A stretch of DNA of 64,000 nucleotides, from contig NZ_CP073355.1 in assembly GCF_023525255.1 (NCBI RefSeq), positions 1,860,001 through 1,924,000 of the forward strand, read 5' to 3'. The notes beneath the pieces were generated by a model that was not told the DNA's origin, ran no database searches, and saw nothing but the letters and a program-made list of their open reading frames with translations. The position numbers and the translations under genes were made by a program. Of the stretch, positions 1-64,000 are shown piece by piece; the stretch's first letter is position 1; each line of letters opens with the position of its first letter. The DNA comes from Thermospira aquatica (GTDB taxonomy: Bacteria; Spirochaetota; Brevinematia; Brevinematales; Thermospiraceae).

Positions 1-1328
1 AAAGGAATGTCAATCTCCAGCGCGCGCTCATAGGAGAGATGGTGAAGCATCTCAAAACCCTCTCTGATATTGAAGATGTAAGCATCCAGATTTCTTTTCC
101 AAAAGAAACCTTATACACGGAAAATGATGTTCCTGTTACCGCTTCGGTCACAATTACCCCCTCCGCGTATTCCGATATTGCTGAGAATAAGGCAAAAGTG
201 AATGGTATTGTCCAACTTATTGCCAAGGGTATTCCTGGACTTAAACCTGAAAATATTGTTGTGGTAGACAACCGTGGAAATGTTCTTTCAGATCTTTTGG
301 TACCGAATGATCTCTCTGACAGTGTTCGTCTGGCCCGTGAGCAAATGAAGATTAAAGAAAGGGAGCGTGCTCTTCTTGTTTCTCGAGTTTTGAATGCTTT
401 GAAGCGTTCTATTCCCGAGGAGAGACTTCTTATCAACGCGGATATAGAGTTTGATTGGACCAAGATGAAAAAACAGGCTGAGAAGATTATCCCTATTGAG
501 GTGAGGCCAGACAATCCTGAGACCCCGTACGATGAATCCGAGGTGATGGTGAATGTTCCCATAAGTGAGAAAAAGACGACAGAGGATTTTCAAGGGCCTG
601 CCTATATTCCAGAAGGACCGGCAGGTGTGGAAAACAATGTTCCTCCCGGCCTCAAGGACAAGATTGACAGGTTTACCCATTACCAGAAAAACGAAAACAT
701 TGTCAACTATCAGAATAGTAAAGAGAATGTTCAGGAAGAAAAGGCTCCCTACGAGATTAAACGAATCTCTGTGGCTGTGGCTATTGATGGTGTCTGGAGA
801 ATTATCCGTAATGACACAGGAGATGAAGTAATCACCAACGGAGGTCGGATTGCTCGGGAATATATCGCGGTCAGTGATGAAGAAATTCGTAGTTATGAAG
901 CGTGGGTAAAGGCCGCCGTGGGTTATGATGCTCGACGACGAGATGAGGTTGTGGTACGACATATTCCTTTTGATCATACCAAGGAGTTTGAGGCCGAAGA
1001 CGCCAAGATTCGTAACAGAATTAGACTGCGCCGAACACTGATAGCTTCTATCATTATTTTGTTTGTATTGTTTATAGGAACGTTGATCTATCGTGCCATT
1101 GCAAGAGAACTCGAGCGACGTCGAAGACTCCGCGAGGAGGAGCTCGCACGGCAACAGCAGGCTATGCGTGAAGCAGCTCTGCGTGCCGCAGAAGAAGAGG
1201 CTGCTACGGTGGAGCTTTCTATTGAAGAAAAAGCCCGTATGGAACTCCTTGAGAATGCGATTAATGTGGCCCGTGAACGACCGGATGATGTGGCACGTCT
1301 GATTCGAACCTGGCTGGCAGAAGAATAA
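1..1328 (+). CDS. fliF: FliF, flagellar MS-ring protein (5' end outside window)
   Basis: C-terminal part of the membrane/supramembrane ring that anchors the flagellar basal body and carries the FliG rotor. The frame is open from the first bases of the window, and codons before the ATG at 39 (NLQRALIGE) match the family, so the gene starts upstream. Visible are the ring-building periplasmic part, a linker with the spirochaete signature PEGPAGVENN, one C-terminal membrane helix (about nt 1035-1100), a cytoplasmic coiled segment, and the FliG-binding tail ending VARERPDDVARLIRTWLAEE. It leads a fliF-fliG-fliH-fliI run; fliG begins 19 bases after the stop. Assignment is firm; only the N-terminus cannot be described. 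Confidence 0.96.
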   Translation, partial: RNVNLQRALIGEMVKHLKTLSDIEDVSIQISFPKETLYTENDVPVTASVTITPSAYSDIAENKAKVNGIVQLIAKGIPGLKPENIVVVDNRGNVLSDLLVPNDLSDSVRLAREQMKIKERERALLVSRVLNALKRSIPEERLLINADIEFDWTKMKKQAEKIIPIEVRPDNPETPYDESEVMVNVPISEKKTTEDFQGPAYIPEGPAGVENNVPPGLKDKIDRFTHYQKNENIVNYQNSKENVQEEKAPYEIKRISVAVAIDGVWRIIRNDTGDEVITNGGRIAREYIAVSDEEIRSYEAWVKAAVGYDARRRDEVVVRHIPFDHTKEFEAEDAKIRNRIRLRRTLIASIIILFVLFIGTLIYRAIARELERRRRLREEELARQQQAMREAALRAAEEEAATVELSIEEKARMELLENAINVARERPDDVARLIRTWLAEE

Positions 1329-1347
1329 GAGATGGTGGGAGGGGATT

Positions 1348-2439
1348 ATGGCAGTAGATAAGGCTCTCGCGAGCAAAAAAGACGAATGGAAAAAACAAGC
1401 CACAGCGGGAAAAGTAACTGCAGGGAAGCGAGATAAAAAGAAACCCTTAACAGGGAGAGAAAAAGCCGCCATCTTTCTTGTTTCCATTGGTCCGGAGGTC
1501 TCAGCAGAAATTTTTAAGCACCTCAAGGAAGACGAAGTTGAAGAACTTACCTTTGAGATAGCGCGTATCGACAAAGTTGATCCCGAGGATAGAGATGCCG
1601 TCCTGATGGAGTTTCAAGAGCTGATGATGGCTCAAGATTTTATCATCAATGGTGGTGTGGACTATGCACGAGAGGTTTTGGAGAGGGCTCTTGGAACGCA
1701 AAAGGCTGTCGATATTATCAACCGTCTCACCTCATCTCTCCAGACCAAGCCATTTGACTTTGTGAGAAGGGCTGATCCAGCACACCTCATCAACTTTATT
1801 CAGAACGAGCACCCCCAAACGATAGCCTTGATTCTTTCTTATCTTGATGCTCAAAAGGCAGCAAGCATCTTGAGTGCCCTTCCCCATGAGATCCAGGCCG
1901 ATGTGGCAAAGCGTATTGCTACGATGGACCGTACTTCACCGGAAATCTTACGAGAAGTTGAGCGAGTGCTGGAAAGGCGCCTTTCAACGCTTGCCAGCGA
2001 AGACTTTACCCAGGCTGGTGGTATTGATGCAGTAGTAGCTATTCTCAACAGTTCTGATAGAACCACTGAACGTAATATTATCGAGGCTCTAGAAGAAGAC
2101 GATCCCGATCTTGCGGAAGAAATTAAGAAGAAAATGTTTGTGTTTGAAGATATTGTTACCCTCGATGATCGTTCTATCCAGAAGGTATTGCGCCATGTAG
2201 AAAACAACGATCTTGCCAAGGCATTAAAGGCTGTAGATGCTGAAGTTCAAGACAAAGTATTCCGAAATATGTCTAAAAGAGCTGCACAAATGCTCAAAGA
2301 GGATATGGAATACATGGGACCAATACGTCTGAAAGATGTAGAGGAAGCCCAGCAGAAAATTGTTAACATTATTCGCAAACTCGAAGAGCAAGGAGAAATT
2401 GTGCTGTCGAGGAATGCCGAGGATGAGATTATTGTATAA
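1348..2439 (+). CDS. fliG: FliG, flagellar motor switch protein
   Basis: Rotor component that couples stator ion flow to rotation and binds FliF and FliM. The 363 residues contain the N-terminal FliF-binding domain (TGREKAAIFLVSIGPEVSAE), the middle-domain EHPQ motif (NEHPQTIALILSYL) and the C-terminal torque helix (DDRSIQKVLRHVENNDLAKA) with its alternating charges. The first 35 residues are a lysine-rich extension before the conserved domain. The start is preceded by a GGGAGGGG-type ribosome site. Spirochaetes often encode two FliG proteins; this one, beside fliF, is the likely canonical motor copy (inference). Confidence 0.97.
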   Translation: MAVDKALASKKDEWKKQATAGKVTAGKRDKKKPLTGREKAAIFLVSIGPEVSAEIFKHLKEDEVEELTFEIARIDKVDPEDRDAVLMEFQELMMAQDFIINGGVDYAREVLERALGTQKAVDIINRLTSSLQTKPFDFVRRADPAHLINFIQNEHPQTIALILSYLDAQKAASILSALPHEIQADVAKRIATMDRTSPEILREVERVLERRLSTLASEDFTQAGGIDAVVAILNSSDRTTERNIIEALEEDDPDLAEEIKKKMFVFEDIVTLDDRSIQKVLRHVENNDLAKALKAVDAEVQDKVFRNMSKRAAQMLKEDMEYMGPIRLKDVEEAQQKIVNIIRKLEEQGEIVLSRNAEDEIIV

Positions 2440-2451
2440 AGAGGAAAATAT

Positions 2452-3462
2452 ATGAAAGACACTTCGCTCGAGTACCGTCTCCGTATACTTCGCGAAGGGC
2501 AGTACCACATAGAGTCGAATCGTTATATTCTTGAGGCTCCACGTGTTTTTAAGAAGACGAGAGAACAAGAGATCGATGAGTCTCTCCAGCGTATTGAAAG
2601 CCTCAAAGAGGAAATCCGTTCTCTCGAGAACGAGATCAATGCTAAGATCGAGAAAAGTGAACGCATAGCAGAAGAGATTGTGGAAAAGGCAGAACTTGAA
2701 GCTGAACGTATCGTGAAAGAGGCAGAAAAAGCCGCTTTTGATCGGATTCAAAAATCTCTTGAGGATCAGCAACGTCTTATTGATGAGAAACGCAGAGAGG
2801 CTGAGGATATCTTGAATCAAGCGAGAGAGGAGGCGGAAAAAATTCGTGCTCAAGCACAAGAGGAGGCTCTCCGTATTCAAGCAGAGGCTCAGAAAGAGGG
2901 ATTTCGCCAGGGACATGAACAGGGTTTTGCTGAAGGAAAAGAAGAAATCAGAACAATGGTAGAACGTTTGAAGCAGGTAATTTATGCTACTATTCAAGAG
3001 CGAGAAAAGATTCTTGTCCATAGTGAACAGCAGATTCTTAATCTTATTCTTACAATGGTGAAAAAAGTGGTGAAAAAACTTACCGTTGAGGAACAGAATG
3101 TTGTACTCAATAATGCAAAGGAAGCTCTCGCTCTTGTCCGTGGTGCTATGAGAGTTTATATTCACGTCAATCCCGAAGATTACAATTTTACTCTTCAGCA
3201 TAAAGAAGAGCTTATCCGTATGATTGAAGGTATGCCTGAGGTGAAGTTTTTTGAAAATCCCGCAGTTGATCGTGGTGGGGTACTTATTGAGACGGATATC
3301 GGAGAGGTTGATGCTACGATTGCTACTCAGCTGGAGGAACTCGAAAACAAGATACAGTTCTATGTGCCAGCACGTGTGAAGAGTAAGGGGGTAGATGAGG
3401 TTGTTCGTACTGAATCACAAGAATCCCAAATCAAAGAAGAAAAAGAGATTGTCCTCCAATGA
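2452..3462 (+). CDS. fliH: FliH, flagellar export ATPase regulator
   Basis: Stator-like negative regulator of the FliI ATPase in the flagellar type III export apparatus. The 336 residues comprise a short N-terminal region, a very long Glu/Lys/Arg/Ala-rich coiled coil (about residues 40-160, many EEAEKIRAQA-like heptads), a glycine-spaced segment (EGFRQGHEQGFAEGKEE) like the GxxxG stretch of FliH, and a C-terminal V/F-ATPase subunit E-like domain (VHVNPEDY-type region, DRGGVLIETDIGEVDATI). GAGGAAA precedes the ATG. The stop overlaps the fliI start, so the two are translationally coupled. Confidence 0.93.
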   Translation: MKDTSLEYRLRILREGQYHIESNRYILEAPRVFKKTREQEIDESLQRIESLKEEIRSLENEINAKIEKSERIAEEIVEKAELEAERIVKEAEKAAFDRIQKSLEDQQRLIDEKRREAEDILNQAREEAEKIRAQAQEEALRIQAEAQKEGFRQGHEQGFAEGKEEIRTMVERLKQVIYATIQEREKILVHSEQQILNLILTMVKKVVKKLTVEEQNVVLNNAKEALALVRGAMRVYIHVNPEDYNFTLQHKEELIRMIEGMPEVKFFENPAVDRGGVLIETDIGEVDATIATQLEELENKIQFYVPARVKSKGVDEVVRTESQESQIKEEKEIVLQ

Positions 3463-4871
3463 AAGCGGTGTATTCTTCTCCTTCTTTGCCAGAAGCTTTT
3501 CTTGATGAGGAGATTCTTCCAAATCGAGAGGATGTCTATTTTAAGTATGAGCAGGCAGTTGAACGCGTAGTTCCTGTCAAAACGATTGGACGTGTAACCA
3601 ATGTGGTTGGATTAACCATTGAAGCTACAGGACCTTTTGGGGCTATTGGAGATGTGTGCTGGGTAGAGACAGAGCAGGGACAAAAGGTGATGGCTGAGAT
3701 TGCGGGTTTTCGGGACAAAAAGACTATAATCATGCCTCTGGGGGAACTAAGAGGTATTTCGCCTGGAATGAGGGTTGTAAATACCCGTCGAAAACTTGAG
3801 GTTCCTGTGGGAAATGAGGTTCTGGGAAGAATCTTGGGAGGGGATGGAGAACCGATTGACGGCAAAGGTCAGATTCAGGTTCCACTCATGTATCCTGTTG
3901 ATCGGCAACCCCCAAGTGCGTATCAAAGAAAAAGAATTACCGAGGTAATGGTAACAGGAATTCGGGCGATTGATGGGCTTTTAACCGTGGGCAAAGGACA
4001 GCGTGTGGGTATTTTTTCAGGGAGTGGTGTAGGTAAGTCGACCCTCCTTGGTATGATTGCCCGTAATACCCTTGCTGATGTGAATGTGATTGCTCTCATT
4101 GGAGAACGAGGCCGTGAGGTGAGGGAGTTTATTGAGAGGGATCTTGGTGAAGAGGGACTCAAACGCTCGGTTGTGGTTGTGGTTACTTCTGATGAACCTC
4201 CCATGCGCCGTATACGTGGTGCCTATGTTGCAACAGCTATAGCGGAGTATTTCCGTGACCAGGGTTTTGATGTGATGTTCATGATGGATTCAGCGACTCG
4301 TTTTGCTATGGCTCAGAGAGAGGTTGGGCTTGCAGTGGGAGAGGTGCCGGCGACGAAGGGATATACTCCCAGTGTTTTTTCTCTCCTGCCACGTTTAATG
4401 GAGCGGACGGGAACATCAGACAAAGGAAGCATTACAGCGTTTTATACCGTGCTTGTTGAAGGTGATGATGTCAATGAACCTATATCGGATACGGTAAGGG
4501 GTATTCTCGATGGTCATATTGTGCTTTCTCGTCAGCTTGCTCAAAAGAATCATTATCCTGCTATTGATGTTTTGGCAAGCGTGAGTCGTTTGATGGTGGA
4601 CGTTGCCTCAGAAGAACACAAGCTTCTGGCAGCGAAGGTAAAAGAGCTTCTTGCAACTTATCGAGAGGCAGAGGATCTCATCAGGATTGGGGCTTATGTG
4701 CGCGGCAGTGATCCAAAAATTGATGAGGCTTTACTCAGGATTTCCGCTATTGAAGCCTTTGTGAAACAGGGGATTTTTGAGAAGGTGTCTTTTGATGAGA
4801 CTATGTTCCAGCTTCAGCGTATCTTAGTGGAGGGGAGAAAAGTACGAACTCCGGGGATGCCTCGACCATAA
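3459..4871 (+). CDS. fliI: FliI, flagellum-specific export ATPase
   Basis: Hexameric ATPase that energises flagellar protein export at the base of the hook-basal body. It has 470 residues with Walker A at about residues 187-195 (GSGVGKST), Walker B (FDVMFMMDSATR), and the F1-beta-like C-terminal segment PATKGYTPSVFSLLPRLMERTG. The ATG lies inside the end of fliH (ATGA overlap). No fliJ follows: 15 bases downstream the opposite strand begins another gene, so the flagellar operon appears to end here. Confidence 0.97.
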   Translation: MKAVYSSPSLPEAFLDEEILPNREDVYFKYEQAVERVVPVKTIGRVTNVVGLTIEATGPFGAIGDVCWVETEQGQKVMAEIAGFRDKKTIIMPLGELRGISPGMRVVNTRRKLEVPVGNEVLGRILGGDGEPIDGKGQIQVPLMYPVDRQPPSAYQRKRITEVMVTGIRAIDGLLTVGKGQRVGIFSGSGVGKSTLLGMIARNTLADVNVIALIGERGREVREFIERDLGEEGLKRSVVVVVTSDEPPMRRIRGAYVATAIAEYFRDQGFDVMFMMDSATRFAMAQREVGLAVGEVPATKGYTPSVFSLLPRLMERTGTSDKGSITAFYTVLVEGDDVNEPISDTVRGILDGHIVLSRQLAQKNHYPAIDVLASVSRLMVDVASEEHKLLAAKVKELLATYREAEDLIRIGAYVRGSDPKIDEALLRISAIEAFVKQGIFEKVSFDETMFQLQRILVEGRKVRTPGMPRP

Positions 4872-4886
4872 CTTTTTTGTTGTCTA

Positions 4887-5183
4887 TTATCCTGAGGCTA
4901 CTTTGATAAGAAATCCTATATAACTGAGAAGAAGAATACTTCCTGTAATGATCAAGAAGAGCTTTATATGTTTTTGTTGTTGTTTCTTGAGCTGTTCGCT
5001 TGGATAGATTTTTTGTTTTTCTTTTTTTCGGGAGAGAATCCACCAGAAAACTGTGGCAACTACGGTAATGATGACAACGATGCTGTATAAGAAAGGAAAT
5101 TTTGTAGCGAGAAACCAAAAGACAATAATCACAAGAGTTTCAAGAATGATAGTCATAAGAAAGAGCAAAAGGCGCTGGATCAT
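4887..5183 (-). CDS. Small two- to three-helix membrane protein, unknown function
   Basis: 98 residues starting MIQRLLLFLMTIILETLVIIVF. There are two hydrophobic hairpin segments near the N-terminus (about residues 3-45), a basic cytoplasmic-type loop (SRKKEKQKIYPSEQLKKQQQKH), and one C-terminal membrane helix (IKLFLIITGSILLLSYIGFLI). I do not recognise the family. The start at 5183 is chosen because GGAGG sits just upstream and the ATG overlaps the stop of the preceding CinA-like gene by four bases; a longer frame to 5336 would run through that gene. Co-transcription with the CinA-like gene is likely. Confidence 0.7.
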   Translation of the reverse strand: MIQRLLLFLMTIILETLVIIVFWFLATKFPFLYSIVVIITVVATVFWWILSRKKEKQKIYPSEQLKKQQQKHIKLFLIITGSILLLSYIGFLIKVASG

Positions 5184-5734
5184 AGTGTTTCCTCCGTATA
5201 TTTTCGTGAAAGTGTGTTTTGAATGTTTTTTTGGGGGATGATAGAAGACGCATCGGTAAGGAGAGAGAGGAGTGCCTTTCCAGCAAACCCAACACTTTGA
5301 GTTCTTATCTGTTTTCGGTTTCCTGAAAAAAGGCATTGATAAATGGTGTAGTTTGCTTTTGTGCCTACCCCGATATATACTGTACCAACAGGTTTGTCAG
5401 CACTTCCGCCTCCTGGACCGGCAATACCTGTAATGGCTATGGCGTAAGAAGGGGAAAACAGGGTAAACACACCCTGGAGCATGGCTTCACAGGTTTCAAA
5501 ACTGACCGCTCCATACCTGGCAATGGTTGTAGCCGGGACAGAGAGGAGTTTTGTTTTGATGTCATTGGCGTAAGCAATGATTCCCCCGAGAAAGACTCGA
5601 GAGCTTCCCGGGATATCGGTGATGACTTTGCCTACCCAGCCGCCGGTACACGATTCCGCAGATGCGATGGTTTTTTCTTGTGTGGTGCACAGGTGAACGA
5701 TATTTTTCCAGAGGTTTTTCTCTCCGTTACCCAT
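5180..5734 (-). CDS. pncC: CinA C-terminal-domain protein, nicotinamide-nucleotide amidohydrolase (PncC type)
   Basis: 184-residue stand-alone version of the CinA C-terminal domain, which deamidates nicotinamide mononucleotide to nicotinic acid mononucleotide in NAD recycling. Family motifs: SAESCTGGWVGKVITDIPGSSRVFLGG near the N-terminus (residues 25-51; catalytic Ser/Thr region), YGAVSFETCEAM, and AITGIAGPGGGSADKPVGTVYIG (about 98-120). The N-terminal COG1058 domain of full-length CinA is absent, as in E. coli PncC. It lies on the minus strand between the flagellar and mre operons and overlaps the following small membrane protein by four bases. Confidence 0.9.
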   Translation of the reverse strand: MGNGEKNLWKNIVHLCTTQEKTIASAESCTGGWVGKVITDIPGSSRVFLGGIIAYANDIKTKLLSVPATTIARYGAVSFETCEAMLQGVFTLFSPSYAIAITGIAGPGGGSADKPVGTVYIGVGTKANYTIYQCLFSGNRKQIRTQSVGFAGKALLSLLTDASSIIPQKNIQNTLSRKYTEETL

Positions 5735-5812
5735 GGTGATACCTTTTATTTTTGTTATAGTTTATGGGAAGAGAAAGAAAAAATCAACTTGAGAGTATAA
5801 AGAGAAAAATAA

Positions 5813-5841
5813 TTGCATATTTTTTCTTTTTTCCTTACAAT
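5813..5841 (+). promoter_or_regulatory. Promoter of mreBCD
   Basis: TTGCAT at 5813-5818, 17-bp spacer, TACAAT at 5836-5841. The mreB ATG follows at 5882 after a TAAGGAG ribosome site. Confidence 0.7.
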
Positions 5842-5881
5842 AACCCATCAGAAAGTGAAGTCTGACGTAAGGAGCAGAAAT

Positions 5882-6910
5882 ATGAATCTAGTGAAAGCTA
5901 TTGCAGATGCCTTTGTGAATGATATCGCGATTGACCTTGGAACAGCAAATACGTTGATCTATGTAAAAGGTAAGGGGGTTGTGATTAATGAGCCTTCTGT
6001 TGTGGCTGTTCAGACCGGAACAGGCTTGGTTCGTGCCGTAGGTAATGAAGCAAAAAATATGCTCGGAAAAACCCCCGGTGATATTATTGTGATCCGTCCT
6101 ATGCGAGAAGGGGTGATTGCTGATTTTGATGTTGTTGGAAAGATGCTTAAATATTTTATCAACAAGGCTCAGGTAACACGAAAACTTGTTCATCCCCGCG
6201 TAGTTATTAGTGTTCCTTCAGGTGTGACGGAGGTAGAGAGGCGTGCTGTGCGAGAGTCTGCTCTTCAGGCTGGTGCAGCCAAGGTTCATCTTGTGGAGGC
6301 TCCCCGTGCAGCGGCTCTGGGGGCAAATATTCCTATTGAGGAACCTGCGGGACATATGGTGATTGATATTGGGGGTGGAACCACAGAGATCGCTGTCCTT
6401 TCTCTGGGTGGGATTGTGGTGAGTAACTCGATTCGTGTTGGTGGAGACAAGTTTGATGAGGCGATCATGGCCCATCTCAAGAAGTATCACAACCTCATCA
6501 TCGGTGAAAAGACCGCAGAAGATATCAAAATCAAAATAGGAAGCGCCTATCCCCTCAAAAATGTTGAATCAATGGAAATCAAGGGACGGGATGCAGTGAG
6601 TGGTCTGCCTCGAATCTTGAAGATTGATAGTGTTGAGGTACGAGAAGCTCTTCAGGACATGGTAAACAAGATTCTCGAGACGGTACGTCAAACCCTTGAC
6701 CAGACGCCTCCGGAACTGGCTTCGGATATTCTTGAAAGGGGTATTGTGATGGCTGGTGGTGGATCGCTTCTCCGTGGACTTCCAAAGTTTATAGCGAAAA
6801 ATACCGGCGTGCCTGTGTTTTTGGCCGATGATCCCCTTGTGTGTGATGTGATTGGTGCAGGAAAGTTTCTTGAGAATATCAAGAAATACGAAACCCAGTT
6901 TAATTTGTAA
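5882..6910 (+). CDS. mreB: MreB, actin-like rod-shape protein
   Basis: Actin-fold ATPase that organises lateral wall synthesis. 342 residues, the usual length. Phosphate-1 loop [15 protein letters not shown] near the N-terminus, phosphate-2 loop [16 protein letters not shown], adenosine motif [16 protein letters not shown] longer frame reaches 5813, but TAAGGAG before the ATG at 5882 and the promoter overlapping the longer frame fix the start as [11 protein letters not shown]. First gene of mreBCD. Confidence 0.97.
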
Positions 6911-6925
6911 TCAGGGTTATCACGC

Positions 6926-7789
6926 ATGCCGGTTCTTACCTTTACCCGACGACGAACCTTTCTTACCATGTTGTTATTGTGTTCTTTTTCGGTGGGGCTT
7001 ATGGTACGGGACGTTAAACTTCCCCAGATTACGGTTCGTTCGGTTTTTCTTTTTCTTTTGTATCCTTTTCAGTGGACATGGTCAAACATGACGTGGCTTG
7101 TTGGTGAGTCAGTAAAGCGTGTTGTGACTCTGGGTGAAACCCAGAAAAATTTGAGTGAAGCGGAAGACAAGATTCAGCAGCTTCAGACACAACTTCTTCT
7201 CTTTAGTCAGCTTCAAAAAGAAAATGAGGAACTTCGTCAGATCCTTGATGTTAAGAAGCGAATCCAGTATGATGCGCTCTCTACCCGTATAGTGAATAAA
7301 AACCTTGATATTACTTCTTCGAGATTTTTGATAGATCGGGGTATTCGGGATGGTGTTAAGAGGAACCATGCTGTGATTGGGTATACCCCTGAGTACGGTT
7401 TTTACATCATTGGGAAGATTGTGGAGGTGAATGTTTTTACCTCTGTTGTAGAGGTTCTCTACTCAGAAAATTTCTTTATTGGAGGGGCACTCCCCAATGG
7501 GTCACTTGGTGTTTTGAATGGTCAGGGGGGATGGCACCAATACTGTGTCATGTCGTATGTTCCTACAGAGGCACTTGTCGAAGTGGGAGATGTCATCACT
7601 ACCTCTGGTGAAAGTGATATTTTTCCTGCCGGTTTTCGTATTGGTTTTGTGGTTGGTATGACAAGTTCTCTGCGGCAGGAGTTTTTTAAAAGACTCTATG
7701 TAAAGCCGTATTTTCATCCTATGCAAGTTCAGTTCCTCTTTGTGCTTAGGTGGTCCCTGGTGGCTGAGGAGGAGGGTGATCATGAGTAG
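6926..7789 (+). CDS. mreC: MreC, rod-shape-determining protein
   Basis: Periplasmic scaffold linking MreB/MreD to penicillin-binding proteins. 287 residues: a cytoplasmic Arg-rich start, one N-terminal membrane helix (TMLLLCSFSVGLMV), a coiled coil (LSEAEDKIQQLQTQLLLFSQLQKENEELRQIL, about residues 73-105), and the beta-barrel region with RFLIDRGIRDGVKRNHAVIG and DVITTSGESDIFPAGFRIGFV. Fifteen bases separate it from mreB; its end overlaps the mreD start by eight bases. Confidence 0.95.
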   Translation: MPVLTFTRRRTFLTMLLLCSFSVGLMVRDVKLPQITVRSVFLFLLYPFQWTWSNMTWLVGESVKRVVTLGETQKNLSEAEDKIQQLQTQLLLFSQLQKENEELRQILDVKKRIQYDALSTRIVNKNLDITSSRFLIDRGIRDGVKRNHAVIGYTPEYGFYIIGKIVEVNVFTSVVEVLYSENFFIGGALPNGSLGVLNGQGGWHQYCVMSYVPTEALVEVGDVITTSGESDIFPAGFRIGFVVGMTSSLRQEFFKRLYVKPYFHPMQVQFLFVLRWSLVAEEEGDHE

Positions 7790-8273
7790 ATCATGGGTGA
7801 AGTGGGTGTGGTTTGGGGTGTTTCTCTTTGTTATTGTTTCTCTCCAGGCGAGTCATATCTTTCAAATTTATCAAGTTCTGCCTGATATGCTTCTTATTAT
7901 TTTTGCCCTTTTTGCGGTTTTCCAGAGTCGGTTTGTTGCAGAGATTATGGGATTTCTCCTTGGACTTGTGGTGGATACACTTACAGGTGGTTGGTTTGGT
8001 TTTCATGCCTTTTTGTATACCTTTATTGCCTGGTTTGTTGGGGTGTATCAAAAGTGGTTTTTTGTGGATACCCTTCGAGGTTTTCTCTTTTTTGTTTTGT
8101 GGATTACAGGACTGAAATACTTGATTTTTTTCCTTTTTTCCCTTATAATAAAAGGACAATGGTTGGTGAGTAGTGGCTATTTCCTTGTCTTCTTCGGGGA
8201 ATGGCTCTACAACTCACTCTGGGCAGTGCTTTTTTTCCTGACCTTGCCCTTATTGTTTTTCAAAGAAGAGTAG
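7782..8273 (+). CDS. mreD: MreD, rod-shape-determining membrane protein
   Basis: 163-residue integral membrane protein, nearly all hydrophobic, with about five helices. LPDMLLIIFALFAVFQSRFVAEIMGFLLGLVVDTLTGGWFGFHAFLYTFIAW carries the MreD pattern of an Asp-containing helix and a conserved glycine-rich GGWFG turn. The start at 7782 sits inside the last codons of mreC behind GAGGAGGG; an upstream in-frame ATG at 7740 lies deep in mreC and is not favoured. Its stop is two bases before a tRNA gene. Confidence 0.9.
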   Translation: MSRSWVKWVWFGVFLFVIVSLQASHIFQIYQVLPDMLLIIFALFAVFQSRFVAEIMGFLLGLVVDTLTGGWFGFHAFLYTFIAWFVGVYQKWFFVDTLRGFLFFVLWITGLKYLIFFLFSLIIKGQWLVSSGYFLVFFGEWLYNSLWAVLFFLTLPLLFFKEE

Positions 8274-8275
8274 AT

Positions 8276-8349
8276 GCGCCCATAGCTCAGATGGATAGAG
8301 CGTCAGATTGCGGATCTGAAGGCCAGAGGTTCGACTCCTCTTGGGCGCG
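8276..8349 (+). tRNA. tRNA-Arg, anticodon GCG
   Basis: 74 nt. Acceptor GCGCCCA pairs with TGGGCGC (8342-8348), discriminator G at 8349. D-stem GCTC/GAGC, anticodon stem TCAGA/TCTGA with loop TTGCGGA (anticodon GCG), T-arm AGAGG/CCTCT with TTCGACT. A20-type D-loop and C35 fit arginine identity. No CCA is encoded. It begins two bases after the mreD stop, so it is probably processed from an mreBCD transcript. Confidence 0.95.
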
Positions 8350-8360
8350 TTTTCTTTTTT

Positions 8361-8449
8361 GGAGAGGTGCCAGAGTGGTCGATTGGGTCTGACTCGAAAT
8401 CAGATGTACGCTTTTTAGCGTACCGTGGGTTCGAATCCCACCCTCTCCG
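8361..8449 (+). tRNA. tRNA-Ser, anticodon CGA
   Basis: 89 nt class II tRNA. Acceptor GGAGAGG/CCTCTCC, discriminator G, anticodon stem TCTGA/TCAGA with loop CTCGAAA (anticodon CGA, reads UCG), and a long variable arm with stem GTACGC/GCGTAC. T-arm GTGGG/CCCAC. Eleven bases after tRNA-Arg and in the same direction. Confidence 0.96.
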
Positions 8450-8648
8450 TTCTTTTTTCGTTTTTCCTTTTTTTAATCCTCTTTCAAAAATTTGACGAAA
8501 TCCTCTTTCAAAAATTTGACGACTTGTTTGCTTTTGAAATTTTCTTTCAAAGAAAGATATTTTTCTCGCTCATCAATCGGTGAAGAATTTTTGTTTTTTT
8601 ATGCTATTGATAGTCTTGGGCGATTTTTTAGCAGAAAATTTTTCTCGT
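8450..8648. other. AT-rich spacer between tRNA-Ser and the Fur-type gene
   Basis: Part of a 348-base gap without a convincing gene. It starts with T-runs after tRNA-Ser (no clear hairpin), then a 24-bp tandem repeat at 8475-8522, then AT-rich sequence. A 96-codon open frame across it is Phe/Ile/Lys-rich, has no ribosome site, and looks like chance. Confidence 0.6.
8475..8522. repeat. 24-bp perfect tandem direct repeat, two units
   Basis: Units 8475-8498 and 8499-8522 are identical and directly abutting. Each contains CTTTCAAAAATTTGACGA, including an AAATTT core. A third, partial echo (TTTTCTTTCAAAG) follows near 8540. No gene assignment; it lies upstream of the oxygen-stress operon. Confidence 0.9.
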
Positions 8649-8745
8649 GTTATAATTACAACTTGTCTGTGAATTTTTTCAAGCTATTTTACTTGACAAA
8701 AAAAATAATAATCTCTATAATAATTAGTATAATAATTTTAAAAGA
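8649..8745 (+). promoter_or_regulatory. Promoter and candidate operators of the Fur-type/oxygen-stress operon
   Basis: TTGACA at 8693-8698, 17-bp spacer, TATAAT at 8716-8721. Two Fur/PerR-like AT-rich patterns flank it: an imperfect inverted repeat GTTATAATTACAAC at 8649-8662 (12 of 14 symmetric), and a direct repeat of TATAATAATT at 8716 and 8728 overlapping the -10 box. Autoregulation by the downstream Fur-type protein is an inference. Confidence 0.6.
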
Positions 8746-8797
8746 AAAAATTTGCATAAAAGAAAAGTTTCCTATATATTGATATTAAGGAGGAAAT

Positions 8798-9190
8798 GTG
8801 CCTACTTACAAGAAAAGCCATATTCGGGACGCTGTACTGCAGGTTCTTCGGAGTACGAAAACGCATCCTTCGGCTGAATGGGTTTGGCAAGAGGTGAAGA
8901 AGATGTATCCTTCGGTTACGCTAGCAACGGTTTATCGAAATCTTCATATTCTTGAGGCCCAAGGCCAGGTGCTCGTCTTGGATGTAGGACAGGGAGAAAG
9001 GCGTTATGATGGGTTTACCTGTCACCATGGACATTTTGTGTGTCGGAAGTGTGGAGAGGTTTTTGACTTTGATCTCAAAACTAAACCGTGGATGGCCAGG
9101 GAAATACCCGGTGAAATTGAGTCATGGCAGGTGATTTTTTATGGGGTATGCCATAAGTGTGCGGCAAACAGGACCTTTTTCTCTCAATAG
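8798..9190 (+). CDS. Fur-family metalloregulator, PerR-like
   Basis: 130 residues, start codon GTG after AAGGAGG. The N-terminal winged helix (residues about 5-80) has the Fur recognition segment SVTLATVYRNLHILEAQGQV. The dimerisation domain has HHGHFVCRKCGEVFDFD and a C-terminal CHKC, giving two CxxC pairs for structural zinc. It heads an operon of hemerythrin, superoxide reductase, ferritin and rubrerythrin genes, which suggests a peroxide/iron sensor of the PerR (or Borrelia BosR) kind rather than a housekeeping Fur. Sensing specificity cannot be read from sequence alone. Confidence 0.88.
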   Translation: MPTYKKSHIRDAVLQVLRSTKTHPSAEWVWQEVKKMYPSVTLATVYRNLHILEAQGQVLVLDVGQGERRYDGFTCHHGHFVCRKCGEVFDFDLKTKPWMAREIPGEIESWQVIFYGVCHKCAANRTFFSQ

Positions 9191-9223
9191 GAAACCAAAA
9201 TATATCGATAAAGGAGGCCTTTA

Positions 9224-9621
9224 TGGCATTTTTTACCTGGACGGAGAATATGAGTGTTGGGGTAGAAGAGTTTGATACTCATCACAAGAAGCTCGTTGAT
9301 CTTACGAATCAGCTTTGGACTGATGAGTGAGGGTAAGGAGACAAGTGGTAGGCAGGGTGCTTGAAGAACTTTTTGAGGTATAGTGAGTATCATTTTAGTG
9401 CTGAGGAAAAATGAAAGAAATGGGTTATCCTGCCTATCCTGGACATCAAGCTGAACATCAGAAGTTTGTTGAAGAGGCAACAACGCTTTATAGAAAATTC
9501 CAGGAGGAGATATTTTATTTCTCTGGATACTTTGAATTTTCTGAAAGATTGGCTTAGTAAGCATATTCTTCAGACAGATATGGCTTACAAGCCCTTTTTT
9601 AACAACAAAGGTATACGATAA
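9224..9621 (+). pseudogene. Bacteriohemerythrin, copy 1 (frameshifted)
   Basis: Same gene as 10111-10518 but carrying about six indels: around 9317 (CTTTGGACTG where copy 2 has CTTTTTGACGCG), a two-base loss at the GGTAAGG run, an extra T near 9371, a four-base loss in an A-run near 9410, and single losses near 9504 and 9515. The first 30 residues ([20 protein letters not shown]) are intact, then the frame closes early. The base changes are almost all indels, mostly at homopolymers, so consensus error is as likely as real decay. Confidence 0.85.
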
Positions 9622-9646
9622 AGAGAAAAATACGAAGGAGGTAAAG

Positions 9647-10021
9647 ATGATCGAACGTGGTCAGATTTACAAGTGTAGTGTATGTGGCAACATTGTTGAA
9701 GTTAGGGTTGCTGGTGGTGGTACGCTGGTGTGCTGTGGGCAACCGATGGAGCTTCTCAAGGAGAATACGGTGGAAGCATCTCGGGAGAAGCATATTCCTG
9801 TGATTGAGGCGAGAGATGGCGGATATTTGGTGAAAGTTGGGAGTGTAGAACATCCCATGGAGGAAAAACACTATATTATGTGGATTTCTCTTATGGCAGA
9901 TGGGAAGGAGTATACCCAGTACCTGAAGCCAGGGGACAAGCCTGAGGCATTTTTTGCTGTGCAGGCGTCATCGGTAACAGCCCGGGAGTATTGTAATCTC
10001 CACGGTTTGTGGAAATCTTAA
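9647..10021 (+). CDS. dfx: Desulfoferrodoxin-type superoxide reductase, copy 1 (intact)
   Basis: 124 residues; reduces superoxide to peroxide without making oxygen. N-terminal desulforedoxin domain with CSVCG and CCGQPM (four Cys for the Fe centre I), then the neelaredoxin domain with the His ligands in [18 protein letters not shown] and the Cys-His pair CNLHG near the C-terminus. The EK pair preceding the first His ligand, important for catalysis in the family, is present. AAGGAGG lies before the ATG. Electrons would come from rubredoxin-like partners not found in this window. Confidence 0.95.
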
Positions 10022-10110
10022 AGAAGGTTTTTAAGAGTGTATGTGAAAATGTACTGAAGAGAATATTTTCTCATTCAGATTAGGGAAAAAACAGATACAA
10101 GGAGGCCTTT

Positions 10111-10518
10111 ATGGCATTTTTTACCTGGACGGAGAATATGAGTGTTGGGGTAGAAGAGTTTGATACTCATCACAAGAAGCTCGTTGATCTTACGAATCAG
10201 CTTTTTGACGCGATGAGTGAGGGTAAGGGGAGACAAGTGGTAGGCGGGGTGCTTGAAGAACTTTTGAGGTATAGTGAGTATCATTTTAGTGCTGAGGAAA
10301 AGAAAATGAAAGAAATGGGTTATCCTGCCTATCCTGGACATCAAGCTGAACATCAGAAGTTTGTTGAAGAGGCAACAACGCTTTATAGAAAATTCCAGGG
10401 AGGAGATATTTTTATTTCTCTGGATACTTTGAATTTTCTGAAAGATTGGCTTAGTAAGCATATTCTTCAGACAGATATGGCTTACAAGCCCTTTTTTAAC
10501 AACAAAGGTATACGATAA
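10111..10518 (+). CDS. Bacteriohemerythrin, copy 2 (intact)
   Basis: 135-residue four-helix O2-binding protein with a di-iron centre. The ligand pattern is complete: H in [14 protein letters not shown] (HxxxE), HQAEH (HxxxH) and HILQTD (HxxxxD). No signal peptide, so cytoplasmic. Likely role is oxygen binding or delivery to the neighbouring detoxification enzymes (inference from context). AAGGAGGCC precedes the start. Confidence 0.93.
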
Positions 10519-10543
10519 AGAGAAAAATACGAAGGAGGTAAAG

Positions 10544-10931
10544 ATGATCGAACGTGGTCAGATTTACAAGTGTAGTGTATGTGGCAACATTGTTGAAGTT
10601 AGGGTTGCTGGTGGTGGTACGCTGGTGTGCTGTGGGCAACCGATGGAGCTTCTCAAGGAGAATACGGTGGAAGCATCTCGGGAGAAGCATATTCCTGTGA
10701 TTGAGGCGAGAGATGGCGGATATTTGGTGAAAGTTGGGAGTGTAGAACATCCCATGGAGGAAAAACACTATATTATGTGGATTTCTCTTATGGCAGATGG
10801 GAAGGAGTATACCCAGTATCTCAAGCCTGGAGATAAACCCTGGAGATAAACCTGAGGCATTTTTTGCTGTGCAGGCGTCATCGGTAACAGCCCGGGAGTA
10901 TTGTAATCTCCACGGCCTCTGGAAATCTTAA
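10544..10931 (+). pseudogene. Desulfoferrodoxin-type superoxide reductase, copy 2 (frameshifted near the end)
   Basis: Identical to copy 1 for its first 92 residues. Around 10820-10850 it has a run of synonymous differences and then a tandem repeat of 13 bases (CCTGGAGATAAAC twice) that shifts the frame, ending the protein at 10849 as LKPGDKPWR. The lost C-terminus, including the Cys-His iron ligands of centre II, is still encoded in another frame up to 10931. As written the product would lack the active site. Confidence 0.85.
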
Positions 10932-10946
10932 AAGAAGGAGAGTTTT

Positions 10947-11435
10947 ATGTTAGACAAAGAGATGAATGATAAGCTGAATACGCAAATCCAGGAGGAGTTG
11001 TATTCGGCGTATTTGTACCTTGCTATGGCGGCATGGTGTGATGAAGAAAGTTGGACAGGGAGCGCTCACTGGTTTCGTAAGCAAGCCCAGGAAGAAATAA
11101 ATCATGCCATGAAGTTTTACCACTATATTGTGGAAAAGGGTGGAAGAGCGATCATGGAAGCTATTGAAAAGCCCCCAGTGGAATGGAAAGATCTTCTTGC
11201 CGTTTTTGAGGCTGCCTATGAGCACGAGCTTACCGTGACAAAACGGATCCATGATCTGGTAGCGTATGCGCGTGAGGTCAATGATTATGCTACCGAGCAG
11301 ATGCTTCAGTGGTTTGTGGCTGAACAAGTAGAGGAAGAAGCGCAGACCTTCGAGATTGTGCAGAAGCTGAAAAAGATTGGAGAAAGCAACTCCGGAAAAC
11401 TCTATCTCGATGGGAAGCTTGGAAAAAGAGAATAA
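10947..11435 (+). CDS. ftn: Ferritin (non-heme, bacterial FtnA type)
   Basis: 162 residues starting MLDKEMNDKLNTQIQEELYSAYLYLAMAAWCDEE. Ferroxidase-centre residues are visible: E in QIQEELYSAYLY, the EEINHAMKFYHYI segment (E, H), and the distal E/Q (EQVEEEAQ). Stores iron as ferric mineral and limits Fenton chemistry. It follows the duplicated superoxide reductase pair by 15 bases behind AAGGAGAG. Confidence 0.95.
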   Translation: MLDKEMNDKLNTQIQEELYSAYLYLAMAAWCDEESWTGSAHWFRKQAQEEINHAMKFYHYIVEKGGRAIMEAIEKPPVEWKDLLAVFEAAYEHELTVTKRIHDLVAYAREVNDYATEQMLQWFVAEQVEEEAQTFEIVQKLKKIGESNSGKLYLDGKLGKRE

Positions 11436-11459
11436 TTCTTATAAAAGGAGGATAGATAT

Positions 11460-12050
11460 ATGGCAAAGTCTCTCAAAGGGACAAAAACAGCAGAAAATTT
11501 AATGAAAGCATTTGCTGGAGAGTCTCAAGCTCGTACTCGTTACACCTACTATGCTTCTCAGGCTGCAAAGGAAGGGTACATGCAGATTGAGGCAATTTTT
11601 ACAGAAACGGCTGACAACGAAAAAGAGCATGCGAAGGTGTTTTTTAAGCATCTCGTGGAAGGGTTGGGGAATGATGTAATGCAAGAGATCCAGGCTAGTT
11701 ATCCTGTTGCTCTTTCAGACACCTTGAGTAATCTCAAGAGTGCGGCTGCAGGTGAGAACGAAGAATGGACAAAACTCTATCCCGAGTTTGCTGATATAGC
11801 AGAGAAAGAGGGATTTCCTGAGGTTGCGGCAAGTTTTCGTGCTATCGCTCAGGTGGAGGCCCGTCATGAGGCTCGTTACCGCAAACTGGCAGACAATATT
11901 GAGAAGGGCAAGGTGTTCAAGAAAGACGAGAAGATCCTCTGGAAGTGTCGCAACTGTGGGTTCATCATCGAGGCCAAGGAAGCTCCACAGGTGTGTCCCA
12001 GCTGTAAACATCCGCAGAGTTACTTCGAAGTGTTTGTGGAAAACTACTAA
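11460..12050 (+). CDS. rbr: Rubrerythrin
   Basis: 196 residues; NADH-linked peroxidase of anaerobes. N-terminal di-iron four-helix domain ([26 protein letters not shown]; two ExxH motifs, ENEKEHAK-type and EARHEARY), then a C-terminal rubredoxin-like domain with CRNCG and CPSCKHPQ (about residues 161-182). Last gene of the operon; a strong terminator follows. Confidence 0.97.
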
Positions 12051-12055
12051 AGTTT

Positions 12056-12084
12056 GCCCCCGCTTTGGCGGGGGTTGTTTTTTT
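12056..12084 (+). terminator. Rho-independent terminator of the oxygen-stress operon
   Basis: CCCCCGC/GCGGGGG stem with a TTTG-type loop followed by TTGTTTTTTT. Confidence 0.93.
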
Positions 12085-12087
12085 AAA

Positions 12088-12116
12088 TTGCAAGTTTTAT
12101 TTTTTTGCTTTACAAT
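12088..12116 (+). promoter_or_regulatory. Promoter of the penicillin-binding protein gene
   Basis: TTGCAA at 12088-12093, 17-bp spacer, TACAAT at 12111-12116; starts only four bases after the terminator T-run. Confidence 0.7.
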
Positions 12117-12152
12117 AAATACTGGATATACGGAGTAAGGAGTTCTTACTTT

Positions 12153-14627
12153 ATGAGTGTTAAAAAACATCTTCACAATCTGCGAAGAAAACTACCACTC
12201 TCGAAGTTAGAGATGATTTTTTATACTATTCTTGTGCTTGTAGGCATTGTTTCTGGTATAGTCATTGCACAGATTACTATTACGTTTCATGAGTTATCAG
12301 ACATCAAACCATTAGAGTCATATTCAACTTACGCTGTTCCAACAAAAGTGTATGATGTGAATGGTAAGCTGATTGCAGAGTTTTACCGTGAAAAACGAGA
12401 GATCATTTCCTACCAGGATATGCCTCAAAGTCTTATTCAAGCAATTGTAGCTATTGAAGATAACAAGTTTTTTGAGCATCGGGGATTTAATCTATTTGCG
12501 ATGATTCGGGGAGCCTTGATTGATCCCTTGCTTGGAAAACGAGCTAGAGGTGGATCGACGCTTACCCAACAGCTCGCCAAGAGGCTTTATACTTCAGGTG
12601 AGAGGAATGTTTTTCGAAAGCTTGTGGAGTTGTGGTATGCCCTTCAGATCGAAAAGAAGTACTCAAAAGAAGAAATTCTGGAGATGTATTTTAACCAGAT
12701 CTATCTTGGACATGGTTGTTATGGGATTGAGGCTGCGGCACAGTTTTATTTTGGTAAACATGCAAAAGAGTTGAGTCTAGCAGAATCCGCAATGCTTGCT
12801 GGTATGGCCCAGAGCCCGGAGGGGTATTCGTTACTTTTGCATCCAGAACGAGCTAAAAAACGTCATAAACAAGTGCTTGACGCGATGGTTTCTCTGAAGT
12901 ATATCACGCAGACCCAGGCAGAAGAAGTATATGACGATTTCTGGAATAATCTCAATGTGTATGTAAAAGCTGAATCCGTGATTGTTCAGAGAAGCGGTAG
13001 TTCCTATGCTCCGTATTTTGTGGAGTATATTCGTCAGATGTTGGAGGAACGTTTTGGCAAGGAACAATTGTATACGGCTGGCTATAGTGTCTACACGACG
13101 CTCGATCTTGATAAGCAACTCACGGCCGAGAAGTATGTGAAAGCAGCCGTGTCGAATGAACAGGTGATCTATGATGCCTACAATCGGAGTATGAGACGCA
13201 TCTTACAGGAAAATTATGCTGATATTGTGGATGCGCTGGGGATCTATCTTGGAATTCCTCAGGTGTACGTTGGGTTTTCTAAGGTTCAGAATACGCTGGA
13301 TGAAGCTTTGCGAGACTATGAAGATGCCCTGTATCTTGTTTCTTATGGAGTTGGGATGGAGAAAGTAAATCTCTTTTTGCGAGAGAGGCTCAATCCCAAT
13401 CGTATTAAAACAGCTCGTAAGGATCAGGTAGAGGGGGCTCTTATCTCTATTAATCCTTCAACAGGATATATTGAAGCCATGGTAGGGGGGAAGGATTTCT
13501 CCTCATTTAATCAGTTCAATCGTGCCGTTCAGGCAAGAAGACAGATGGGATCGCTTTTTAAACCCGTGTATTATGCGGTAGCTATAGAAAAAAAGTTGAT
13601 AACACCTGCAAGTGTTTTTGATGATGCTCCAAAGGTTTTTCAGGATGGAGCTGGAAACCCATGGATTCCAAGAAATTATGAAGGAACTTTTCGAGGCGAG
13701 ATTCGTGTGAGAACGGCTCTTCAGTACTCGGTTAATCTGGTAGCTATTCAGATATGGCAAAAGCTCATGCAAACAGTTGGCTATGAGGCTACGGCTTCGA
13801 TGATCGCAGGGCTTTTGGGAACAACTGTAGATGATGTGAAGAAAAATGTGATGCCTTCCCTTGCTTTTGCGCTGGGAGTTGGTATCTTTACGCCTTTTCA
13901 GGTAGCGCAGGCGTTTGCCACCATTGTCAACAATGGTGAATGGGTGAAGCCTTTAGCGATTCGTCAGGTGAAGGATCGATATGGAAGAGTAGTGGCTGAT
14001 TTTGAAATGGAGCGCGACCTCAATAAAACCAATCGCCAGCAGATTCTTTCTGAAGGAGCAGCGTATATTATGCAGGACATGCTGTCTACGGTACTCTATC
14101 GTGGTACTGGGGCCAGAGCTGCTTCAGCAGCTGGTTTTAACTATCCAGCTGGAGGAAAGACAGGGACTACACCAAACTGGAAAGATGCATGGTTTGCCGG
14201 ATTTACCAAAAATCTTTCCACCGTTGTCTGGGTGGGTTTTGATGATTATCGTAAAGCCCTGGGGCGCCATCGTGCTGCGGCAGTTGTGGCAGCCCCCATA
14301 TGGATGAATTACATGAGAGATGTTTCTCAAAAAAATCCTCCCCCGGGATTTTCTCAACCAGGTGATGTCGTGAGGGTGGGTGTATGTGCAGAAAGCGGGC
14401 TTTTGCCAACGGTATACTGTCCTGATGTGGTTGAGGAGATCTTTCTTCGGAGTACTGTACCATCCAGAACCTGTGACAAACATACCACAGACTCCTATGA
14501 GCGGCAAAGACAGGAGATAGAGATCCTCACCAATAATGTGGATTATCAATTTGATTTTGACCAGCCGCAGGACAACTGGAAGCTTGATAGTAGTGAGGGA
14601 CCGGTAAATCTCGACCTGGGGTTGTAA
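12153..14627 (+). CDS. Class A penicillin-binding protein (PBP1A type)
   Basis: 824 residues: bifunctional peptidoglycan glycosyltransferase/transpeptidase. Cytoplasmic basic start, a membrane helix (FYTILVLVGIVSGIVIA), GT51 domain with EDNKFFEHRGFN and RGGSTLTQQLAKRL (about residues 90-160), then the transpeptidase with SLFK (SxxK, in RRQMGSLFKP), YSVN (SxN) and KTGTTPNWKDAWFAG (KTG). Start taken at 12153 (AAGGAG upstream) rather than 12105, which overlaps the -10 region. The next gene begins directly after its stop. Confidence 0.96.
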   Translation: MSVKKHLHNLRRKLPLSKLEMIFYTILVLVGIVSGIVIAQITITFHELSDIKPLESYSTYAVPTKVYDVNGKLIAEFYREKREIISYQDMPQSLIQAIVAIEDNKFFEHRGFNLFAMIRGALIDPLLGKRARGGSTLTQQLAKRLYTSGERNVFRKLVELWYALQIEKKYSKEEILEMYFNQIYLGHGCYGIEAAAQFYFGKHAKELSLAESAMLAGMAQSPEGYSLLLHPERAKKRHKQVLDAMVSLKYITQTQAEEVYDDFWNNLNVYVKAESVIVQRSGSSYAPYFVEYIRQMLEERFGKEQLYTAGYSVYTTLDLDKQLTAEKYVKAAVSNEQVIYDAYNRSMRRILQENYADIVDALGIYLGIPQVYVGFSKVQNTLDEALRDYEDALYLVSYGVGMEKVNLFLRERLNPNRIKTARKDQVEGALISINPSTGYIEAMVGGKDFSSFNQFNRAVQARRQMGSLFKPVYYAVAIEKKLITPASVFDDAPKVFQDGAGNPWIPRNYEGTFRGEIRVRTALQYSVNLVAIQIWQKLMQTVGYEATASMIAGLLGTTVDDVKKNVMPSLAFALGVGIFTPFQVAQAFATIVNNGEWVKPLAIRQVKDRYGRVVADFEMERDLNKTNRQQILSEGAAYIMQDMLSTVLYRGTGARAASAAGFNYPAGGKTGTTPNWKDAWFAGFTKNLSTVVWVGFDDYRKALGRHRAAAVVAAPIWMNYMRDVSQKNPPPGFSQPGDVVRVGVCAESGLLPTVYCPDVVEEIFLRSTVPSRTCDKHTTDSYERQRQEIEILTNNVDYQFDFDQPQDNWKLDSSEGPVNLDLGL

Positions 14628-16235
14628 GTGAGGTTTCTTCTTATTGATGGGTATATTGATGAGCCTACAGCGCTTGGTGTTCCCCCCTACATTTCACCGT
14701 ATGTTCGTTATGTGGCAGGAGCTATATGGTCGGCGGGCGGGCATGAGCTTCTTTATCGGACGATTGACCAGCTGAGAGAGACACATGATAAGCCAGATGC
14801 GGATTTTGTCATTTTGATAGCAGGAAATCCTGTCCCTGGAAAGTATCTGGGAGGGAATCCTATTACCTTGGACGAGGTTAAAGAACTCGCTGATTTTTAT
14901 CGGAAAAAAAATTTTCTCTGGGGGGGACCTCAGAGTCGTGAAAAAAACAACAATTTTTCCAAAAACATTCAGGTGATAAGCGGGGATATTGAGGCTTATG
15001 TGTGGGATATAGCTCGTAACAATACACCTCGAGAACGTTTTCGAAGTTTAGAGGAATGGCATGTATGTGCCACGTTTGGGGCAGAGGTAGTGCTTCAGCA
15101 TCCCTGGTTCCCGGATGTGGTTATAGAACTGGAAACAGGAAGGGGATGTCCCAGGAGATTTCACTGTAGTTTTTGCCTTGAGGGGCTTTTTGAGGTGGAA
15201 TTTCGTCCTGTAGCTTCCATTCAGGAGGAGGTGAACAGACTTTATCAAGTCGGATGTCGCCATTTTCGTCTGGGGAAGCAGGCAGATATTTTAAGCTATC
15301 AGGCAGATTTTTCCTGTGAGAGGGATGGCTTTTTTCGCCCTGTGCCGGAGAATCTTGAGAGGCTCTATTCAGGCATTCGAGAGGTGGCTCCAGATCTTAA
15401 AACACTTCATCTTGACAACATGAATCCGGGTACTATCGCTCGTTTTCCAAAAGAATCTGCCAGGATCCTTGAAACAATCGCAAGATATAATACACCGGGA
15501 GATGTGGCAGCTTTTGGTATGGAATCAGCTGATCCAGAGGTTATTCGCCGTAACGCTCTCAAGGCTTCTCCAGATCAGGTTTTTCAGGCCATACAAATGG
15601 TCAATGAGATCGGTGGAAAACGTGATGGTGGTATCCCAAAGCTACTCCCTGGGGTAAATCTTATCCATGGTTTACCAGGAGAAACGAGGGAGACCTTTCG
15701 TCTCAATTATGAGTTTCTCTTGCAAATTTTTGAAGAAGGGCTTCTTCTCCGAAGAATCAATATTCGTCAGCTCAAGCAAACCCCGGGGACACCTCTGGAA
15801 CATCTGCCTTTGAAAAAAGATGTGAAAACAGAGGCGGCTTTTCGTCATTATAGAGAGAAAATAAGAAAAGAAATCGATATTCCGATGCTTCAGAGAATTT
15901 TCCCCCCGGGTACCGTGCTTCGAGATCTTATTGTTGATGGACACCGTGGGGAATGGAGTCTTGCCAGACAATTGGGGAGTTATCCTATTATAGTGAAAAT
16001 TCCACGCAATGTTTCTTTGCGAGAACACCTGGATGCTTTTGTGATTGACTATCGAGAGCGTTCACTTATCGGTCTTTGTTTTCCCTTTGATGTAAAAAAG
16101 CTTTCGTATCACGAAATTCAGCAGATTCCTGGTATGGCAAAGAAAGCTGGTATGCTTGTTGCACAAAAAGAAATTTCTCTTGAAGACTTCCGGGAGAGTC
16201 CACTGTATGAGGTTCTTGTCTCTTGCTCGCGTTAA
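14628..16235 (+). CDS. Radical SAM protein with N-terminal cobalamin-binding-like region and C-terminal helix-hairpin-helix (COG1031-like)
   Basis: 535 residues, GTG start immediately after the PBP stop. Residues 1-120 look like a B12-binding Rossmann region (FLLIDGYIDEPTALG, HELLYRTIDQL, DADFVILIAG). The cluster cysteines read GRGCPRRFHCSFC at about residues 172-183, a CX5CX2C spacing instead of the usual CX3CX2C; HCSFC and a preceding LETGRGCPR match the uncharacterised family COG1031 as I remember it. The end (YHEIQQIPGMAKKAGMLV) resembles a helix-hairpin-helix. Substrate unknown. Convergent with the next gene, stops overlapping by four bases. Confidence 0.75.
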   Translation: MRFLLIDGYIDEPTALGVPPYISPYVRYVAGAIWSAGGHELLYRTIDQLRETHDKPDADFVILIAGNPVPGKYLGGNPITLDEVKELADFYRKKNFLWGGPQSREKNNNFSKNIQVISGDIEAYVWDIARNNTPRERFRSLEEWHVCATFGAEVVLQHPWFPDVVIELETGRGCPRRFHCSFCLEGLFEVEFRPVASIQEEVNRLYQVGCRHFRLGKQADILSYQADFSCERDGFFRPVPENLERLYSGIREVAPDLKTLHLDNMNPGTIARFPKESARILETIARYNTPGDVAAFGMESADPEVIRRNALKASPDQVFQAIQMVNEIGGKRDGGIPKLLPGVNLIHGLPGETRETFRLNYEFLLQIFEEGLLLRRINIRQLKQTPGTPLEHLPLKKDVKTEAAFRHYREKIRKEIDIPMLQRIFPPGTVLRDLIVDGHRGEWSLARQLGSYPIIVKIPRNVSLREHLDAFVIDYRERSLIGLCFPFDVKKLSYHEIQQIPGMAKKAGMLVAQKEISLEDFRESPLYEVLVSCSR

Positions 16236-17671
16236 TATGCCCCTTCTCGTTTTATGAGAACCTCAAAGGTTTTGAGGATGATAACGATATCGAGCCACAG
16301 GGACCAGTTCTCAACGTACCAGACATCTGTTTGTACCCGATAGTTGTAGTCGGTATTGGACCTACCTGATACCTGCCAGAGACCTGTAAGACCGGGGCGG
16401 ACGGAATAGTAATAAACCTGGTACTCCTTATAAAATTTTTCAATCTCTTCAGCTGATACTGGACGAGGCCCTACAATGGATATATCTCCTTTTAGTATAT
16501 TCCAGAGCTGGGGAAGTTCATCAATGCTCGTTTTGCGAATAAACTTCCCAATAGGGGTAATTCGCGGATCGTTGGTGAGTTTTCGTTTGGTTTCCCACTC
16601 TTCTTTGGCTTTGGGATCACTGGCAAGAATATCTTTTAACCTTTCGTCTGCGTCAGGATACATGCTACGAAATTTATAAAGATAAAATGGCTTTCCATTT
16701 TTTCCGATACGTTGTTGTTTGTACACAATTTTTCCTGGAGAGGTTAGCTTAATAATGAAAGCCACAACAAGAAGGAGAGGAGAAAGCAACACAAGTCCGA
16801 CAAGAGATCCCACAATATCTATAGTTCGCTTTAAGAAAAGGTTCCACCAGGCGTTGAGGTTATTTTTGGCGTAAATGAGATAGGAACGTTCTTTGAGAAG
16901 ATAGTGGGTCTCCGCGTTGAAAAGGACGATGGGGTATTCGAGAGGGAACAAAACGATATTTCTTGCACTCGCGTACGCTTCGCTTGCCAAAAGATCGAGA
17001 TCTTTCTCATGAAAATGTTCGGTAATGATAAATACCGTTTCCATGCCGAGACGGCGGATAAAACCACTGATGTCTTTTTCGTAATACACAGGAATCTTAT
17101 TGGGGGAAAGGGATTTCTGGCGTTTGCCCTTTGTGGGGGAGAGGATAGCCTTGGGACGAAAACCCAGGAAACTGTCCTGAGAAAGCTTTTGAGAAAGTTC
17201 CTCTCCCAGGTTCTCTTTTCCGAGGATGAGGACGTCCTCTCCCCATAGGCCTACTATCCACAGAAGTTTTTTGAAAATATAACGGAAAAGAGCAAAGAAA
17301 AAAAGTCCACTTCCCCATAAAAAGAGAAGGGTTAATCGGGAAAAATCAGCGTAAAGTTTGCGAATACTAATCACAAAAAATACAATAATGAGTCCCAACG
17401 TGAGCGCCTTGACGAGTTTTTCTGTTTCCTCCCAGAAGGAAAAATGCCTGTGATAAAGCTTAAACATCCCTATACTGAACACAAAGGCCAGCGGAAGCCA
17501 CAAAACAGAGGCAAAATATTCGTACTGAAAATTAAAAGAAGGAAGGTTGGAGAAAAAAAAACCCGCAATGTTTTGCCGTAAAAAAACAGCAATGGCAAGA
17601 CTTGCATAGTAGGCCATGAGATCGCTTGCTAGAAGTATGAAAAATTGCATGATTTTCCTGAGATATTTCAT
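16232..17671 (-). CDS. Polyprenyl-phosphate sugar-1-phosphate transferase (WbaP/WcaJ family)
   Basis: 479-residue membrane enzyme that starts surface polysaccharide assembly by moving a sugar phosphate to undecaprenyl phosphate. Four to five N-terminal membrane helices (about residues 1-125), a CoA-binding-like middle part (WGEDVLILGKENLG), then the catalytic bacterial sugar transferase domain: KRTIDIVGSLVGLVLLSPLL, QQRIGKNGKPFYLYKFRSM, DELPQLWNILKGDISIVGPRP. Start at the ATG at 17671 because GAGAGGG lies just before it; a TTG five codons earlier is less likely. No polysaccharide cluster surrounds it here. Confidence 0.93.
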   Translation of the reverse strand: MKYLRKIMQFFILLASDLMAYYASLAIAVFLRQNIAGFFFSNLPSFNFQYEYFASVLWLPLAFVFSIGMFKLYHRHFSFWEETEKLVKALTLGLIIVFFVISIRKLYADFSRLTLLFLWGSGLFFFALFRYIFKKLLWIVGLWGEDVLILGKENLGEELSQKLSQDSFLGFRPKAILSPTKGKRQKSLSPNKIPVYYEKDISGFIRRLGMETVFIITEHFHEKDLDLLASEAYASARNIVLFPLEYPIVLFNAETHYLLKERSYLIYAKNNLNAWWNLFLKRTIDIVGSLVGLVLLSPLLLVVAFIIKLTSPGKIVYKQQRIGKNGKPFYLYKFRSMYPDADERLKDILASDPKAKEEWETKRKLTNDPRITPIGKFIRKTSIDELPQLWNILKGDISIVGPRPVSAEEIEKFYKEYQVYYYSVRPGLTGLWQVSGRSNTDYNYRVQTDVWYVENWSLWLDIVIILKTFEVLIKREGAY

Positions 17672-17745
17672 TGTTTTCCCTCTCAAGATTTTTCTTATTA
17701 GTATACCATTAAAAACAAAAAATTTCCACTAAAGAGAGTGTTTAC

Positions 17746-17774
17746 TTGACAGGGAGGTATTTTTGACTTAAAAT
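17746..17774 (+). promoter_or_regulatory. Promoter of the XRE-cupin/leuCD operon
   Basis: TTGACA at 17746-17751, 17-bp spacer, TAAAAT at 17769-17774. The start site should fall within the palindrome at 17776-17794. Confidence 0.82.
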
Positions 17775-17775
17775 A

Positions 17776-17794
17776 TACTTAACTACTTTAAGTA
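17776..17794. promoter_or_regulatory. Operator palindrome over the transcription start
   Basis: TACTTAA-CTACT-TTAAGTA, a perfect 7-5-7 inverted repeat directly after the -10 box and eight bases before the regulator's ATG. Repression, probably by the XRE protein itself, is the simplest reading. Confidence 0.7.
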
Positions 17795-17802
17795 AAGATA
17801 AA

Positions 17803-18366
17803 ATGAAGTACCGTTTTGGGAGTAGACTCCGGGAAGCCAGAGAGAAAAAGGGGCTTACCCTTCGGCAGGTTGCTGAGAATGTGGGGGTAAGTGAAAGCCT
17901 TATCTCTCAGATTGAGCGGGATCGTGTTTCTCCGGCCATGGATACTCTTCTTTCTCTTGTTGAGGTTCTGGAGCTGGACATAGAGTATCTTTTTCAGGAT
18001 TGGAGACGTACCCGTCCTTTTGCTTTTGTTCCCCGGGAGAATCGGACAAAAACCGAGGTTGATGGGACGGTTTATGAGAGGTTGGCCTCGATCCCTGGTT
18101 CTACAGAAGGGGAAGGTATAGAAGGATATCTTATCCGTATCCCTCCGAAGCACGAAAAACGAAGTGAACCGCAGGGACATCGGGGTAAGGAACTCGGGAT
18201 CATCCTTTCAGGAGAAGGAGAGTTTATCCTGGGGGACATGATCTACCCCCTAAAGGCAGGGGATAGTATTGCGTTTTCTTCTGGTGTACCGCATGTTTTT
18301 CGTAATACAGGGGAAGTATTTCTGGAAGCTTACTGGATAGTTACGCCTCCACGGCGAAAAGTATAA
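17803..18366 (+). CDS. XRE-family regulator with C-terminal cupin domain
   Basis: 187 residues. Helix-turn-helix at about residues 5-60 (LREAREKKGLTLRQVAENVGVSESLISQIERDRVSPAMDTL), cupin at about 115-185 (GHRGKELGIILSGEGEFILGDMIYPLKAGDSIAFSSGVPHVFRNTG), the small-molecule sensing fold. No good ribosome site precedes the ATG, so translation may be weak. It leads an operon with two aconitase-family subunits 12 bases downstream, so the effector may be their substrate or product (inference). Confidence 0.92.
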   Translation: MKYRFGSRLREAREKKGLTLRQVAENVGVSESLISQIERDRVSPAMDTLLSLVEVLELDIEYLFQDWRRTRPFAFVPRENRTKTEVDGTVYERLASIPGSTEGEGIEGYLIRIPPKHEKRSEPQGHRGKELGIILSGEGEFILGDMIYPLKAGDSIAFSSGVPHVFRNTGEVFLEAYWIVTPPRRKV

Positions 18367-18378
18367 ATGGAGGAAGCT

Positions 18379-19668
18379 ATGGGAAAAACCATCGCTGAAA
18401 AGATTTTTGATGCCCATCTGGTGGACAAGCCCTATGAAGGGGTGTATGTGCTCTCGCTGGATATGGTGTTTTGCCATGAGATTACCACACCGGTAGCGAT
18501 CATGGATCTGGTAAATCGCGGACTGGACCGTGTGTTTGATCCTACGAAGATCAAAGCAGTGATCGATCATGTGACTCCAGCCAAAGATTCCAAGACAGCT
18601 ACCCAGCACAAGATTTTACGAGAATGGGCACGTCGTCACAACATTAAGGACTTCTTTGATGTTGGAAGAAATGGTGTATGTCATGCTCTTTTTCCGGAAC
18701 AGGGATTTGTTCGTCCTGGTTACACAATTATTATGGGAGATTCTCATACCTGTACCCATGGGGCTTTTGGGGCGTTTGCAGCAGGAGTAGGGACTACTGA
18801 TCTTGAGGTTGGTATTCTCAAAGGAGTATGTGCTTTTAAGTATCCCAAAACTATCAAATTTGTTCTCAAAGGAAAACTCCCTGAGGGTGTCTATGCCAAG
18901 GATGTTATTCTTTACATTATTTCCCAGATTTCGGTTAACGGTGCAACGGATCATGTGATGGAGTTTACAGGTCCTATTGTCGATGCCATGTCTATGGAGA
19001 GCAGGATGACCCTTTCAAATATGGCCATTGAAGCTGGCGGAACCAGTGGAATATGCTATCCTGACATGACAACGGTGGAGTATCTGTGGAAATTTATTCA
19101 GAATGACTATCCTTCCAAGGAAGCAGCTCTGAAAGATTTTCAAAAATGGGTTTCTGATCCCGATGCCCACTACGAAAAGGTTCTGGAATACGATCTCTCT
19201 GATCTTGAACCCATGGTAACCTATGGCTACAAGCCCGATCTGGTAAAACCAGTACGAGAGATGGAGGGTACACCCATAGATCAGGTGTACATAGGGAGCT
19301 GTACCAATGGGCGGCTTGAGGATCTTCGTATAGCTGCTCAGATTCTCAAAGGCAAAAAGATTGCCCCAACGGTGAGAGGTATTCTTTCGCCAGCTACACC
19401 TGAAATCTACTTTCAGGCTATGGAAGAAGGTATTTTGAAGATCTTTTACGAAGCAGGGTTTTCTATCACCAATCCAACATGTGGAGCATGTCTTGGAATG
19501 TCAAATGGTGTGCTTGCTGAGGGTGAGGTTTGTGCAGCGACAACGAACCGAAACTTTTATGGCCGTATGGGGAAAGGTGGCACAGTACATCTGATGAGTC
19601 CTGCTACCGCCGCAGCATCGGCTATCGCGGGGAAAATTACGAATTCCCCTCTTTATCGCGGGAAATAG
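18379..19668 (+). CDS. leuC: 3-isopropylmalate/homoaconitate dehydratase large subunit (LeuC type, archaeal-like)
   Basis: 429-residue [4Fe-4S] hydro-lyase subunit. MGDSHTCTHGAFGAFAAGVGTTDLE, IGSCTNGRLEDL and the pair of cluster cysteines in CGACLGMSNGVLAEGE are all present. Length and the short N-terminus fit the LeuC2/homoaconitase-type large subunit of archaea and Thermotoga rather than the 465-residue enterobacterial LeuC. The ATG at 18379 follows GGAGG; an ATG four codons earlier overlaps that site. No leuA or leuB is nearby, so isopropylmalate, homoaconitate or a dimethylmalate-type substrate all remain possible. Confidence 0.9.
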   Translation: MGKTIAEKIFDAHLVDKPYEGVYVLSLDMVFCHEITTPVAIMDLVNRGLDRVFDPTKIKAVIDHVTPAKDSKTATQHKILREWARRHNIKDFFDVGRNGVCHALFPEQGFVRPGYTIIMGDSHTCTHGAFGAFAAGVGTTDLEVGILKGVCAFKYPKTIKFVLKGKLPEGVYAKDVILYIISQISVNGATDHVMEFTGPIVDAMSMESRMTLSNMAIEAGGTSGICYPDMTTVEYLWKFIQNDYPSKEAALKDFQKWVSDPDAHYEKVLEYDLSDLEPMVTYGYKPDLVKPVREMEGTPIDQVYIGSCTNGRLEDLRIAAQILKGKKIAPTVRGILSPATPEIYFQAMEEGILKIFYEAGFSITNPTCGACLGMSNGVLAEGEVCAATTNRNFYGRMGKGGTVHLMSPATAAASAIAGKITNSPLYRGK

Positions 19669-19679
19669 AGGAGGTGATT

Positions 19680-20204
19680 ATGCGTCAGTTTGACGGAGAG
19701 GTTTTGTTTCTGGATAGAAGCGATATTAATACGGATGAGATTATTCCAGCGAAATACCTCACAGAGATTACCAAGGAAGCATTAAAACCGTATTGTCTTG
19801 AGGATTTGAAGCTTGAGGGTTTTGATCCAAAAAGGGATCTTGCCGGGAAATCGGTGATTGTCACGAGGGCAAATTTTGGGTGTGGATCTTCCCGTGAGCA
19901 TGCGCCCTGGGCATTAGAGGTCAATGGGATCTATACGGTTATTGCTGAAAACTTTGCCAGAATCTTTCGCCAGAATATGTTTAACGGTGGGATGCTGGCA
20001 ATAGAACTTCCAAAGGAAACAATTGATGAGATCTTTCGCGAGTTTAAAGGCAAGAAAACCTATGCAAAAATTTCGATTGATCCTGCAGAGATTATTTTAG
20101 AGGCAGAGGGGAAGAAAAAAACATATTCTTATACCCTTGGAGGTTTTGAGAAGGCTTTGATCGAAGCAGGTGGATGGGTTGGTTACGCGGAGAAACACTA
20201 TTAA
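19680..20204 (+). CDS. leuD: 3-isopropylmalate/homoaconitate dehydratase small subunit (LeuD type)
   Basis: 174 residues, the swivel domain that completes the active site of the large subunit next door. Family signature ANFGCGSSREHAPWAL (about residues 62-78). The substrate-selectivity loop reads YLTE in AKYLTEIT near residue 25. The ATG at 19680 follows GAGGAGGTG; a longer frame from 19530 lies inside leuC and is rejected. A terminator follows. Confidence 0.93.
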   Translation: MRQFDGEVLFLDRSDINTDEIIPAKYLTEITKEALKPYCLEDLKLEGFDPKRDLAGKSVIVTRANFGCGSSREHAPWALEVNGIYTVIAENFARIFRQNMFNGGMLAIELPKETIDEIFREFKGKKTYAKISIDPAEIILEAEGKKKTYSYTLGGFEKALIEAGGWVGYAEKHY

Positions 20205-20208
20205 GTCA

Positions 20209-20244
20209 AAAAAAAGCCCCGATGGTACCATCGGGGCTTTTTTT
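20209..20244. terminator. Bidirectional terminator between leuD and the acyl-CoA synthetase gene
   Basis: Perfect palindrome with arm AGCCCCGATGGT flanked by A-run and T-run, able to stop transcription from both convergent genes. Confidence 0.93.
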
Positions 20245-20249
20245 AGGAT

Positions 20250-22151
20250 TTATTTCTTTTTCTGGAAAGGTTTGGATGCTTCTAGAAGGAAGCGTTTGAT
20301 TTTTTTGGAGGAAGTTTTGGGGAGTTCTTCGTAGATAAGTTCAAAATCGGCGATCTTTTTGTAAAGGGGAAGGTCGGCCGTGAGACGTTTAATCTCCTGG
20401 GAGAAAAGCTCATAGAGAGAGTCTTCGTCAAAGTTTTTCTCCTGCTGGTCGCTCAGAAGTTTGATGGTCTCAAGATTTGGGTAGATGATTGCGTAAGGAA
20501 CCTCGCCGCGGCTTTCCCAGTCTTTTCTCCCGATGACGGCTACTTCGGCGATGTATTCACTCTGGGCGAGAAGGTTTTCCAGTTCTTCAGGGTAGATATT
20601 TTTACCACCAGAGGTGACGATGATATTTTTGAGTCGCCCTGTGATCCAGAGAAAACCTTGCTTGTCTATAAATCCAATATCCCCCGTGTGAAACCATCCT
20701 TCACTCTCAATCACTTTAGCGGTTTCTTCTGGGTTATTGAGGTAGCCTTTCATAATGTTTGGACCTCTGGCCAGGATTTCTCCATGACCCCGTTTGTCGG
20801 GATTGTCAATTCGCAGTTCAACTCGTTTAAGGGGAAATCCTACAGAACCAAACTTGTTGACCGTGAGATTGGAGCAGGTGAGCACGGGTGAGGTTTCAGA
20901 AAGACCGTAGCCCTGCGCGACATAGATCCCAAGACTGTTGAGTCCTATGAGAATCTCCTTGGCAATAGGACCACCGCCAGAGATAAAAAATTTGAGTTCT
21001 GAGAGTCCAAGTTTTTCCCTGACGTTGTGGAAAAGAATTTTTCCAGGATTGAGATGTGTCCACTTGTAGACAAAATGGGAAAAGTTAAAGAGGGTCTTAA
21101 AAATGAAACGTACAATGAAATTCTTTTCTTTCACAGTTTTGAGGATATTTTTGTATATTTTTTCTAGGAAAAGAGGAACAATAATAATACAGTTGACCCT
21201 TGTTTCTTTAAAAGCATTGATGATCACATCAGAGCGTAAACTTGCAACAAAACGAATAGTACCCCGGGTAACAAAGGGAACAAGAAGACCTCCCATCGTA
21301 GGAAAGGTGTGATGAAGAGGAAGAAGAGTAACCCACCGAAACTCAGGCGCAAAGAGTTCGTGCATCTGTATATCATCTACATTGCTTGCAAGGTTGTACT
21401 GGGTGAGGAGAACAGCTTTGGGTTTACCTGTTGTGCCTGAGGTGTAGATCAGAGCTGCCGGGTCGTCTGGAGAAAGAGGGATATTGTCAAGAGGATTGCT
21501 ACAGTTTTCACTGCGGATGTGTTTACCTGCAGTTACTAGCACCAGAAAATCAAGGACGCGTTCCTCTCGAAAAAGAACCTCGCATTTATCGGTGAGAACG
21601 AGTTCCTGTTTATGAAGGGAGAGAGTTTTGGAGATCTTGGAGGGGAGAATAGAGAGACCTAGAAGTTTTGTAAGGAGGTCCTGGGCTTCTTTTTTTTCCT
21701 GGAGTGCACGTGTTTCGTCAATAGGATCAAAGACAACGATGTGCTTCACGGGAAGAGATTCTTGGGAAGGAAATCGATCTTTTTGAGAAGCGGATACAAA
21801 AAGTATTTTTGCCTGACTGTCTTTGATGAGATTTTCCAGTTCTTGAGGAGTGAGGAGAATATCCAAAGGGACAATGACACATCCCATACAAACAGCAGCA
21901 AGATAAACTAAAGCCCACTCGGTTCTATTTTCAGAAAGGAGAGCGATTTTGTCGCCCTTATTGACATCAAGGGAGAGGAGGGCTTGTACAAGATCAAGCA
22001 CGGTATTTTTCACCTGAAGGTAGTCCATAGAGGGGAAAGTTTCCGGGGAACTATTGATAAAAGCGGTGTGTCCTGCCAGCGATTCGTCGATGAAGGTTAT
22101 AATCTCTCTGAGAGTAGAGAGGTTTTTGGGTTTTCCCGGGTATCTTGGCAT
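20250..22151 (-). CDS. Long-chain acyl-CoA synthetase (AMP-binding, FAA1/FadD15 type)
   Basis: 633 residues; activates fatty acids through acyl-AMP to acyl-CoA. P-loop-like LIYTSGTTGKPKAVLLT (about 235-250), QGYGLSETSPVLTC, the ATP/hinge motif WFHTGDIGFIDKQGFLWITGRLKNIIVTSGGKNIYPEELE, and a C-terminal lysine-rich tail (TSSKKIKRFLL). AAGGAG precedes the ATG. Spirochaetes with limited fatty-acid synthesis use such enzymes for uptake; this role is inferred. Confidence 0.93.
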   Translation of the reverse strand: MPRYPGKPKNLSTLREIITFIDESLAGHTAFINSSPETFPSMDYLQVKNTVLDLVQALLSLDVNKGDKIALLSENRTEWALVYLAAVCMGCVIVPLDILLTPQELENLIKDSQAKILFVSASQKDRFPSQESLPVKHIVVFDPIDETRALQEKKEAQDLLTKLLGLSILPSKISKTLSLHKQELVLTDKCEVLFREERVLDFLVLVTAGKHIRSENCSNPLDNIPLSPDDPAALIYTSGTTGKPKAVLLTQYNLASNVDDIQMHELFAPEFRWVTLLPLHHTFPTMGGLLVPFVTRGTIRFVASLRSDVIINAFKETRVNCIIIVPLFLEKIYKNILKTVKEKNFIVRFIFKTLFNFSHFVYKWTHLNPGKILFHNVREKLGLSELKFFISGGGPIAKEILIGLNSLGIYVAQGYGLSETSPVLTCSNLTVNKFGSVGFPLKRVELRIDNPDKRGHGEILARGPNIMKGYLNNPEETAKVIESEGWFHTGDIGFIDKQGFLWITGRLKNIIVTSGGKNIYPEELENLLAQSEYIAEVAVIGRKDWESRGEVPYAIIYPNLETIKLLSDQQEKNFDEDSLYELFSQEIKRLTADLPLYKKIADFELIYEELPKTSSKKIKRFLLEASKPFQKKK

Positions 22152-22212
22152 CGTATTCTCCTTTATACTCGTGATGCTTCATTATAGCGTAATAAAAAAA
22201 ATATGCTACTTT

Positions 22213-22866
22213 TTAAATGTGGTGATGCTTGATAACCCGACCCTCTGTAATATAAACCACCTCTTCTGCGATATTGGTGATGATATCGGCCATCTTTTCA
22301 ATATGGCGTGAAATGCTAAGAAGGATAAGCCAGGGGAGGACATCTCCTTTTCTTTCGTTCATTAATCGGATAATGTCTCCATGAATACTGTCTCTCAGGT
22401 TATTGATGAGTGAATCATTATGAATGACCTGAATTGCTTTTTCCGCGTTTTCTTCGACAAGGGCTTCAAGAGATGTTCTCAGCATTTGGAGCGTAATGTT
22501 TTTCATCTCTTCGTATCTCTCCAGGGGAAAATCCACGGGATGATCACAAATCGCATAGGCGTCCTTGGCGATACTTGTGGCGATATCTCCAATTCGTTCG
22601 AGATCGCTAGTCATCTTGTAGATCATCATGGTGAAACGGAGAACCTTTGCCTCTGGATGAAAAAGCGCAATGAAACTTATACAGGCTTCTTCGAGCTTGT
22701 TTTCCCAGATATCCGCTTGACGTTCATCGTAATCAATAACGGCCTGCGCTGGAGTTTTGTTTTTTTCGATGAAAGCGCTTAAAGCTCTTTCCACCATTTC
22801 TTCAATAAGGGAAGCGTATTTAAGAATATCTGTTTTGAGATCAGCAAACTTTTCTTTGGCTGACAT
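22213..22866 (-). CDS. phoU: PhoU, phosphate transport accessory/regulator
   Basis: 217 residues of two three-helix PhoU repeats. Metal-binding-type signatures DLERIGDIATSIAKDAY (residues about 84-100) and RHIEKMADIITNIAEEVVYI (about 188-207). Last gene of the pst operon, nine bases after pstB; in other bacteria it links PstSCAB activity to the PhoR kinase. No phoB/phoR pair is present in this window. Confidence 0.95.
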   Translation of the reverse strand: MSAKEKFADLKTDILKYASLIEEMVERALSAFIEKNKTPAQAVIDYDERQADIWENKLEEACISFIALFHPEAKVLRFTMMIYKMTSDLERIGDIATSIAKDAYAICDHPVDFPLERYEEMKNITLQMLRTSLEALVEENAEKAIQVIHNDSLINNLRDSIHGDIIRLMNERKGDVLPWLILLSISRHIEKMADIITNIAEEVVYITEGRVIKHHHI

Positions 22867-22875
22867 AGTTTTCTC

Positions 22876-23631
22876 CTATCCAAATTTTCCTGAAAGGTAT
22901 TCTTCTGTACGTTTGTCTGAAGGGATGGTAAAAACCTTTTCTGTTGGTCCGTATTCCACGAGGCTTCCGAGATACATAAAGGCAGTATAATCTGAAATCC
23001 GTCCAGCCTGGGCAATGTTGTGGGTAACAAGGACGATTGTAACCGTATTTTTGAGTTCAGTGATGAGCTCTTCAATATGACTTGTAGACTTTGGATCAAG
23101 GGCAGACGTCGGTTCATCAAGAAGAAGTACCTTTGGCTTCATGGCGAGAGCTCGGGCGATACAAAGTCTTTGTTGTTGTCCACCTGAAAGAAAGGTTCCT
23201 CGTTTGTGGAGCTTATCTTTCACTTCTACCCACAGGGCAGCTTTTTTGAGACTCTCTTCAACAATCTGATTGGCTTCGTCTTTTTTGAGGTGGATGTTGT
23301 TGAGTTTGTAGCCAGCAATCACATTGTCATAGATGCTCATGTTGGGGAAGGGATTGGGACGCTGGAACACCATCCCTGTCATTCGTCTCACTTCCATGGC
23401 AGGGATAGAAAAGATGTTAATTCCGCTCAAGAAAATTTTCCCGTCGACTCTCACCGAAGAATCGAGTTCGTGCATACGGTTTAGACAACGCAAAAGAGTG
23501 GTTTTCCCACAACCTGAGGGACCCATAATGGCATGCACCTGGTTCTCATAAAACTCCAGGGATACCGACATAAGAGCTTGTTGTTCTCCATAGAAAACAT
23601 TGAGATCCTGAACTTGAATCAAAACTTTCAT
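22876..23631 (-). CDS. pstB: PstB, phosphate ABC transporter ATPase
   Basis: 251 residues. Walker A GPSGCGKTT, signature LSGGQQQRLCIARALA, Walker B VLLLDEPTSALD, switch His in LVTHNIAQA, and the PstB-specific LNRMHELD. Start at 23631, where ATG overlaps the pstA stop (ATGA); the frame extends upstream to 23733 but that part is inside pstA. Confidence 0.97.
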   Translation of the reverse strand: MKVLIQVQDLNVFYGEQQALMSVSLEFYENQVHAIMGPSGCGKTTLLRCLNRMHELDSSVRVDGKIFLSGINIFSIPAMEVRRMTGMVFQRPNPFPNMSIYDNVIAGYKLNNIHLKKDEANQIVEESLKKAALWVEVKDKLHKRGTFLSGGQQQRLCIARALAMKPKVLLLDEPTSALDPKSTSHIEELITELKNTVTIVLVTHNIAQAGRISDYTAFMYLGSLVEYGPTEKVFTIPSDKRTEEYLSGKFG

Positions 23632-24464
23632 AGTTTCACCTTCCATCGCTTTATCAAAACGGAACTTATCAGATTTAAAAGAAAAACAGTTGCAGAAAGT
23701 ATAAGAGCAGCAGCCCATGCAATTTTGATCCATTCCTCGACAGGAGAAGAAACATACTTAAAAATAAGAGTAGGAAGGGTTTCCATAGGCCTGAAAATAT
23801 TGATGTGAATGATACGTGTTCCAAAAGCAGTGAACAAGAGTGGAGCTGTCTCTCCCATGATTCTCGATACGCCTACAAGTACCCCTGTGCTAATACCACT
23901 GATAGAACACGGTACGAGAATCTTCAAAATGACCTCATGTTTTGGAGCCCCGAGGGCATAGGCTGCTTCTTTGAGGAGGAGTGGGATAAGTCGTATGTTT
24001 TCTTCGGTGTTTTTTACCACGACAGGGATCATGATAAGAGCCAGAGCGATGCTTCCAGACAAGGCTGAAAACGAACGCAGGGGAACGACAAACCAGATAA
24101 AAGCAAGAATTCCCATCACAATAGACGGAATGCTCTGGATCAGTTCAACAATAACTTTGAGAAAATGGGAAAATTTGTTTTGATACTCAGCGATATAAAT
24201 GCCTGTCATAATTCCAATAGGGGTGGCAATCAGAGCAGCGATTGTTGTAACAATAATTGTACCGAGGATAGCATTGAGGATACCACCGCCGTTTTGGTCC
24301 TTGATGAAAAGAACGGGAGATAAATTTTGGACTCCCTGAACTATTATATAACCTACTATCCATATCAGGGGAATGGCAACCGCAAAGGATAGGACAAGGA
24401 TTATCCCAAAGAAAAGTTTATCTTTTATGATGTTACTTCGAAGATGTGCTTTTGGCGTTGTCAT
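23628..24464 (-). CDS. pstA: PstA, phosphate ABC transporter permease
   Basis: 278 residues, six predicted helices. The ABC permease EAA loop reads EAAYALGAPKHEVILKILVPCSISGISTGVLVGVSRIMGETAPLLF. Overlaps pstB by four bases and follows pstC by three. Confidence 0.96.
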   Translation of the reverse strand: MTTPKAHLRSNIIKDKLFFGIILVLSFAVAIPLIWIVGYIIVQGVQNLSPVLFIKDQNGGGILNAILGTIIVTTIAALIATPIGIMTGIYIAEYQNKFSHFLKVIVELIQSIPSIVMGILAFIWFVVPLRSFSALSGSIALALIMIPVVVKNTEENIRLIPLLLKEAAYALGAPKHEVILKILVPCSISGISTGVLVGVSRIMGETAPLLFTAFGTRIIHINIFRPMETLPTLIFKYVSSPVEEWIKIAWAAALILSATVFLLNLISSVLIKRWKVKL

Positions 24465-24467
24465 AGG

Positions 24468-25403
24468 TTACCTCTCAAAAGACAGATTTTTGATGATCCT
24501 TTGCCCTATGAAGCTAAACACAATGGTAAATAAAAAGAGGATCAAACCGAGTTCTGTAAGCGATTCGGTATGCAGCCCGGTGGATTCAGTAAATTGGTTT
24601 GCAATAACGCTTGCGATGGTGCTTCCCGCAGAAAAAAGAGACGTAGGCATCTGATTGAGGTTTCCTATAACCATCGTCACAGCCATGGTTTCGCCCAAAG
24701 CTCTCCCAAAAGCAAGCATATGGCCAGCGAGAATACCTGAAGAGGCATAGGGTATAATCACCTTCTGGATCATCTTGTAACGGGGACTACCTAGAGAGAT
24801 AGCTGCTTCTTTAAGATCTTGAGGAACAAGCTGGATAACTTCGTAAGCCAAAGAGGTAGAATAGGGAATAATCATAATAGCTACCACAAGAGATGCTGTC
24901 AATACACCCACTCCCATTGGTATGACTCCAAAAGAAACCAAGGAGAGCTGCCACTTCTGCATGAGTGGGACGAGTACCAAAAGTCCCCACATCCCATAAA
25001 TAACCGAGGGAATGCCTGCGAGGAGTCTTACGACAGCTTTCAAAAGGGTGGATAATCTTCCCGTGGGACGATATTCACCCAGAAAGATAGAAAGCGAAAG
25101 GGAAAAAGGAAGAGAGATAAGAAGAGCTAGGACAGATGTTAAAAATGTTCCTGTGATAAATGGCAGCCCCCCAAAAGAGGCATTGTCCGGATCCCAGTTT
25201 GTACCAATAAAGATTTGCCACCCATTGTGTTTGATGGCAGAAAGAGAGAATATAAAAAGACTGAATAGTGTTGCCAGAATAAAAAGGGCAACAAATCCCA
25301 CCGAAAACCAGAGAAAAAATGAAAATAAGCCCCCAGAGAAGGCCTTGGCCTTCTCTGGGTTTTTTGTTTCTTTCTGAGAAGTGTTAGCGAACTTTCTTGC
25401 CAT
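24468..25403 (-). CDS. pstC: PstC, phosphate ABC transporter permease
   Basis: 311 residues with an N-terminal cytoplasmic extension and six helices. EAA loop EAAISLGSPRYKMIQKVIIPYASSGILAGHMLAFGRALGETMAVTMVIGN. The ATG lies 20 bases inside the end of pstS. A perfect 13-bp hairpin covers codons about 15-24. Confidence 0.96.
   Translation of the reverse strand: MARKFANTSQKETKNPEKAKAFSGGLFSFFLWFSVGFVALFILATLFSLFIFSLSAIKHNGWQIFIGTNWDPDNASFGGLPFITGTFLTSVLALLISLPFSLSLSIFLGEYRPTGRLSTLLKAVVRLLAGIPSVIYGMWGLLVLVPLMQKWQLSLVSFGVIPMGVGVLTASLVVAIMIIPYSTSLAYEVIQLVPQDLKEAAISLGSPRYKMIQKVIIPYASSGILAGHMLAFGRALGETMAVTMVIGNLNQMPTSLFSAGSTIASVIANQFTESTGLHTESLTELGLILFLFTIVFSFIGQRIIKNLSFER
25332..25359 (-). promoter_or_regulatory. 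Perfect 13-bp hairpin at the pstS/pstC junction
   Basis: Arms CCCAGAGAAGGCC and GGCCTTCTCTGGG separated by two bases, inside the first codons of pstC. On the pst mRNA it could protect the pstS transcript end or reduce pstC expression. On the opposite strand it is followed by GTTTTTTG, so it also looks like a terminator for plus-strand transcription. Confidence 0.6.
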
Positions 25404-26391
25404 TAAATACCACCGAATTTAAAAGATTTTCTGATACTTTCACTGCCTGGGAAGAAATTGGACCATAATCTACGGTAGGGTGAATCTTTTGACCATCGTG
25501 TACCATCCACCAGATGGTTTCGACGATAGCTTTTGCTCTGTTTTTATCCTTGAGGTAAGAAAGATCTTTGTACAACAGGATCCATGTGGTTGCAGCGATA
25601 GGATATGCCTCTTTTGCTGGAGAGTTCACCACATCGGCGATACCATCAGCAGGAACATTAACGATGGCTGCTGCAAGAGATTTGGGATTAGCAGCATCAA
25701 TGAATTTCCCTGCACTGTTTTTTAAAAGAGCGTATGCTAAAGCATTTTGCTTTGCATAAGCGAACTCCACATAACCAATGCTTCCGGGAACCTGTTTTAC
25801 ATAAGCTCCTACACCGGCATTCCCTTTTCCTCCGATACCCACAGGCCACTTTGGAGCCTTACTGGTACCTACAGCTTTTTTCCAATCTTTACTTACCTTG
25901 GTGAGGTAGAGAGTGAAATTGTACGTTGTACCAGAAGAGTCAGAACGATACACAACGACAATGTTGAGATTTGGGAGATCAACACCGGGGTTCAACGTAG
26001 CAATGGCGGGATCGTTCCACTTGGTGATTTGACCAAGATAGATCTTGGCAACAGTATCACCATCCAGTTTTAGTTTCAGATTACCAGGGAGGTTGTACGC
26101 CATTACAATAGCACCGAGAGCCATTGGGATGTGGAGGACATCATCCTTTGCCTGAGCCTTTTCGTCATCATTGAGGGGAGCGTCAGAACCAGCAAAATCC
26201 ACTGTTCGTGCAATGAGCTGCTTGATACCGCTACCAGAACCAATAGCCTGATAGTTTACGCGATGGGTCTGATACTGCTTGAACATCGCAGCATACAGGG
26301 GCTCAGGGAAAGTAGCACCTGCCGCATTCAAATCAACACCGAAAACCTGAGAGGCGAGAACGATCATCGCCAGAAGATATGTTTTTCGCAT
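25384..26391 (-). CDS. pstS: PstS, periplasmic phosphate-binding protein
   Basis: 335 residues. Signal peptide MRKTYLLAMIVLASQVFG with no lipobox Cys, so soluble periplasmic. Mature start AAGATFPEPLYAAMFKQY; phosphate-binding loops GSGSGIKQL and YRSDSSGTTYNFTLYLT. AAGGAGG precedes the ATG. First gene of the operon, transcribed from a Pho-box promoter. Confidence 0.95.
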   Translation of the reverse strand: MRKTYLLAMIVLASQVFGVDLNAAGATFPEPLYAAMFKQYQTHRVNYQAIGSGSGIKQLIARTVDFAGSDAPLNDDEKAQAKDDVLHIPMALGAIVMAYNLPGNLKLKLDGDTVAKIYLGQITKWNDPAIATLNPGVDLPNLNIVVVYRSDSSGTTYNFTLYLTKVSKDWKKAVGTSKAPKWPVGIGGKGNAGVGAYVKQVPGSIGYVEFAYAKQNALAYALLKNSAGKFIDAANPKSLAAAIVNVPADGIADVVNSPAKEAYPIAATTWILLYKDLSYLKDKNRAKAIVETIWWMVHDGQKIHPTVDYGPISSQAVKVSENLLNSVVFNGKKVR

Positions 26392-26409
26392 AGAAAAACC
26401 TCCTTTAAT

Positions 26410-26438
26410 AGATTAAAATATTTTTTGCTTTCTGTCAA
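26410..26438 (-). promoter_or_regulatory. Second, Pho-box-independent promoter of pstS
   Basis: On the minus strand TTGACA (26433-26438), 17-bp spacer, TAATCT (26410-26415). Sits between the Pho-box promoter and the pstS ribosome site and could give basal expression. Confidence 0.55.
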
Positions 26439-26467
26439 GAAACTTTTCTTGCGAAGAAAGCACAATG

Positions 26468-26522
26468 ATTATAAGGGTGGGTTTATGAACATCAGATGAA
26501 AAGAAAATGAATTTATAATGAA
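26468..26522 (-). promoter_or_regulatory. Pho box and -10 of pstSCAB-phoU
   Basis: Reading the minus strand, TTCAT occurs four times with exact 11-bp phasing (plus-strand ATGAA at 26485, 26496, 26507 and 26518). Eleven bases after the last repeat is TATAAT (26468-26473), with no good -35 box. This is the layout of a promoter activated by a PhoB/PhoP-type response regulator binding tandem repeats on one DNA face. Confidence 0.8.
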
Positions 26523-26623
26523 TTTTTGTTTTTTATATTTTACAAAAAAGTTTTACTTTTTAAACATTAGGAAATTGAGTTTTTTCTTTTTTTTCCGATA
26601 CTTTTAAAAAACGGAGTAGGACA

Positions 26624-27574
26624 GTGATACCAGTATACAGTGAGATCAGTAACAGAGACAGGGATTTTTTAAAAATTCCAAAAGAGATCTCTGTTGTTCT
26701 TTATCTTCGTCCGTTGGCTCATCCTGTGGATACCCTGAATAGTCTGTATGCCTTGCTTCGGGGGCACGATGATAGGGAACTCATCCTGATTGCAGAGGAG
26801 AAAGATGCCTATCAGTATGATAGTCTCATGGAACGTTTCCCGGTTCTCCGTGTAATTTTCCCTGAGGAATCGCTCTCTTTCAGTCAGGTGGTACGTATCG
26901 GATGTGAGGAGAGCTTTTCGAGGATGGTGGTTTTTCTGGATGATCTGGTGCGGATGGAAACGTTGCCAGGAGAGATTTTTTCTCTCTATTTTGACGAACC
27001 GCAATGTGGTATGATTGTTCCCCAGTGGGTTTCTGAACAGGGGGAAAATATTGCCTCTCAGCTAAAGCTTCAGGAAAAGAATGGTTTTTTTTCAACATTT
27101 TTAGAAGACAGGATCCAGAATGCCTTATCTGTTTTTTCTCCGTTGTCTTTTTGTTTTGCTATTGATAAAGAGAAGTTTTTGTCGGGTTCTTTTGAGATTT
27201 GGGAGTATGATAATCCTTTGTATACGTATGCCGAGTTGGGTTGGCGAATGTGGAAACAGGGCTTGAGGGTTATTCATGTGCGTCAGTGGAAAACATTCTT
27301 TGAAATCGAGAGAAAAGGGGAAATGGCTTTTTCAGATGAGGATGAGGAATATCTTCTTTTCCACGTACGGAATATCTCTGATCGAAAGCTGGTGAAAAAA
27401 CAGCAGCGACTTTTGTTTTCGCTTTTTTTGCGAGATTTTTTGAGTTTTCGATGGAAACAAGCCCAGAAATTTTGGTACTTTTTTCAAAGTCGAAAAAAAT
27501 TTTCTGAAGAAATGGCGTCTTTCCCCCTTGAGGATCTTGAAATTTTATCGATAATAAATAATGAGAAAGCATAG
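26624..27574 (+). CDS. Glycosyltransferase-like protein (possible divergent GT-A fold)
   Basis: 316 residues, GTG start behind GGAGTAGG. Residues 20-110 look like a GT2-type Rossmann start (ISVVLYLRPLAHPVDTLNSLYALLRGHDDRELILIAEE, then MVVFLDDLVRM, a possible DxD-like metal site). The middle has WEYDNPLYTYAELGWRMWKQGLRVIHV, like the distal acceptor segment of GT2 enzymes. The C-terminus is basic and aromatic. Too divergent to assign a substrate. It is followed after 10 bases by an SpsF-type cytidylyltransferase, so both may act in one surface- or flagellin-glycan pathway (inference). Confidence 0.55.
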   Translation: MIPVYSEISNRDRDFLKIPKEISVVLYLRPLAHPVDTLNSLYALLRGHDDRELILIAEEKDAYQYDSLMERFPVLRVIFPEESLSFSQVVRIGCEESFSRMVVFLDDLVRMETLPGEIFSLYFDEPQCGMIVPQWVSEQGENIASQLKLQEKNGFFSTFLEDRIQNALSVFSPLSFCFAIDKEKFLSGSFEIWEYDNPLYTYAELGWRMWKQGLRVIHVRQWKTFFEIERKGEMAFSDEDEEYLLFHVRNISDRKLVKKQQRLLFSLFLRDFLSFRWKQAQKFWYFFQSRKKFSEEMASFPLEDLEILSIINNEKA

Positions 27575-27584
27575 GAGGAAAACT

Positions 27585-28304
27585 ATGCGAAAAATTGATG
27601 TGATTCTCCAGGCTCGTCTGGATTCAGAGCGTTTACCAAGAAAGGTCTTAGCCCTTATTGAAGGAAAACCGCTCATCGCTCATATTGTGGAAAGATTGAG
27701 ACTTTCTCAATATGCTCGTCGTATTATTGTAGCGACAACGGCAGATTCGTATCCTGCTCTTCATGAAGCTCTTAAACCTTACCCTGAAGTGCATTTTTTC
27801 ATCGGTAGTAAGCCCAACGTTCTTGAACGTTACTATATGGCGATGATGTTTTTTGAGAGTGATATTGTCGTACGGGCGACGGGAGACAACCCTCTTGTTT
27901 CTCCAGAATTTATGGATATGGCTATTGAGTACCACATGGAAAGTTCAGCGGATTTGACACATTATCTGGGCATTCCTCTTGGCACAGGGGTTGAGGTTAT
28001 TTCTCGTTCAGCTATAGAGACGGCTTATAAGAATGCAAAAACAGATTACGAAAAAGAACATGTCACTCCTTTTCTTTACAAGAATAGAGATTCCTTTTCT
28101 ATCCTTGAGCCGGTGTCAACAGGTTTTTACTATGCCCCTGAAATTCGGGTAACGGTGGATACCTATGAGGATCTCCAGCGTGTGAGGGAGGCATTTGCCT
28201 ATTATCGGGGAAAACCTTTTATTTCTATGGAAGACATTATTCGTTATTTTATCAGAAAGGAATCAGAAGAGGCTCATCTTGCTTTAGCTCGAGCAAGCAT
28301 GTAA
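27585..28304 (+). CDS. SpsF-type cytidylyltransferase (acylneuraminate cytidylyltransferase family)
   Basis: 239 residues. N-terminal nucleotidyltransferase motif ILQARLDSERLPRKVLALIEGKPLIAHIVERL, and VRATGDNPLVSPEFMDMAI with the metal Asp. Family members make CMP- or CDP-activated sugars/acids for spore coat, LPS or flagellin decoration. Start at 27585 after AGGAGG; an in-frame ATG eight codons earlier overlaps the preceding gene. A terminator follows inside the tail of the convergent gene. Confidence 0.85.
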   Translation: MRKIDVILQARLDSERLPRKVLALIEGKPLIAHIVERLRLSQYARRIIVATTADSYPALHEALKPYPEVHFFIGSKPNVLERYYMAMMFFESDIVVRATGDNPLVSPEFMDMAIEYHMESSADLTHYLGIPLGTGVEVISRSAIETAYKNAKTDYEKEHVTPFLYKNRDSFSILEPVSTGFYYAPEIRVTVDTYEDLQRVREAFAYYRGKPFISMEDIIRYFIRKESEEAHLALARASM

Positions 28305-28326
28305 AAAATTTGAAAAGGGAAAAGAT

Positions 28327-29732
28327 TTAAGCCGATGGAATATTTCTGTCGGCTTTTTTTGTTGCCTTTTTTTGCGCTTTCAAAACATTCCAGGAAAATC
28401 CCCGTACCGTGAGAACAGAAAAAGTCCACAGAAGAGAACGAAAAGACACATGGTGAGTCCCTGCTATATGTGGAATCTTGGGTAAAAAGAGGAAGGCAAC
28501 CAGAAAGCGCATCATACCACTGGTCAAAAACACAACATGATAAGGAGAAAAAGAAAGCGGGAAGTTTGACGCGATGGTGATAATCCTATCTCCAAGCATA
28601 GCACCAGTTATATAGGCAAGAGCGTTCACGGAGTTCAGAAGAATACTGTACTTCATACGAGATCTCTCCGGGGTAAGGTCATAAAGAGTATTGAAGGCAC
28701 TCAGATCAAAAACAGCCCAGAGAAAACCAGAGAGTATTTGAACAAAAACAATAAATTCCACTTTTGGAGAAAGCATCCAGAGAATGGGGAGTGTGCCGAG
28801 GAAAGTTGCAGAAAAAGAGAGAACATTTCGGTTGCCATAGAGATCGCATATTTTTCCCCATACAGGCATTGTAAGAGCTTTGACAAGCATGGGGATAGCA
28901 AGTACATAGGTAAATGTCCAGTAAGAAAAGTGTAATTCCTGGAGCATATAGGGGGTAAAATAGGGGCCTGAGATAAAAACGGCGGTATTCATCAGGACAC
29001 TGACATCAGGTAGCCAAAGAAGGGACTTTTAGGGAGGTTTTTGAGGATGCGTCTGTGTTGAGAAGAAGCGCTTAAAAGTGGTGGGGGAGGTGGAGCTTTG
29101 GCATCATCAACCTGGAGAAGATACCAATACGAAAAAAGCCTGGACACAAAAGCAAGTCCAAACAATATTCCATATCCAAACCATACAAGGTTTTGCTGAT
29201 CCATGAACTGAAGGATCAGTCCTCCTATGAGAAAAGAGAACAGGGAAAAGAAACCGGTGATACTATTTCGTATGCCATAATATCTTCCCCGGAGTTTTTC
29301 GGGCACGAGGTATCCCATCCATTCGATCCATGCCGGGACCACAATCATACCAAGGGTAAAGTAGAGCGTGACGCTGAGAAGAATTAAAGCGATTCCATAA
29401 CTTCTTGGTAAAAGCATCCCGAGGGTGATAGGGATATAGAAAAAAGCCTGAAAAAGCACAAGAGTGCTTACCATACGTTTTCGACTTTTAAAGAATCTCA
29501 CCGCCTGGATGCTGAGAAGCTGGGTAAGTGAACCCATGGTTTGTGGGAGAGAGCCAATGAGACCGATAACAAAATGACTTGCCTGGAGGGCAACGACATA
29601 AGCACCAAAAAACGATTCACCAAATCCCACCATCATTGTGTAGAAACAGCCGTCAATCACTGATGCTCGAAGTGAAGAAGAAAGGCCCTTTTTTTTGGCT
29701 CGAGAAGAAGACAAAGGTTTTGTTAATTCCAT
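28327..29732 (-). pseudogene. MFS transporter split by a frameshift
   Basis: Two adjoining frames make one 12-helix major facilitator. The upstream part (from 29732, about 246 residues) has a basic start, six helices and the loop WIEWMGYLVPEKLRGRYYGIRN. It stops at 28992 as FGYLMSVS. The second part starts in another frame at the same base and continues the seventh helix as MNTAVFISGPYFTPYMLQELHFS through to 28327. Extending the second frame upstream gives VLMNTAVFISG, the natural join, so one base has been lost (or two gained) near 29000. Substrate unknown. Confidence 0.8.
28329..28360 (+). terminator. Terminator after the SpsF-type gene
   Basis: AAGCCGA and TCGGCTT arms around a 13-base loop, then a T-run. 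It overlaps the 3' end of the convergent MFS coding region. Confidence 0.75.
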
Positions 29733-29739
29733 ATGATAA

Positions 29740-29768
29740 ATTATAAAGGAAAACAAGAAAAAAAGCAA
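29740..29768 (-). promoter_or_regulatory. Promoter of the MFS gene, apparently leaderless
   Basis: Minus strand TTGCTT (29763-29768), 17-bp spacer, TATAAT (29740-29745). The ATG at 29732 lies about eight bases past the -10 box, where transcription should start, and there is no ribosome site. Confidence 0.6.
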
Positions 29769-29813
29769 AAGAGGGGAGAGAGTATTCTTATATCCTTCTC
29801 ATAAAATATATTC

Positions 29814-29848
29814 ATAAGAAAAAAGGAGGGGAATGACCCCCTCCTTTG
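29814..29848 (-). terminator. Terminator of the PEPCK-like gene
   Basis: AAAGGAGGGG/CCCCTCCTTT hairpin around AATGA(C), followed on the minus strand by a T-run. Confidence 0.88.
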
Positions 29849-29853
29849 ATTTT

Positions 29854-31734
29854 TTAGCTCAGGAGTTCTTCGTAGTCTTGAACCGTTCCATTGTCAAGAC
29901 AACACTCAATAATATGGCGACCTACTGATGAGAGATCTCGTGTGAGAAACTGCTGGAGCTCACTCTTGAAAAATTCTTCGAGCATGGCAGCACCTTTGTC
30001 ATACGTTTCATCACCAACATCGGGCTGGAGGTTCACCTGCAAAAGACTTTTTGGTATGTAAACACCCTCAAATTTCATATACTCGAGCGCGTATCCTAAC
30101 AGAGAACACCGAGCTGGAACGAGTTGAGATGACTTGATGCGAGCGCTTCCTCGTTTTGCGAGATACTCTCTGACAACCCACTCTGGCATAAATCCTACTT
30201 CGTAGGCACCAATATGCTGGTTGGGAATAAGCAGATAAAGGGTATCCGTATAATCCTGAAATTGTTCTAACAAAAGATTGGCGTGTCGTACCATTTTTCC
30301 TGTCGCAAATGGCCAGAAAGAACCCACACCTTCACTCGAAAGGGCTTTCATGTTTCCGCTGATACTGGGGTTAGCATGTCCCCGAGGACTTACGAGTCTC
30401 CAGAGCCACGCGAGGGCGGGGGGAAGTACGTGAGCTACACCGATGATGCCATATGATGGCGCATCGTCAAAACAGGGTGGAGTACGTACACCAAATGATC
30501 GTACATCGACAGCGGTAGCCTGATCAATGACATCTGGAATAAGTCGTTTGGGTAAAATAACGCGGGGATTGGGGCATTTTTTCCCAGGAGCGTCTTCGAT
30601 ATGTTCCCATATGAGGGCAGTAGAATTTGGAACAGCATCGATATTGAGAAATACCAATGGTTCACTGGGTTCGGTACAGATTTTTTCGAGATGGGGATCA
30701 GTACCATAATGGGGAATGTTATCAACCCGAACAAACCAACCCTCTTCGGCATCTTTAATAATCATCTTTTTATGATTTTTTTGAAACTTTGGGTGTACCA
30801 TAGTCATATCATCGGTCAGAGGCTTCAGATCACACGATTCGTTCAATTCAAGATAGATTTTATCCTGAGTTCGCATATGCGTAGCGAGAACGATCTTGTT
30901 ATCTTTTTCTCGACGAATTTGCTGGTGGAGCTCACTTTTTCCCCCACCAGAGGCCCCTTCGTGGAGCATGACGAGTTCGTTATCATAAGGAGTAATAACC
31001 TTGACTGAAGAAGCGTGGATGGTAAGCCATCCTTCCTTTTCACCAATATCGAGGAGGACACTGTACACTCCCTTTTTGGCACTGGGACCAGGGTAAAGGT
31101 TGTAAGAAAACACCTCATGGATATGGTGAAGTCTGTTGTGTACAACGATCTGTTTGCCATCAAAGTGGGAATATCGGAAAGTTGGTGCAACGTACACAAC
31201 AGCCATGGGACGAAAATCTTTGGGAAGACTGTCAAAGGGTATAAATCCCTGAATATCCCCTAACATGAGAGCAAAAAAGGCCGCGTTTTTCGGAACAATG
31301 ACCAACGAGTAGTAATCGAGAGAGTTGTCACCACTGATAAATGGCATGATAAGAAGCTCTTGTTGGGAAAGCCATTCAAAAGTAGCATTGCGAAGTTCAC
31401 TGAAAGGTTTGCCATATTTCTCTTCGTAGGTGGGTTTGTCCGTTTCTTCCTCATCTCCAATGACCATGCTATTGGGATCGCGGCGTCTCATGTACGGATC
31501 GGGGTAGTTGATGACAATACCGTTTTTACATCGGGTCACAGTAGCTTCAATTACTTCCTGAACAGGTGTTGTATTTTCAACAGTGTAACGAACTTCATAA
31601 AAATTATTCTCTTTTCCACCAAGGGAGAGTTCGATAAGCTCTTCTCTGGTGTTGAATGTGGTTATTCCCGGTGACTTGTGAAGAATCTCTACCACATCTT
31701 TTGGTAGGTGCAAACGGTGAAGAATGTCTTTCAT
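29854..31734 (-). CDS. PEPCK-like P-loop protein of unknown function (probably DUF4914)
   Basis: 626 residues, cytoplasmic. The central segment LHEGASGGGKSELHQQIRR (about residues 264-282) is a kinase-like P-loop of the kind found in phosphoenolpyruvate carboxykinase, followed by the acidic/His region (LNESCDLKPLTDDMTMVHP). Other conserved-looking blocks are YPDPYMRRRDPNSMVIGDEEE and SPRGHANPSISGNMKALSSEGVGSFWPFATGKMV. It matches my memory of the uncharacterised DUF4914 family in length and general motifs, but I cannot check. Start at 31734 behind AAGGAG; a GTG two codons earlier is possible. Single-gene transcript with its own promoter and terminator. Confidence 0.6.
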   Translation of the reverse strand: MKDILHRLHLPKDVVEILHKSPGITTFNTREELIELSLGGKENNFYEVRYTVENTTPVQEVIEATVTRCKNGIVINYPDPYMRRRDPNSMVIGDEEETDKPTYEEKYGKPFSELRNATFEWLSQQELLIMPFISGDNSLDYYSLVIVPKNAAFFALMLGDIQGFIPFDSLPKDFRPMAVVYVAPTFRYSHFDGKQIVVHNRLHHIHEVFSYNLYPGPSAKKGVYSVLLDIGEKEGWLTIHASSVKVITPYDNELVMLHEGASGGGKSELHQQIRREKDNKIVLATHMRTQDKIYLELNESCDLKPLTDDMTMVHPKFQKNHKKMIIKDAEEGWFVRVDNIPHYGTDPHLEKICTEPSEPLVFLNIDAVPNSTALIWEHIEDAPGKKCPNPRVILPKRLIPDVIDQATAVDVRSFGVRTPPCFDDAPSYGIIGVAHVLPPALAWLWRLVSPRGHANPSISGNMKALSSEGVGSFWPFATGKMVRHANLLLEQFQDYTDTLYLLIPNQHIGAYEVGFMPEWVVREYLAKRGSARIKSSQLVPARCSLLGYALEYMKFEGVYIPKSLLQVNLQPDVGDETYDKGAAMLEEFFKSELQQFLTRDLSSVGRHIIECCLDNGTVQDYEELLS

Positions 31735-31762
31735 GTGCACTCCTTGATATGAGTTGTTTTGA

Positions 31763-31817
31763 TTTTACTCTTCTAGTAAAACCTAACTATTATAAAGTAA
31801 ATGGGTTTCTTTTTCAA
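31763..31817 (-). promoter_or_regulatory. Promoter and operator-like palindrome of the PEPCK-like gene
   Basis: Minus strand TTGAAA (31812-31817), 17-bp spacer, TATAAT (31789-31794). Immediately downstream, over the expected start, is a perfect 7-5-7 inverted repeat TTTTACT-CTTCT-AGTAAAA (31763-31781), the same geometry as the palindrome at 17776-17794 but a different sequence. Confidence 0.65.
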
Positions 31818-31977
31818 TTTTTTGCGTATTTTTTTGAAGAGTTGTATTTTTTCCTGGTAAAAAATAAGAGAAATATTTCCAAGAAAGTGAAAACCATGAA
31901 ATATTTGCGAAAAAATCTTTTTTGCTACACACTATATCTCCCTTTTTGAAGGGCAAAGAATGACAAGGAGGAAAACT

Positions 31978-33165
31978 ATGATGAAGCGTTTTCTGTGTGC
32001 GCCTGGGCCGACGGCTGTTCCCAGTGAAGTGCTGGTAGAAATGGCGCGACCACTCATGCACCACAGGACCCCTCAGTTCTCTGAAGTTGTAGCAGAGAAC
32101 GCAGAAATGCTGAAGAAGGTATTCAAGACATCGTCTCCGGTATTGACGTTGACGGCATCGGGGACGGGGGGTATGGAGGCATCGATTACGAATTTTATGT
32201 CACCTGGGGATACGATTATAGTACTCTCTGCGGGGAAGTTTGGGGAGAGGTTTGCTGAGATAGGGAGGGCGTATGGTCTGAATGTTGTAGAACTGAAGGC
32301 GGAGTATGGGAAAGACATTAAAGCGGAAGAGGTGAGGGAAGCGCTGAAGAAGTATCCTGAGGCGAAAGGGGTGTATACGGAGTACAGTGAAACTTCGACG
32401 GCGGTTGCTTTTGATGTGAAGGGTATAGCGAGTGTGGTGAGGGAGACGTCTGCCATCATGGTGGTGGATGGGATTACGGCGATTGGTGCGATGGAGTTTG
32501 AGATGGACGAGTGGGGTGTAGATGTAGCGATTGCTGGTGCGCAGAAGTCGTTTATGATACCGGCGGGTTTAGCGTTTGTTGCGTACTCTTCGAAGGCTGA
32601 GAAGCTGATGAAGGAGGCGAAGCTACCACGTTTTTACTTTGATTTAGCCAAAGAGAGGAAAAATCTTGAGAAGAAGACGACAGCGTGGACGCCTGCCATT
32701 AGTCTTTTTATGGGGCTTAATGTAGCGCTGAAGATGATGCTTGAGGAAGGCATGGAGAATGTGATCAAGCGGCATTATCTTGTAGCGGAGACGTTTCGTC
32801 AGGCTGTCCAGGCGATAGGGCTTCATTTGTTTGCGGATGTACCGAATGTACGTCCTTCGGATTCGGTGACAGCGATTCGAGTGCCTGAGGGTGTGGATGG
32901 TGCAAAGATTCCGGCGTATATGAGGAACAAGTATGGTGTGACGATTGCTGGAGGCCAGGGTTCGATGAAAGGGAAGATCTTTCGCCTTGGGCATCTTGGG
33001 TATGTGGATAAGTCGGATATTGTGGTTGAGCTTCAGGCGATGGAATTAGCGTTGAAGGAGCTCGGGTATACGTTTGAGCTTGGCAAGTCTGTGGCGGCTG
33101 CGCAGGAGTATATTCTCAAAAACTTTCCTGTGCCAAACGTGGCTGTCTCTGAGGCAGGAGACTGA
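31978..33165 (+). CDS. Class V aminotransferase (alanine/serine-glyoxylate or phosphoserine-like)
   Basis: 395-residue PLP enzyme. N-terminal LCAPGPTAVPSEVLVEMARPLMHHRTPQF, the substrate-pocket pattern of alanine-glyoxylate/serine-pyruvate transaminases. TASGTGGMEASI binds the phosphate, and the Schiff-base Lys is in AIAGAQKSFMIPAGLAF. The start is the first ATG of a pair after AAGGAGG. Codons ending in CG (GCG, ACG, TCG, CCG) are used much more than in neighbouring genes. Family members serve glycine/serine metabolism; the exact amino donor is not readable. Confidence 0.88.
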   Translation: MMKRFLCAPGPTAVPSEVLVEMARPLMHHRTPQFSEVVAENAEMLKKVFKTSSPVLTLTASGTGGMEASITNFMSPGDTIIVLSAGKFGERFAEIGRAYGLNVVELKAEYGKDIKAEEVREALKKYPEAKGVYTEYSETSTAVAFDVKGIASVVRETSAIMVVDGITAIGAMEFEMDEWGVDVAIAGAQKSFMIPAGLAFVAYSSKAEKLMKEAKLPRFYFDLAKERKNLEKKTTAWTPAISLFMGLNVALKMMLEEGMENVIKRHYLVAETFRQAVQAIGLHLFADVPNVRPSDSVTAIRVPEGVDGAKIPAYMRNKYGVTIAGGQGSMKGKIFRLGHLGYVDKSDIVVELQAMELALKELGYTFELGKSVAAAQEYILKNFPVPNVAVSEAGD

Positions 33166-33175
33166 TATCGAAACC

Positions 33176-33207
33176 AAAAACCCTCCCGTTAAGGGAGGGT
33201 TTTTTTA
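33176..33207 (+). terminator. Terminator of the aminotransferase gene
   Basis: ACCCTCCC/GGGAGGGT stem around GTTAA with an A-run before and TTTTTTT after. Confidence 0.95.
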
Positions 33208-33330
33208 GTCTTTACCCAGAGAGACCGAAGAAGTAAAATTATCGATCTTTTTGAACTTTCTATCGTTTTTTGGCTCCCATGAAAAGCTAGACGATTTTTT
33301 GTTCTCTCTTTATCATATGTTTATCATTCG

Positions 33331-33657
33331 TTATCTCTTTTTGGATATTTGACATACTCCTTGTGACGAGAGATCACTCTTGTCAGAAAGAAGGTGTTGA
33401 AAACTTTTATTCCTCTGATAGAAAACCACAGCGTAAGAACAAAGAGGAATAATACGTTTCTTTTCCTCTTCTGCCCAGAAGGAAATTTTTTCAAGGAGTT
33501 TTCCAGCGATTCCATGACCGCGAAGGTCTGGATGAACATAGGTGTGGGTAATAACAACTTCCCCTTCTTTCGAATATTCGTACTCTACCGCATATTCTTT
33601 ACCATTGAGAGAACCAGAAAAACGCCTTAAAACGGGATTGTGTTCGATGGGAATCAT
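33331..33657 (-). CDS. Small GNAT-like N-acetyltransferase (YjdJ/COG2388 type)
   Basis: 108 residues. The core VLRRFSGSLNGKEYAVEYEYSKEGEVVITHTYVHPDLRGHGIAGKLLEKISFWAEEEKKRIIPLCSYAVVFYQRN is the minimal acetyl-CoA binding fold of this family, with the P-loop RGHGIAGKL. The last 20 residues are not conserved-looking. The ATG overlaps the mrp stop (ATGA), so it is translated as part of the mrp transcript. Substrate unknown. Confidence 0.8.
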   Translation of the reverse strand: MIPIEHNPVLRRFSGSLNGKEYAVEYEYSKEGEVVITHTYVHPDLRGHGIAGKLLEKISFWAEEEKKRIIPLCSYAVVFYQRNKSFQHLLSDKSDLSSQGVCQISKKR

Positions 33658-34427
33658 TCTTTCACCTCCTCGAGACGCTTAAGAGTGTTTTCCACAAGGG
33701 TTGTGAGAAGATTTTGAATCTCTTCGTCTGAAACACTTAATCCCTTTGTCGAGATGGAGGCGAGTTTTGTGTTGAGAGGTATTTTTGCCAGGGTAATCAT
33801 ATCAGAAAGCTTTTCATCCCGTGGAAAGAAATCAATAGTGTTGCCACAGTGAGGACATATGACTCCCGACATGTTTTCCACTATTCCGAGAATGGGGACT
33901 TCCATAGCTTGGGCCATGGAAACAGATTTAGAGACAATCATAGAAACCATATCGTGGGGAGTTGTGACAACAACGAGTCCTGAAAGAGGAATTTTTTGCA
34001 TGACGGTAAGTACGACATCGGCTGTTCCAGGAGGGAGATCCACGACAAGAAAATCAAGTTCTCCCCATATGACCTTTTCCCAAAACTGCATGATAGCCTG
34101 GTTAAGAAGAGGAGCACGCCAGATGAGAGGTTTATCTTCTTCTGGAAGAAGAAGATTCATGGAAACAAGTTTGATTCCCTGTTGGGTTTCAAAGGGAATA
34201 AGAAATTCACCCTCTGTTTTTATCTTTTTCTTTTTCAGTTGAAAGAGACGCGGCATACTGGCCCCCGTGAGATCAGCATCAAGAATACCCACACGGTATC
34301 CCCGCAGTTTGAGTGCAAGAGAGAGGAGGTAGCTAACCGTTGATTTTCCAACACCACCTTTTCCACTCATCACTCCGATCACATGGGTAATTTTATTATC
34401 AACTTTTTGTGAAGATGGTTGTTCCAT
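33654..34427 (-). CDS. mrp: Mrp/NBP35-family Fe-S cluster carrier ATPase
   Basis: 257 residues. Deviant Walker A GVMSGKGGVGKSTVSYLLS (about 18-36), switch DLPPGTADVVLTVMQ, and the cluster-binding CPHCG (in VENMSGVICPHCGNTIDFF). No N-terminal DUF59 domain. AAGGAG precedes the ATG. An IS256-type element ends 42 bases upstream and supplies the -35 box of a hybrid promoter; the transposase reads toward mrp as well. Confidence 0.93.
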   Translation of the reverse strand: MEQPSSQKVDNKITHVIGVMSGKGGVGKSTVSYLLSLALKLRGYRVGILDADLTGASMPRLFQLKKKKIKTEGEFLIPFETQQGIKLVSMNLLLPEEDKPLIWRAPLLNQAIMQFWEKVIWGELDFLVVDLPPGTADVVLTVMQKIPLSGLVVVTTPHDMVSMIVSKSVSMAQAMEVPILGIVENMSGVICPHCGNTIDFFPRDEKLSDMITLAKIPLNTKLASISTKGLSVSDEEIQNLLTTLVENTLKRLEEVKE

Positions 34428-34453
34428 AAAAAACTCCTTAATATATATTTTTA

Positions 34454-34482
34454 AATATAATTGTTTTTTGGCATTGTGTCAA
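34454..34482 (-). promoter_or_regulatory. Hybrid promoter for mrp: -35 in the IS256 end, -10 in host DNA
   Basis: Minus strand TTGACA at 34477-34482 lies inside the IS terminal region (IS starts at about 34470); TATATT at 34454-34459 lies in the flank; spacer 17 bp. The mrp ATG is 27 bases further on. IS256-family ends are known to make such promoters. Confidence 0.75.
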
Positions 34483-35614
34483 GAAAATTGTGTCTAGTCA
34501 TAGGATAACCTCGCTGTGAATATTTTCTTTGGTGTATGAGTGTTGCTCACGATAGAGTTGAAAGTAATACTCCCAATTTTTTAACTTTCTTTTTAAGAAC
34601 TTCTCATTTTGGTATCTTAATAACAGGTAAAGATATTTCTCAGCTGAAGCCTCGCTTTGACACATTTCCATTGTTTTTAATCTCCTTTTAAGTTCTTTAA
34701 AGAGTCTTTCCAGGGCATTGTTTGTATACACCATGCTTCGTATTCCTTCAGGTAATTCCATGTAAGTGAATATATTCTCTCTTATTGTCAAGAGGTTATT
34801 CATTAAGTTGGGATAGATATTTTTCCATTTTTGTGTAAATTTCATAAACAATTGTTCTGCCTCCTGTTTGTCTTTGGCATGAAATACCTCTTTTATTTCA
34901 GTGGCAATGATATTTCTGTGTTGAACTCTCACTTTAGCCAGTATGTTTCTCATGACATGGACTACACAGGGCTGATACTTTGCGTGGGGATATATCTCTG
35001 TTATGACGTTTTTCATACCACTTAAGCCATCAGAGACAATAAAATGAATCTGTTTGACACCTCTTTCTCTTATATCTAGCAAAATTTCCCGCCAGTTATA
35101 AGCACTTTCCATGCCTCCTGGCAGGTAGTATCCTAAAATCTCCCGTCTTCCCTCAGGTGTAATGCCTATAGCTACATATATTGATTCATTTTCTACCCTG
35201 TCTCTCTTGATAGGAAACACCATAGCATCCAGAAATACCACGGCATATTCTTCCATGAGAGAGCGACTACGCCACTTCTGAATCTCTTCTATGCCTACCT
35301 GGCTTATCCTTGAGATGTTAGCATAAGAAATCTTTATTTCATAAAGCTCTTTTAAAACTTCTGCTATCTTCCTTGTTGACATTCCTGATATCAACATAGC
35401 CCTGATTAATGCATCTAAGTCTTCTGTGATGCGTTTGCGATAGGGAAGAAGGGCACTTTTAAATCCATTATCCCTTGTTCTTGGAACACGTATGGCTGTA
35501 AGCTCGCCAAAAGCTGTCTTTAAATCCCTTTCGTAAAAGCCATTGCCTTTTGTGGGAGGATTGTTTTCCAGGTAAATCTCTCTTTCCTCTTTTAACATAC
35601 TCTCTAATACTTCC

Positions 35615-37020
35615 CCCGTTGCGTCAAATAAAAAAGTACTCGAAATTCGAATCATTGCCTCATAAAAAAAAGTACTCAAAAATTCCATACAGTTTCCTCC
35701 AAATTTTTGTTTTTTACATTCTTTTTCTTTTGAAGGCTGAAAAGTTTTCTCTGGCAAGCTGTAATTTTTTGTCTTAGGTGAAACAAATCGAGAGCCTTAT
35801 AAAGCCTTGTTAGGCGTTCCTTTTGTGCCTCACTTACATAAGAGCTTTCTAAAAGCCGCTGGTAGGGAGTTTTAATATCATCATGCTTCTTTTGCACCTT
35901 GCTTCCGATTCTCTTTTTCTCTGTCATTTTCATAACCGGTTGAAAAAAGTTGGCATAAAGCCTGAGATACGCATAGAGTCGGTTCAAGTAGTAGACTTCT
36001 TCCTCGGTATCGTAGCGGAAGTATCCAACATTCTGGCGGACTATGGAATAGTTTTTCTGCTCAACGTAACAGTTATCATTGGAACGGGAGCTTCTCCCCC
36101 TTGTAAATTTTATCTGGTGCTTCTCACACCAATCGCGTAGAGGATGATTAATAAATTCAGCACCGGTATCAGAATCAATTCCCCGTAAATCAAAAGGAAG
36201 TCTTCCTTTGACTTTTTCTATGGCTTCTCTCACCCATTTTGAAGCTTTGTTTTTGATTGCCACAAGTTCTGTCCAACCGCTCCAAACATCCACCATATTT
36301 AATGTTTGAGCAAAATCTCCCGTATTTCCTCCCTCATGGGCTACCAGATCAATCTCCATGAACCCAGGGCAATTTTCATCCCACTCTGCCCACGTGCGTA
36401 TAGCTATTTGTTGCTTTAATAGCGTTCCAGGCTTTGTACCTTTTCGTCCTTTTATCTCAAGCTTTTTACGCTCTTGTTTCAAAAGTCGGTCAATACTTGA
36501 GGCACTTATATGGCGCAAGTTTTCTATAGCCTGTGGAGAACCGTGGAGATGTCCGTTTGCTAAGAGATTATCTAAAACTTCATTTAAAATTGGCTTTAAG
36601 CGTTTGCCACACATGTAGTTTTCAATTTCCCAGACCTTTTTTAGAAGTTTTAGTTCCTCTTCGCCGAATTTTTTCTTTCTGCCAGGTCTTTTTCTTCCCT
36701 TCTTGCTATGTCGGCTTTAAGGTAATTTTTCTTGCCTACATATATGGTTTTTCCGTGCTGCCTCAAGAGCCTGGCGGCATAGTTTCGGTTTTTTAAACCT
36801 GTTATCCTCACAAAATAATCCAGTATCTCCATTTTTTCCTTTTTGCTGGCTTTTTGATATTGTTTTGCCGTTTCCCTGTAAATAGGTCTCCTTTCAAACA
36901 TCGCTAACTCCACCTTTTACCTCCAGTTCTTTGAACTGGATTATTTTACACAAATTTAAAGTACTTTTTTATTTTGAAGCAACGTTCCCTTTTCGAGTAC
37001 TTTTATTATGAAGCAATTCG
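35615..37020 (-). mobile_element. rve-type insertion sequence, copy A
   Basis: 1406 bp flanked by the 5-bp target duplication CTTCC (35610-35614 and 37021-37025), inside the IS256 transposase gene. Each end holds two copies of a motif TTGCnTCAnAAnAAAAGTACT spaced 34-36 bp apart, pointing inward. About 98 percent like copy B at 38567-39968 by eye. Probably of the IS481/IS1202-related group; the family name is not certain. Confidence 0.9.
35676..36913 (-). pseudogene. rve-type transposase, copy A (frameshifted)
   Basis: N-terminal part MELAMFERRPIYRETAKQYQ to about codon 72, then a frame change near 36695 (in the stretch where copy B reads KADIAKKGKRPGRKKKF), then the DDE integrase core continuing from the MCGKRLKP region to 35676. 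The core has MEIDLVAHEGG (first Asp), GIDSDTGAEFINHPLRDWCEKH (second Asp) and the Glu in NCYVEQKNYS. The C-terminal basic tail is intact here, unlike copy B. Confidence 0.87.
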
Positions 37021-37078
37021 CTTCCTTGACAATTGGTTTGAATAGCTCTAAAATATTCTTCGTCTCAATCATATCTGG

Positions 37079-37115
37079 CCTCCTGTGATAGTTTTATTTA
37101 TATTATCACAGGAGG
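37079..37115 (-). promoter_or_regulatory. Hairpin hiding the IS256 transposase ribosome site (copy 1)
   Basis: Arms CCTCCTGTGATA and TATCACAGGAGG (37104-37115 and 37079-37090 on the plus strand), 12 bp perfect, 13-base AT-rich loop. The 3' arm contains the AGGAGG just before the transposase ATG at 37072. Same structure at 63706-63742. Confidence 0.8.
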
Positions 37116-37161
37116 TTATCTTTTTCCTACCAGACACAATTAAGTATACACTGCCTTTTTT

Positions 37162-38515
37162 GGCTCATCACGGAATTTGGTGCATATAGAAGTTGTTGCA
37201 TCTGAAAGGTTATTATAACCCTTTAAACTATCAAAAATGGAGGGTAACCAAACAGATGCAACAGTTAAATTATCTCACAGAACTTTTAGGATTTCAAGGT
37301 TTTTATGTATCGGGCATAGAGATAGATAATGAAGGTGATATAGAGAAGGTTATTATAACATTAGGAAGAGAGGGCAGATATATCTGTAGTGGCTGTGGTC
37401 GTGAGGTATCCAGCATACATAGCTCTTTTGAACAAGAGGTAAGACATTTACATTTATGGAGGTATTTAACTATTTTAAGATTCAAGAAGGTAAAGCTAAG
37501 GTGTCGTAGCTGTGGAGTAAAAGTAGAGAGGTTGGAGTTTTTAGAAAAGAATAAGAGGGTTACAAAGGAGCTAACCCATCAGGTTTCAGAGCTTTGCAAG
37601 GTGATGAGCGTAGAAGATGTTGCCACATTCGAGCATCTTCATTGGCAGACAGTGAAGGAAATGGACAAGAAGGCTATACAGAAGGCACAATCTGAGAGGT
37701 CATTGGAAGGCATTACAGTATTAGGGGTAGATGAGATATCAGTTGGCCGTGGGCATAACTACCTTCATCTGGTAAGCAGTCTTGATGGGCCAAAGGGTTC
37801 TGAGGTTTTGTATGTAGGGGAGGGTCGTAAGGAGGAGGATTTAAAGCCTTTCTGGAGGTGGTTTGGCAAAGACAGGGCGAAGAAGATAACCCATGGGGTA
37901 ATGGATATGGCAAGGGGTTTTATCAATAGCTTTCGTGCCAATTGTCCATCCATCAAGATAATTTACGACAAGTTTCATGTAATGAGGCATTTACTTAATG
38001 CCTTAAATGAGGTAAGGAAGGCAGAGTTCAAGAGGGCTGGCAAAAAGATGAGGGGTCAACTGATGGGCAAGAAGTTTATTTTACTAAAGAGGATGGATAA
38101 CTTAAAGGGGAAGGCAAGGAAGGCCCTCAAGGAGCTTCTCAGTGTCAATCGCAGGATATACAAGGCACATTTACTTAAGGAGAGTTTTGGGCAGTTATGG
38201 TCATACAAATACAAAGGTGCTGCAAGGAGGTTCTGGGATAACTGGAAGAAGCAATTGAAATGGCAGAGGCTTGAGCCCTATAAGAAATTTGCCAAGATGA
38301 TTGACAATCACATAGATGGCATATTAGGGTATTGTGACAAGAAGGTCTCCCTTGGTTATATTGAGGGGACGAATCTTAAGGCAAAGAATATTATTCGAAG
38401 GGCATATGGTTATAGGGATAAAGAATACATGAAGCTAAAGATCATCCAAGGTTGTTCCTCTATAGGGGTCTTTAGACCATATCCTTATCCCCTGCACCAT
38501 AATCCGGGATGAGCC
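37162..38515 (+). mobile_element. ISL3-family insertion sequence
   Basis: 1354 bp with imperfect terminal inverted repeats, 20 of 23 matching, starting GGCTCATC (37162-37184) and ending GATGAGCC (38493-38515). It lies six T residues beyond the IS256 end. Flanks are CCTTTTTT and TGTTTTTT, so an 8-bp target duplication is not clean. Confidence 0.88.
37256..38512 (+). CDS. ISL3-family transposase
   Basis: About 418 residues from MQQLNYLTELLGF; a longer start at 37193 exists. N-terminal zinc-ribbon pair CSGCG (about residue 45) and CRSCG (about 82), then the DDE domain: LGVDEISVGRGHNYLHLV (first Asp), IKIIYDKFHVMRHLLNALNEVR (second Asp), and the C-terminal EGTNLKAKNIIRRAYGYRDKEYMKLKI block with the catalytic Glu. 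It is open throughout and appears functional. Ends three bases before the right terminus. Confidence 0.93.
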   Translation: MQQLNYLTELLGFQGFYVSGIEIDNEGDIEKVIITLGREGRYICSGCGREVSSIHSSFEQEVRHLHLWRYLTILRFKKVKLRCRSCGVKVERLEFLEKNKRVTKELTHQVSELCKVMSVEDVATFEHLHWQTVKEMDKKAIQKAQSERSLEGITVLGVDEISVGRGHNYLHLVSSLDGPKGSEVLYVGEGRKEEDLKPFWRWFGKDRAKKITHGVMDMARGFINSFRANCPSIKIIYDKFHVMRHLLNALNEVRKAEFKRAGKKMRGQLMGKKFILLKRMDNLKGKARKALKELLSVNRRIYKAHLLKESFGQLWSYKYKGAARRFWDNWKKQLKWQRLEPYKKFAKMIDNHIDGILGYCDKKVSLGYIEGTNLKAKNIIRRAYGYRDKEYMKLKIIQGCSSIGVFRPYPYPLHHNPG

Positions 38516-38566
38516 TGTTTTTTTCTTTATCGTCAAAAAAAGACAATGGTTGTAAATGAGATAAAT

Positions 38567-39968
38567 CCCGTTGCGTCAAATAAAAAAGTACTCGAAATTC
38601 GAATCATTGCCTCATAAAAAAAAGTACTCAAAAATTCCATACAGTTTCCTCCAAATTTTTGTTTTTTACATTCTTTTTCTTTTGAAGGCTGAAAAGTTTT
38701 CTCTGGCAAGCTGTAATTTTTTGTCTTAGGTGAAACAAATCGAGAGCCTTATAAAGCCTTGTTAGGCGTTCCTTTTGTGCCACACTTACATAAGAGCTTT
38801 CTAAAAGCCGTTGGTAGGAGTTTTAATATCATCATGCTTCTTTACCTTGCTTCCGATTCTCTTTTCTCTGTCATTTTCATAACCGGTTGAAAAAAGTTGG
38901 CATAAAGCCTGAGATACGCATAGAGTCGGTTCAAGTAGTAGACTTCTTCCTCGGTATCGTAGCGGAAGTATCCAACATTCTGGCGGACTATGGAATAGTT
39001 TTTCTGCTCAACGTAGCAGTTATCATTGGAACGGGAGCTTCTCCCCCTTGTAAATTTTATCTGGTGCTTCTCACACCAATCGCGTAGAGGATGATTAATA
39101 AATTCAGCACCGGTATCAGAATCAATTCCCCGTAAATCAAAAGGAAGTCTTCCTTTGACTTTTTCTATGGCTTCTCTTACCCATTTTGAAGCTTTGTTTT
39201 TGATTGCCACAAGTTCTGTCCAACCGCTCCAAACATCCACCATATTTAATGTTTGAGCAAAATCTCCCCGGCTATTTCCTCCCTCATGGGCAACCAGATC
39301 AATCTCCATAAAACCAGGGCAATTTTCATCCCACTCTGCCCACGTGCGTATAGCTATTTGTTGCTTTAATAGCGTTCCAGGCTTTGTACCTTTTCGTCCT
39401 TTTATCTCAAGCTTTTTACGCTCATGCTTCAAAAGTCGGTCAATACTTGAAGCACTTATATGGCGCAAGTTTTCTATAGCCTGTGGAGAACCGTGGAGAT
39501 GTCCGTTTGCTAAGAGATTATCTAAAACTTCATTTAAAATTGGCTTTAAACGTTTGCCACACATGTAGTTTTCAATTTCCCAGACCTTTTTTAGAAGTTT
39601 TAGTTCCTCTTCGCCGAATTTTTTCTTTCTGCCAGGTCTTTTGCCCTTCTTGGCTATGTCGGCTTTAAGGTAATTTTTTTTGCCTACATATATGGTTTTT
39701 CCGTGCTGCCTCAAGAGCCTGGCGGCATAGTTTCGGTTTTTTAAACCTGTTATCCTCACAAAGTAATCCAGTATCTCCTTTTTCTCCTTTTTGCTGGCTT
39801 TTTGATACTCTTTCGCCGTTTCCCTGTAAATAGGTCTCCTTTCAAACATCGCTAACTCCACCTTGTACCTCCAGTTCTTTGAACTGGATTATTTTACACA
39901 AATTTAAAGTACTTTTTTATTTTGAAGCAACGTTCCCTTTTCGAGTACTTTTATTATGAAGCAATTCG
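38567..39968 (-). mobile_element. rve-type insertion sequence, copy B
   Basis: 1402 bp flanked by the 5-bp target duplication TAAAT (38562-38566 and 39969-39973). Same ends and double subterminal motifs as copy A. It is inserted in non-IS DNA between the ISL3 element and the HD-GYP gene. Confidence 0.92.
38628..39861 (-). pseudogene. rve-type transposase, copy B (frameshifted near C-terminus)
   Basis: 339 residues are open from MELAMFERRPIYRETAKEYQ, including all of the DDE core (EIDLVAHEGG, DSDTGAEF, YVEQKNYS). The frame then fails at 38860-38890, where a T-run is one base shorter than in copy A and the protein ends MTEKRESEAR. Copy A continues about 70 residues further (KVQKKHDDIKTPYQRLL...). 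Copy B also has a three-codon difference at EGGNSRGDF. The catalytic core is complete, so partial function is conceivable. Confidence 0.87.
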
Positions 39969-39973
39969 TAAAT

Positions 39974-40107
39974 TTGACTTTTTTTCTTCTTTTCCATTAT
40001 AATTTAATGTATAACAAATTTATTCGATATCACAAAAATCGTTTATGCACAGTGCACTTTGATGACTTTCTTTTGTGCTTGACGCACAGGATGTGCATTC
40101 TTTAAAA
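39974..40107 (+). promoter_or_regulatory. Promoter region of the HD-GYP gene with a cluster of TGTGC/GCACA half-sites
   Basis: TTGACT (39974-39979), 18-bp spacer, TATAAT (39998-40003), beginning right at the IS copy B junction. Downstream are ATGCACAGTGCAC (40045-40057), TGTGC (40074-40078), GCACA (40084-40088) and TGTGC (40092-40096), forming three overlapping inverted repeats. A second weak promoter TTGACG (40079-40084)/TTAAAA (40102-40107) overlaps the last sites. Confidence 0.6.
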
Positions 40108-40247
40108 AAATTCCCACAGACTTAAGATTGTGTTTAAGTTTAACTCAAAAAATATCGATATTTATGCCAGTTTGAAGAAATTTTTTCCTGGCATAAAGTT
40201 TGCTGCAAATTGTGTGGCGTAAAACCAAAAAGAGAGAGAAGGGGAAG

Positions 40248-42131
40248 ATGAAAGAGCTTTTGGCTTTGTGGTGGGGAGAAGAACTAAAATATCAGCATCC
40301 GTTGAGTGAGGCTCTGCGTTCTCTTGAAGGAGAAGAGATTCTGCATTCTTTACGTTCTATTATTGTTGAAGGTCTAAGAAACCTGCGAACGACGGAACTC
40401 ACAGAGCAACAGGCTTTATGGCGTTTTCGGCTGCATTTTCCGGTCCAGTTTGCGGGGGAGTATGAGTTGTCTTTTACGATGCAAAAGGTTGTGGGCAATA
40501 CGACACTTTTTTTTATATGGGCAGATCTTCCAGAGCAGTTAAAGCAAATTCATTCTCTTATGAAACAGAAAGATGTTCTGGCTGCTTCTGCCCTTCAGAT
40601 TCTTGATACTGTATCGAAAAATATTATTAACGAATCCTCGGCGAAGATCTCGGCCCAGCGTATTCTTCAAAAGATCTCAGAGCTTTTGGGAGCCCGAGCG
40701 GCTATTATGCGACTTTTTACTCATGGAAGATGGAACCACTATGCTTCGTATGGGTTGAACTCTCCGTATCTTGGTGAACATCATGAGATTTATGTTGAAC
40801 ATATTCCTTTTTATAAACGTTTGATCCGTGAACAGAGACTTCAGATTAGCGACAATCCACGTGAGGACCTTGGTGTTTTGACATCAGATTTAGAGCGGGT
40901 GGTTTCACCTCTTTGTATGGTGGTCAGTGTTCCCCTTATTAAGAATAAAACTGTTCGTGGTTTTATTAGTCTCGCGTTTGATGAACCGAAGCCAGTGTTG
41001 TATTTTATGACGGATGTGCTGGAGAATTTTGCCAATGAATTTGCGTTTATTCTTGAAAAAAATGAGTACTATCTGTACATTGTGGAGACGAGTGAACGTT
41101 TTAAGAAAATGAATATTGATATTGTAACATCGCTGGTCAATGCTACAGAAACCAGAGATAGTTATACCACAGGGCATTCCATACGTGTAGCAAGCTATGC
41201 CGTAGAACTTGCCAGACATCTTCACTGGGATGACTATGAACTTGAGAAACTCAATGTTGCCTCACTTCTTCACGATATTGGTAAGGTAGGTATCCCTGAT
41301 GCAATTCTTCTGAAGCCGCTTCCTCTTAATGATATGGAATATTCGATTATGAAGCTTCATCCTGATTTTTCAGCTAATATCGTGGCGAAAGTTGAAAATC
41401 TTCAGGAAATTGTGCCGTGGATCCGTTTCCATCATGAATATATGGATGGAAGTGGGTATCCTTATGGATTGAAAGGGAAAGACATTCCCTTGGGGGCCCG
41501 GGTGATTGCTGTCGCCGATGCCTTTGATGCTATGACCTCTGATAGACCATATAGGAAAGCACTTCCTCTGGATCAGGTTGAGGATATCTTTAAAGAAGGA
41601 TCAGGAAAACAGTGGGACGAGGAAATTGTGGCTCTGGCTATTCGTTACCTTGATGTGATTTATGAACGCTCTACCATGGTGAAAGAGAGCCAGCTTGAGG
41701 ATTTTCGGCAGATGATGTTCCGATTGAATCTTCTCAATGGGCTTTATTTGTTTGAGTATCTCCATGAAGAGGTGGAAACACTTATTGCGAATAATATTCC
41801 TTTTGTTTTTGGGTTTTTAAAATTTCCTGAAAAACTTCATAGTTTTCCACACTCTTCTAAAAAGAAGATGGTGCATACTTTGACCGAAATGATTAAAAAA
41901 GAGCTTCATTATCCTATATTAGTAGGAAGAAAAAGCTATCTTCAGTTTGTATTTTTGGCTTCGCAGTATGATAAGCAGCTTTTGCAAGCACAGCTCAAGA
42001 CACTTGTCTATCGTATCTATGATCGTGTGGACATGATGATTGATGTAGCTGTCTATGAGTATCCTCAGGAGAAGTACCTTGTTCCCGAGGTGTTTGATAA
42101 TTTCACCTATCTTCGAGAGAATTCCAACTAA
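40248..42131 (+). CDS. GAF-HD-GYP cyclic-di-GMP phosphodiesterase
   Basis: 627 residues. A divergent N-terminal region, a GAF domain (about 105-265: SAKISAQRILQKISELLGARAAIMRLF), then HD-GYP: ETRDSYTTGHSIRVASYAVELARHL, HDIGKVG at about 342-348, FHHEYMDGSGYPYGLKG at about 394-410, and GARVIAVADAFDAMTSDRPYR. The C-terminal 150 residues (FVFGFLKFPEKLHSF ... DMMIDVAVYEYP) look like a GGDEF-type fold without the GGDEF motif. No signal peptide or membrane helix, so cytoplasmic. ATG at 40248 after GAAGGGGA; an in-frame start 16 codons upstream lacks a ribosome site. Confidence 0.92.
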   Translation: MKELLALWWGEELKYQHPLSEALRSLEGEEILHSLRSIIVEGLRNLRTTELTEQQALWRFRLHFPVQFAGEYELSFTMQKVVGNTTLFFIWADLPEQLKQIHSLMKQKDVLAASALQILDTVSKNIINESSAKISAQRILQKISELLGARAAIMRLFTHGRWNHYASYGLNSPYLGEHHEIYVEHIPFYKRLIREQRLQISDNPREDLGVLTSDLERVVSPLCMVVSVPLIKNKTVRGFISLAFDEPKPVLYFMTDVLENFANEFAFILEKNEYYLYIVETSERFKKMNIDIVTSLVNATETRDSYTTGHSIRVASYAVELARHLHWDDYELEKLNVASLLHDIGKVGIPDAILLKPLPLNDMEYSIMKLHPDFSANIVAKVENLQEIVPWIRFHHEYMDGSGYPYGLKGKDIPLGARVIAVADAFDAMTSDRPYRKALPLDQVEDIFKEGSGKQWDEEIVALAIRYLDVIYERSTMVKESQLEDFRQMMFRLNLLNGLYLFEYLHEEVETLIANNIPFVFGFLKFPEKLHSFPHSSKKKMVHTLTEMIKKELHYPILVGRKSYLQFVFLASQYDKQLLQAQLKTLVYRIYDRVDMMIDVAVYEYPQEKYLVPEVFDNFTYLRENSN

Positions 42132-42137
42132 AAGAGT

Positions 42138-42174
42138 TTGCTTTTTTGGCCTTTGTTGCCTATACTAAATAGGC
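42138..42174 (+). promoter_or_regulatory. Promoter and palindrome of the cysE operon
   Basis: TTGCTT (42138-42143), 17-bp spacer, TATACT (42161-42166). GCCTAT-ACTAA-ATAGGC (42158-42174), a perfect 6-5-6 inverted repeat, covers the -10 box, a typical repressor position. Confidence 0.65.
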
Positions 42175-42186
42175 AAGGAGGTCACT

Positions 42187-43104
42187 ATGTTCTCGGATAA
42201 GGAATTTCTTCAGCGTATCGTGGGGCGACTCTGTGATGAGGCTTCGTATGCCCAGCTTTATCATTATGCGTATAGGGATGTGCCTATGCCATCTGTGACT
42301 GAGCTTGAGGATATTCTTGAACTTTTGAGAGGGGTATTGTTTCCAGGATATTTTGGATCTTCGGAAGTGAATGCAGTCACTATGCCTTTTTATATTGGTT
42401 CAACGGTTACTGAGATATATAAAAGACTTACTGAACAGGTAAAACGAGGATTTTGTTTTGATTGTTCTGGAGAACAAAAGGTTTGTGGAGACTGTGAACG
42501 AAAAGCAATACATGTGGTGAAACAGTTTCTTGAGATGCTCCCCGATATTCGTCGGTTTCTTGCCACGGATGTGGAGGCTGCATACTATGGAGATCCCGCA
42601 GCGAAGAATAAAGGAGAAACAATTTTTTGTTATCCGAGTATTCTTGCCCTTTTTCACCATCGGGTAGCCCATGCCCTTTTGAAACTGGGGGTTCCTTTGA
42701 TTCCTCGTATTATCTCAGAGATGGCGCACTCAAAAACGGGGATTGATATTCATCCAGGGGCAACCATAGGAGAGTATTTTTTTATTGATCATGGGACAGG
42801 GACGGTGATTGGGGAGACATGTATCATTGGAAAGAATGTTCGTCTCTATCAAGGGGTGACCCTTGGGGCAAAGAGTTTTCCTAAAGATGAGTATGGAAAT
42901 CCTATCAAAGGAATACCGCGGCATCCCATTGTAGAGGATGATGTGATTATCTATTCTGGTGCCACGGTCCTGGGAAGGATTACTATCGGTCGGGGGGCAG
43001 TTATTGGGGGAAACGTGTGGGTTACAGAAGATGTCCCGGCAGGACAAAAGATTTTGCAAACTCAGCCAAGGGATGTCACTTTTGATCAGGGGGCAGGAAT
43101 CTGA
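42187..43104 (+). CDS. cysE: Serine O-acetyltransferase (EpsC/CysE type)
   Basis: 305 residues; first step of cysteine synthesis from serine. A helical N-terminal domain with an unusual cysteine group (FCFDCSGEQKVCGDCE, about residues 97-112), then the left-handed beta-helix: HSKTGIDIHPGATIGEYFFIDHGTGTVIGETCIIGKNVRLYQGVTLGAKS, with the catalytic His/Asp. Length and start fit the long EpsC-type enzymes. AAGGAGG precedes the ATG. The next gene starts on the last base of its stop codon. Confidence 0.93.
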   Translation: MFSDKEFLQRIVGRLCDEASYAQLYHYAYRDVPMPSVTELEDILELLRGVLFPGYFGSSEVNAVTMPFYIGSTVTEIYKRLTEQVKRGFCFDCSGEQKVCGDCERKAIHVVKQFLEMLPDIRRFLATDVEAAYYGDPAAKNKGETIFCYPSILALFHHRVAHALLKLGVPLIPRIISEMAHSKTGIDIHPGATIGEYFFIDHGTGTVIGETCIIGKNVRLYQGVTLGAKSFPKDEYGNPIKGIPRHPIVEDDVIIYSGATVLGRITIGRGAVIGGNVWVTEDVPAGQKILQTQPRDVTFDQGAGI

Positions 43105-43961
43105 TGCAGCGGTTTGAATGTTTGTATCCGATGCTTCTCAGGGATTTTGTAGCAGAACAGCTGGGAGTTTCTAAGAAAAAGGCAAAAGAGCTTCTTGATG
43201 CTAAAAGAGTATTTGTCAATAAACAGGTGGTTTGGATAGCAACCCATCAACTCCGACGGGGGGATAGGGTTGAGATTCATGAGGAGAAAAAGGTAGGTTT
43301 TGATCCCTCTCTTCTTCTTTTAGAGAATGAATGGATCCTTGCAGTCAATAAACCTGCAGGGATGGTTGTCACTGAGAAAACTGATTCTCTCGAATTTCAA
43401 CTTCGACAGTGGTATAAAAATCGTCATCTGCGGGCAATTCATCGACTGGATAAAGACACCTCTGGGGTGGTGCTCTTTGGCAAAGAACAGGAGGTGGTAG
43501 ACTTTTATCGAACGAGATGGGAAGAAGTTGTGGAGAAATACTATCTTGCTATCTGTCAGGGAGTGCTTCCTTTTAAACAGAAACAGCTTAAAGACTATCT
43601 GGAGCAGAAGCTTGCCGTGATGGATGTTGTAAAACTCAAAGAGGGTGATGATTATAGCCTTATTGGTGTAAGGCTCCATACGGGGCGGAAGCACCAGATT
43701 CGTATCCAGATGGCGAAGATTGGTTATCCACTGGTAGGAGATAGGCTCTACGGACCGAAAAAGCTCAAGAAAAGAGAACTTCGTGGAGCATCCCAGCAGT
43801 ATCTTCATGCTTATGAAGTACGGGGGATTCTCCCATCGGGGGAGAATTTTCGCGTCGTAGCGCCTCTTCCTTCGGAAATGAAAGCTTTTATGAAGCGTCA
43901 TCATCTCTTTGATGATGTGATCTGGGAGACAGAGTGTTGGTTTGATACTTTTATAGAATAA
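43104..43961 (+). CDS. RluA-family pseudouridine synthase
   Basis: 285 residues. N-terminal S4 RNA-binding domain (RDFVAEQLGVSKKKAKELLDAKRVFVNKQVV), then the catalytic domain with HRLDKDTSGVVLFGK (catalytic Asp) and LHTGRKHQIRIQMAKIGYPLVGDRLYG. Modifies rRNA or tRNA; the exact target (RluD-, RluC- or TruC-like) is not clear. TGATG overlap with cysE indicates coupled translation. Confidence 0.93.
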   Translation: MQRFECLYPMLLRDFVAEQLGVSKKKAKELLDAKRVFVNKQVVWIATHQLRRGDRVEIHEEKKVGFDPSLLLLENEWILAVNKPAGMVVTEKTDSLEFQLRQWYKNRHLRAIHRLDKDTSGVVLFGKEQEVVDFYRTRWEEVVEKYYLAICQGVLPFKQKQLKDYLEQKLAVMDVVKLKEGDDYSLIGVRLHTGRKHQIRIQMAKIGYPLVGDRLYGPKKLKKRELRGASQQYLHAYEVRGILPSGENFRVVAPLPSEMKAFMKRHHLFDDVIWETECWFDTFIE

Positions 43962-43978
43962 CGAAAAAAGGAGTAACT

Positions 43979-45262
43979 ATGACAGATTATCGCTGGCTTT
44001 TTTGGTTGACACTTGGGCTTACGGTGGTGCGGTTTTTGTGGAAACAGTACCTGAGGTATCTCAGTTACACCTATCTCAAAAAGCATCATAAGGAGATTCC
44101 CTCCATTCTGGAAGGGGCTTTTTCACCTGAGGATATGGAAAAAATCGAGGCATATACGCTTTCCCGGATGAGGTATGGAACCTGGTCGGGTTTGTTTGAT
44201 TTTGTTGTCATGCTCTGGTGGGTGTTTGGGGGAGGCTTTCTCTGGCTTTATCAGCTTGTTGTGAACTGGAATCTCTCTTTTGTATGGACGGGTGTTGTGC
44301 TTGCCTGGCTTTCCACCTTGTTTTTTATGGTGGTGAATATCCCCTGGGATCTGTATGAGGATTTTGTATTAGAGGCAAAGTTTGGGTTTAACACCATGAC
44401 CTGGAAAACATGGATAACTGATCTTTTCAAGGGGATTGTTCTCTCTGTGGCTTTGGAACTCCCTTTACTCTGGATAGTGCTCTCTGTGATTCAAGGGATG
44501 CCAACTCTCTGGTGGTTTGTAGCGTGGGTGGTGTATACGCTTTTTGATATTCTGGTGATATATATTGCGCCGTATGTGATAGATCCTCTCTTTAACAAGT
44601 ATGAACCGCTGGAGAAAGAGTATGGTGATCCTATCCTGGCATGGGCGGAAAAACAGGGAGTAAGTGTGAAAGCAGTGTTGAAGATGGATGCTTCTCGAAG
44701 AACCAAGCATTCGAATGCTTATTTTACGGGTATAGGACGGGTGAAGCGGATAGTTGTTTTTGATACCCTTCTTACACATTTTTCTCTCGAGGAGATTCTT
44801 GCGATCCTTTCTCATGAACTTGGTCACTGGAAAAGGCATCACATTTTGAAGCAGTTTCTTTCTTCTCTATTTCTCTCGCTTGTGGGATTGTATCTGGTGT
44901 ATATGATGCTTCAATATCGCTGGTTTTCCCAGGCATTTGGGGTAGGTCAGGAGTTGATTTTTTCAGACAGAGGTTTTTTTGCTGAGGTGTTTTTCCTTGG
45001 AGTATTCTTGGCAGGGCTCGGCATCTTTTTTGAACCACTTGCGGCATATTTTTCGAGAAGGCGAGAGAGAGAAGCGGATAGCTATGCTGTAAAAACGATG
45101 GGAGAAGCCAGGTCGCTTCAGTCAGCGCTTATTAAACTCTATAAGGAAAATCTCTCCCCATTTCATGTTCATCCCTTTGTGGTGAAGATGACCTATAGCC
45201 ATCCACCTTTGCTGGAAAGACTCCAGTTTTTAACAGAGGAGGAGAAAAAGCTTGCCCGATGA
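43979..45262 (+). CDS. M48 family membrane metalloprotease (Ste24/CAAX protease 1-like)
   Basis: 427 residues with about six membrane helices. Zinc motif ILSHELGHWKRHH (HExxH), the third ligand in EREADSYAVKTMG, and the M48A substrate-chamber pattern FNKYEPLEKEYGDPILAWAEKQGVSVKAVLKMDASRRTKHSNAYFTGIG. Bacterial Ste24 homologues act in membrane protein quality control; no prenylated substrate is expected. Ends in an ATGA overlap with pabB. Confidence 0.93.
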   Translation: MTDYRWLFWLTLGLTVVRFLWKQYLRYLSYTYLKKHHKEIPSILEGAFSPEDMEKIEAYTLSRMRYGTWSGLFDFVVMLWWVFGGGFLWLYQLVVNWNLSFVWTGVVLAWLSTLFFMVVNIPWDLYEDFVLEAKFGFNTMTWKTWITDLFKGIVLSVALELPLLWIVLSVIQGMPTLWWFVAWVVYTLFDILVIYIAPYVIDPLFNKYEPLEKEYGDPILAWAEKQGVSVKAVLKMDASRRTKHSNAYFTGIGRVKRIVVFDTLLTHFSLEEILAILSHELGHWKRHHILKQFLSSLFLSLVGLYLVYMMLQYRWFSQAFGVGQELIFSDRGFFAEVFFLGVFLAGLGIFFEPLAAYFSRRREREADSYAVKTMGEARSLQSALIKLYKENLSPFHVHPFVVKMTYSHPPLLERLQFLTEEEKKLAR

Positions 45263-46224
45263 TACATCTTCCTCTGAAAATACGAAGTCAGTTGAAAGAA
45301 TGGTATGAAAAAGGTGAGCCTTTTTTGTTCGTTGTGGACTATACGGGAGAGAACGGAAGACTCTGGAAGCTTTCCGATGTGCCTTCTGAAAGGGTGGTAT
45401 ACCAGATTGGGGAAATAACCAATCGAAAGCCTGTATCTCTTTCCGTTTCGCTGGACGTGGTTTGTCCGATAAGTTGGGAAAGGTATCACAAGGCATTTGA
45501 ACGGGTCCAGTACTATCAACGAAGAGGAGAAAACTACCTGCTAAATCTTACTTTTCCTACGGAGGTGGTTCTTTCCCGTGATCTCTGGGAGGTTACTCAT
45601 GCTGTGCGTGCTCCCTTTGTTCTCGGGATAAGGGATGAGTTTTTGGTATTTTCTCCTGAGATGTTTGTGGTTATAGAGGGGAAAAAGATTGCTACTTTTC
45701 CCATGAAGGGAACGATTTCGGCGGATTGTGAGGAAAACCTTGCTCTGCTTTATGACGATCCCAAGGAGGCCGCCGAGCATGTTGCGGTGGTAGATCTTCT
45801 CCGTAATGATCTTGGGAAGGTATGTCGGAAGGTCGAGGTAAAGCGTTACCGTTACTGGGAAAGGGTTGTTCATGCTCGGGGAGAACTCTACCAGACAAGT
45901 TCGCATATCGAAGGGGAGATTCAGCCTGATATAGGGATAGAAGAGGTGTTTGAGGCGATTCTCCCTGCGGGATCGGTGACAGGGGTTCCCAAACCACGCG
46001 CATGTGAGATTATAGCCGAGGTGGAGGGATATGAAAGAGGGTGGTATACAGGGGTGTTTGGACTGTTTGATGGGCAACGTCTTGTGAGTGCCGTGATGAT
46101 TCGTTATCTGGAAAAGCAAAAAGAAACGCTTTTTTATAAATCAGGGGGAGGAATTATGGTGTACAGTGATGCCAGAAGAGAATATCAGGAACTTCTGGAG
46201 AAGGTGTATGTACCCGTTTTTTGA
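45259..46224 (+). CDS. pabB: Aminodeoxychorismate synthase component I (PabB)
   Basis: 321 residues, chorismate-binding domain only; converts chorismate with ammonia or glutamine-derived nitrogen to 4-amino-4-deoxychorismate for folate. Motifs: YYQRRGENYLLNLTFP, FSPEMFVVIEGKKIATFPMKGTI, HVAVVDLLRNDLGKVCR, AGSVTGVPKPRACEII and SGGGIMVYSD. It is shorter at the N-terminus than E. coli PabB. pabA is not next to it, but the lyase (pabC-like) overlaps its end. Confidence 0.93.
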   Translation: MIHLPLKIRSQLKEWYEKGEPFLFVVDYTGENGRLWKLSDVPSERVVYQIGEITNRKPVSLSVSLDVVCPISWERYHKAFERVQYYQRRGENYLLNLTFPTEVVLSRDLWEVTHAVRAPFVLGIRDEFLVFSPEMFVVIEGKKIATFPMKGTISADCEENLALLYDDPKEAAEHVAVVDLLRNDLGKVCRKVEVKRYRYWERVVHARGELYQTSSHIEGEIQPDIGIEEVFEAILPAGSVTGVPKPRACEIIAEVEGYERGWYTGVFGLFDGQRLVSAVMIRYLEKQKETLFYKSGGGIMVYSDARREYQELLEKVYVPVF

Positions 46225-46819
46225 AACTATTTGCCTGGAAAAGGATGGTTTTCATCTTCTTGCCTATCATCAAAAGCGACTGAATGATGTTTTTTTGAAG
46301 TTTTATCCGGGAGAAAAACCCTGGGAACTTAAAAAACTTCTCCAGCCTGTTCCAAAAGTGCAAACAAAAACAAAGTGTCGTTTTGTTTATGGGAAGGATG
46401 GATATCAGATATTTTATGAGCCGTATACTTTGAGAAGGATAGAAAAGGTCAGGATACTTGAAAAGGACATAAGCTATCCTTATAAATTTACTGACAGGGC
46501 AGAGTTTGAGAAGTATGCTTCCCTCTGCAAAGATGGGGAAATGGTGGTATTTTCCCGTGAAGGACATATCACGGATAGTCTTGTGAGTAATGTGGTGTTT
46601 TTTGATGGAAAACATTGGATTACTCCTACGACATATCTTTTAAATGGAGTGAAGCGGCAGTTTTACCTTGAGAAACATCGTATCCTTGAAAAGGAGATAA
46701 CTATTCAGGATATGAAGAGTTACACTCATATAGGGTTTATTAATGCGATGATTGATCTGGAAGAGCTTGTCCTTCCTATAACCGCGGTGGAGGTAATCCA
46801 TGGACTGGAAGAGTTTTGA
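46208..46819 (+). CDS. pabC: Aminodeoxychorismate lyase-like class IV PLP enzyme (PabC)
   Basis: 203 residues of the short fold-type IV aminotransferase group. MYPFFETICLEKDGFHLLAYHQKRLN is the N-terminal strand set; the likely Schiff-base Lys is in YKFTDR, and REGHITDSLVSNVVFFD matches the family E-x3-T-x-S motif. It would release p-aminobenzoate and pyruvate. Start at 46208, 17 bases inside pabB; a frame from 46166 lies fully inside pabB. Ends 20 bases inside the next gene. Confidence 0.85.
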   Translation: MYPFFETICLEKDGFHLLAYHQKRLNDVFLKFYPGEKPWELKKLLQPVPKVQTKTKCRFVYGKDGYQIFYEPYTLRRIEKVRILEKDISYPYKFTDRAEFEKYASLCKDGEMVVFSREGHITDSLVSNVVFFDGKHWITPTTYLLNGVKRQFYLEKHRILEKEITIQDMKSYTHIGFINAMIDLEELVLPITAVEVIHGLEEF

Positions 46820-47603
46820 GAACAGACTCGAATGCTCGCTTGAGTCTTTGAAAGATGTTGCTAGCGGTGTAACAACCCTGATTGTGCTGGGGTCGGGTCT
46901 TTTTGAGGTTGCTCGGCTTGGTGAGGAGGAAAAAAGTATCCCCTTTGAAGATATCCCCTATCATCCAAAGAGTTTTGTACAGGGGCATCCCGGGAAGTAT
47001 GTGATTTCTCGTTTTGGAGGGGAGAGGGTGGTATTTTCGCTTGGGAGGGTACATCTTTATGAAGGTTACCATCCTCTGGAGGTTGTGTATGGCCTCACCT
47101 TATGGGCGCGTCTGGGAGTAAAAAGGGTTATTTTGACAAATGCGAGTGGAGGGATAGGAGAGTATGAAGTGGGAGACGTTGTTCTCATAGAGGACCATAT
47201 CAATCATCAGGGTACCTCTCCACTCATAGGATGTCCACTTCCTGCACGGTTTGTGCCCATGATAGATGTGTATGATCAGGATGTGATCACCTACCTTCAG
47301 TCGATAGGGGTGAAAACAGGTGTTTATGCTGGTGTTCTTGGGCCGCAATATGAGACACCGGCGGAAATTCGCTCACTCAAGATACTTGGGGCGACACTGG
47401 TAGGAATGTCAACCGTTCAGGAGGCGATCATGGCGAAATTTCTCGGCTTGAAGGTATGCGGATTTTCTCTTGTGACCAATCGTGCGGCGGGTTTGGGTGG
47501 TCATATTCCCAATCATCAGTCGGTGTTAGACATAGCCTCTCAGGGTGCAAAAAGAATGCGAGAACTGGTGACAAAGGTGCTGGAATATTGGAAAGAAAAA
47601 TGA
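46800..47603 (+). CDS. punA: Purine nucleoside phosphorylase I
   Basis: 267 residues; phosphorolysis of guanosine/inosine. GSGLFEVA phosphate loop near residue 30, GRVHLYEGYHPLEVVYGL, TNASGGIGEYEVGDVV, GVLGPQYETPAEIRSLKILGATLVGMSTVQEAIMAKFLGLKVCGFSLVTNRAAG (purine-binding region with Glu and Asn). Trimeric PNP family. Overlaps the lyase by 20 bases and the following GNAT gene by four. Confidence 0.95.
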   Translation: MDWKSFENRLECSLESLKDVASGVTTLIVLGSGLFEVARLGEEEKSIPFEDIPYHPKSFVQGHPGKYVISRFGGERVVFSLGRVHLYEGYHPLEVVYGLTLWARLGVKRVILTNASGGIGEYEVGDVVLIEDHINHQGTSPLIGCPLPARFVPMIDVYDQDVITYLQSIGVKTGVYAGVLGPQYETPAEIRSLKILGATLVGMSTVQEAIMAKFLGLKVCGFSLVTNRAAGLGGHIPNHQSVLDIASQGAKRMRELVTKVLEYWKEK

Positions 47604-48070
47604 CAGGATTTTCGTTTTATCAGGCTTCTCTTGTGGATGAAGAGGTGATTACGGATATTGAGAGAAAGTGTTTTGGAAGTGCCGATGCGTTTCCTCGCTG
47701 GCAGATACGCAGACTCCTGACCAATGTTTATGGATCGGTACTTTCGGAGATTTTGGTTTTTGAAGGAGAAAAGGTGGGTTGGGGATGCTGGATGACGCGC
47801 AAGAAGAGCCGTATCGTGAGACTGTATTCTCTCGCGGTGCTTCCTGATTTTCGGGGAAAAGGCATAGCGGAGGCGTATCTTTGTACAAAATTTAGGGAGT
47901 TTTCAAAACACTATCGCTTCTGTCATCTTGAGGTGCGGGTCTCCAATGAGCGAGCACTTAAACTCTATAGAAAACTGGGGTTTGTTATTGTGAAAGAGTT
48001 GCCGGGTTACTATGGTGAGGAGGATGGCTACAGGATGAAACTTGATCTGCATTCTTACATGTCACTGTAG
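47600..48070 (+). CDS. GNAT N-acetyltransferase (RimI-like)
   Basis: 156 residues. Acetyl-CoA loop LPDFRGKGIAEAYL and the terminal strand ALKLYRKLGFVIVKELPGYYGEEDGYRMKLDL match ribosomal-protein S18 acetyltransferase-like enzymes; the W/Q-rich start is divergent. ATG overlaps the pnp stop; the longer frame from 47456 lies inside pnp. Last gene of the cysE operon; its 3' end overlaps the convergent GGDEF gene by 16 bases. Confidence 0.87.
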   Translation: MTGFSFYQASLVDEEVITDIERKCFGSADAFPRWQIRRLLTNVYGSVLSEILVFEGEKVGWGCWMTRKKSRIVRLYSLAVLPDFRGKGIAEAYLCTKFREFSKHYRFCHLEVRVSNERALKLYRKLGFVIVKELPGYYGEEDGYRMKLDLHSYMSL

Positions 48071-49236
48071 AGGTTACTTTTAGGAAGATCAAGGGAGAGA
48101 TCCTCTATATCTTTCTCTGAAAGATGATTGAAGGCTATGCCGTAAGCGTACTCTTCTGCATCGATTTTTCTTCCCCACACAAGCGTTCCTTCGAGAGGAG
48201 TTGGCTCTTTGTGCGAATTGGATTTTTTGATTTGAATGTGAATTGGTGTTTCCAGGGTAAACACGTGTTGAGAAATGATTCGGATTCCACCGAGGGAGGC
48301 ATTTTCGGTAAAGGTATGTTCATGAATCGTTTTATTTTCCTGTTGATAGGAAAGCCACACCTCCCACTGACGGGGATGACGGATGTGTTTTCGACGGTCC
48401 TTGGGAGCAACGATGACTCTGTTTTTTCCTTCAAATTTTGCCTGGTAGAGAGCCTTGTCAGCCTGGGCTAAAAGATCGGGGATAGTACCTCCCATATCCG
48501 GGAAGGTGGCGATTCCCCCACTAAATCTCACGCCATGTTCAGCAAAGAAGGGATGATCGTGAAGACGGCGAATGATCCGATTGGCAAAATACGAAGCACG
48601 CTCGCTATCGGTTTCCGGTAAAAGGATAAGAAACTCTTCACCGCCGTAGCGACAGAGTATATCCTCAAGTCGGATGTGGGAGCGTACAAACTCGGCAAAT
48701 CGTCTGAGAACCTCGTCTCCGAAGAGGTGTCCCCGGGTATCATTGATTCTTTTAAAATCGTCTAAATCAAGAATAAGGATAGAAAATTTTTTATTGTACC
48801 TGAGACTTCGGTTTATTTCTTTCTGGAGGCTGAGTTCCATGTATCGACGGTTAAAAACTCCCGTGAGGCTGTCTATCATGGCCATTTCTTCTGTTTGTTT
48901 GAAGAGATGAAATTCAATGATTATTGGATGGGATATGAGGCGGTTATAGTTGATGAAGTAATCGACGATAGGGAGGCGCAGTCCCACGGGCCGCTGGAGT
49001 TTGGTTGTCAAGAATTCCGCATGTTCTATAATATGAATCCAGTGGTTAAAAGCCTCTTCCTCGGAGAAGTTATAATGGACAAAGAGGGCAAGAAGGGAAG
49101 AAAAAAAACTCTCTCGTTTGGAGGTATCTTTTTGCAGTTCCCTAATCCTTGAAAGGAAGTAAGGGAGATGAACCTTTTCCTCTTCTTCAAGGAAGGCCAA
49201 AATACGCTCTACAAGAATCTGTACTTGTTCATTCAT
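48055..49236 (-). CDS. Diguanylate cyclase with C-terminal PilZ domain
   Basis: 393 residues, cytoplasmic. Helical N-terminus (1-125), GGDEF domain with DSLTGVFNRRYMELSLQKE, DLDDFKRINDTRGHLFGDEVLRRFAE and the active loop RYGGEEF at about residue 195-201. An inhibitory I-site RxxD is not obvious. The C-terminal domain (about 275-385) has RKHIR (RxxxR) and NASLGG (N-x-S-x-x-G), so it can bind the product c-di-GMP. This joins synthesis and sensing in one chain; the HD-GYP phosphodiesterase lies 6 kb away. Confidence 0.93.
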   Translation of the reverse strand: MNEQVQILVERILAFLEEEEKVHLPYFLSRIRELQKDTSKRESFFSSLLALFVHYNFSEEEAFNHWIHIIEHAEFLTTKLQRPVGLRLPIVDYFINYNRLISHPIIIEFHLFKQTEEMAMIDSLTGVFNRRYMELSLQKEINRSLRYNKKFSILILDLDDFKRINDTRGHLFGDEVLRRFAEFVRSHIRLEDILCRYGGEEFLILLPETDSERASYFANRIIRRLHDHPFFAEHGVRFSGGIATFPDMGGTIPDLLAQADKALYQAKFEGKNRVIVAPKDRRKHIRHPRQWEVWLSYQQENKTIHEHTFTENASLGGIRIISQHVFTLETPIHIQIKKSNSHKEPTPLEGTLVWGRKIDAEEYAYGIAFNHLSEKDIEDLSLDLPKSNLYSDM

Positions 49237-49322
49237 AAAAACGTCCTCCGCGTTAAACCTTTCTCTTTTAAGTTATCGGTAGAGACTGTCTAAAGTTTAG
49301 TAAAGAAAAAGTGTAGAAATTT

Positions 49323-50675
49323 TTACGGTAAAGATACATAACTTCTATTGGATATATACTGCTCTACCATATCAGGTGTTATACTTTTTGTTTTGCATAT
49401 CTGTTGGTAGAATTTTGCTGAGTTTCTCCATGAACGTGTTTGGGTTTCGTACTTATTAGCCAGAAGGCCAAAAGAAGCAGATTCTCCTTCTATCCACTCA
49501 AAGTTGTCAATAAGTGTCCAGTGGTAGTACCTTTTGACGGGAATACCCTGCTGGATGACGGAAGCAACCTCTTTGAGATGATCGTAGAGAAATTGTGGGC
49601 GAAAACGGTCTTCTCTGTCACAGGTTCCGTTTTCTGTAATAAATATGGGAAGTTTGTAACGTTTCCACACGCGTTTAATAAGAAGAGAAAGCCCTCTTGG
49701 ATAGATTTCCCAGCCAAGGTCATTGGTAGGAGCACCTTGAGCTACGACTCGTTTGGCAAACAGTTCCGGTGGGTTCCATATAAATTGAATTTTGTCTCTG
49801 GAGTAGTAATTGATACCTATGAAGTCCTGGAAATTTCCTTTCCCTCTCGGATAACCAGAACCAAGTGGCGGGAGGAATTTTCCTTTTCCCATGGCTTCGA
49901 GGAATATGCCTTGAAAGACAAAATCATTGAGAAAGGCGCTAAAATGGTCGAGAGGGGAGAAAGGAGAAAGGGGAGAGAAGACCCGCAGATGATGGGCTAC
50001 ACCAACGAGGGTTGGTTCTTTTTCTGATTCTTGGAGAGAATGGATGAGTTTGTATGCATCAATGTGGGCAAGACTGAGGTTTCGTGCGGCACGTATCATG
50101 GCATTACTGTCCTGTTTTCCAGGAGGCCAGGATCCCAGAACATACCCGTAAGAGAGGTAAACATTGGGTTCATTGATTGTAACCCAGTCATTCACAAGAT
50201 GCTTGAGATTACTCACCACAAACTCCACATAACGGAGAAAATCGCTGATACTGCTTTCGTTTTCCCACCCGCCTTTATCCTCGAACCATAAGGGATGGGA
50301 AAAATGATACAGGGTCACAAGGGGGCGGATGTTGTATTTTGCAAGCAGGGAGATTTCTTCGATATAGTGTTCGATACCCTCCCGGGAGAACTTTCCTGGT
50401 TCTGGTTCGATGCGGCTCCACTCAAGTCCCATGCGATGGGTTTGTACCCCTAACTCAGCCAAAAGCTCAATGTCCTCTTTGAAGCGTTTCCAGTGATCGT
50501 TGGCGCGGAGGGGGGATGTGTGGTCTTTGATATGTCCCTGTTCTGCCCATCGATACCAGTTGTTGTTTTTGTCTCCACCTTCGATCTGAAGCGCTGCTGT
50601 TGCAGTCCCAAACAGAAAGTCTTCGCCCAACTTGCAACCTAATGCTCTAAAACTAAGATGTATCAAGGCTTTCAT
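49323..50675 (-). CDS. GH1 beta-glycosidase, 5' end replaced by IS sequence
   Basis: 450-residue frame; authentic from DFLFGTATAALQIEGG (codon 19) to the end. Acid/base Glu in WVTINEPNVYLSYGY, nucleophile in LPIFITENGTCD. The first 18 residues (MKALIHLSFRALGCKLGE) come from the terminal sequence of the IS1634-type element. The native start, eight codons MKDIRFPE with a good ribosome site, now lies 2 kb away at 52672-52695. Removing the IS and one CGAA rebuilds MKDIRFPEDFLFGTATAA exactly. Whether the fused form is expressed is uncertain: a weak GGGA site lies 11 bases before its ATG. Confidence 0.93.
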   Translation of the reverse strand: MKALIHLSFRALGCKLGEDFLFGTATAALQIEGGDKNNNWYRWAEQGHIKDHTSPLRANDHWKRFKEDIELLAELGVQTHRMGLEWSRIEPEPGKFSREGIEHYIEEISLLAKYNIRPLVTLYHFSHPLWFEDKGGWENESSISDFLRYVEFVVSNLKHLVNDWVTINEPNVYLSYGYVLGSWPPGKQDSNAMIRAARNLSLAHIDAYKLIHSLQESEKEPTLVGVAHHLRVFSPLSPFSPLDHFSAFLNDFVFQGIFLEAMGKGKFLPPLGSGYPRGKGNFQDFIGINYYSRDKIQFIWNPPELFAKRVVAQGAPTNDLGWEIYPRGLSLLIKRVWKRYKLPIFITENGTCDREDRFRPQFLYDHLKEVASVIQQGIPVKRYYHWTLIDNFEWIEGESASFGLLANKYETQTRSWRNSAKFYQQICKTKSITPDMVEQYISNRSYVSLP

Positions 50676-52671
50676 CTTTTCGATTTTCCCTTTTAGGTAA
50701 CACGGATTTTTTCTGAAAGAAGGGACATTCCTTATAGTTCAGGGCATGATATATCTCCCTTACACGAACGATGGGTTTACTGCATTTCTTTATGTAAATC
50801 GTCCTCCCTGTCCTCGTCTTCATCTCACTGGTAATAAGCTTCTGCGTGTTCATCCTCCTGACTATATTACTCCAATCATCTCTTATCCCCTTCGCCTTGA
50901 GCTTTTGCCTTATGGTGTTTACAACCATATACGCAAGGATACTCCCATAGATGTGTGCCTCTGAATAGATGTCTTTTGACTGAAACACTGAATGTCTCTA
51001 TCTTCCCTCAATGTGTTGTATATCTTCCATATCGTCTCTTCATCTTCCCCCTTGAGGGTGGTGCGGATAAAGTATGCCCCAGGCACCTTCACTCCTTCCA
51101 CCCTCTTCCACTTAATCTCCGTCGCTATCCCATCCTTCTCCTTTATCTTCACCTCGTACAGACGGTTCACCGAGGGGTATCTCTCTTTTAACCTCCCAAG
51201 CCTCTCATATACCTTCTCTATCCTCTTTATCCCTCCCTTCCTCTCTATCCCCCGCTTGATAGACTCTCAGCCCCTCTTCATACCTCTTTGAGAGTTCCTC
51301 TTCCATGCTCTGCTCTTTGAGCGCCTTCCCTTGCTCTTTATATACAAAAACCTGTCTTCATATCCTTCAACTTCTACCCATTGGGCAACAATCTCATTGC
51401 CTCTCCTGTCTGTAAGCCTTCTGCCCTTCTCCTCTATCTCAGCTATATGACGGTCTTTCATCTTCGCAAGGGATACACATACATAGTCCCTCTTTTGCTC
51501 CCGTAACATCCTGAGATTCTCCTCAGTGGCTATCCCTGCATCTATTACTATCACAGGACAGTGACCCTCCGAAGGATATCGCTCCTCCATGTCTTTAATA
51601 GTCTTCTTCAAAGTCTTACTGTCCCTGATGTTTCCTTCATAGATATGGCTGTATCGGATGAAACCCATCGTGTCTGTCACCAATCCCAATGCCATAAGCT
51701 TTGCATCATTACGCCTCTCTTTGCTCCGACCAAACCTCGCCTTCTCACTATCCCTCTTCTCCCCCTCAAAATAGAGATTCGTTAGATCATAGAGTATTAT
51801 CTTGTCTTGCGGTGTAAATAACTCCCCAGTGCGTCTGGCCATCCATCGATCTATCTCCTCTTTGGCTTGATAAAGCTTTCGGCTCACTTTGTAAAGATGG
51901 TGCCTGCTTACACGCCCAGGCTCTACCCCATAAAGTTCACTTAACCCACTGTTTTCCTTCAGCCATTCCTCTGTCTTGTGCTCAGAAGCAGGAAATACCG
52001 CACGGGCAGTTATGTATATCATCGCCATCTTAATCCATCTCTCCTCCCACCCCAATTCACCCAGATATCTCGATAACCCTAACTCCTCAAGTGCCTGCCT
52101 GCATAACCACTCAGCACCAACCTCACGAGCATCATTATGCTCAAGACTGTTTACATCTACCTCCTGATAGTCATGAGACCCCTCATCTGCTGCCTCTGTG
52201 CTTACAAGGGATTCCTTTGGTATATCCAGTAACCCCTTCTGTATGATAATACTGGCATAATGCTGAGCAAGGTTTTCTATCTTTTGGGGTATCTGTGAAA
52301 CAAAAAGGGAAGGCCTCTTGTAAACAATCTGTTCAATCCTGTCAGCAAGAACTTTATGGTCTGATCTATCAGGAAGTTCTTCGAGCTTACCAAGGTTGAG
52401 AATATTTCTATGTCTTACAGTATTACCGAGGCGATAACTCTCACAGAGGCGGTAGTAGGTATACCGTTTACCAGTCTTTCTGTTAGGTATGGATATAGGT
52501 TTAACGAACATGAGTAGAGTATAGCATAGGAGTGGCAGTAATGTCAAGTAGAAACTATTATTTAGGGACTACATACTAATTTCCAGAAACGATATTCATA
52601 AAAATCAAGGGGTTAGGAGCTTAAGATAACCCAAATTGGAGGATTTTTGGGGTAAAATGTTGCAAGTTGGG
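50626..52671 (-). mobile_element. IS1634-type (IS4 superfamily) insertion sequence
   Basis: 2046 bp with 13-bp perfect terminal inverted repeats CCCAACTTGCAAC (50626-50638) / GTTGCAAGTTGGG (52659-52671) and a 4-bp flanking duplication (plus strand TTCG at 50622-50625 and 52672-52675). The insertion interrupts the GH1 gene after codon 8. Confidence 0.87.
50653..52511 (-). pseudogene. IS1634-type transposase, frameshifted
   Basis: From MFVKPISIPNRKTGKRYTYY the frame is open to about 51290 and contains the DDE domain start: LYDLTNLYFEG (first Asp) and CPVIVIDAGIATEENL (second Asp). It then shifts frame near 51290 (KGRRSKSRAWKR where KGKALKEQSMEEEL is expected). It resumes as RYPSVNRLYEVKIKEKDG to about 51000, shifts again, and ends in the conserved tail AYMVVNTIRQKLKAKGIR, RRMNTQKLITSEMK to 50653. 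At least two to three frameshifts; inactive as written. Confidence 0.87.
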
Positions 52672-52695
52672 TTCGGGAAAACGGATATCTTTCAT
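52672..52695 (-). other. Orphan 5' end of the GH1 gene (eight codons with ribosome site)
   Basis: ATG at 52695 reading MKDIRFPE. AGGAGG just before it overlaps the stop codon TAG of the GH36 gene (52706-52708), so GH36 and GH1 were one operon with coupled translation. Translation starting here now runs into the IS end. Confidence 0.85.
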
Positions 52696-52705
52696 GATTT
52701 TCCTC

Positions 52706-54760
52706 CTAGAGTTCTATGCTGGTGTAGAAAAATCCATAGGGATGTTTGTGGATGGACAGGGGCTTTCCCTGGTATTCGAGGGGGGAATCCTGCAGTGAAA
52801 CAAGAAAAAGTTTTCCCCCGGAAAATGCGTGTGAGTGGAGTTCGTACGAGAGGTGGGTGTTGGTACATGCAAGAGAAAGAAACCCATGACCCGGGAAGAG
52901 ATGTTCCGTACTTCCTCCGTACTGCCACCTCTCAGAGGGGAGAATATGAAGAAGAATTCTTGTAGCATAGGGAGGTACCGTGTAGGTTTTTTGATGATAA
53001 TTTTCCTGAAGAGGGTCAAAAAATATTCCTTCTGGGAGTTTTTGAGAGAGGGTTTTGTTTCCGGTATTGATGATAAGAAAGGCAGAACAGAAGGGAAGTT
53101 TTACCCATCCTGTATAATAGGAAGCGTAGATTTTTACAGGTCCAACTGCCTGCAGAGAACTTGATCTTGGTCGGAAGTTGTAGATCTCATGGTGTTGAGT
53201 AAGAGACTCGACAGGTGGTTCAGCAAGAGGAAACTGGAGACGGTAAAGATTTTCTGTCTGAGAAGAGTATTCCCCTACATTGTCCGAGGTAAAAAGAAGT
53301 CCTCCAAAGAGCTGATTTACCATATAGAGAGTGTATTTTTGTTCATGAGAGAGGCGGTTATTGGTCTCCCGTAAGATGAAAACATCCGGGTCGTTGATGA
53401 AACCGATGCGGTTGAGAGGGAAACGCCCAAGAGTTGTCGTAATCGCCTTGATGGTAGAAATTCTCTCGCGGAAGTGGATACGGGCGGGGCGTATGTCCTC
53501 CCAATCGAGCCCAACATCGCACCCGATGCGACAGTAATCCACCTTTCCTAAAGCACTGGTGATAGGGACGCCACATCCAAGGATGGTTTTGTCCTTGCAG
53601 AGCTCTCGTATCCACGAGAGGGCCTGAGCCATCTGGGAGGCTCTTGTTTTGCCATATGAGGGTTTGATGCTTGCCGCATAGAGAAAATCAAGTTTTACCA
53701 TGTCAAATCCCCATTCGTGGAGAACGGTGTGAAAGACTTCTCTGAGATAGTTCTTGACCTCTGGATGATCGAGGTCAAGGGCGTAGAAGTCCCCGTTCCA
53801 GTTTTCACTGTAACCTGCAATCACAGGAGAACCATCGTCGTATCGGAGAATCCACTCGGGGTGCTTTTGATAGATGATGGACTTGCTTTCACAGATAAAA
53901 GGGGCAAGCCAGAGTCCTGCCCGAAATCCCGCTTCATGGATGGCATCGGCGATGTATTTCATCCCATGGGGAAAGGATGGTTTCAGAGAGAGCCAGTCGC
54001 CCACGGCTGTTTGATAGCCATCATCTATCTGAAAAATGTTGATGGGAAGTTTTTTCTCTTTGAAGGATTTGAGGTTACTCAGGATAATTTCTTCAGAAAT
54101 ATTTGTATAATAGTTGTACCAGCTTGTCCAGCCACTGATTTTGGGAAGTTGAGATGGGCTTAAACCATACATTTCAAAGTATCTTTTCTGGGCATAGGAG
54201 AGGTTGCCGCTGGTAAAAAAAAGTGAAAGAAGGTTGGTGATACTACCAGCATTCATTTCCCATCCTTCCACATCTCGAATAATTCGTAACACTCTTTTTT
54301 CAGGATGGTGTTCAAAAATGGTGTACGCAGAATTCTCGTCCAGCGACCCTACAAGGTGCCAGTTTTCTCCCTGCCCGGAAAGCGTCCACCCGTGACTGTG
54401 AAACTGTCCTTTTTTGCGGGTATAGTCATAAAAATGGTAATCACCGTAAAACTCGAGGTGGTATTGGGCATAGGCAAATCGCAGATGAGGTGGGAGTCCT
54501 GGGATTTTCTCTTGCTGGGTAAACTCCCGGGAGTCAGACCAACTCTGAAACCCATGAACAAAGATGCGATCTTTTTTGGTATAATTCCAGGGGATAATAA
54601 CCTCCAAAGAGAGAAGACGGATAGGGACTTTGTTTGAGAGGATGAGAGAGTTTTCTTGTGTTTGAAGGGAGAGGTGTTCATTGACAAGGGGGGTGTTGCC
54701 CGTAAGGGTGTTTTTTTTACCTTGGTATTCGTAGGTGAGAGTAATTTTTTTCCACACCAT
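52706..54760 (-). CDS. GH36-family alpha-galactosidase-like glycosidase
   Basis: 684 residues, no signal peptide. N-terminal beta-sandwich (about 1-215), then the TIM barrel from ISGWTSWYNYYTNISEE: NIFQIDDGYQTAVGDWLSLKPSFPHGMKYIADAIHEAGFRAGLWLAPF, nucleophile Asp in MVKLDFLYAA, and the acid/base-type RIGCDVGLDW. Metabolises imported alpha-galactosides or related oligosaccharides. First gene of the GH36-GH1 operon. CAGGAG precedes the ATG; an operator-like palindrome lies upstream. Confidence 0.92.
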   Translation of the reverse strand: MVWKKITLTYEYQGKKNTLTGNTPLVNEHLSLQTQENSLILSNKVPIRLLSLEVIIPWNYTKKDRIFVHGFQSWSDSREFTQQEKIPGLPPHLRFAYAQYHLEFYGDYHFYDYTRKKGQFHSHGWTLSGQGENWHLVGSLDENSAYTIFEHHPEKRVLRIIRDVEGWEMNAGSITNLLSLFFTSGNLSYAQKRYFEMYGLSPSQLPKISGWTSWYNYYTNISEEIILSNLKSFKEKKLPINIFQIDDGYQTAVGDWLSLKPSFPHGMKYIADAIHEAGFRAGLWLAPFICESKSIIYQKHPEWILRYDDGSPVIAGYSENWNGDFYALDLDHPEVKNYLREVFHTVLHEWGFDMVKLDFLYAASIKPSYGKTRASQMAQALSWIRELCKDKTILGCGVPITSALGKVDYCRIGCDVGLDWEDIRPARIHFRERISTIKAITTTLGRFPLNRIGFINDPDVFILRETNNRLSHEQKYTLYMVNQLFGGLLFTSDNVGEYSSQTENLYRLQFPLAEPPVESLTQHHEIYNFRPRSSSLQAVGPVKIYASYYTGWVKLPFCSAFLIINTGNKTLSQKLPEGIFFDPLQENYHQKTYTVPPYATRILLHILPSERWQYGGSTEHLFPGHGFLSLACTNTHLSYELHSHAFSGGKLFLVSLQDSPLEYQGKPLSIHKHPYGFFYTSIEL

Positions 54761-54786
54761 AGGAAAACTCCTGATGTTGATGGTTT

Positions 54787-54815
54787 ATTGTATTGTATTC
54801 CCCCTAAAAAGTCAA
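54787..54815 (-). promoter_or_regulatory. Promoter of the GH36-GH1 operon
   Basis: Minus strand TTGACT (54810-54815), 17-bp spacer, TACAAT (54787-54792), 27 bases before the GH36 ATG. Confidence 0.78.
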
Positions 54816-54909
54816 GTGTTTTTGTTATTGTTGGGTTTATCCTTCTTGTGAACGTATTCTCTTGTTTTTTTAGTTGGTTTTTTGAGGGTACGCTCTTCAA
54901 ATAGGAAAA

Positions 54910-54925
54910 GGTTAAACGTTTAACC
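54910..54925. promoter_or_regulatory. LacI-family-type operator
   Basis: GGTTAAACGTTTAACC, a 16-bp perfect palindrome with the central CG typical of LacI-family sites. It lies 95 bases upstream of the GH36 -35 box and 116 bases before the gpmI -35 box; a weak extra promoter toward GH36 (TTGGTT/CTATTT) overlaps it. Confidence 0.75.
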
Positions 54926-55040
54926 AATGAAAATATTCTCTTGTGTTTTGAGGAAAAAAGGGGATTGATGGTTATCCTTTTTTTTACTTTTTTATAATCA
55001 AAAAAGTATGTTGGGGGTTCATTTGGAAAAAAACAAAAAT

Positions 55041-55069
55041 TTGCAAAAATGAGCTTTTTTCTTCATAAT
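55041..55069 (+). promoter_or_regulatory. Promoter of gpmI
   Basis: TTGCAA (55041-55046), 17-bp spacer, CATAAT (55064-55069), then GAAGGAGG before the ATG at 55099. The remainder of the 338-base gap 54761-55098 holds only the GH36 promoter, the palindrome at 54910-54925 and AT-rich sequence. Confidence 0.65.
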
Positions 55070-55098
55070 ATGTGGCTTTATAAAAAGAAGGAGGATGT

Positions 55099-56721
55099 AT
55101 GTCTCTTACCCTCAAACCTCTTGAAAATTTTCACAGCAGGTCCGGTCCTGTTCTTCTGGTCATCATGGATGGTATAGGTCTTGGAAAACCAAGCGAAGGG
55201 AATGCGGTATACAAAGCGAAAACCCCTGTTCTTGATGAACTTTTCAAGATGCCTCTGTATACAGAGTTGCAGGCTCATGGAACAGCTGTTGGTCTCCCCA
55301 GTGACGACGATATGGGCAACAGCGAGGTAGGACACAATGCTCTGGGTGCTGGACGTGTTTTTTCTCAGGGGGCAAAGCGTGTAAATGAGGCCATCGCTGA
55401 TGGGAGCATTTTTCAAACAGAGGTATGGAAGTCTCTGGTACGTCGTTGTACCGAGGGCAAAGGAACATTCCATTTTATTGGGCTTCTCTCTGATGGGAAC
55501 GTTCATTCCCATATTGATCATCTCATTGCCCTTTTGAGACATGCAGCAAAAGAGGGGGTGAAACGGGCAAGGATTCATACTCTTCTGGATGGTCGTGATG
55601 TTCCGGAAAAGTCTGCGCTTATCTATATTGACAAGCTTGAGGGAGTACTCAAAGAGCTGAAGGCTCAGGGATTTGATTATCGTATAGCCTCTGGTGGCGG
55701 GCGAATGGTCACGACGATGGATAGATACTTCGCCGACTGGAATATCGTGAAGCGTGGCTGGGATGCCCACGTTCTTGGCAAGGGGCGAATGTTTTCCTCT
55801 GCCCGAGAAGCTGTGGAGACCTACTATGCTGAGGATCCCAAGATTACGGATCAGTATCTTCCTTCTTTTGTGGTTGCTGAGAATGGCAAACCTGTGGGTA
55901 CCATTGAGGATGGAGATAGTGTCGTTCTTTTCAACTTTCGAGGTGATCGAGCTATCGAGATCTCCATGGCTTTTGAATATAAAGACTTTGATAAGTTTGA
56001 TCGTGAACGCTATCCTGAGGTTATGTTTGCAGGGATGATGCAGTACGATGGGGATCTTAAACTTCCCTCAAACTTTCTGGTTCAACCTCCTGTGATCACA
56101 CGAACCGTGAGTGAATATATGTGTGCTGCGGGCATCAAAAGCTTTGCCATCTCTGAAACTCAGAAGTTTGGGCATGTTACCTACTTCTGGAATGGGAACC
56201 GATCGGGGTATATTGATGAGAAGCTTGAAACCTATATTGAGATTCCCTCGGATAAGATTCAGTTTGATAAAGCCCCTGCCATGAAGGCAAATGAGATTAC
56301 CGAAAAGACCATTGAACTTCTCCGGACGGGGGAGTATAAGTTTGGACGGCTGAATTTTGCGAATGGGGATATGGTTGGACATACCGGTGTGATGGAAGCC
56401 GCCATTGAAGCCGTAGAAACCGTTGATCGCTGTGTAGGCCAACTTCTGGACGAGGTAAAAAAGATGAATGGGATTGTGGTGGTAACCGCCGATCACGGGA
56501 ACGCGGATGAAATGTTTACAGAAAAAAATGGCAAGCGAGAGGTGAAAACTGCCCATACGCTTAACAAGGTTCCCTTTATTATTGTGGACTATGGCTATCA
56601 GAACGAGTACCACATACGTTCACTTCCGAAAGCGGGGCTCTCCAATGTCGCTGCTACCCTTTTGAACCTTTTGGGCTACAAAAAACCAGAAGACTACGAT
56701 CCCTCACTTATTGAGTTTTAG
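55099..56721 (+). CDS. gpmI: Phosphoglycerate mutase, 2,3-bisphosphoglycerate-independent
   Basis: 540-residue alkaline-phosphatase-superfamily enzyme of glycolysis. VLLVIMDGIGLGKPSEGNAV near residue 20 (metal Asp), the nucleophile Ser in DDDMGNSEVGHNALGAGRV (about residue 75), HSHIDHLIALL and DGRDVPEKSALIYIDKLE, NGDMVGHTGVMEAAIEAVE and VTADHGNADEM with metal His/Asp. Directly followed by the unrelated cofactor-dependent mutase. Confidence 0.97.
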   Translation: MSLTLKPLENFHSRSGPVLLVIMDGIGLGKPSEGNAVYKAKTPVLDELFKMPLYTELQAHGTAVGLPSDDDMGNSEVGHNALGAGRVFSQGAKRVNEAIADGSIFQTEVWKSLVRRCTEGKGTFHFIGLLSDGNVHSHIDHLIALLRHAAKEGVKRARIHTLLDGRDVPEKSALIYIDKLEGVLKELKAQGFDYRIASGGGRMVTTMDRYFADWNIVKRGWDAHVLGKGRMFSSAREAVETYYAEDPKITDQYLPSFVVAENGKPVGTIEDGDSVVLFNFRGDRAIEISMAFEYKDFDKFDRERYPEVMFAGMMQYDGDLKLPSNFLVQPPVITRTVSEYMCAAGIKSFAISETQKFGHVTYFWNGNRSGYIDEKLETYIEIPSDKIQFDKAPAMKANEITEKTIELLRTGEYKFGRLNFANGDMVGHTGVMEAAIEAVETVDRCVGQLLDEVKKMNGIVVVTADHGNADEMFTEKNGKREVKTAHTLNKVPFIIVDYGYQNEYHIRSLPKAGLSNVAATLLNLLGYKKPEDYDPSLIEF

Positions 56722-56731
56722 GGATTATCCT

Positions 56732-57397
56732 ATGGGGAGTCTTTATCTCGTTCGTCACGGGGAATCTACTTGGAATAAACACAATTGGTTTACCGGGTGG
56801 GTAGATGTTTCTCTCACTCCAAAAGGGATTGAGGAAGCATTGGCATGTGGACGAGAGCTTGCCTCTGTATCGTTTGATGTGGCGTATACTTCAACCCTCG
56901 TGCGGGCGATGGAAACCCTTCTTTTGGTTCTTGCTTTTCAATCCAAAACCCCTGTGGTTGTTTCCCACAAAGGAAAACAAAAACGCTGGGCAAGGATCTA
57001 TAGCGAGGAAGCTGCGTCTCGCATTCTTCCCGTGTATACGGACTGGCATCTCAACGAGCGTTACTACGGGCATTTGCAGGGTCTTAACAAAGATGAAACC
57101 CGTCGATTATATGGAGAGGAAAAATTTACCCTCTGGCGGAGGAGCTATGATGTTCCTCCCCCAGGAGGGGAATCACTTCAAATGACTGCAAAGCGAACGA
57201 TACCGTTTTTTCAGCGAGTGATTGTTCCCCTGGTTCAGTCGGGGAAAAACGTTATCATAAGTGCTCATGGGAATAGTCTTCGTTCGATTGTAATGTATTT
57301 GGATGGGCTTTCTGCTGATGAGGTTGTGAAGCTTGAGATTCCTCATGCAACGCCTCTCGTGTATGAATGGAAGAATAACTGGAGGCGCGAGAGATAG
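56732..57397 (+). CDS. gpmA: Phosphoglycerate mutase, 2,3-bisphosphoglycerate-dependent
   Basis: 221 residues. Phosphohistidine motif LYLVRHGESTWNKHNWFTGWVDVSLTPKG, TSTLVRAMETL, NERYYGHLQGLNKDE, GGESLQMTAKRTIPFF and SAHGNSLRSIVMYLDGL. All catalytic residues (R, H, E, R, H) are present, so it should be active. ATG at 56732 after AGGGA, 10 bases past the gpmI stop; a TTG at 56711 inside gpmI is unlikely. Same reaction as gpmI with no sequence relation. Confidence 0.95.
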   Translation: MGSLYLVRHGESTWNKHNWFTGWVDVSLTPKGIEEALACGRELASVSFDVAYTSTLVRAMETLLLVLAFQSKTPVVVSHKGKQKRWARIYSEEAASRILPVYTDWHLNERYYGHLQGLNKDETRRLYGEEKFTLWRRSYDVPPPGGESLQMTAKRTIPFFQRVIVPLVQSGKNVIISAHGNSLRSIVMYLDGLSADEVVKLEIPHATPLVYEWKNNWRRER

Positions 57398-57398
57398 G

Positions 57399-58781
57399 AT
57401 GAGCGAACAAAAAAAGATCCAGAAGCAAAAGATTCCTGTGAGACAGCGAACACCTGAAGAACGTGTGAAGGATTTTGGTGAAGTGGAATACCTCTATTCA
57501 CCAGAAGAAGCCACCTTAGAAGCCCTTCGCTGTCTTCAGTGTAAAAATCCTCCCTGTGTGGAGGATTGCCCGGTTCATATCAAGATCCCTGTTTTTATTC
57601 GCCAGATTGCTGAGAAGAATATTGAGCTTGCTATTCGGACTATCCTCGAGGATAATCCTCTTCCCTCTGTCTGTGGGCGTGTGTGTCCTCAAGAGAGTCA
57701 GTGTCAGAAACGGTGTACGGTTGGCCGGATTGGTGATCCCATCCAGATAGGGAAACTGGAACGGTTTGTTGGGGATTCTACCTTGAAACCACTTCCCGAA
57801 CGGATGAAGAAAAACAAAAAGGTAGCGGTTATTGGTTCTGGTCCTGCATCACTCACCTGTGCCGGAGAATTAGCAAGGCTTGGATATACCGTTACTGTTT
57901 TTGAGGCTCTCCACGAAATTGGTGGAGTGCTTCTCTATGGTATACCGGAGTTTCGTCTTCCCAAAGCGGTTCTGGAGCAAGAGATTTCCTATCTCAGAGA
58001 GTTGGGAGTTGAATTTCAGACCAATGTGTTGGTGGGAAGAACTCTTCCCTTCCATGAGTTACGAGAACAGTTTGATGCGGTGTTTCTGGGAACTGGTGCG
58101 GGGCTTCCCAAGTATCTCCACATTCCCGGAGAAAATCTCAGAGATGTGTATTCAGCAAATGAGTTTCTTACCCGTATTAATCTCATGAAATCGTATATGT
58201 TCGGTGAGTATGATACTCCTCTCGTTGTGAAAGGGGATGTGGTGGTTATTGGTGGGGGCAATGTGGCCATGGATGCTGCAAGAAGTGCCCTTCGTATGGG
58301 AGCCCGGTCGGTAACTGTTGTGTACCGCCGTGGTCGCAAGGAAATGCCAGCCAGGATTGAAGAAATAGCTCATGCAGAAGAAGAGGGCGTAAAGTTTGCT
58401 TTTCTGGCTGCTCCCGTAAGAATAGAAGGAGACAGTGAAGGAAATGTTACCTCTATCGTTTGTCAGCGGATGCTTCTTGGTGAACCGGACGAACGAGGGA
58501 GGCGGTGCTTTCTCCCTGTGGAGGGAGACTACTTTGTCCTTCCTGCGAACATGGTGATCAATGCAATTGGGCTTGATACGAATCGTATTCTTCTTGAAAC
58601 GATCGAGGGACTTGCGCTGGATCAAAAAGGTCATGTTGTGGTTGACGAAAACCTTCAGACCTCTCTTTCTGGGGTTTTTGCGGGTGGTGATGTGGTGCTC
58701 GGGGCTGCAACGGTGATTCTTGCTGCTGGTCACGGCAAACAGGCTGCTCATGCTATTGACAGGTATCTTTTTCAAAAATAA
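57399..58781 (+). CDS. Glutamate synthase small-subunit-like NADPH oxidoreductase (GltD/NfnB/SudA family)
   Basis: 460 residues. N-terminal bis-[4Fe-4S] domain with ALRCLQCKNPPCVEDCPVHIKIPVFI and CGRVCPQESQCQKRC (about residues 45-115), FAD motif VAVIGSGPASLTCAGELARLGYTVTVFEA, NADPH motif VVVIGGGNVAMDAARSALRMGARSVTVVYRR, and the C-terminal FAGGDVVLGAATVILAAGHGKQAA. The length and absence of a neighbouring large subunit fit the homotetrameric GltA-type or the NfnB/SudA branch. No ferredoxin-type NfnA/SudB partner is beside it. It starts one base after the gpmA stop. Confidence 0.88.
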   Translation: MSEQKKIQKQKIPVRQRTPEERVKDFGEVEYLYSPEEATLEALRCLQCKNPPCVEDCPVHIKIPVFIRQIAEKNIELAIRTILEDNPLPSVCGRVCPQESQCQKRCTVGRIGDPIQIGKLERFVGDSTLKPLPERMKKNKKVAVIGSGPASLTCAGELARLGYTVTVFEALHEIGGVLLYGIPEFRLPKAVLEQEISYLRELGVEFQTNVLVGRTLPFHELREQFDAVFLGTGAGLPKYLHIPGENLRDVYSANEFLTRINLMKSYMFGEYDTPLVVKGDVVVIGGGNVAMDAARSALRMGARSVTVVYRRGRKEMPARIEEIAHAEEEGVKFAFLAAPVRIEGDSEGNVTSIVCQRMLLGEPDERGRRCFLPVEGDYFVLPANMVINAIGLDTNRILLETIEGLALDQKGHVVVDENLQTSLSGVFAGGDVVLGAATVILAAGHGKQAAHAIDRYLFQK

Positions 58782-58857
58782 ATTTTTGTATTCTTTTCAT
58801 TTTTTCGTTTGTTGTGTCGTATATATATGAGGGAGTTAGAGAGGAGAGGAGGGTGCT

Positions 58858-61428
58858 ATGAAGATGAAAACTCTCTATGTCTTGATGGGAGTGTTTTTCT
58901 TTCTGTCATGTTCTCTGAGGGATTATATGAACCAACCCGTCATGAAGGATGCCTATGACGGTCCGATGATTCTTTTTCTTGAGCCGATGGGAGGATATTC
59001 GTATCCTGGAAGAGTACGGGTGGTGGCTGATGTTTCTGAGGCTGTCGGCGTGGAGAGTGTTGAAGTGGTTTCCGAGGGACTCAGCCAGTGGTTTCCAGCA
59101 TTGAACCTTCCTGTATATCGTCTTCATAGCGAGGTGAGTTTTTCTTCTCCGGGATTAAAAACCATCGAAGTAAGGGCAAAAAATAGACTAGGGATCGAGC
59201 GCTCTGTATCTCTGGCGGTCAATATTCTAGGACCATCTATAACTATCACCAATGATTTTGCCCACGCGGGGTATATTTATACTGCAGCCAATACTCTTTC
59301 TTTGGGTGGGGAAGTGTTTTCGGGTCTAACCAATGTGTTGAGAGTTTTTGTCCGGGTAAAGCGACCAAATAGTGAAGAGGAGGTACCTGCTGTTTTGATG
59401 GGAGGATTTTGGGAGACAATGTCACCAGTTGTTCTTAATCCAAACGAGGACGTGGTACTCACAGCATTGGCAGAGGATCAGGGAGGAGTCCAGGCTTCGA
59501 CACCACCTGTTACGGTTTATCAGGATCAAAGAGGACCGGATCCTGTGATTCTTACGAGGCCAATGAGTAACGGTGTGGAGGCAAATATGGTATTTTTTGA
59601 GGGAACTGTAAAAGATGACAAGGTTGGGGCTGCTCGTCTGGTAGCCACAGTAGACAACTGGGTCACTTCGTTTACAAACGAGCTTAACTCCTGGTGGGGA
59701 AATAGAGAAACTGTTGCATTTGCCTTTACGAGGTCTTTCCCTCCGGGCATTTATAACCTTCTCTATTACGCAGAGGACTTTTTGGGCAATCGCTCTCAAA
59801 CGAATACGATAACATTTACCGTGGATGGTACTCTTCCTTATGTGTATGTGACAGGTCCACTGTCAGGTTTCTGTACCAATAAGGACTCGTTTGATGTTTA
59901 TGGAGAGTATGATAATGCGACTATTCTTCAGTATTCTTTGAATGGAGGTCCATGGCAGAATATCTCCTCTTTTGGAGGAGGAAAGTGGACTAACCTTATC
60001 AATTTTATCCCTAATCAGACCAACACTCTGAGGCTCATGGCCATCAGTAACCAGTATACAAACCTTTCTCTCTTGTATAAGTTTCTTATTGATACCCTTC
60101 CTCCCCTGGTTACTTTCTATGATATTGGGACGCAGCCAAGGGTGAATGTTTCTTCTCAATCGCGACACATCAAGCTACAAGATAACCTTTCAGGGATAGC
60201 CTTTTTCTATGATATTCTTGATGGGTATTGGGGATATGGGGGGATGGGATTTCTTTCCGAAACCAATCTCACCACATGGCTTGGTCCATCCTATGAAGAT
60301 AACGGCACTCGTGATTTTCCCTTTGGAGCGGTGGTTACCAACACGCTTATCCTTATTGATAGGGCTGGGAATACCAATATAAACTTTTCTCGTGTGGCTC
60401 AGGTTTACCCGGCGATTTTTGTCTCTCCGGGAGGAAGTCCTGCCGCCTTTGGGGTTGCTTCGGCACCGATAACTCTTGCCGAGGGTATGGAGACAGCGAA
60501 AGCCCTCGGGGTTCGTACCCTGGTTCTTCAGGAGGGAACGTATAATCTGGGTTTGCTCTCCCAACCTCTTCGACCTCAAAACAACATGATGATTGTAGGA
60601 GGCTTTGACAACACGTTTACGAACCACGCCTCGTATTCGACGCTGAAAAATACTGGGAAAAGAATCATGGAACTCGTGGATGTTTCTTCTGTTTTTCTTT
60701 CTTATCTTCATTTTTCTGGCAGCGGCTCCTCCGTGACTAATGGAGTCCTGTGGGTAACGAATAGTTCGGTCTTTCTTGTAGATAATATCTTTTCCTCAAA
60801 CCAGGGCAAGCAAGGAGCGGCTATTTATGCAGTACATTCCCAGCTGGGATTAGTGAGTAATCTCTTTACCCGTAATAGGGTACACGATTTTGGAGTTGTT
60901 GTGGGAGTAGGATCCTTTTATTTTGGGTTGGGGAATTCCTATCTTACCAACATATCACAAACCATCTCAATCTTAAATAGAGATGTCCAGCTTTGCCTCT
61001 TAGGGGGAGCTGCGATTATCAGTAATGAGGTTTTTTCTTCCTATTCGAATGCAGGAAATGTCGATAATATTTTGATCAATGTGTACGCAAAAGATATGGG
61101 GACATTTCTTCTTCACGATTGTACCTTTACTTCCGTGATAGGATCGACGAATGGGGTTCATCTCTGGCTTGCAGGGAATATGCAAAATACAAGCATCCTC
61201 TCCAATCATTTTAAACAAGGGGTGCAGTATGGAATGATTAAGGAGGGAAACTGGGGTGGTTATGAGCTTCGACAGAATAGTCTCTTTACCAATGGACTAC
61301 CCATTTTGTGGGCAGAGTTTCTTCCGGCGGCTACTAACCTGATTTTCTCGAATGAGATAACAAAGTTTAATGATCCTGGTGTGACGCGGGCCACACCTGA
61401 TTCTACCGATAATCAGGCTCTTCCGTAG
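58858..61428 (+). CDS. Large surface or periplasmic lipoprotein with Ig-like domains and a beta-helix
   Basis: 856 residues. Lipobox FFLSC with Cys at position 18 after a hydrophobic signal. About residues 40-400 form three to four beta-sandwich repeats typical of adhesin Ig-like modules (IFLEPMGGYSYPGRVRVVADVSEAVGVESVEV, a YYAEDFLGNRSQTNTITFTVDGTLP linker type, LLYKFLIDTLPPLVTFYD). From about 510 a parallel beta-helix (VSSVFLSYLHFSGSGSSVTNGVLWVTNSSVFLVDNIFSSNQGK) resembles pectate-lyase-fold surface proteins. Asn/Ser/Thr-rich. I do not recognise a named family; adhesion or polysaccharide binding is a guess. GGAGGGTGCT precedes the ATG. Confidence 0.75.
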   Translation: MKMKTLYVLMGVFFFLSCSLRDYMNQPVMKDAYDGPMILFLEPMGGYSYPGRVRVVADVSEAVGVESVEVVSEGLSQWFPALNLPVYRLHSEVSFSSPGLKTIEVRAKNRLGIERSVSLAVNILGPSITITNDFAHAGYIYTAANTLSLGGEVFSGLTNVLRVFVRVKRPNSEEEVPAVLMGGFWETMSPVVLNPNEDVVLTALAEDQGGVQASTPPVTVYQDQRGPDPVILTRPMSNGVEANMVFFEGTVKDDKVGAARLVATVDNWVTSFTNELNSWWGNRETVAFAFTRSFPPGIYNLLYYAEDFLGNRSQTNTITFTVDGTLPYVYVTGPLSGFCTNKDSFDVYGEYDNATILQYSLNGGPWQNISSFGGGKWTNLINFIPNQTNTLRLMAISNQYTNLSLLYKFLIDTLPPLVTFYDIGTQPRVNVSSQSRHIKLQDNLSGIAFFYDILDGYWGYGGMGFLSETNLTTWLGPSYEDNGTRDFPFGAVVTNTLILIDRAGNTNINFSRVAQVYPAIFVSPGGSPAAFGVASAPITLAEGMETAKALGVRTLVLQEGTYNLGLLSQPLRPQNNMMIVGGFDNTFTNHASYSTLKNTGKRIMELVDVSSVFLSYLHFSGSGSSVTNGVLWVTNSSVFLVDNIFSSNQGKQGAAIYAVHSQLGLVSNLFTRNRVHDFGVVVGVGSFYFGLGNSYLTNISQTISILNRDVQLCLLGGAAIISNEVFSSYSNAGNVDNILINVYAKDMGTFLLHDCTFTSVIGSTNGVHLWLAGNMQNTSILSNHFKQGVQYGMIKEGNWGGYELRQNSLFTNGLPILWAEFLPAATNLIFSNEITKFNDPGVTRATPDSTDNQALP

Positions 61429-61429
61429 T

Positions 61430-63577
61430 TCAGTCGAGCGTGAAAGGAAGAGAAGCAAACTCCTGTTGGTAAATGCGGCGGTAGAAAAAGGTCTTTTGCC
61501 AGATGATTTTTACATAGTTTCGGGTTTCCTGATAGGGGATCATTTCTATCCAGAGGGGAGAACGAAAGGGGTAACGTTTTTTCCACGTGTTCACAGCCCC
61601 TTCTCCTGCGTTGTAAGCTGCCAGCGCATACGGGATCCAGCCGTAGCGTCTAAAGAGATAAAGGTAGAAGTTATTTCCTAAGAATACGTTATCATCGTAA
61701 TCATAGGGGCTTGCGCCCGGGATGCCAAGATTTCTGGCAAGTTGGCTCGCTGTTGCCGGCATCAGCTGGGCATACCCGTAAGCTCCAGCAGAAGAGATCA
61801 CATCCTTACGAAAGTGGCTCTCCTGACGGTAGGCTGAAAGTACCCACAAAGCAAGATTGGTGTTTGAAATGACAGGGAGGATATCTTTCAGAGGATCCAG
61901 AGGGTAGAGGGTTTTTTGCCAGTTTTCCGGCATAAGAAGAATACTTTCACGTCCCACATATCGTCGAAAATAGTAATCTAAGCGGGCAAGGGCTATTCCT
62001 CTCGCGTCGGCTTTTTCATAGAGGGCATGCCCATACCAGGAAAAACGGTAGCGGTTCTCCGGGGTTTCCAATTTTTTGTCGAGATAAGCCGCTAATTCTC
62101 GGGGATAGTTTGTCCAGAGACTATTCGTAAGGGCAAGTAACTCCTCATAGAGTTGTTTTTGTGAGGGAGTAAGTGAAAAATGCGAGGTAAGTACACTTTC
62201 CTGGAATTGTTTTAAGTCATTGGAAAAACGACCAGGAAATACCAGTTGTCCTGTAATGTCGTACAGAGCTAACGTCGTGAGAAGTCGCTTGTGAAGAGGA
62301 AGAGAAGGGAGAGTGTTTGTCGTATGGGTAAACCAGTTAGTAAACTCAGAAGGATACTGCGCGTGAAGGGGTGAGGCATAAAAATTGGCAACACACCACT
62401 CATAACTGTAAGGAGCATCGGAGAGAATACCTAAAAGCAGAGGATACGCCTCTTGTGGTTGATGGTGTTCGAGAAAGAGAAGTGCCCTGGTGAGAGAAAA
62501 AGTAGGGTGTGGGGTGGCTTTTTCTCTTCTTTCTAACCAGCTTGGTAGTCTGGGGTCTTTTTTCTCAAGCAGGATACCAAAAACGGCGAGTGCCACATCC
62601 TTGTTGAGGATGTTTTTTTCATTTACCTCGTACCACTGTAAAAGGGTTTCTGTTTTGTTCTGTCGGATGAGACTACGCGTGTATTCCCAGTGGAAAACAG
62701 AACCAAAACGTACGATCCCCTGGTGGGCGAGTTTTTCTGTGAGGGAGTAGGCACGAAGCTGGTTCGCCCACGTAATGGCTTTCTGAAAATCCTCGATGGT
62801 ACCAAGGAGGTTGTTCTGGAGAGCTTTTTCTATTTCCTCAATTGCTTGAGAAGGTTTTTTTTTGACGAGAGCGTATTCTACCCTTGCTTTCCATTGACGG
62901 GAGGGAGGTAGAGAAGGAATGTACTTTCTTGCCAATTCTTCCACGATAGCCTCGGGTAATTGGGCGAGCCTTTTCCATAAACGCTCCCAGCTTGCCTCTG
63001 GCAGAGTGGAAAAATGAACGAGTTGATTTGTAAACTCCTGCCAGCAGACGGTAAGAAGTGTTGCCTGAGTGAGAATGAGAGGGATGGTAGAGGGCTCTTC
63101 TGAGAGAAAGCGTTGCCAGAGGGTGTATTGGGTTACAAGAAAGGGGAGTTCTCTCGGTGGCATGAAGTCATTGGAGATTTTCCAGATGTTCCAGAAAAGC
63201 ATCTCCATATGATTGGTGGAAAGATAGGGATTGGTATGTGCCCGGCTGAGCCAGTTTGTGAGGGTGGGGAGAATATCTTCGCTATGAGGGGGTAAAGGTT
63301 TTTCAAAAAGCTTTTGGATAAAAAATGCAAAGAGAAACTGGTGAAAGGGGTTTTCCTGAGGGACTGAGAGAAGCAAGGCTTCTTGCCAGGCGCCAAGACT
63401 TCCCTCTATCATGAGACGGGACTGGGCGAGGCGGTACTGGTCTTCAAAGGAGAGATTGGTGGATTGTTCCAGGAGAGAAAGTACCTGGCGATAGGATCCT
63501 CTCTGGTAAAGGGCAGCAGGATCAGACGGGGTTTTTAATGGGGCAGTTGTCATTGCTAAAAGAAAAAAAATAATCAT
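61430..63577 (-). CDS. Soluble lytic murein transglycosylase (Slt70-like)
   Basis: 715 residues. Signal peptide (MIIFFLLAMTTA), a long alpha-helical superhelical domain (about 30-560), then the SLT catalytic domain: LSAYRQESHFRKDVISSAGAYGYAQLMPATASQLARNLGI with the catalytic Glu in RQESHF, FLGNNFYLYLFRRYG and YALAAYNAGEGAVNTWKKRYP. Cleaves peptidoglycan in the periplasm. Its end is two bases from the convergent lipoprotein gene. Confidence 0.95.
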   Translation of the reverse strand: MIIFFLLAMTTAPLKTPSDPAALYQRGSYRQVLSLLEQSTNLSFEDQYRLAQSRLMIEGSLGAWQEALLLSVPQENPFHQFLFAFFIQKLFEKPLPPHSEDILPTLTNWLSRAHTNPYLSTNHMEMLFWNIWKISNDFMPPRELPFLVTQYTLWQRFLSEEPSTIPLILTQATLLTVCWQEFTNQLVHFSTLPEASWERLWKRLAQLPEAIVEELARKYIPSLPPSRQWKARVEYALVKKKPSQAIEEIEKALQNNLLGTIEDFQKAITWANQLRAYSLTEKLAHQGIVRFGSVFHWEYTRSLIRQNKTETLLQWYEVNEKNILNKDVALAVFGILLEKKDPRLPSWLERREKATPHPTFSLTRALLFLEHHQPQEAYPLLLGILSDAPYSYEWCVANFYASPLHAQYPSEFTNWFTHTTNTLPSLPLHKRLLTTLALYDITGQLVFPGRFSNDLKQFQESVLTSHFSLTPSQKQLYEELLALTNSLWTNYPRELAAYLDKKLETPENRYRFSWYGHALYEKADARGIALARLDYYFRRYVGRESILLMPENWQKTLYPLDPLKDILPVISNTNLALWVLSAYRQESHFRKDVISSAGAYGYAQLMPATASQLARNLGIPGASPYDYDDNVFLGNNFYLYLFRRYGWIPYALAAYNAGEGAVNTWKKRYPFRSPLWIEMIPYQETRNYVKIIWQKTFFYRRIYQQEFASLPFTLD

Positions 63578-63705
63578 GTTTGCTCCTAAGTATTGATTTT
63601 ATGACCGTAAAGTATAGGAGAAAAGAGCGAAAAAAGCAAATTTACAAAAAAAGAGGGGAGTTTATGGCAGTGTATACTTAATTGTGTCTGGTAGGAAAAA
63701 GATAA

Positions 63706-63742
63706 CCTCCTGTGATAATATAAATAAAACTATCACAGGAGG
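63706..63742 (+). promoter_or_regulatory. Hairpin hiding the IS256 transposase ribosome site (copy 2)
   Basis: Arms CCTCCTGTGATA (63706-63717) and TATCACAGGAGG (63731-63742), 13-base loop. The AGGAGG in the 3' arm is the ribosome site of the ATG at 63749. Confidence 0.8.
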
Positions 63743-63748
63743 CCAGAT

Positions 63749-64000
63749 ATGATTGAGACGAAGAATATTTTAGAGCTATTCAAACCAATTGTCAAGGAAG
63801 TATTAGAGAGTATGTTAAAAGAGGAAAGAGAGATTTACCTGGAAAACAATCCTCCCACAAAAGGCAATGGCTTTTACGAAAGGGATTTAAAGACAGCTTT
63901 TGGCGAGCTTACAGCCATACGTGTTCCAAGAACAAGGGATAATGGATTTAAAAGTGCCCTTCTTCCCTATCGCAAACGCATCACAGAAGACTTAGATGCA
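63749..64000 (+). CDS. IS256-family transposase (N-terminal part)
   Basis: 84 codons visible from MIETKNILELFKPIVKEV, without the interruption present in the first copy; sequence continues KGNGFYERDLKTAFGELTAIRVPRTRDNG as in the mutator family and leaves the window in frame. This copy may be complete and active and could be the source of the other. Confidence 0.92.
   Translation, partial: MIETKNILELFKPIVKEVLESMLKEEREIYLENNPPTKGNGFYERDLKTAFGELTAIRVPRTRDNGFKSALLPYRKRITEDLDA

Follow-up and report, generated by a model that had tools for sequence, protein, structure and literature searches.

In Escherichia coli, the Pho box replaces the -35 element and lies about 10 nt from the -10 element; Arg201 of PhoB, the second arginine of the recognition helix, reads the G of TGTCA. 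The Bacillus subtilis PhoP consensus is TT(A/C/T)A(C/T)A, present as four repeats with a period of 11 bp. More generally, a PHO box consists of direct repeats of 11 nt to which the regulator binds head to tail, and the half-site varies between species, for example CTGTCAT in E. coli and GTTCACC in Streptomyces coelicolor (PMC4415409). The cre/blr tag of CreB and BlrA reads TTCACN6TTCAC (PMC4689548). Literature searches found no paper combining "Pho box" and "spirochete" and, for PhoB, spirochaetes and phosphate starvation, no spirochaete Pho box paper by title; in the available portion of PMC12236494, the terms "phosphate", "PhoB", "PhoR" and "pst" do not occur.

The window, that is, the whole 64,000-nt stretch of Thermospira aquatica DNA analysed here, carries four exact TTCAT repeats on its minus strand (26518-26522, 26507-26511, 26496-26500 and 26485-26489) with a period of 11 bp. 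Together they form a putative Pho box (26485..26522). Eleven nucleotides separate the last TTCAT from a TATAAT that would serve as the -10 element of a box-dependent promoter (26468..26473, minus strand). No usable -35 element accompanies it: among the hexamers 16-18 bp away, the best agrees with TTGACA in three of six positions. Downstream of the box and before the pstS start at 26391 sits a second, ordinary sigma70-type promoter, with TTGACA (26433..26438) and TAATCT (26410..26415) across a 17-bp spacer, followed by the Shine-Dalgarno sequence of pstS, AAAGGAGG (26399..26406), all on the minus strand. A sister genome of the same genus (G011) retains TTGACA-17-TAATTT and the four half-site positions, while much of the surrounding sequence has changed. 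The first-pass annotation had proposed a Pho box of four TTCAT half-sites at 11-bp steps, 11 bases before TATAAT and upstream of pstS, a promoter without a -35 and a separate ordinary promoter downstream; the sequence bears out this arrangement, with the coordinates confirmed on the minus strand.

The operon downstream of these promoters is complete in the order pstS-pstC-pstA-pstB-phoU, and its five genes, all on the minus strand, exceed their NCBIfam cut-offs: the phosphate-binding protein gene pstS (25384..26391; TIGR00975, 347 bits), pstC (24468..25403; TIGR02138), pstA (23628..24464; TIGR00974), pstB (22876..23733; TIGR00972) and phoU (22213..22866; TIGR02135). The pstB match begins at residue 39, and the true start may therefore lie further in. 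Three features expected of a Pho box are found: tandem direct repeats of an 11-nt unit, a position upstream of phosphate-acquisition genes (pstSCAB-phoU here, alkaline phosphatase in the sister genomes G011 and G012) and a box that stands where a -35 would be, with a set spacing to the -10. The element is very probably a Pho box through which a phosphorylated regulator of the PhoB/PhoP type (OmpR family) would activate pst at low phosphate; binding by the regulator, activation by that binding and phosphate as the signal are all predictions from sequence.

Like the E. coli PhoB box, the box of this genus consists of 11-nt direct repeats upstream of pstS. It differs in its half-site, TTCA(T/C) rather than TGTCA, and its four-repeat register is present in all 12 boxes identified in the genus, although in three of them a single repeat departs from TTCAY. 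The S. coelicolor PhoP box shares the core TTCAC and the 11-nt unit, whereas the genus box has AT-rich spacers, four repeats and an almost constant spacing to the -10, and belongs to a different phylum. Both the TTCATA of the genus and the TTAAY found in sister families fit the B. subtilis consensus; unlike that consensus, which admits A, C or T at the third position, the genus has C there in 47 of 48 repeats. TTCAY is therefore close to half-sites already described; the first-pass annotation had set TTCAT apart from those of both E. coli and B. subtilis. The cre/blr tag is similar in half-site and 11-bp period, but has two half-sites rather than four, and its system includes a CreD target that was not found in the genus.

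The phased repeats might instead be a chance product of AT-rich intergenic DNA, and the intergenic region is AT-rich. Within the window, however, the four-repeat pattern at up to three mismatches has an expectation of 0.03 (100 dinucleotide shuffles, none with two or more matches) against two overlapping matches found, one of them exact. Across the 2.515-Mb genome, the same threshold yields four matches, namely the exact pstS site, a shifted register of it, and sites at 1272251 (one mismatch to TTCAT x4) and 480389 (three mismatches), against one match for the reversed control pattern. When the search is relaxed to TTCA x4 at up to two mismatches, this genome has six matches against five for the reversed control, a result in favour of chance; loose matches are therefore noise. 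Exact TTCAY x4 sites, by contrast, occur twice in T. aquatica (G000), three times in G011 and four times in G012, and never in the corresponding controls. Orthologous genes of all three species also carry the sites, and the spacing to the -10 hardly varies. Given the window expectation, the whole-genome scan and the control counts, a chance repeat was rejected as having a negligible probability. Further phased copies at phosphate genes, for which the first-pass annotation had proposed a genome scan, do occur within the genus.

The same architecture, with the -10 in the same place, is found in 12 boxes across G000, G011 and G012. Their targets are pstS (two boxes), a gene for a PHP-like/GT4 fusion protein (three), the gene of a CBS-SpoIIE phosphatase with clpB after it (three), alkaline phosphatase (PF00245, two), a gene of the LMW-phosphatase family (one) and a putative outer-membrane protein (one). 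In T. aquatica, the 1272251 site immediately precedes the fusion gene and has 11 nt to TATAAT. The 480389 site, the third and most divergent box of this genome, stands 48 nt before the gene for a CBS-SpoIIE phosphatase of 417 aa; its TATAAT is 10 nt away, and clpB is the next gene. At one mismatch or less to TTCA x4, leaving out shifted registers and two-mismatch sites, there are four distinct sites in G011 and five in G012. Those of G011 precede pstS, the fusion gene, the CBS-SpoIIE gene with clpB, and alkaline phosphatase; those of G012 precede the fusion gene, the CBS-SpoIIE gene with clpB, alkaline phosphatase, the LMW-phosphatase-family gene and the putative outer-membrane protein, which reaches 39.8 bits with the TDE2508-family model (cut-off 125). 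The G012 assembly is 98% complete and has five boxes, and a search for PstS gave no match at E 0.001; either this species takes up phosphate by a different transporter, perhaps, or the assembly may lack the pstS locus. The position of clpB after the CBS-SpoIIE gene downstream of a box is kept in the three species (L075:2386-6341), and a Pho-linked clpB, if true, would be unusual. Separately, G011 has a one-mismatch TTMAY x4 array (C55:64934; L136:1501-1538) without a clear -10 or a nearby ORF, which is unexplained or due to chance.

In other families of the Brevinematales, and independently of any box, several of these genes are found side by side. In G009, a fusion gene of 45% identity stands between a CBS-SpoIIE gene and a porin-like gene, with pstS and pstC next in the row. 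The order in G006-G008 is response regulator, histidine kinase, CBS-SpoIIE, pstS, porin-like gene, pstC and pstA; pstB was also identified in G006 and G008, and in G007 an additional CBS-SpoIIE gene precedes pstC. G010 has a response regulator, a PnpS/PhoR-like kinase, a porin-like gene and pstS. Genes that are linked by boxes at scattered loci in the genus are therefore neighbours of pst elsewhere. The porin-like label rests on a Porin_O_P match under the cut-off in G008, BLAST similarity among the G008, G009 and G010 genes, and position; Pfam returned nothing for the gene of G006.

Boxes of the same geometry, mostly TTAAC/TTAAT, precede pstS and pstC in G006-G008 (all six regions), as well as one CBS-SpoIIE gene of G007 and the regulator gene of G010. 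Among 19 upstream regions examined in these families, eight had a box score reached by none of 300 mononucleotide shuffles, the region of the G010 porin-like gene was marginal (p 0.033), and ten, including three from G009, had no box. When the shuffles were first-order and the score included a -10 term, none of 500 reached the value of the pstS region in G000, G011, G006, G007 or G008; the corresponding fractions were 0.76 to 0.97 for G001-G004 and 0.29 for the second pstS of G010; the G009 pstS and the first G010 pstS were outside this test, and the G009 result is that of the mononucleotide shuffles. A TTAAY-type site at the fusion gene of G010 is marginal (p 0.02). The -10 follows the last half-site by exactly 10 nt in 18 of 21 boxes (12 from the genus and nine from other families, the marginal one counted; the G011 C55:64934 array, two-mismatch sites not already counted and the ten boxless regions left out). 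In two it follows by 11 nt, both in T. aquatica and one of them the box of the window, and one case is ambiguous (10 or 15).

Boxes and a PhoB-like response regulator occur together in G000, G011, G006, G007, G008 and G010. G001-G003, where a regulator search at 1e-25 gave no match, have no box at the genes tested; nor does G009, where the only match at this threshold groups with a second type of regulator (see below). The regulator search covered neither G004 nor G005. The locus of G009 (L175:5394-10424) keeps CBS-SpoIIE, fusion, porin-like gene and pstS in a row, yet has neither a box at the genes tested nor a canonical PhoB-like regulator at 1e-25.

Two OmpR-type response regulators are encoded in the T. 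aquatica genome. The first (908289-908987) scores 202 bits with the PhoB model (NCBIfam cut-off 296) and 201 with CreB. A kinase at about 1050.7 kb has PnpS/PhoR as its best family (PnpS 244.5, cut-off 400; PhoR 219, cut-off 334), two of the six HisKA matches of this genome having been run through NCBIfam. Regulator (908 kb) and kinase (1051 kb) lie far from each other and from pst. Outside the genus, the top-scoring relatives of the regulator (45-47% identity) are the proteins whose genes lie a short way before pst in G006-G008. The box is probably read by this orphan PhoB-like protein at 908 kb.

The recognition helix of E. coli PhoB is RTVDVHIRRLR, against RTIDAHIKNLR in the T. aquatica regulator; G011 and G012 have RTIDVHIKHLR, G006-G008 RTIDVHIRHLR, G010 RTIDVHINNLR and CreB RTVDTHIKTLR. 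Like CreB, the regulators of the genus lack the second of the arginines in the E. coli helix, and this goes with the loss of the G of TGTCA. It is also missing from G006-G008 and G010; its loss therefore does not explain TTAAY versus TTCAY. The second OmpR-type regulator (1805463; L007:1489-2217) has a partial receiver match (residues 41-114) and the helix RVVDTNIVNIR, and its relatives in G006, G008 and G009 share the helix start RV(I/V)DTN. This protein possibly works without phosphorylation.

The nearly equal PhoB and CreB scores and the missing arginine would also suit a different reading of the box, as a CreB-type tag for a CreB-like regulator that responds to carbon or envelope signals rather than phosphate. 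The half-sites of the window are all TTCAT and other sites of the genus mix TTCAC and TTCAT; such repeats with six-base spacers resemble the published tag, and their 11-bp period fits TTCACN6TTCAC (PMC4689548). In trees, however, CreB and its spirochaete relatives form a clade (100/99) that leaves the regulators of the genus outside, although joining the latter to CreB by force is not rejected (p-AU 0.43); nor is joining them to the pst-linked regulators and their nearest relatives (p-AU 0.32).

A scan of 392 genomes of the spirochaete phylum, drawn evenly from a larger group, bears on the same question. Exact TTCAY x4 was found in 12 genomes at 23 sites, nine of them in this genus, while matches to the control pattern came from a single genome (20 in G124, presumably a repeat). 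None of the 14 sites outside the genus adjoins a pst or phosphatase gene (ORFs within about 1.5 kb by eye, nine via Pfam). These sites precede creD (three), exosortase genes (three, one just under the Pfam cut-off), sugar-transferase operons (three) and TolC-like genes (two), and the remaining three fall within or next to ORFs and have no evident promoter. The second TolC-like gene and the third sugar transferase were identified by eye. The arrays before creD, exosortase and sugar-transferase operons belong to G221, G098, G083, G200 and G149 (L115, L122, L109, L116, L121, L117, L125, L126 and L114). The sites at creD are likely CreB tags. Taken together, these arrays suggest a CreB-type regulon in other spirochaete families that includes exosortase and polysaccharide genes.

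For the box of the window, this precedent in other families favours a CreB tag, whereas the targets in the genus are pst, alkaline phosphatase and genes that cluster with pst elsewhere. Moreover, CreD (PF06123) was not found in any of the three genus genomes or in five of five other Brevinematales, in a search that was positive in E. coli, G098, G149, G200 and G221. A CreB tag is accordingly disfavoured as the function of this element and is considered very unlikely; a Pho box remains the preferred reading. The first-pass annotation had also supposed that TTCAT might define a spirochaete variant. As a Pho half-site, TTCA(C/T) was seen only in this genus, with TTAAY in other Brevinematales families, and a spirochaete-wide TTCAY code was rejected on the small number of genomes with exact sites and on the neighbours of those outside the genus.

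Two of the box-linked proteins deserve description. The fusion protein of T. aquatica has 787 aa from its probable start, and its C-terminal half is a GT4 glycosyltransferase. Its N-terminal part matched no solved structure and is labelled PHP-like because of an HxH start motif, seen by eye, and weak profile matches: PF02811 (PHP) reaches E 0.018 only, in the G009 fusion, and is unreported for G000, and PHP_C falls under the cut-off in both. The best NCBIfam match of the fusion protein is GlcNAc-phosphatidylglycerol synthase (104.6 bits, cut-off 480), and a lipid role for the GT4 half is a guess. The gene is present in 5 of 12 genomes searched, with none in G006-G008; among named genomes, a method that finds close relatives returned only Brevinematales bacterium SKW221 and Ch60 MAGs. 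In the CBS-SpoIIE family, the CBS part is under the Pfam cut-off in the G009 protein and in the second G007 protein.

If the window element is a Pho box, regulator monomers would bind head to tail on the four direct half-sites; as these recur once in each 11-bp helical turn, all would lie on the same face of the DNA. The last half-site would stand in for the -35 and hold the sigma factor of RNA polymerase over TATAAT, which is 10-11 nt away. Phosphate would probably be sensed via PstSCAB-PhoU and passed to a PhoR-like kinase, and the separate TTGACA promoter would supply basal pst transcription. Under starvation, the PHP-like phosphoesterase domain of the fusion protein may strip head groups from phospholipids and the GT4 domain add sugar instead, while the CBS-SpoIIE phosphatase, of the PP2C type, may pass the starvation state on to other regulators. 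The combined proposal is tentative and may well not hold as a whole: a scattered Pho regulon with a phosphate-sparing module (lipid-remodelling fusion plus CBS-SpoIIE relay), together with a half-site change between TTAAY and TTCAY within one order that converges on the CreB tag where CreD was not found.

The element of the window is itself ordinary, and its added value lies in the regulon that it exposes and in the difference of half-site within one order. It offers a concrete and checkable Pho regulon for an order of spirochaetes, in which box and gene neighbourhood point to the PHP-like/GT4 fusion and the CBS-SpoIIE phosphatase as candidate members of a less familiar kind. Because promoter geometry is kept in this order while the half-site is either TTAAY or TTCAY, the Brevinematales provide a natural test of how the recognition helix of the PhoB family reads DNA.
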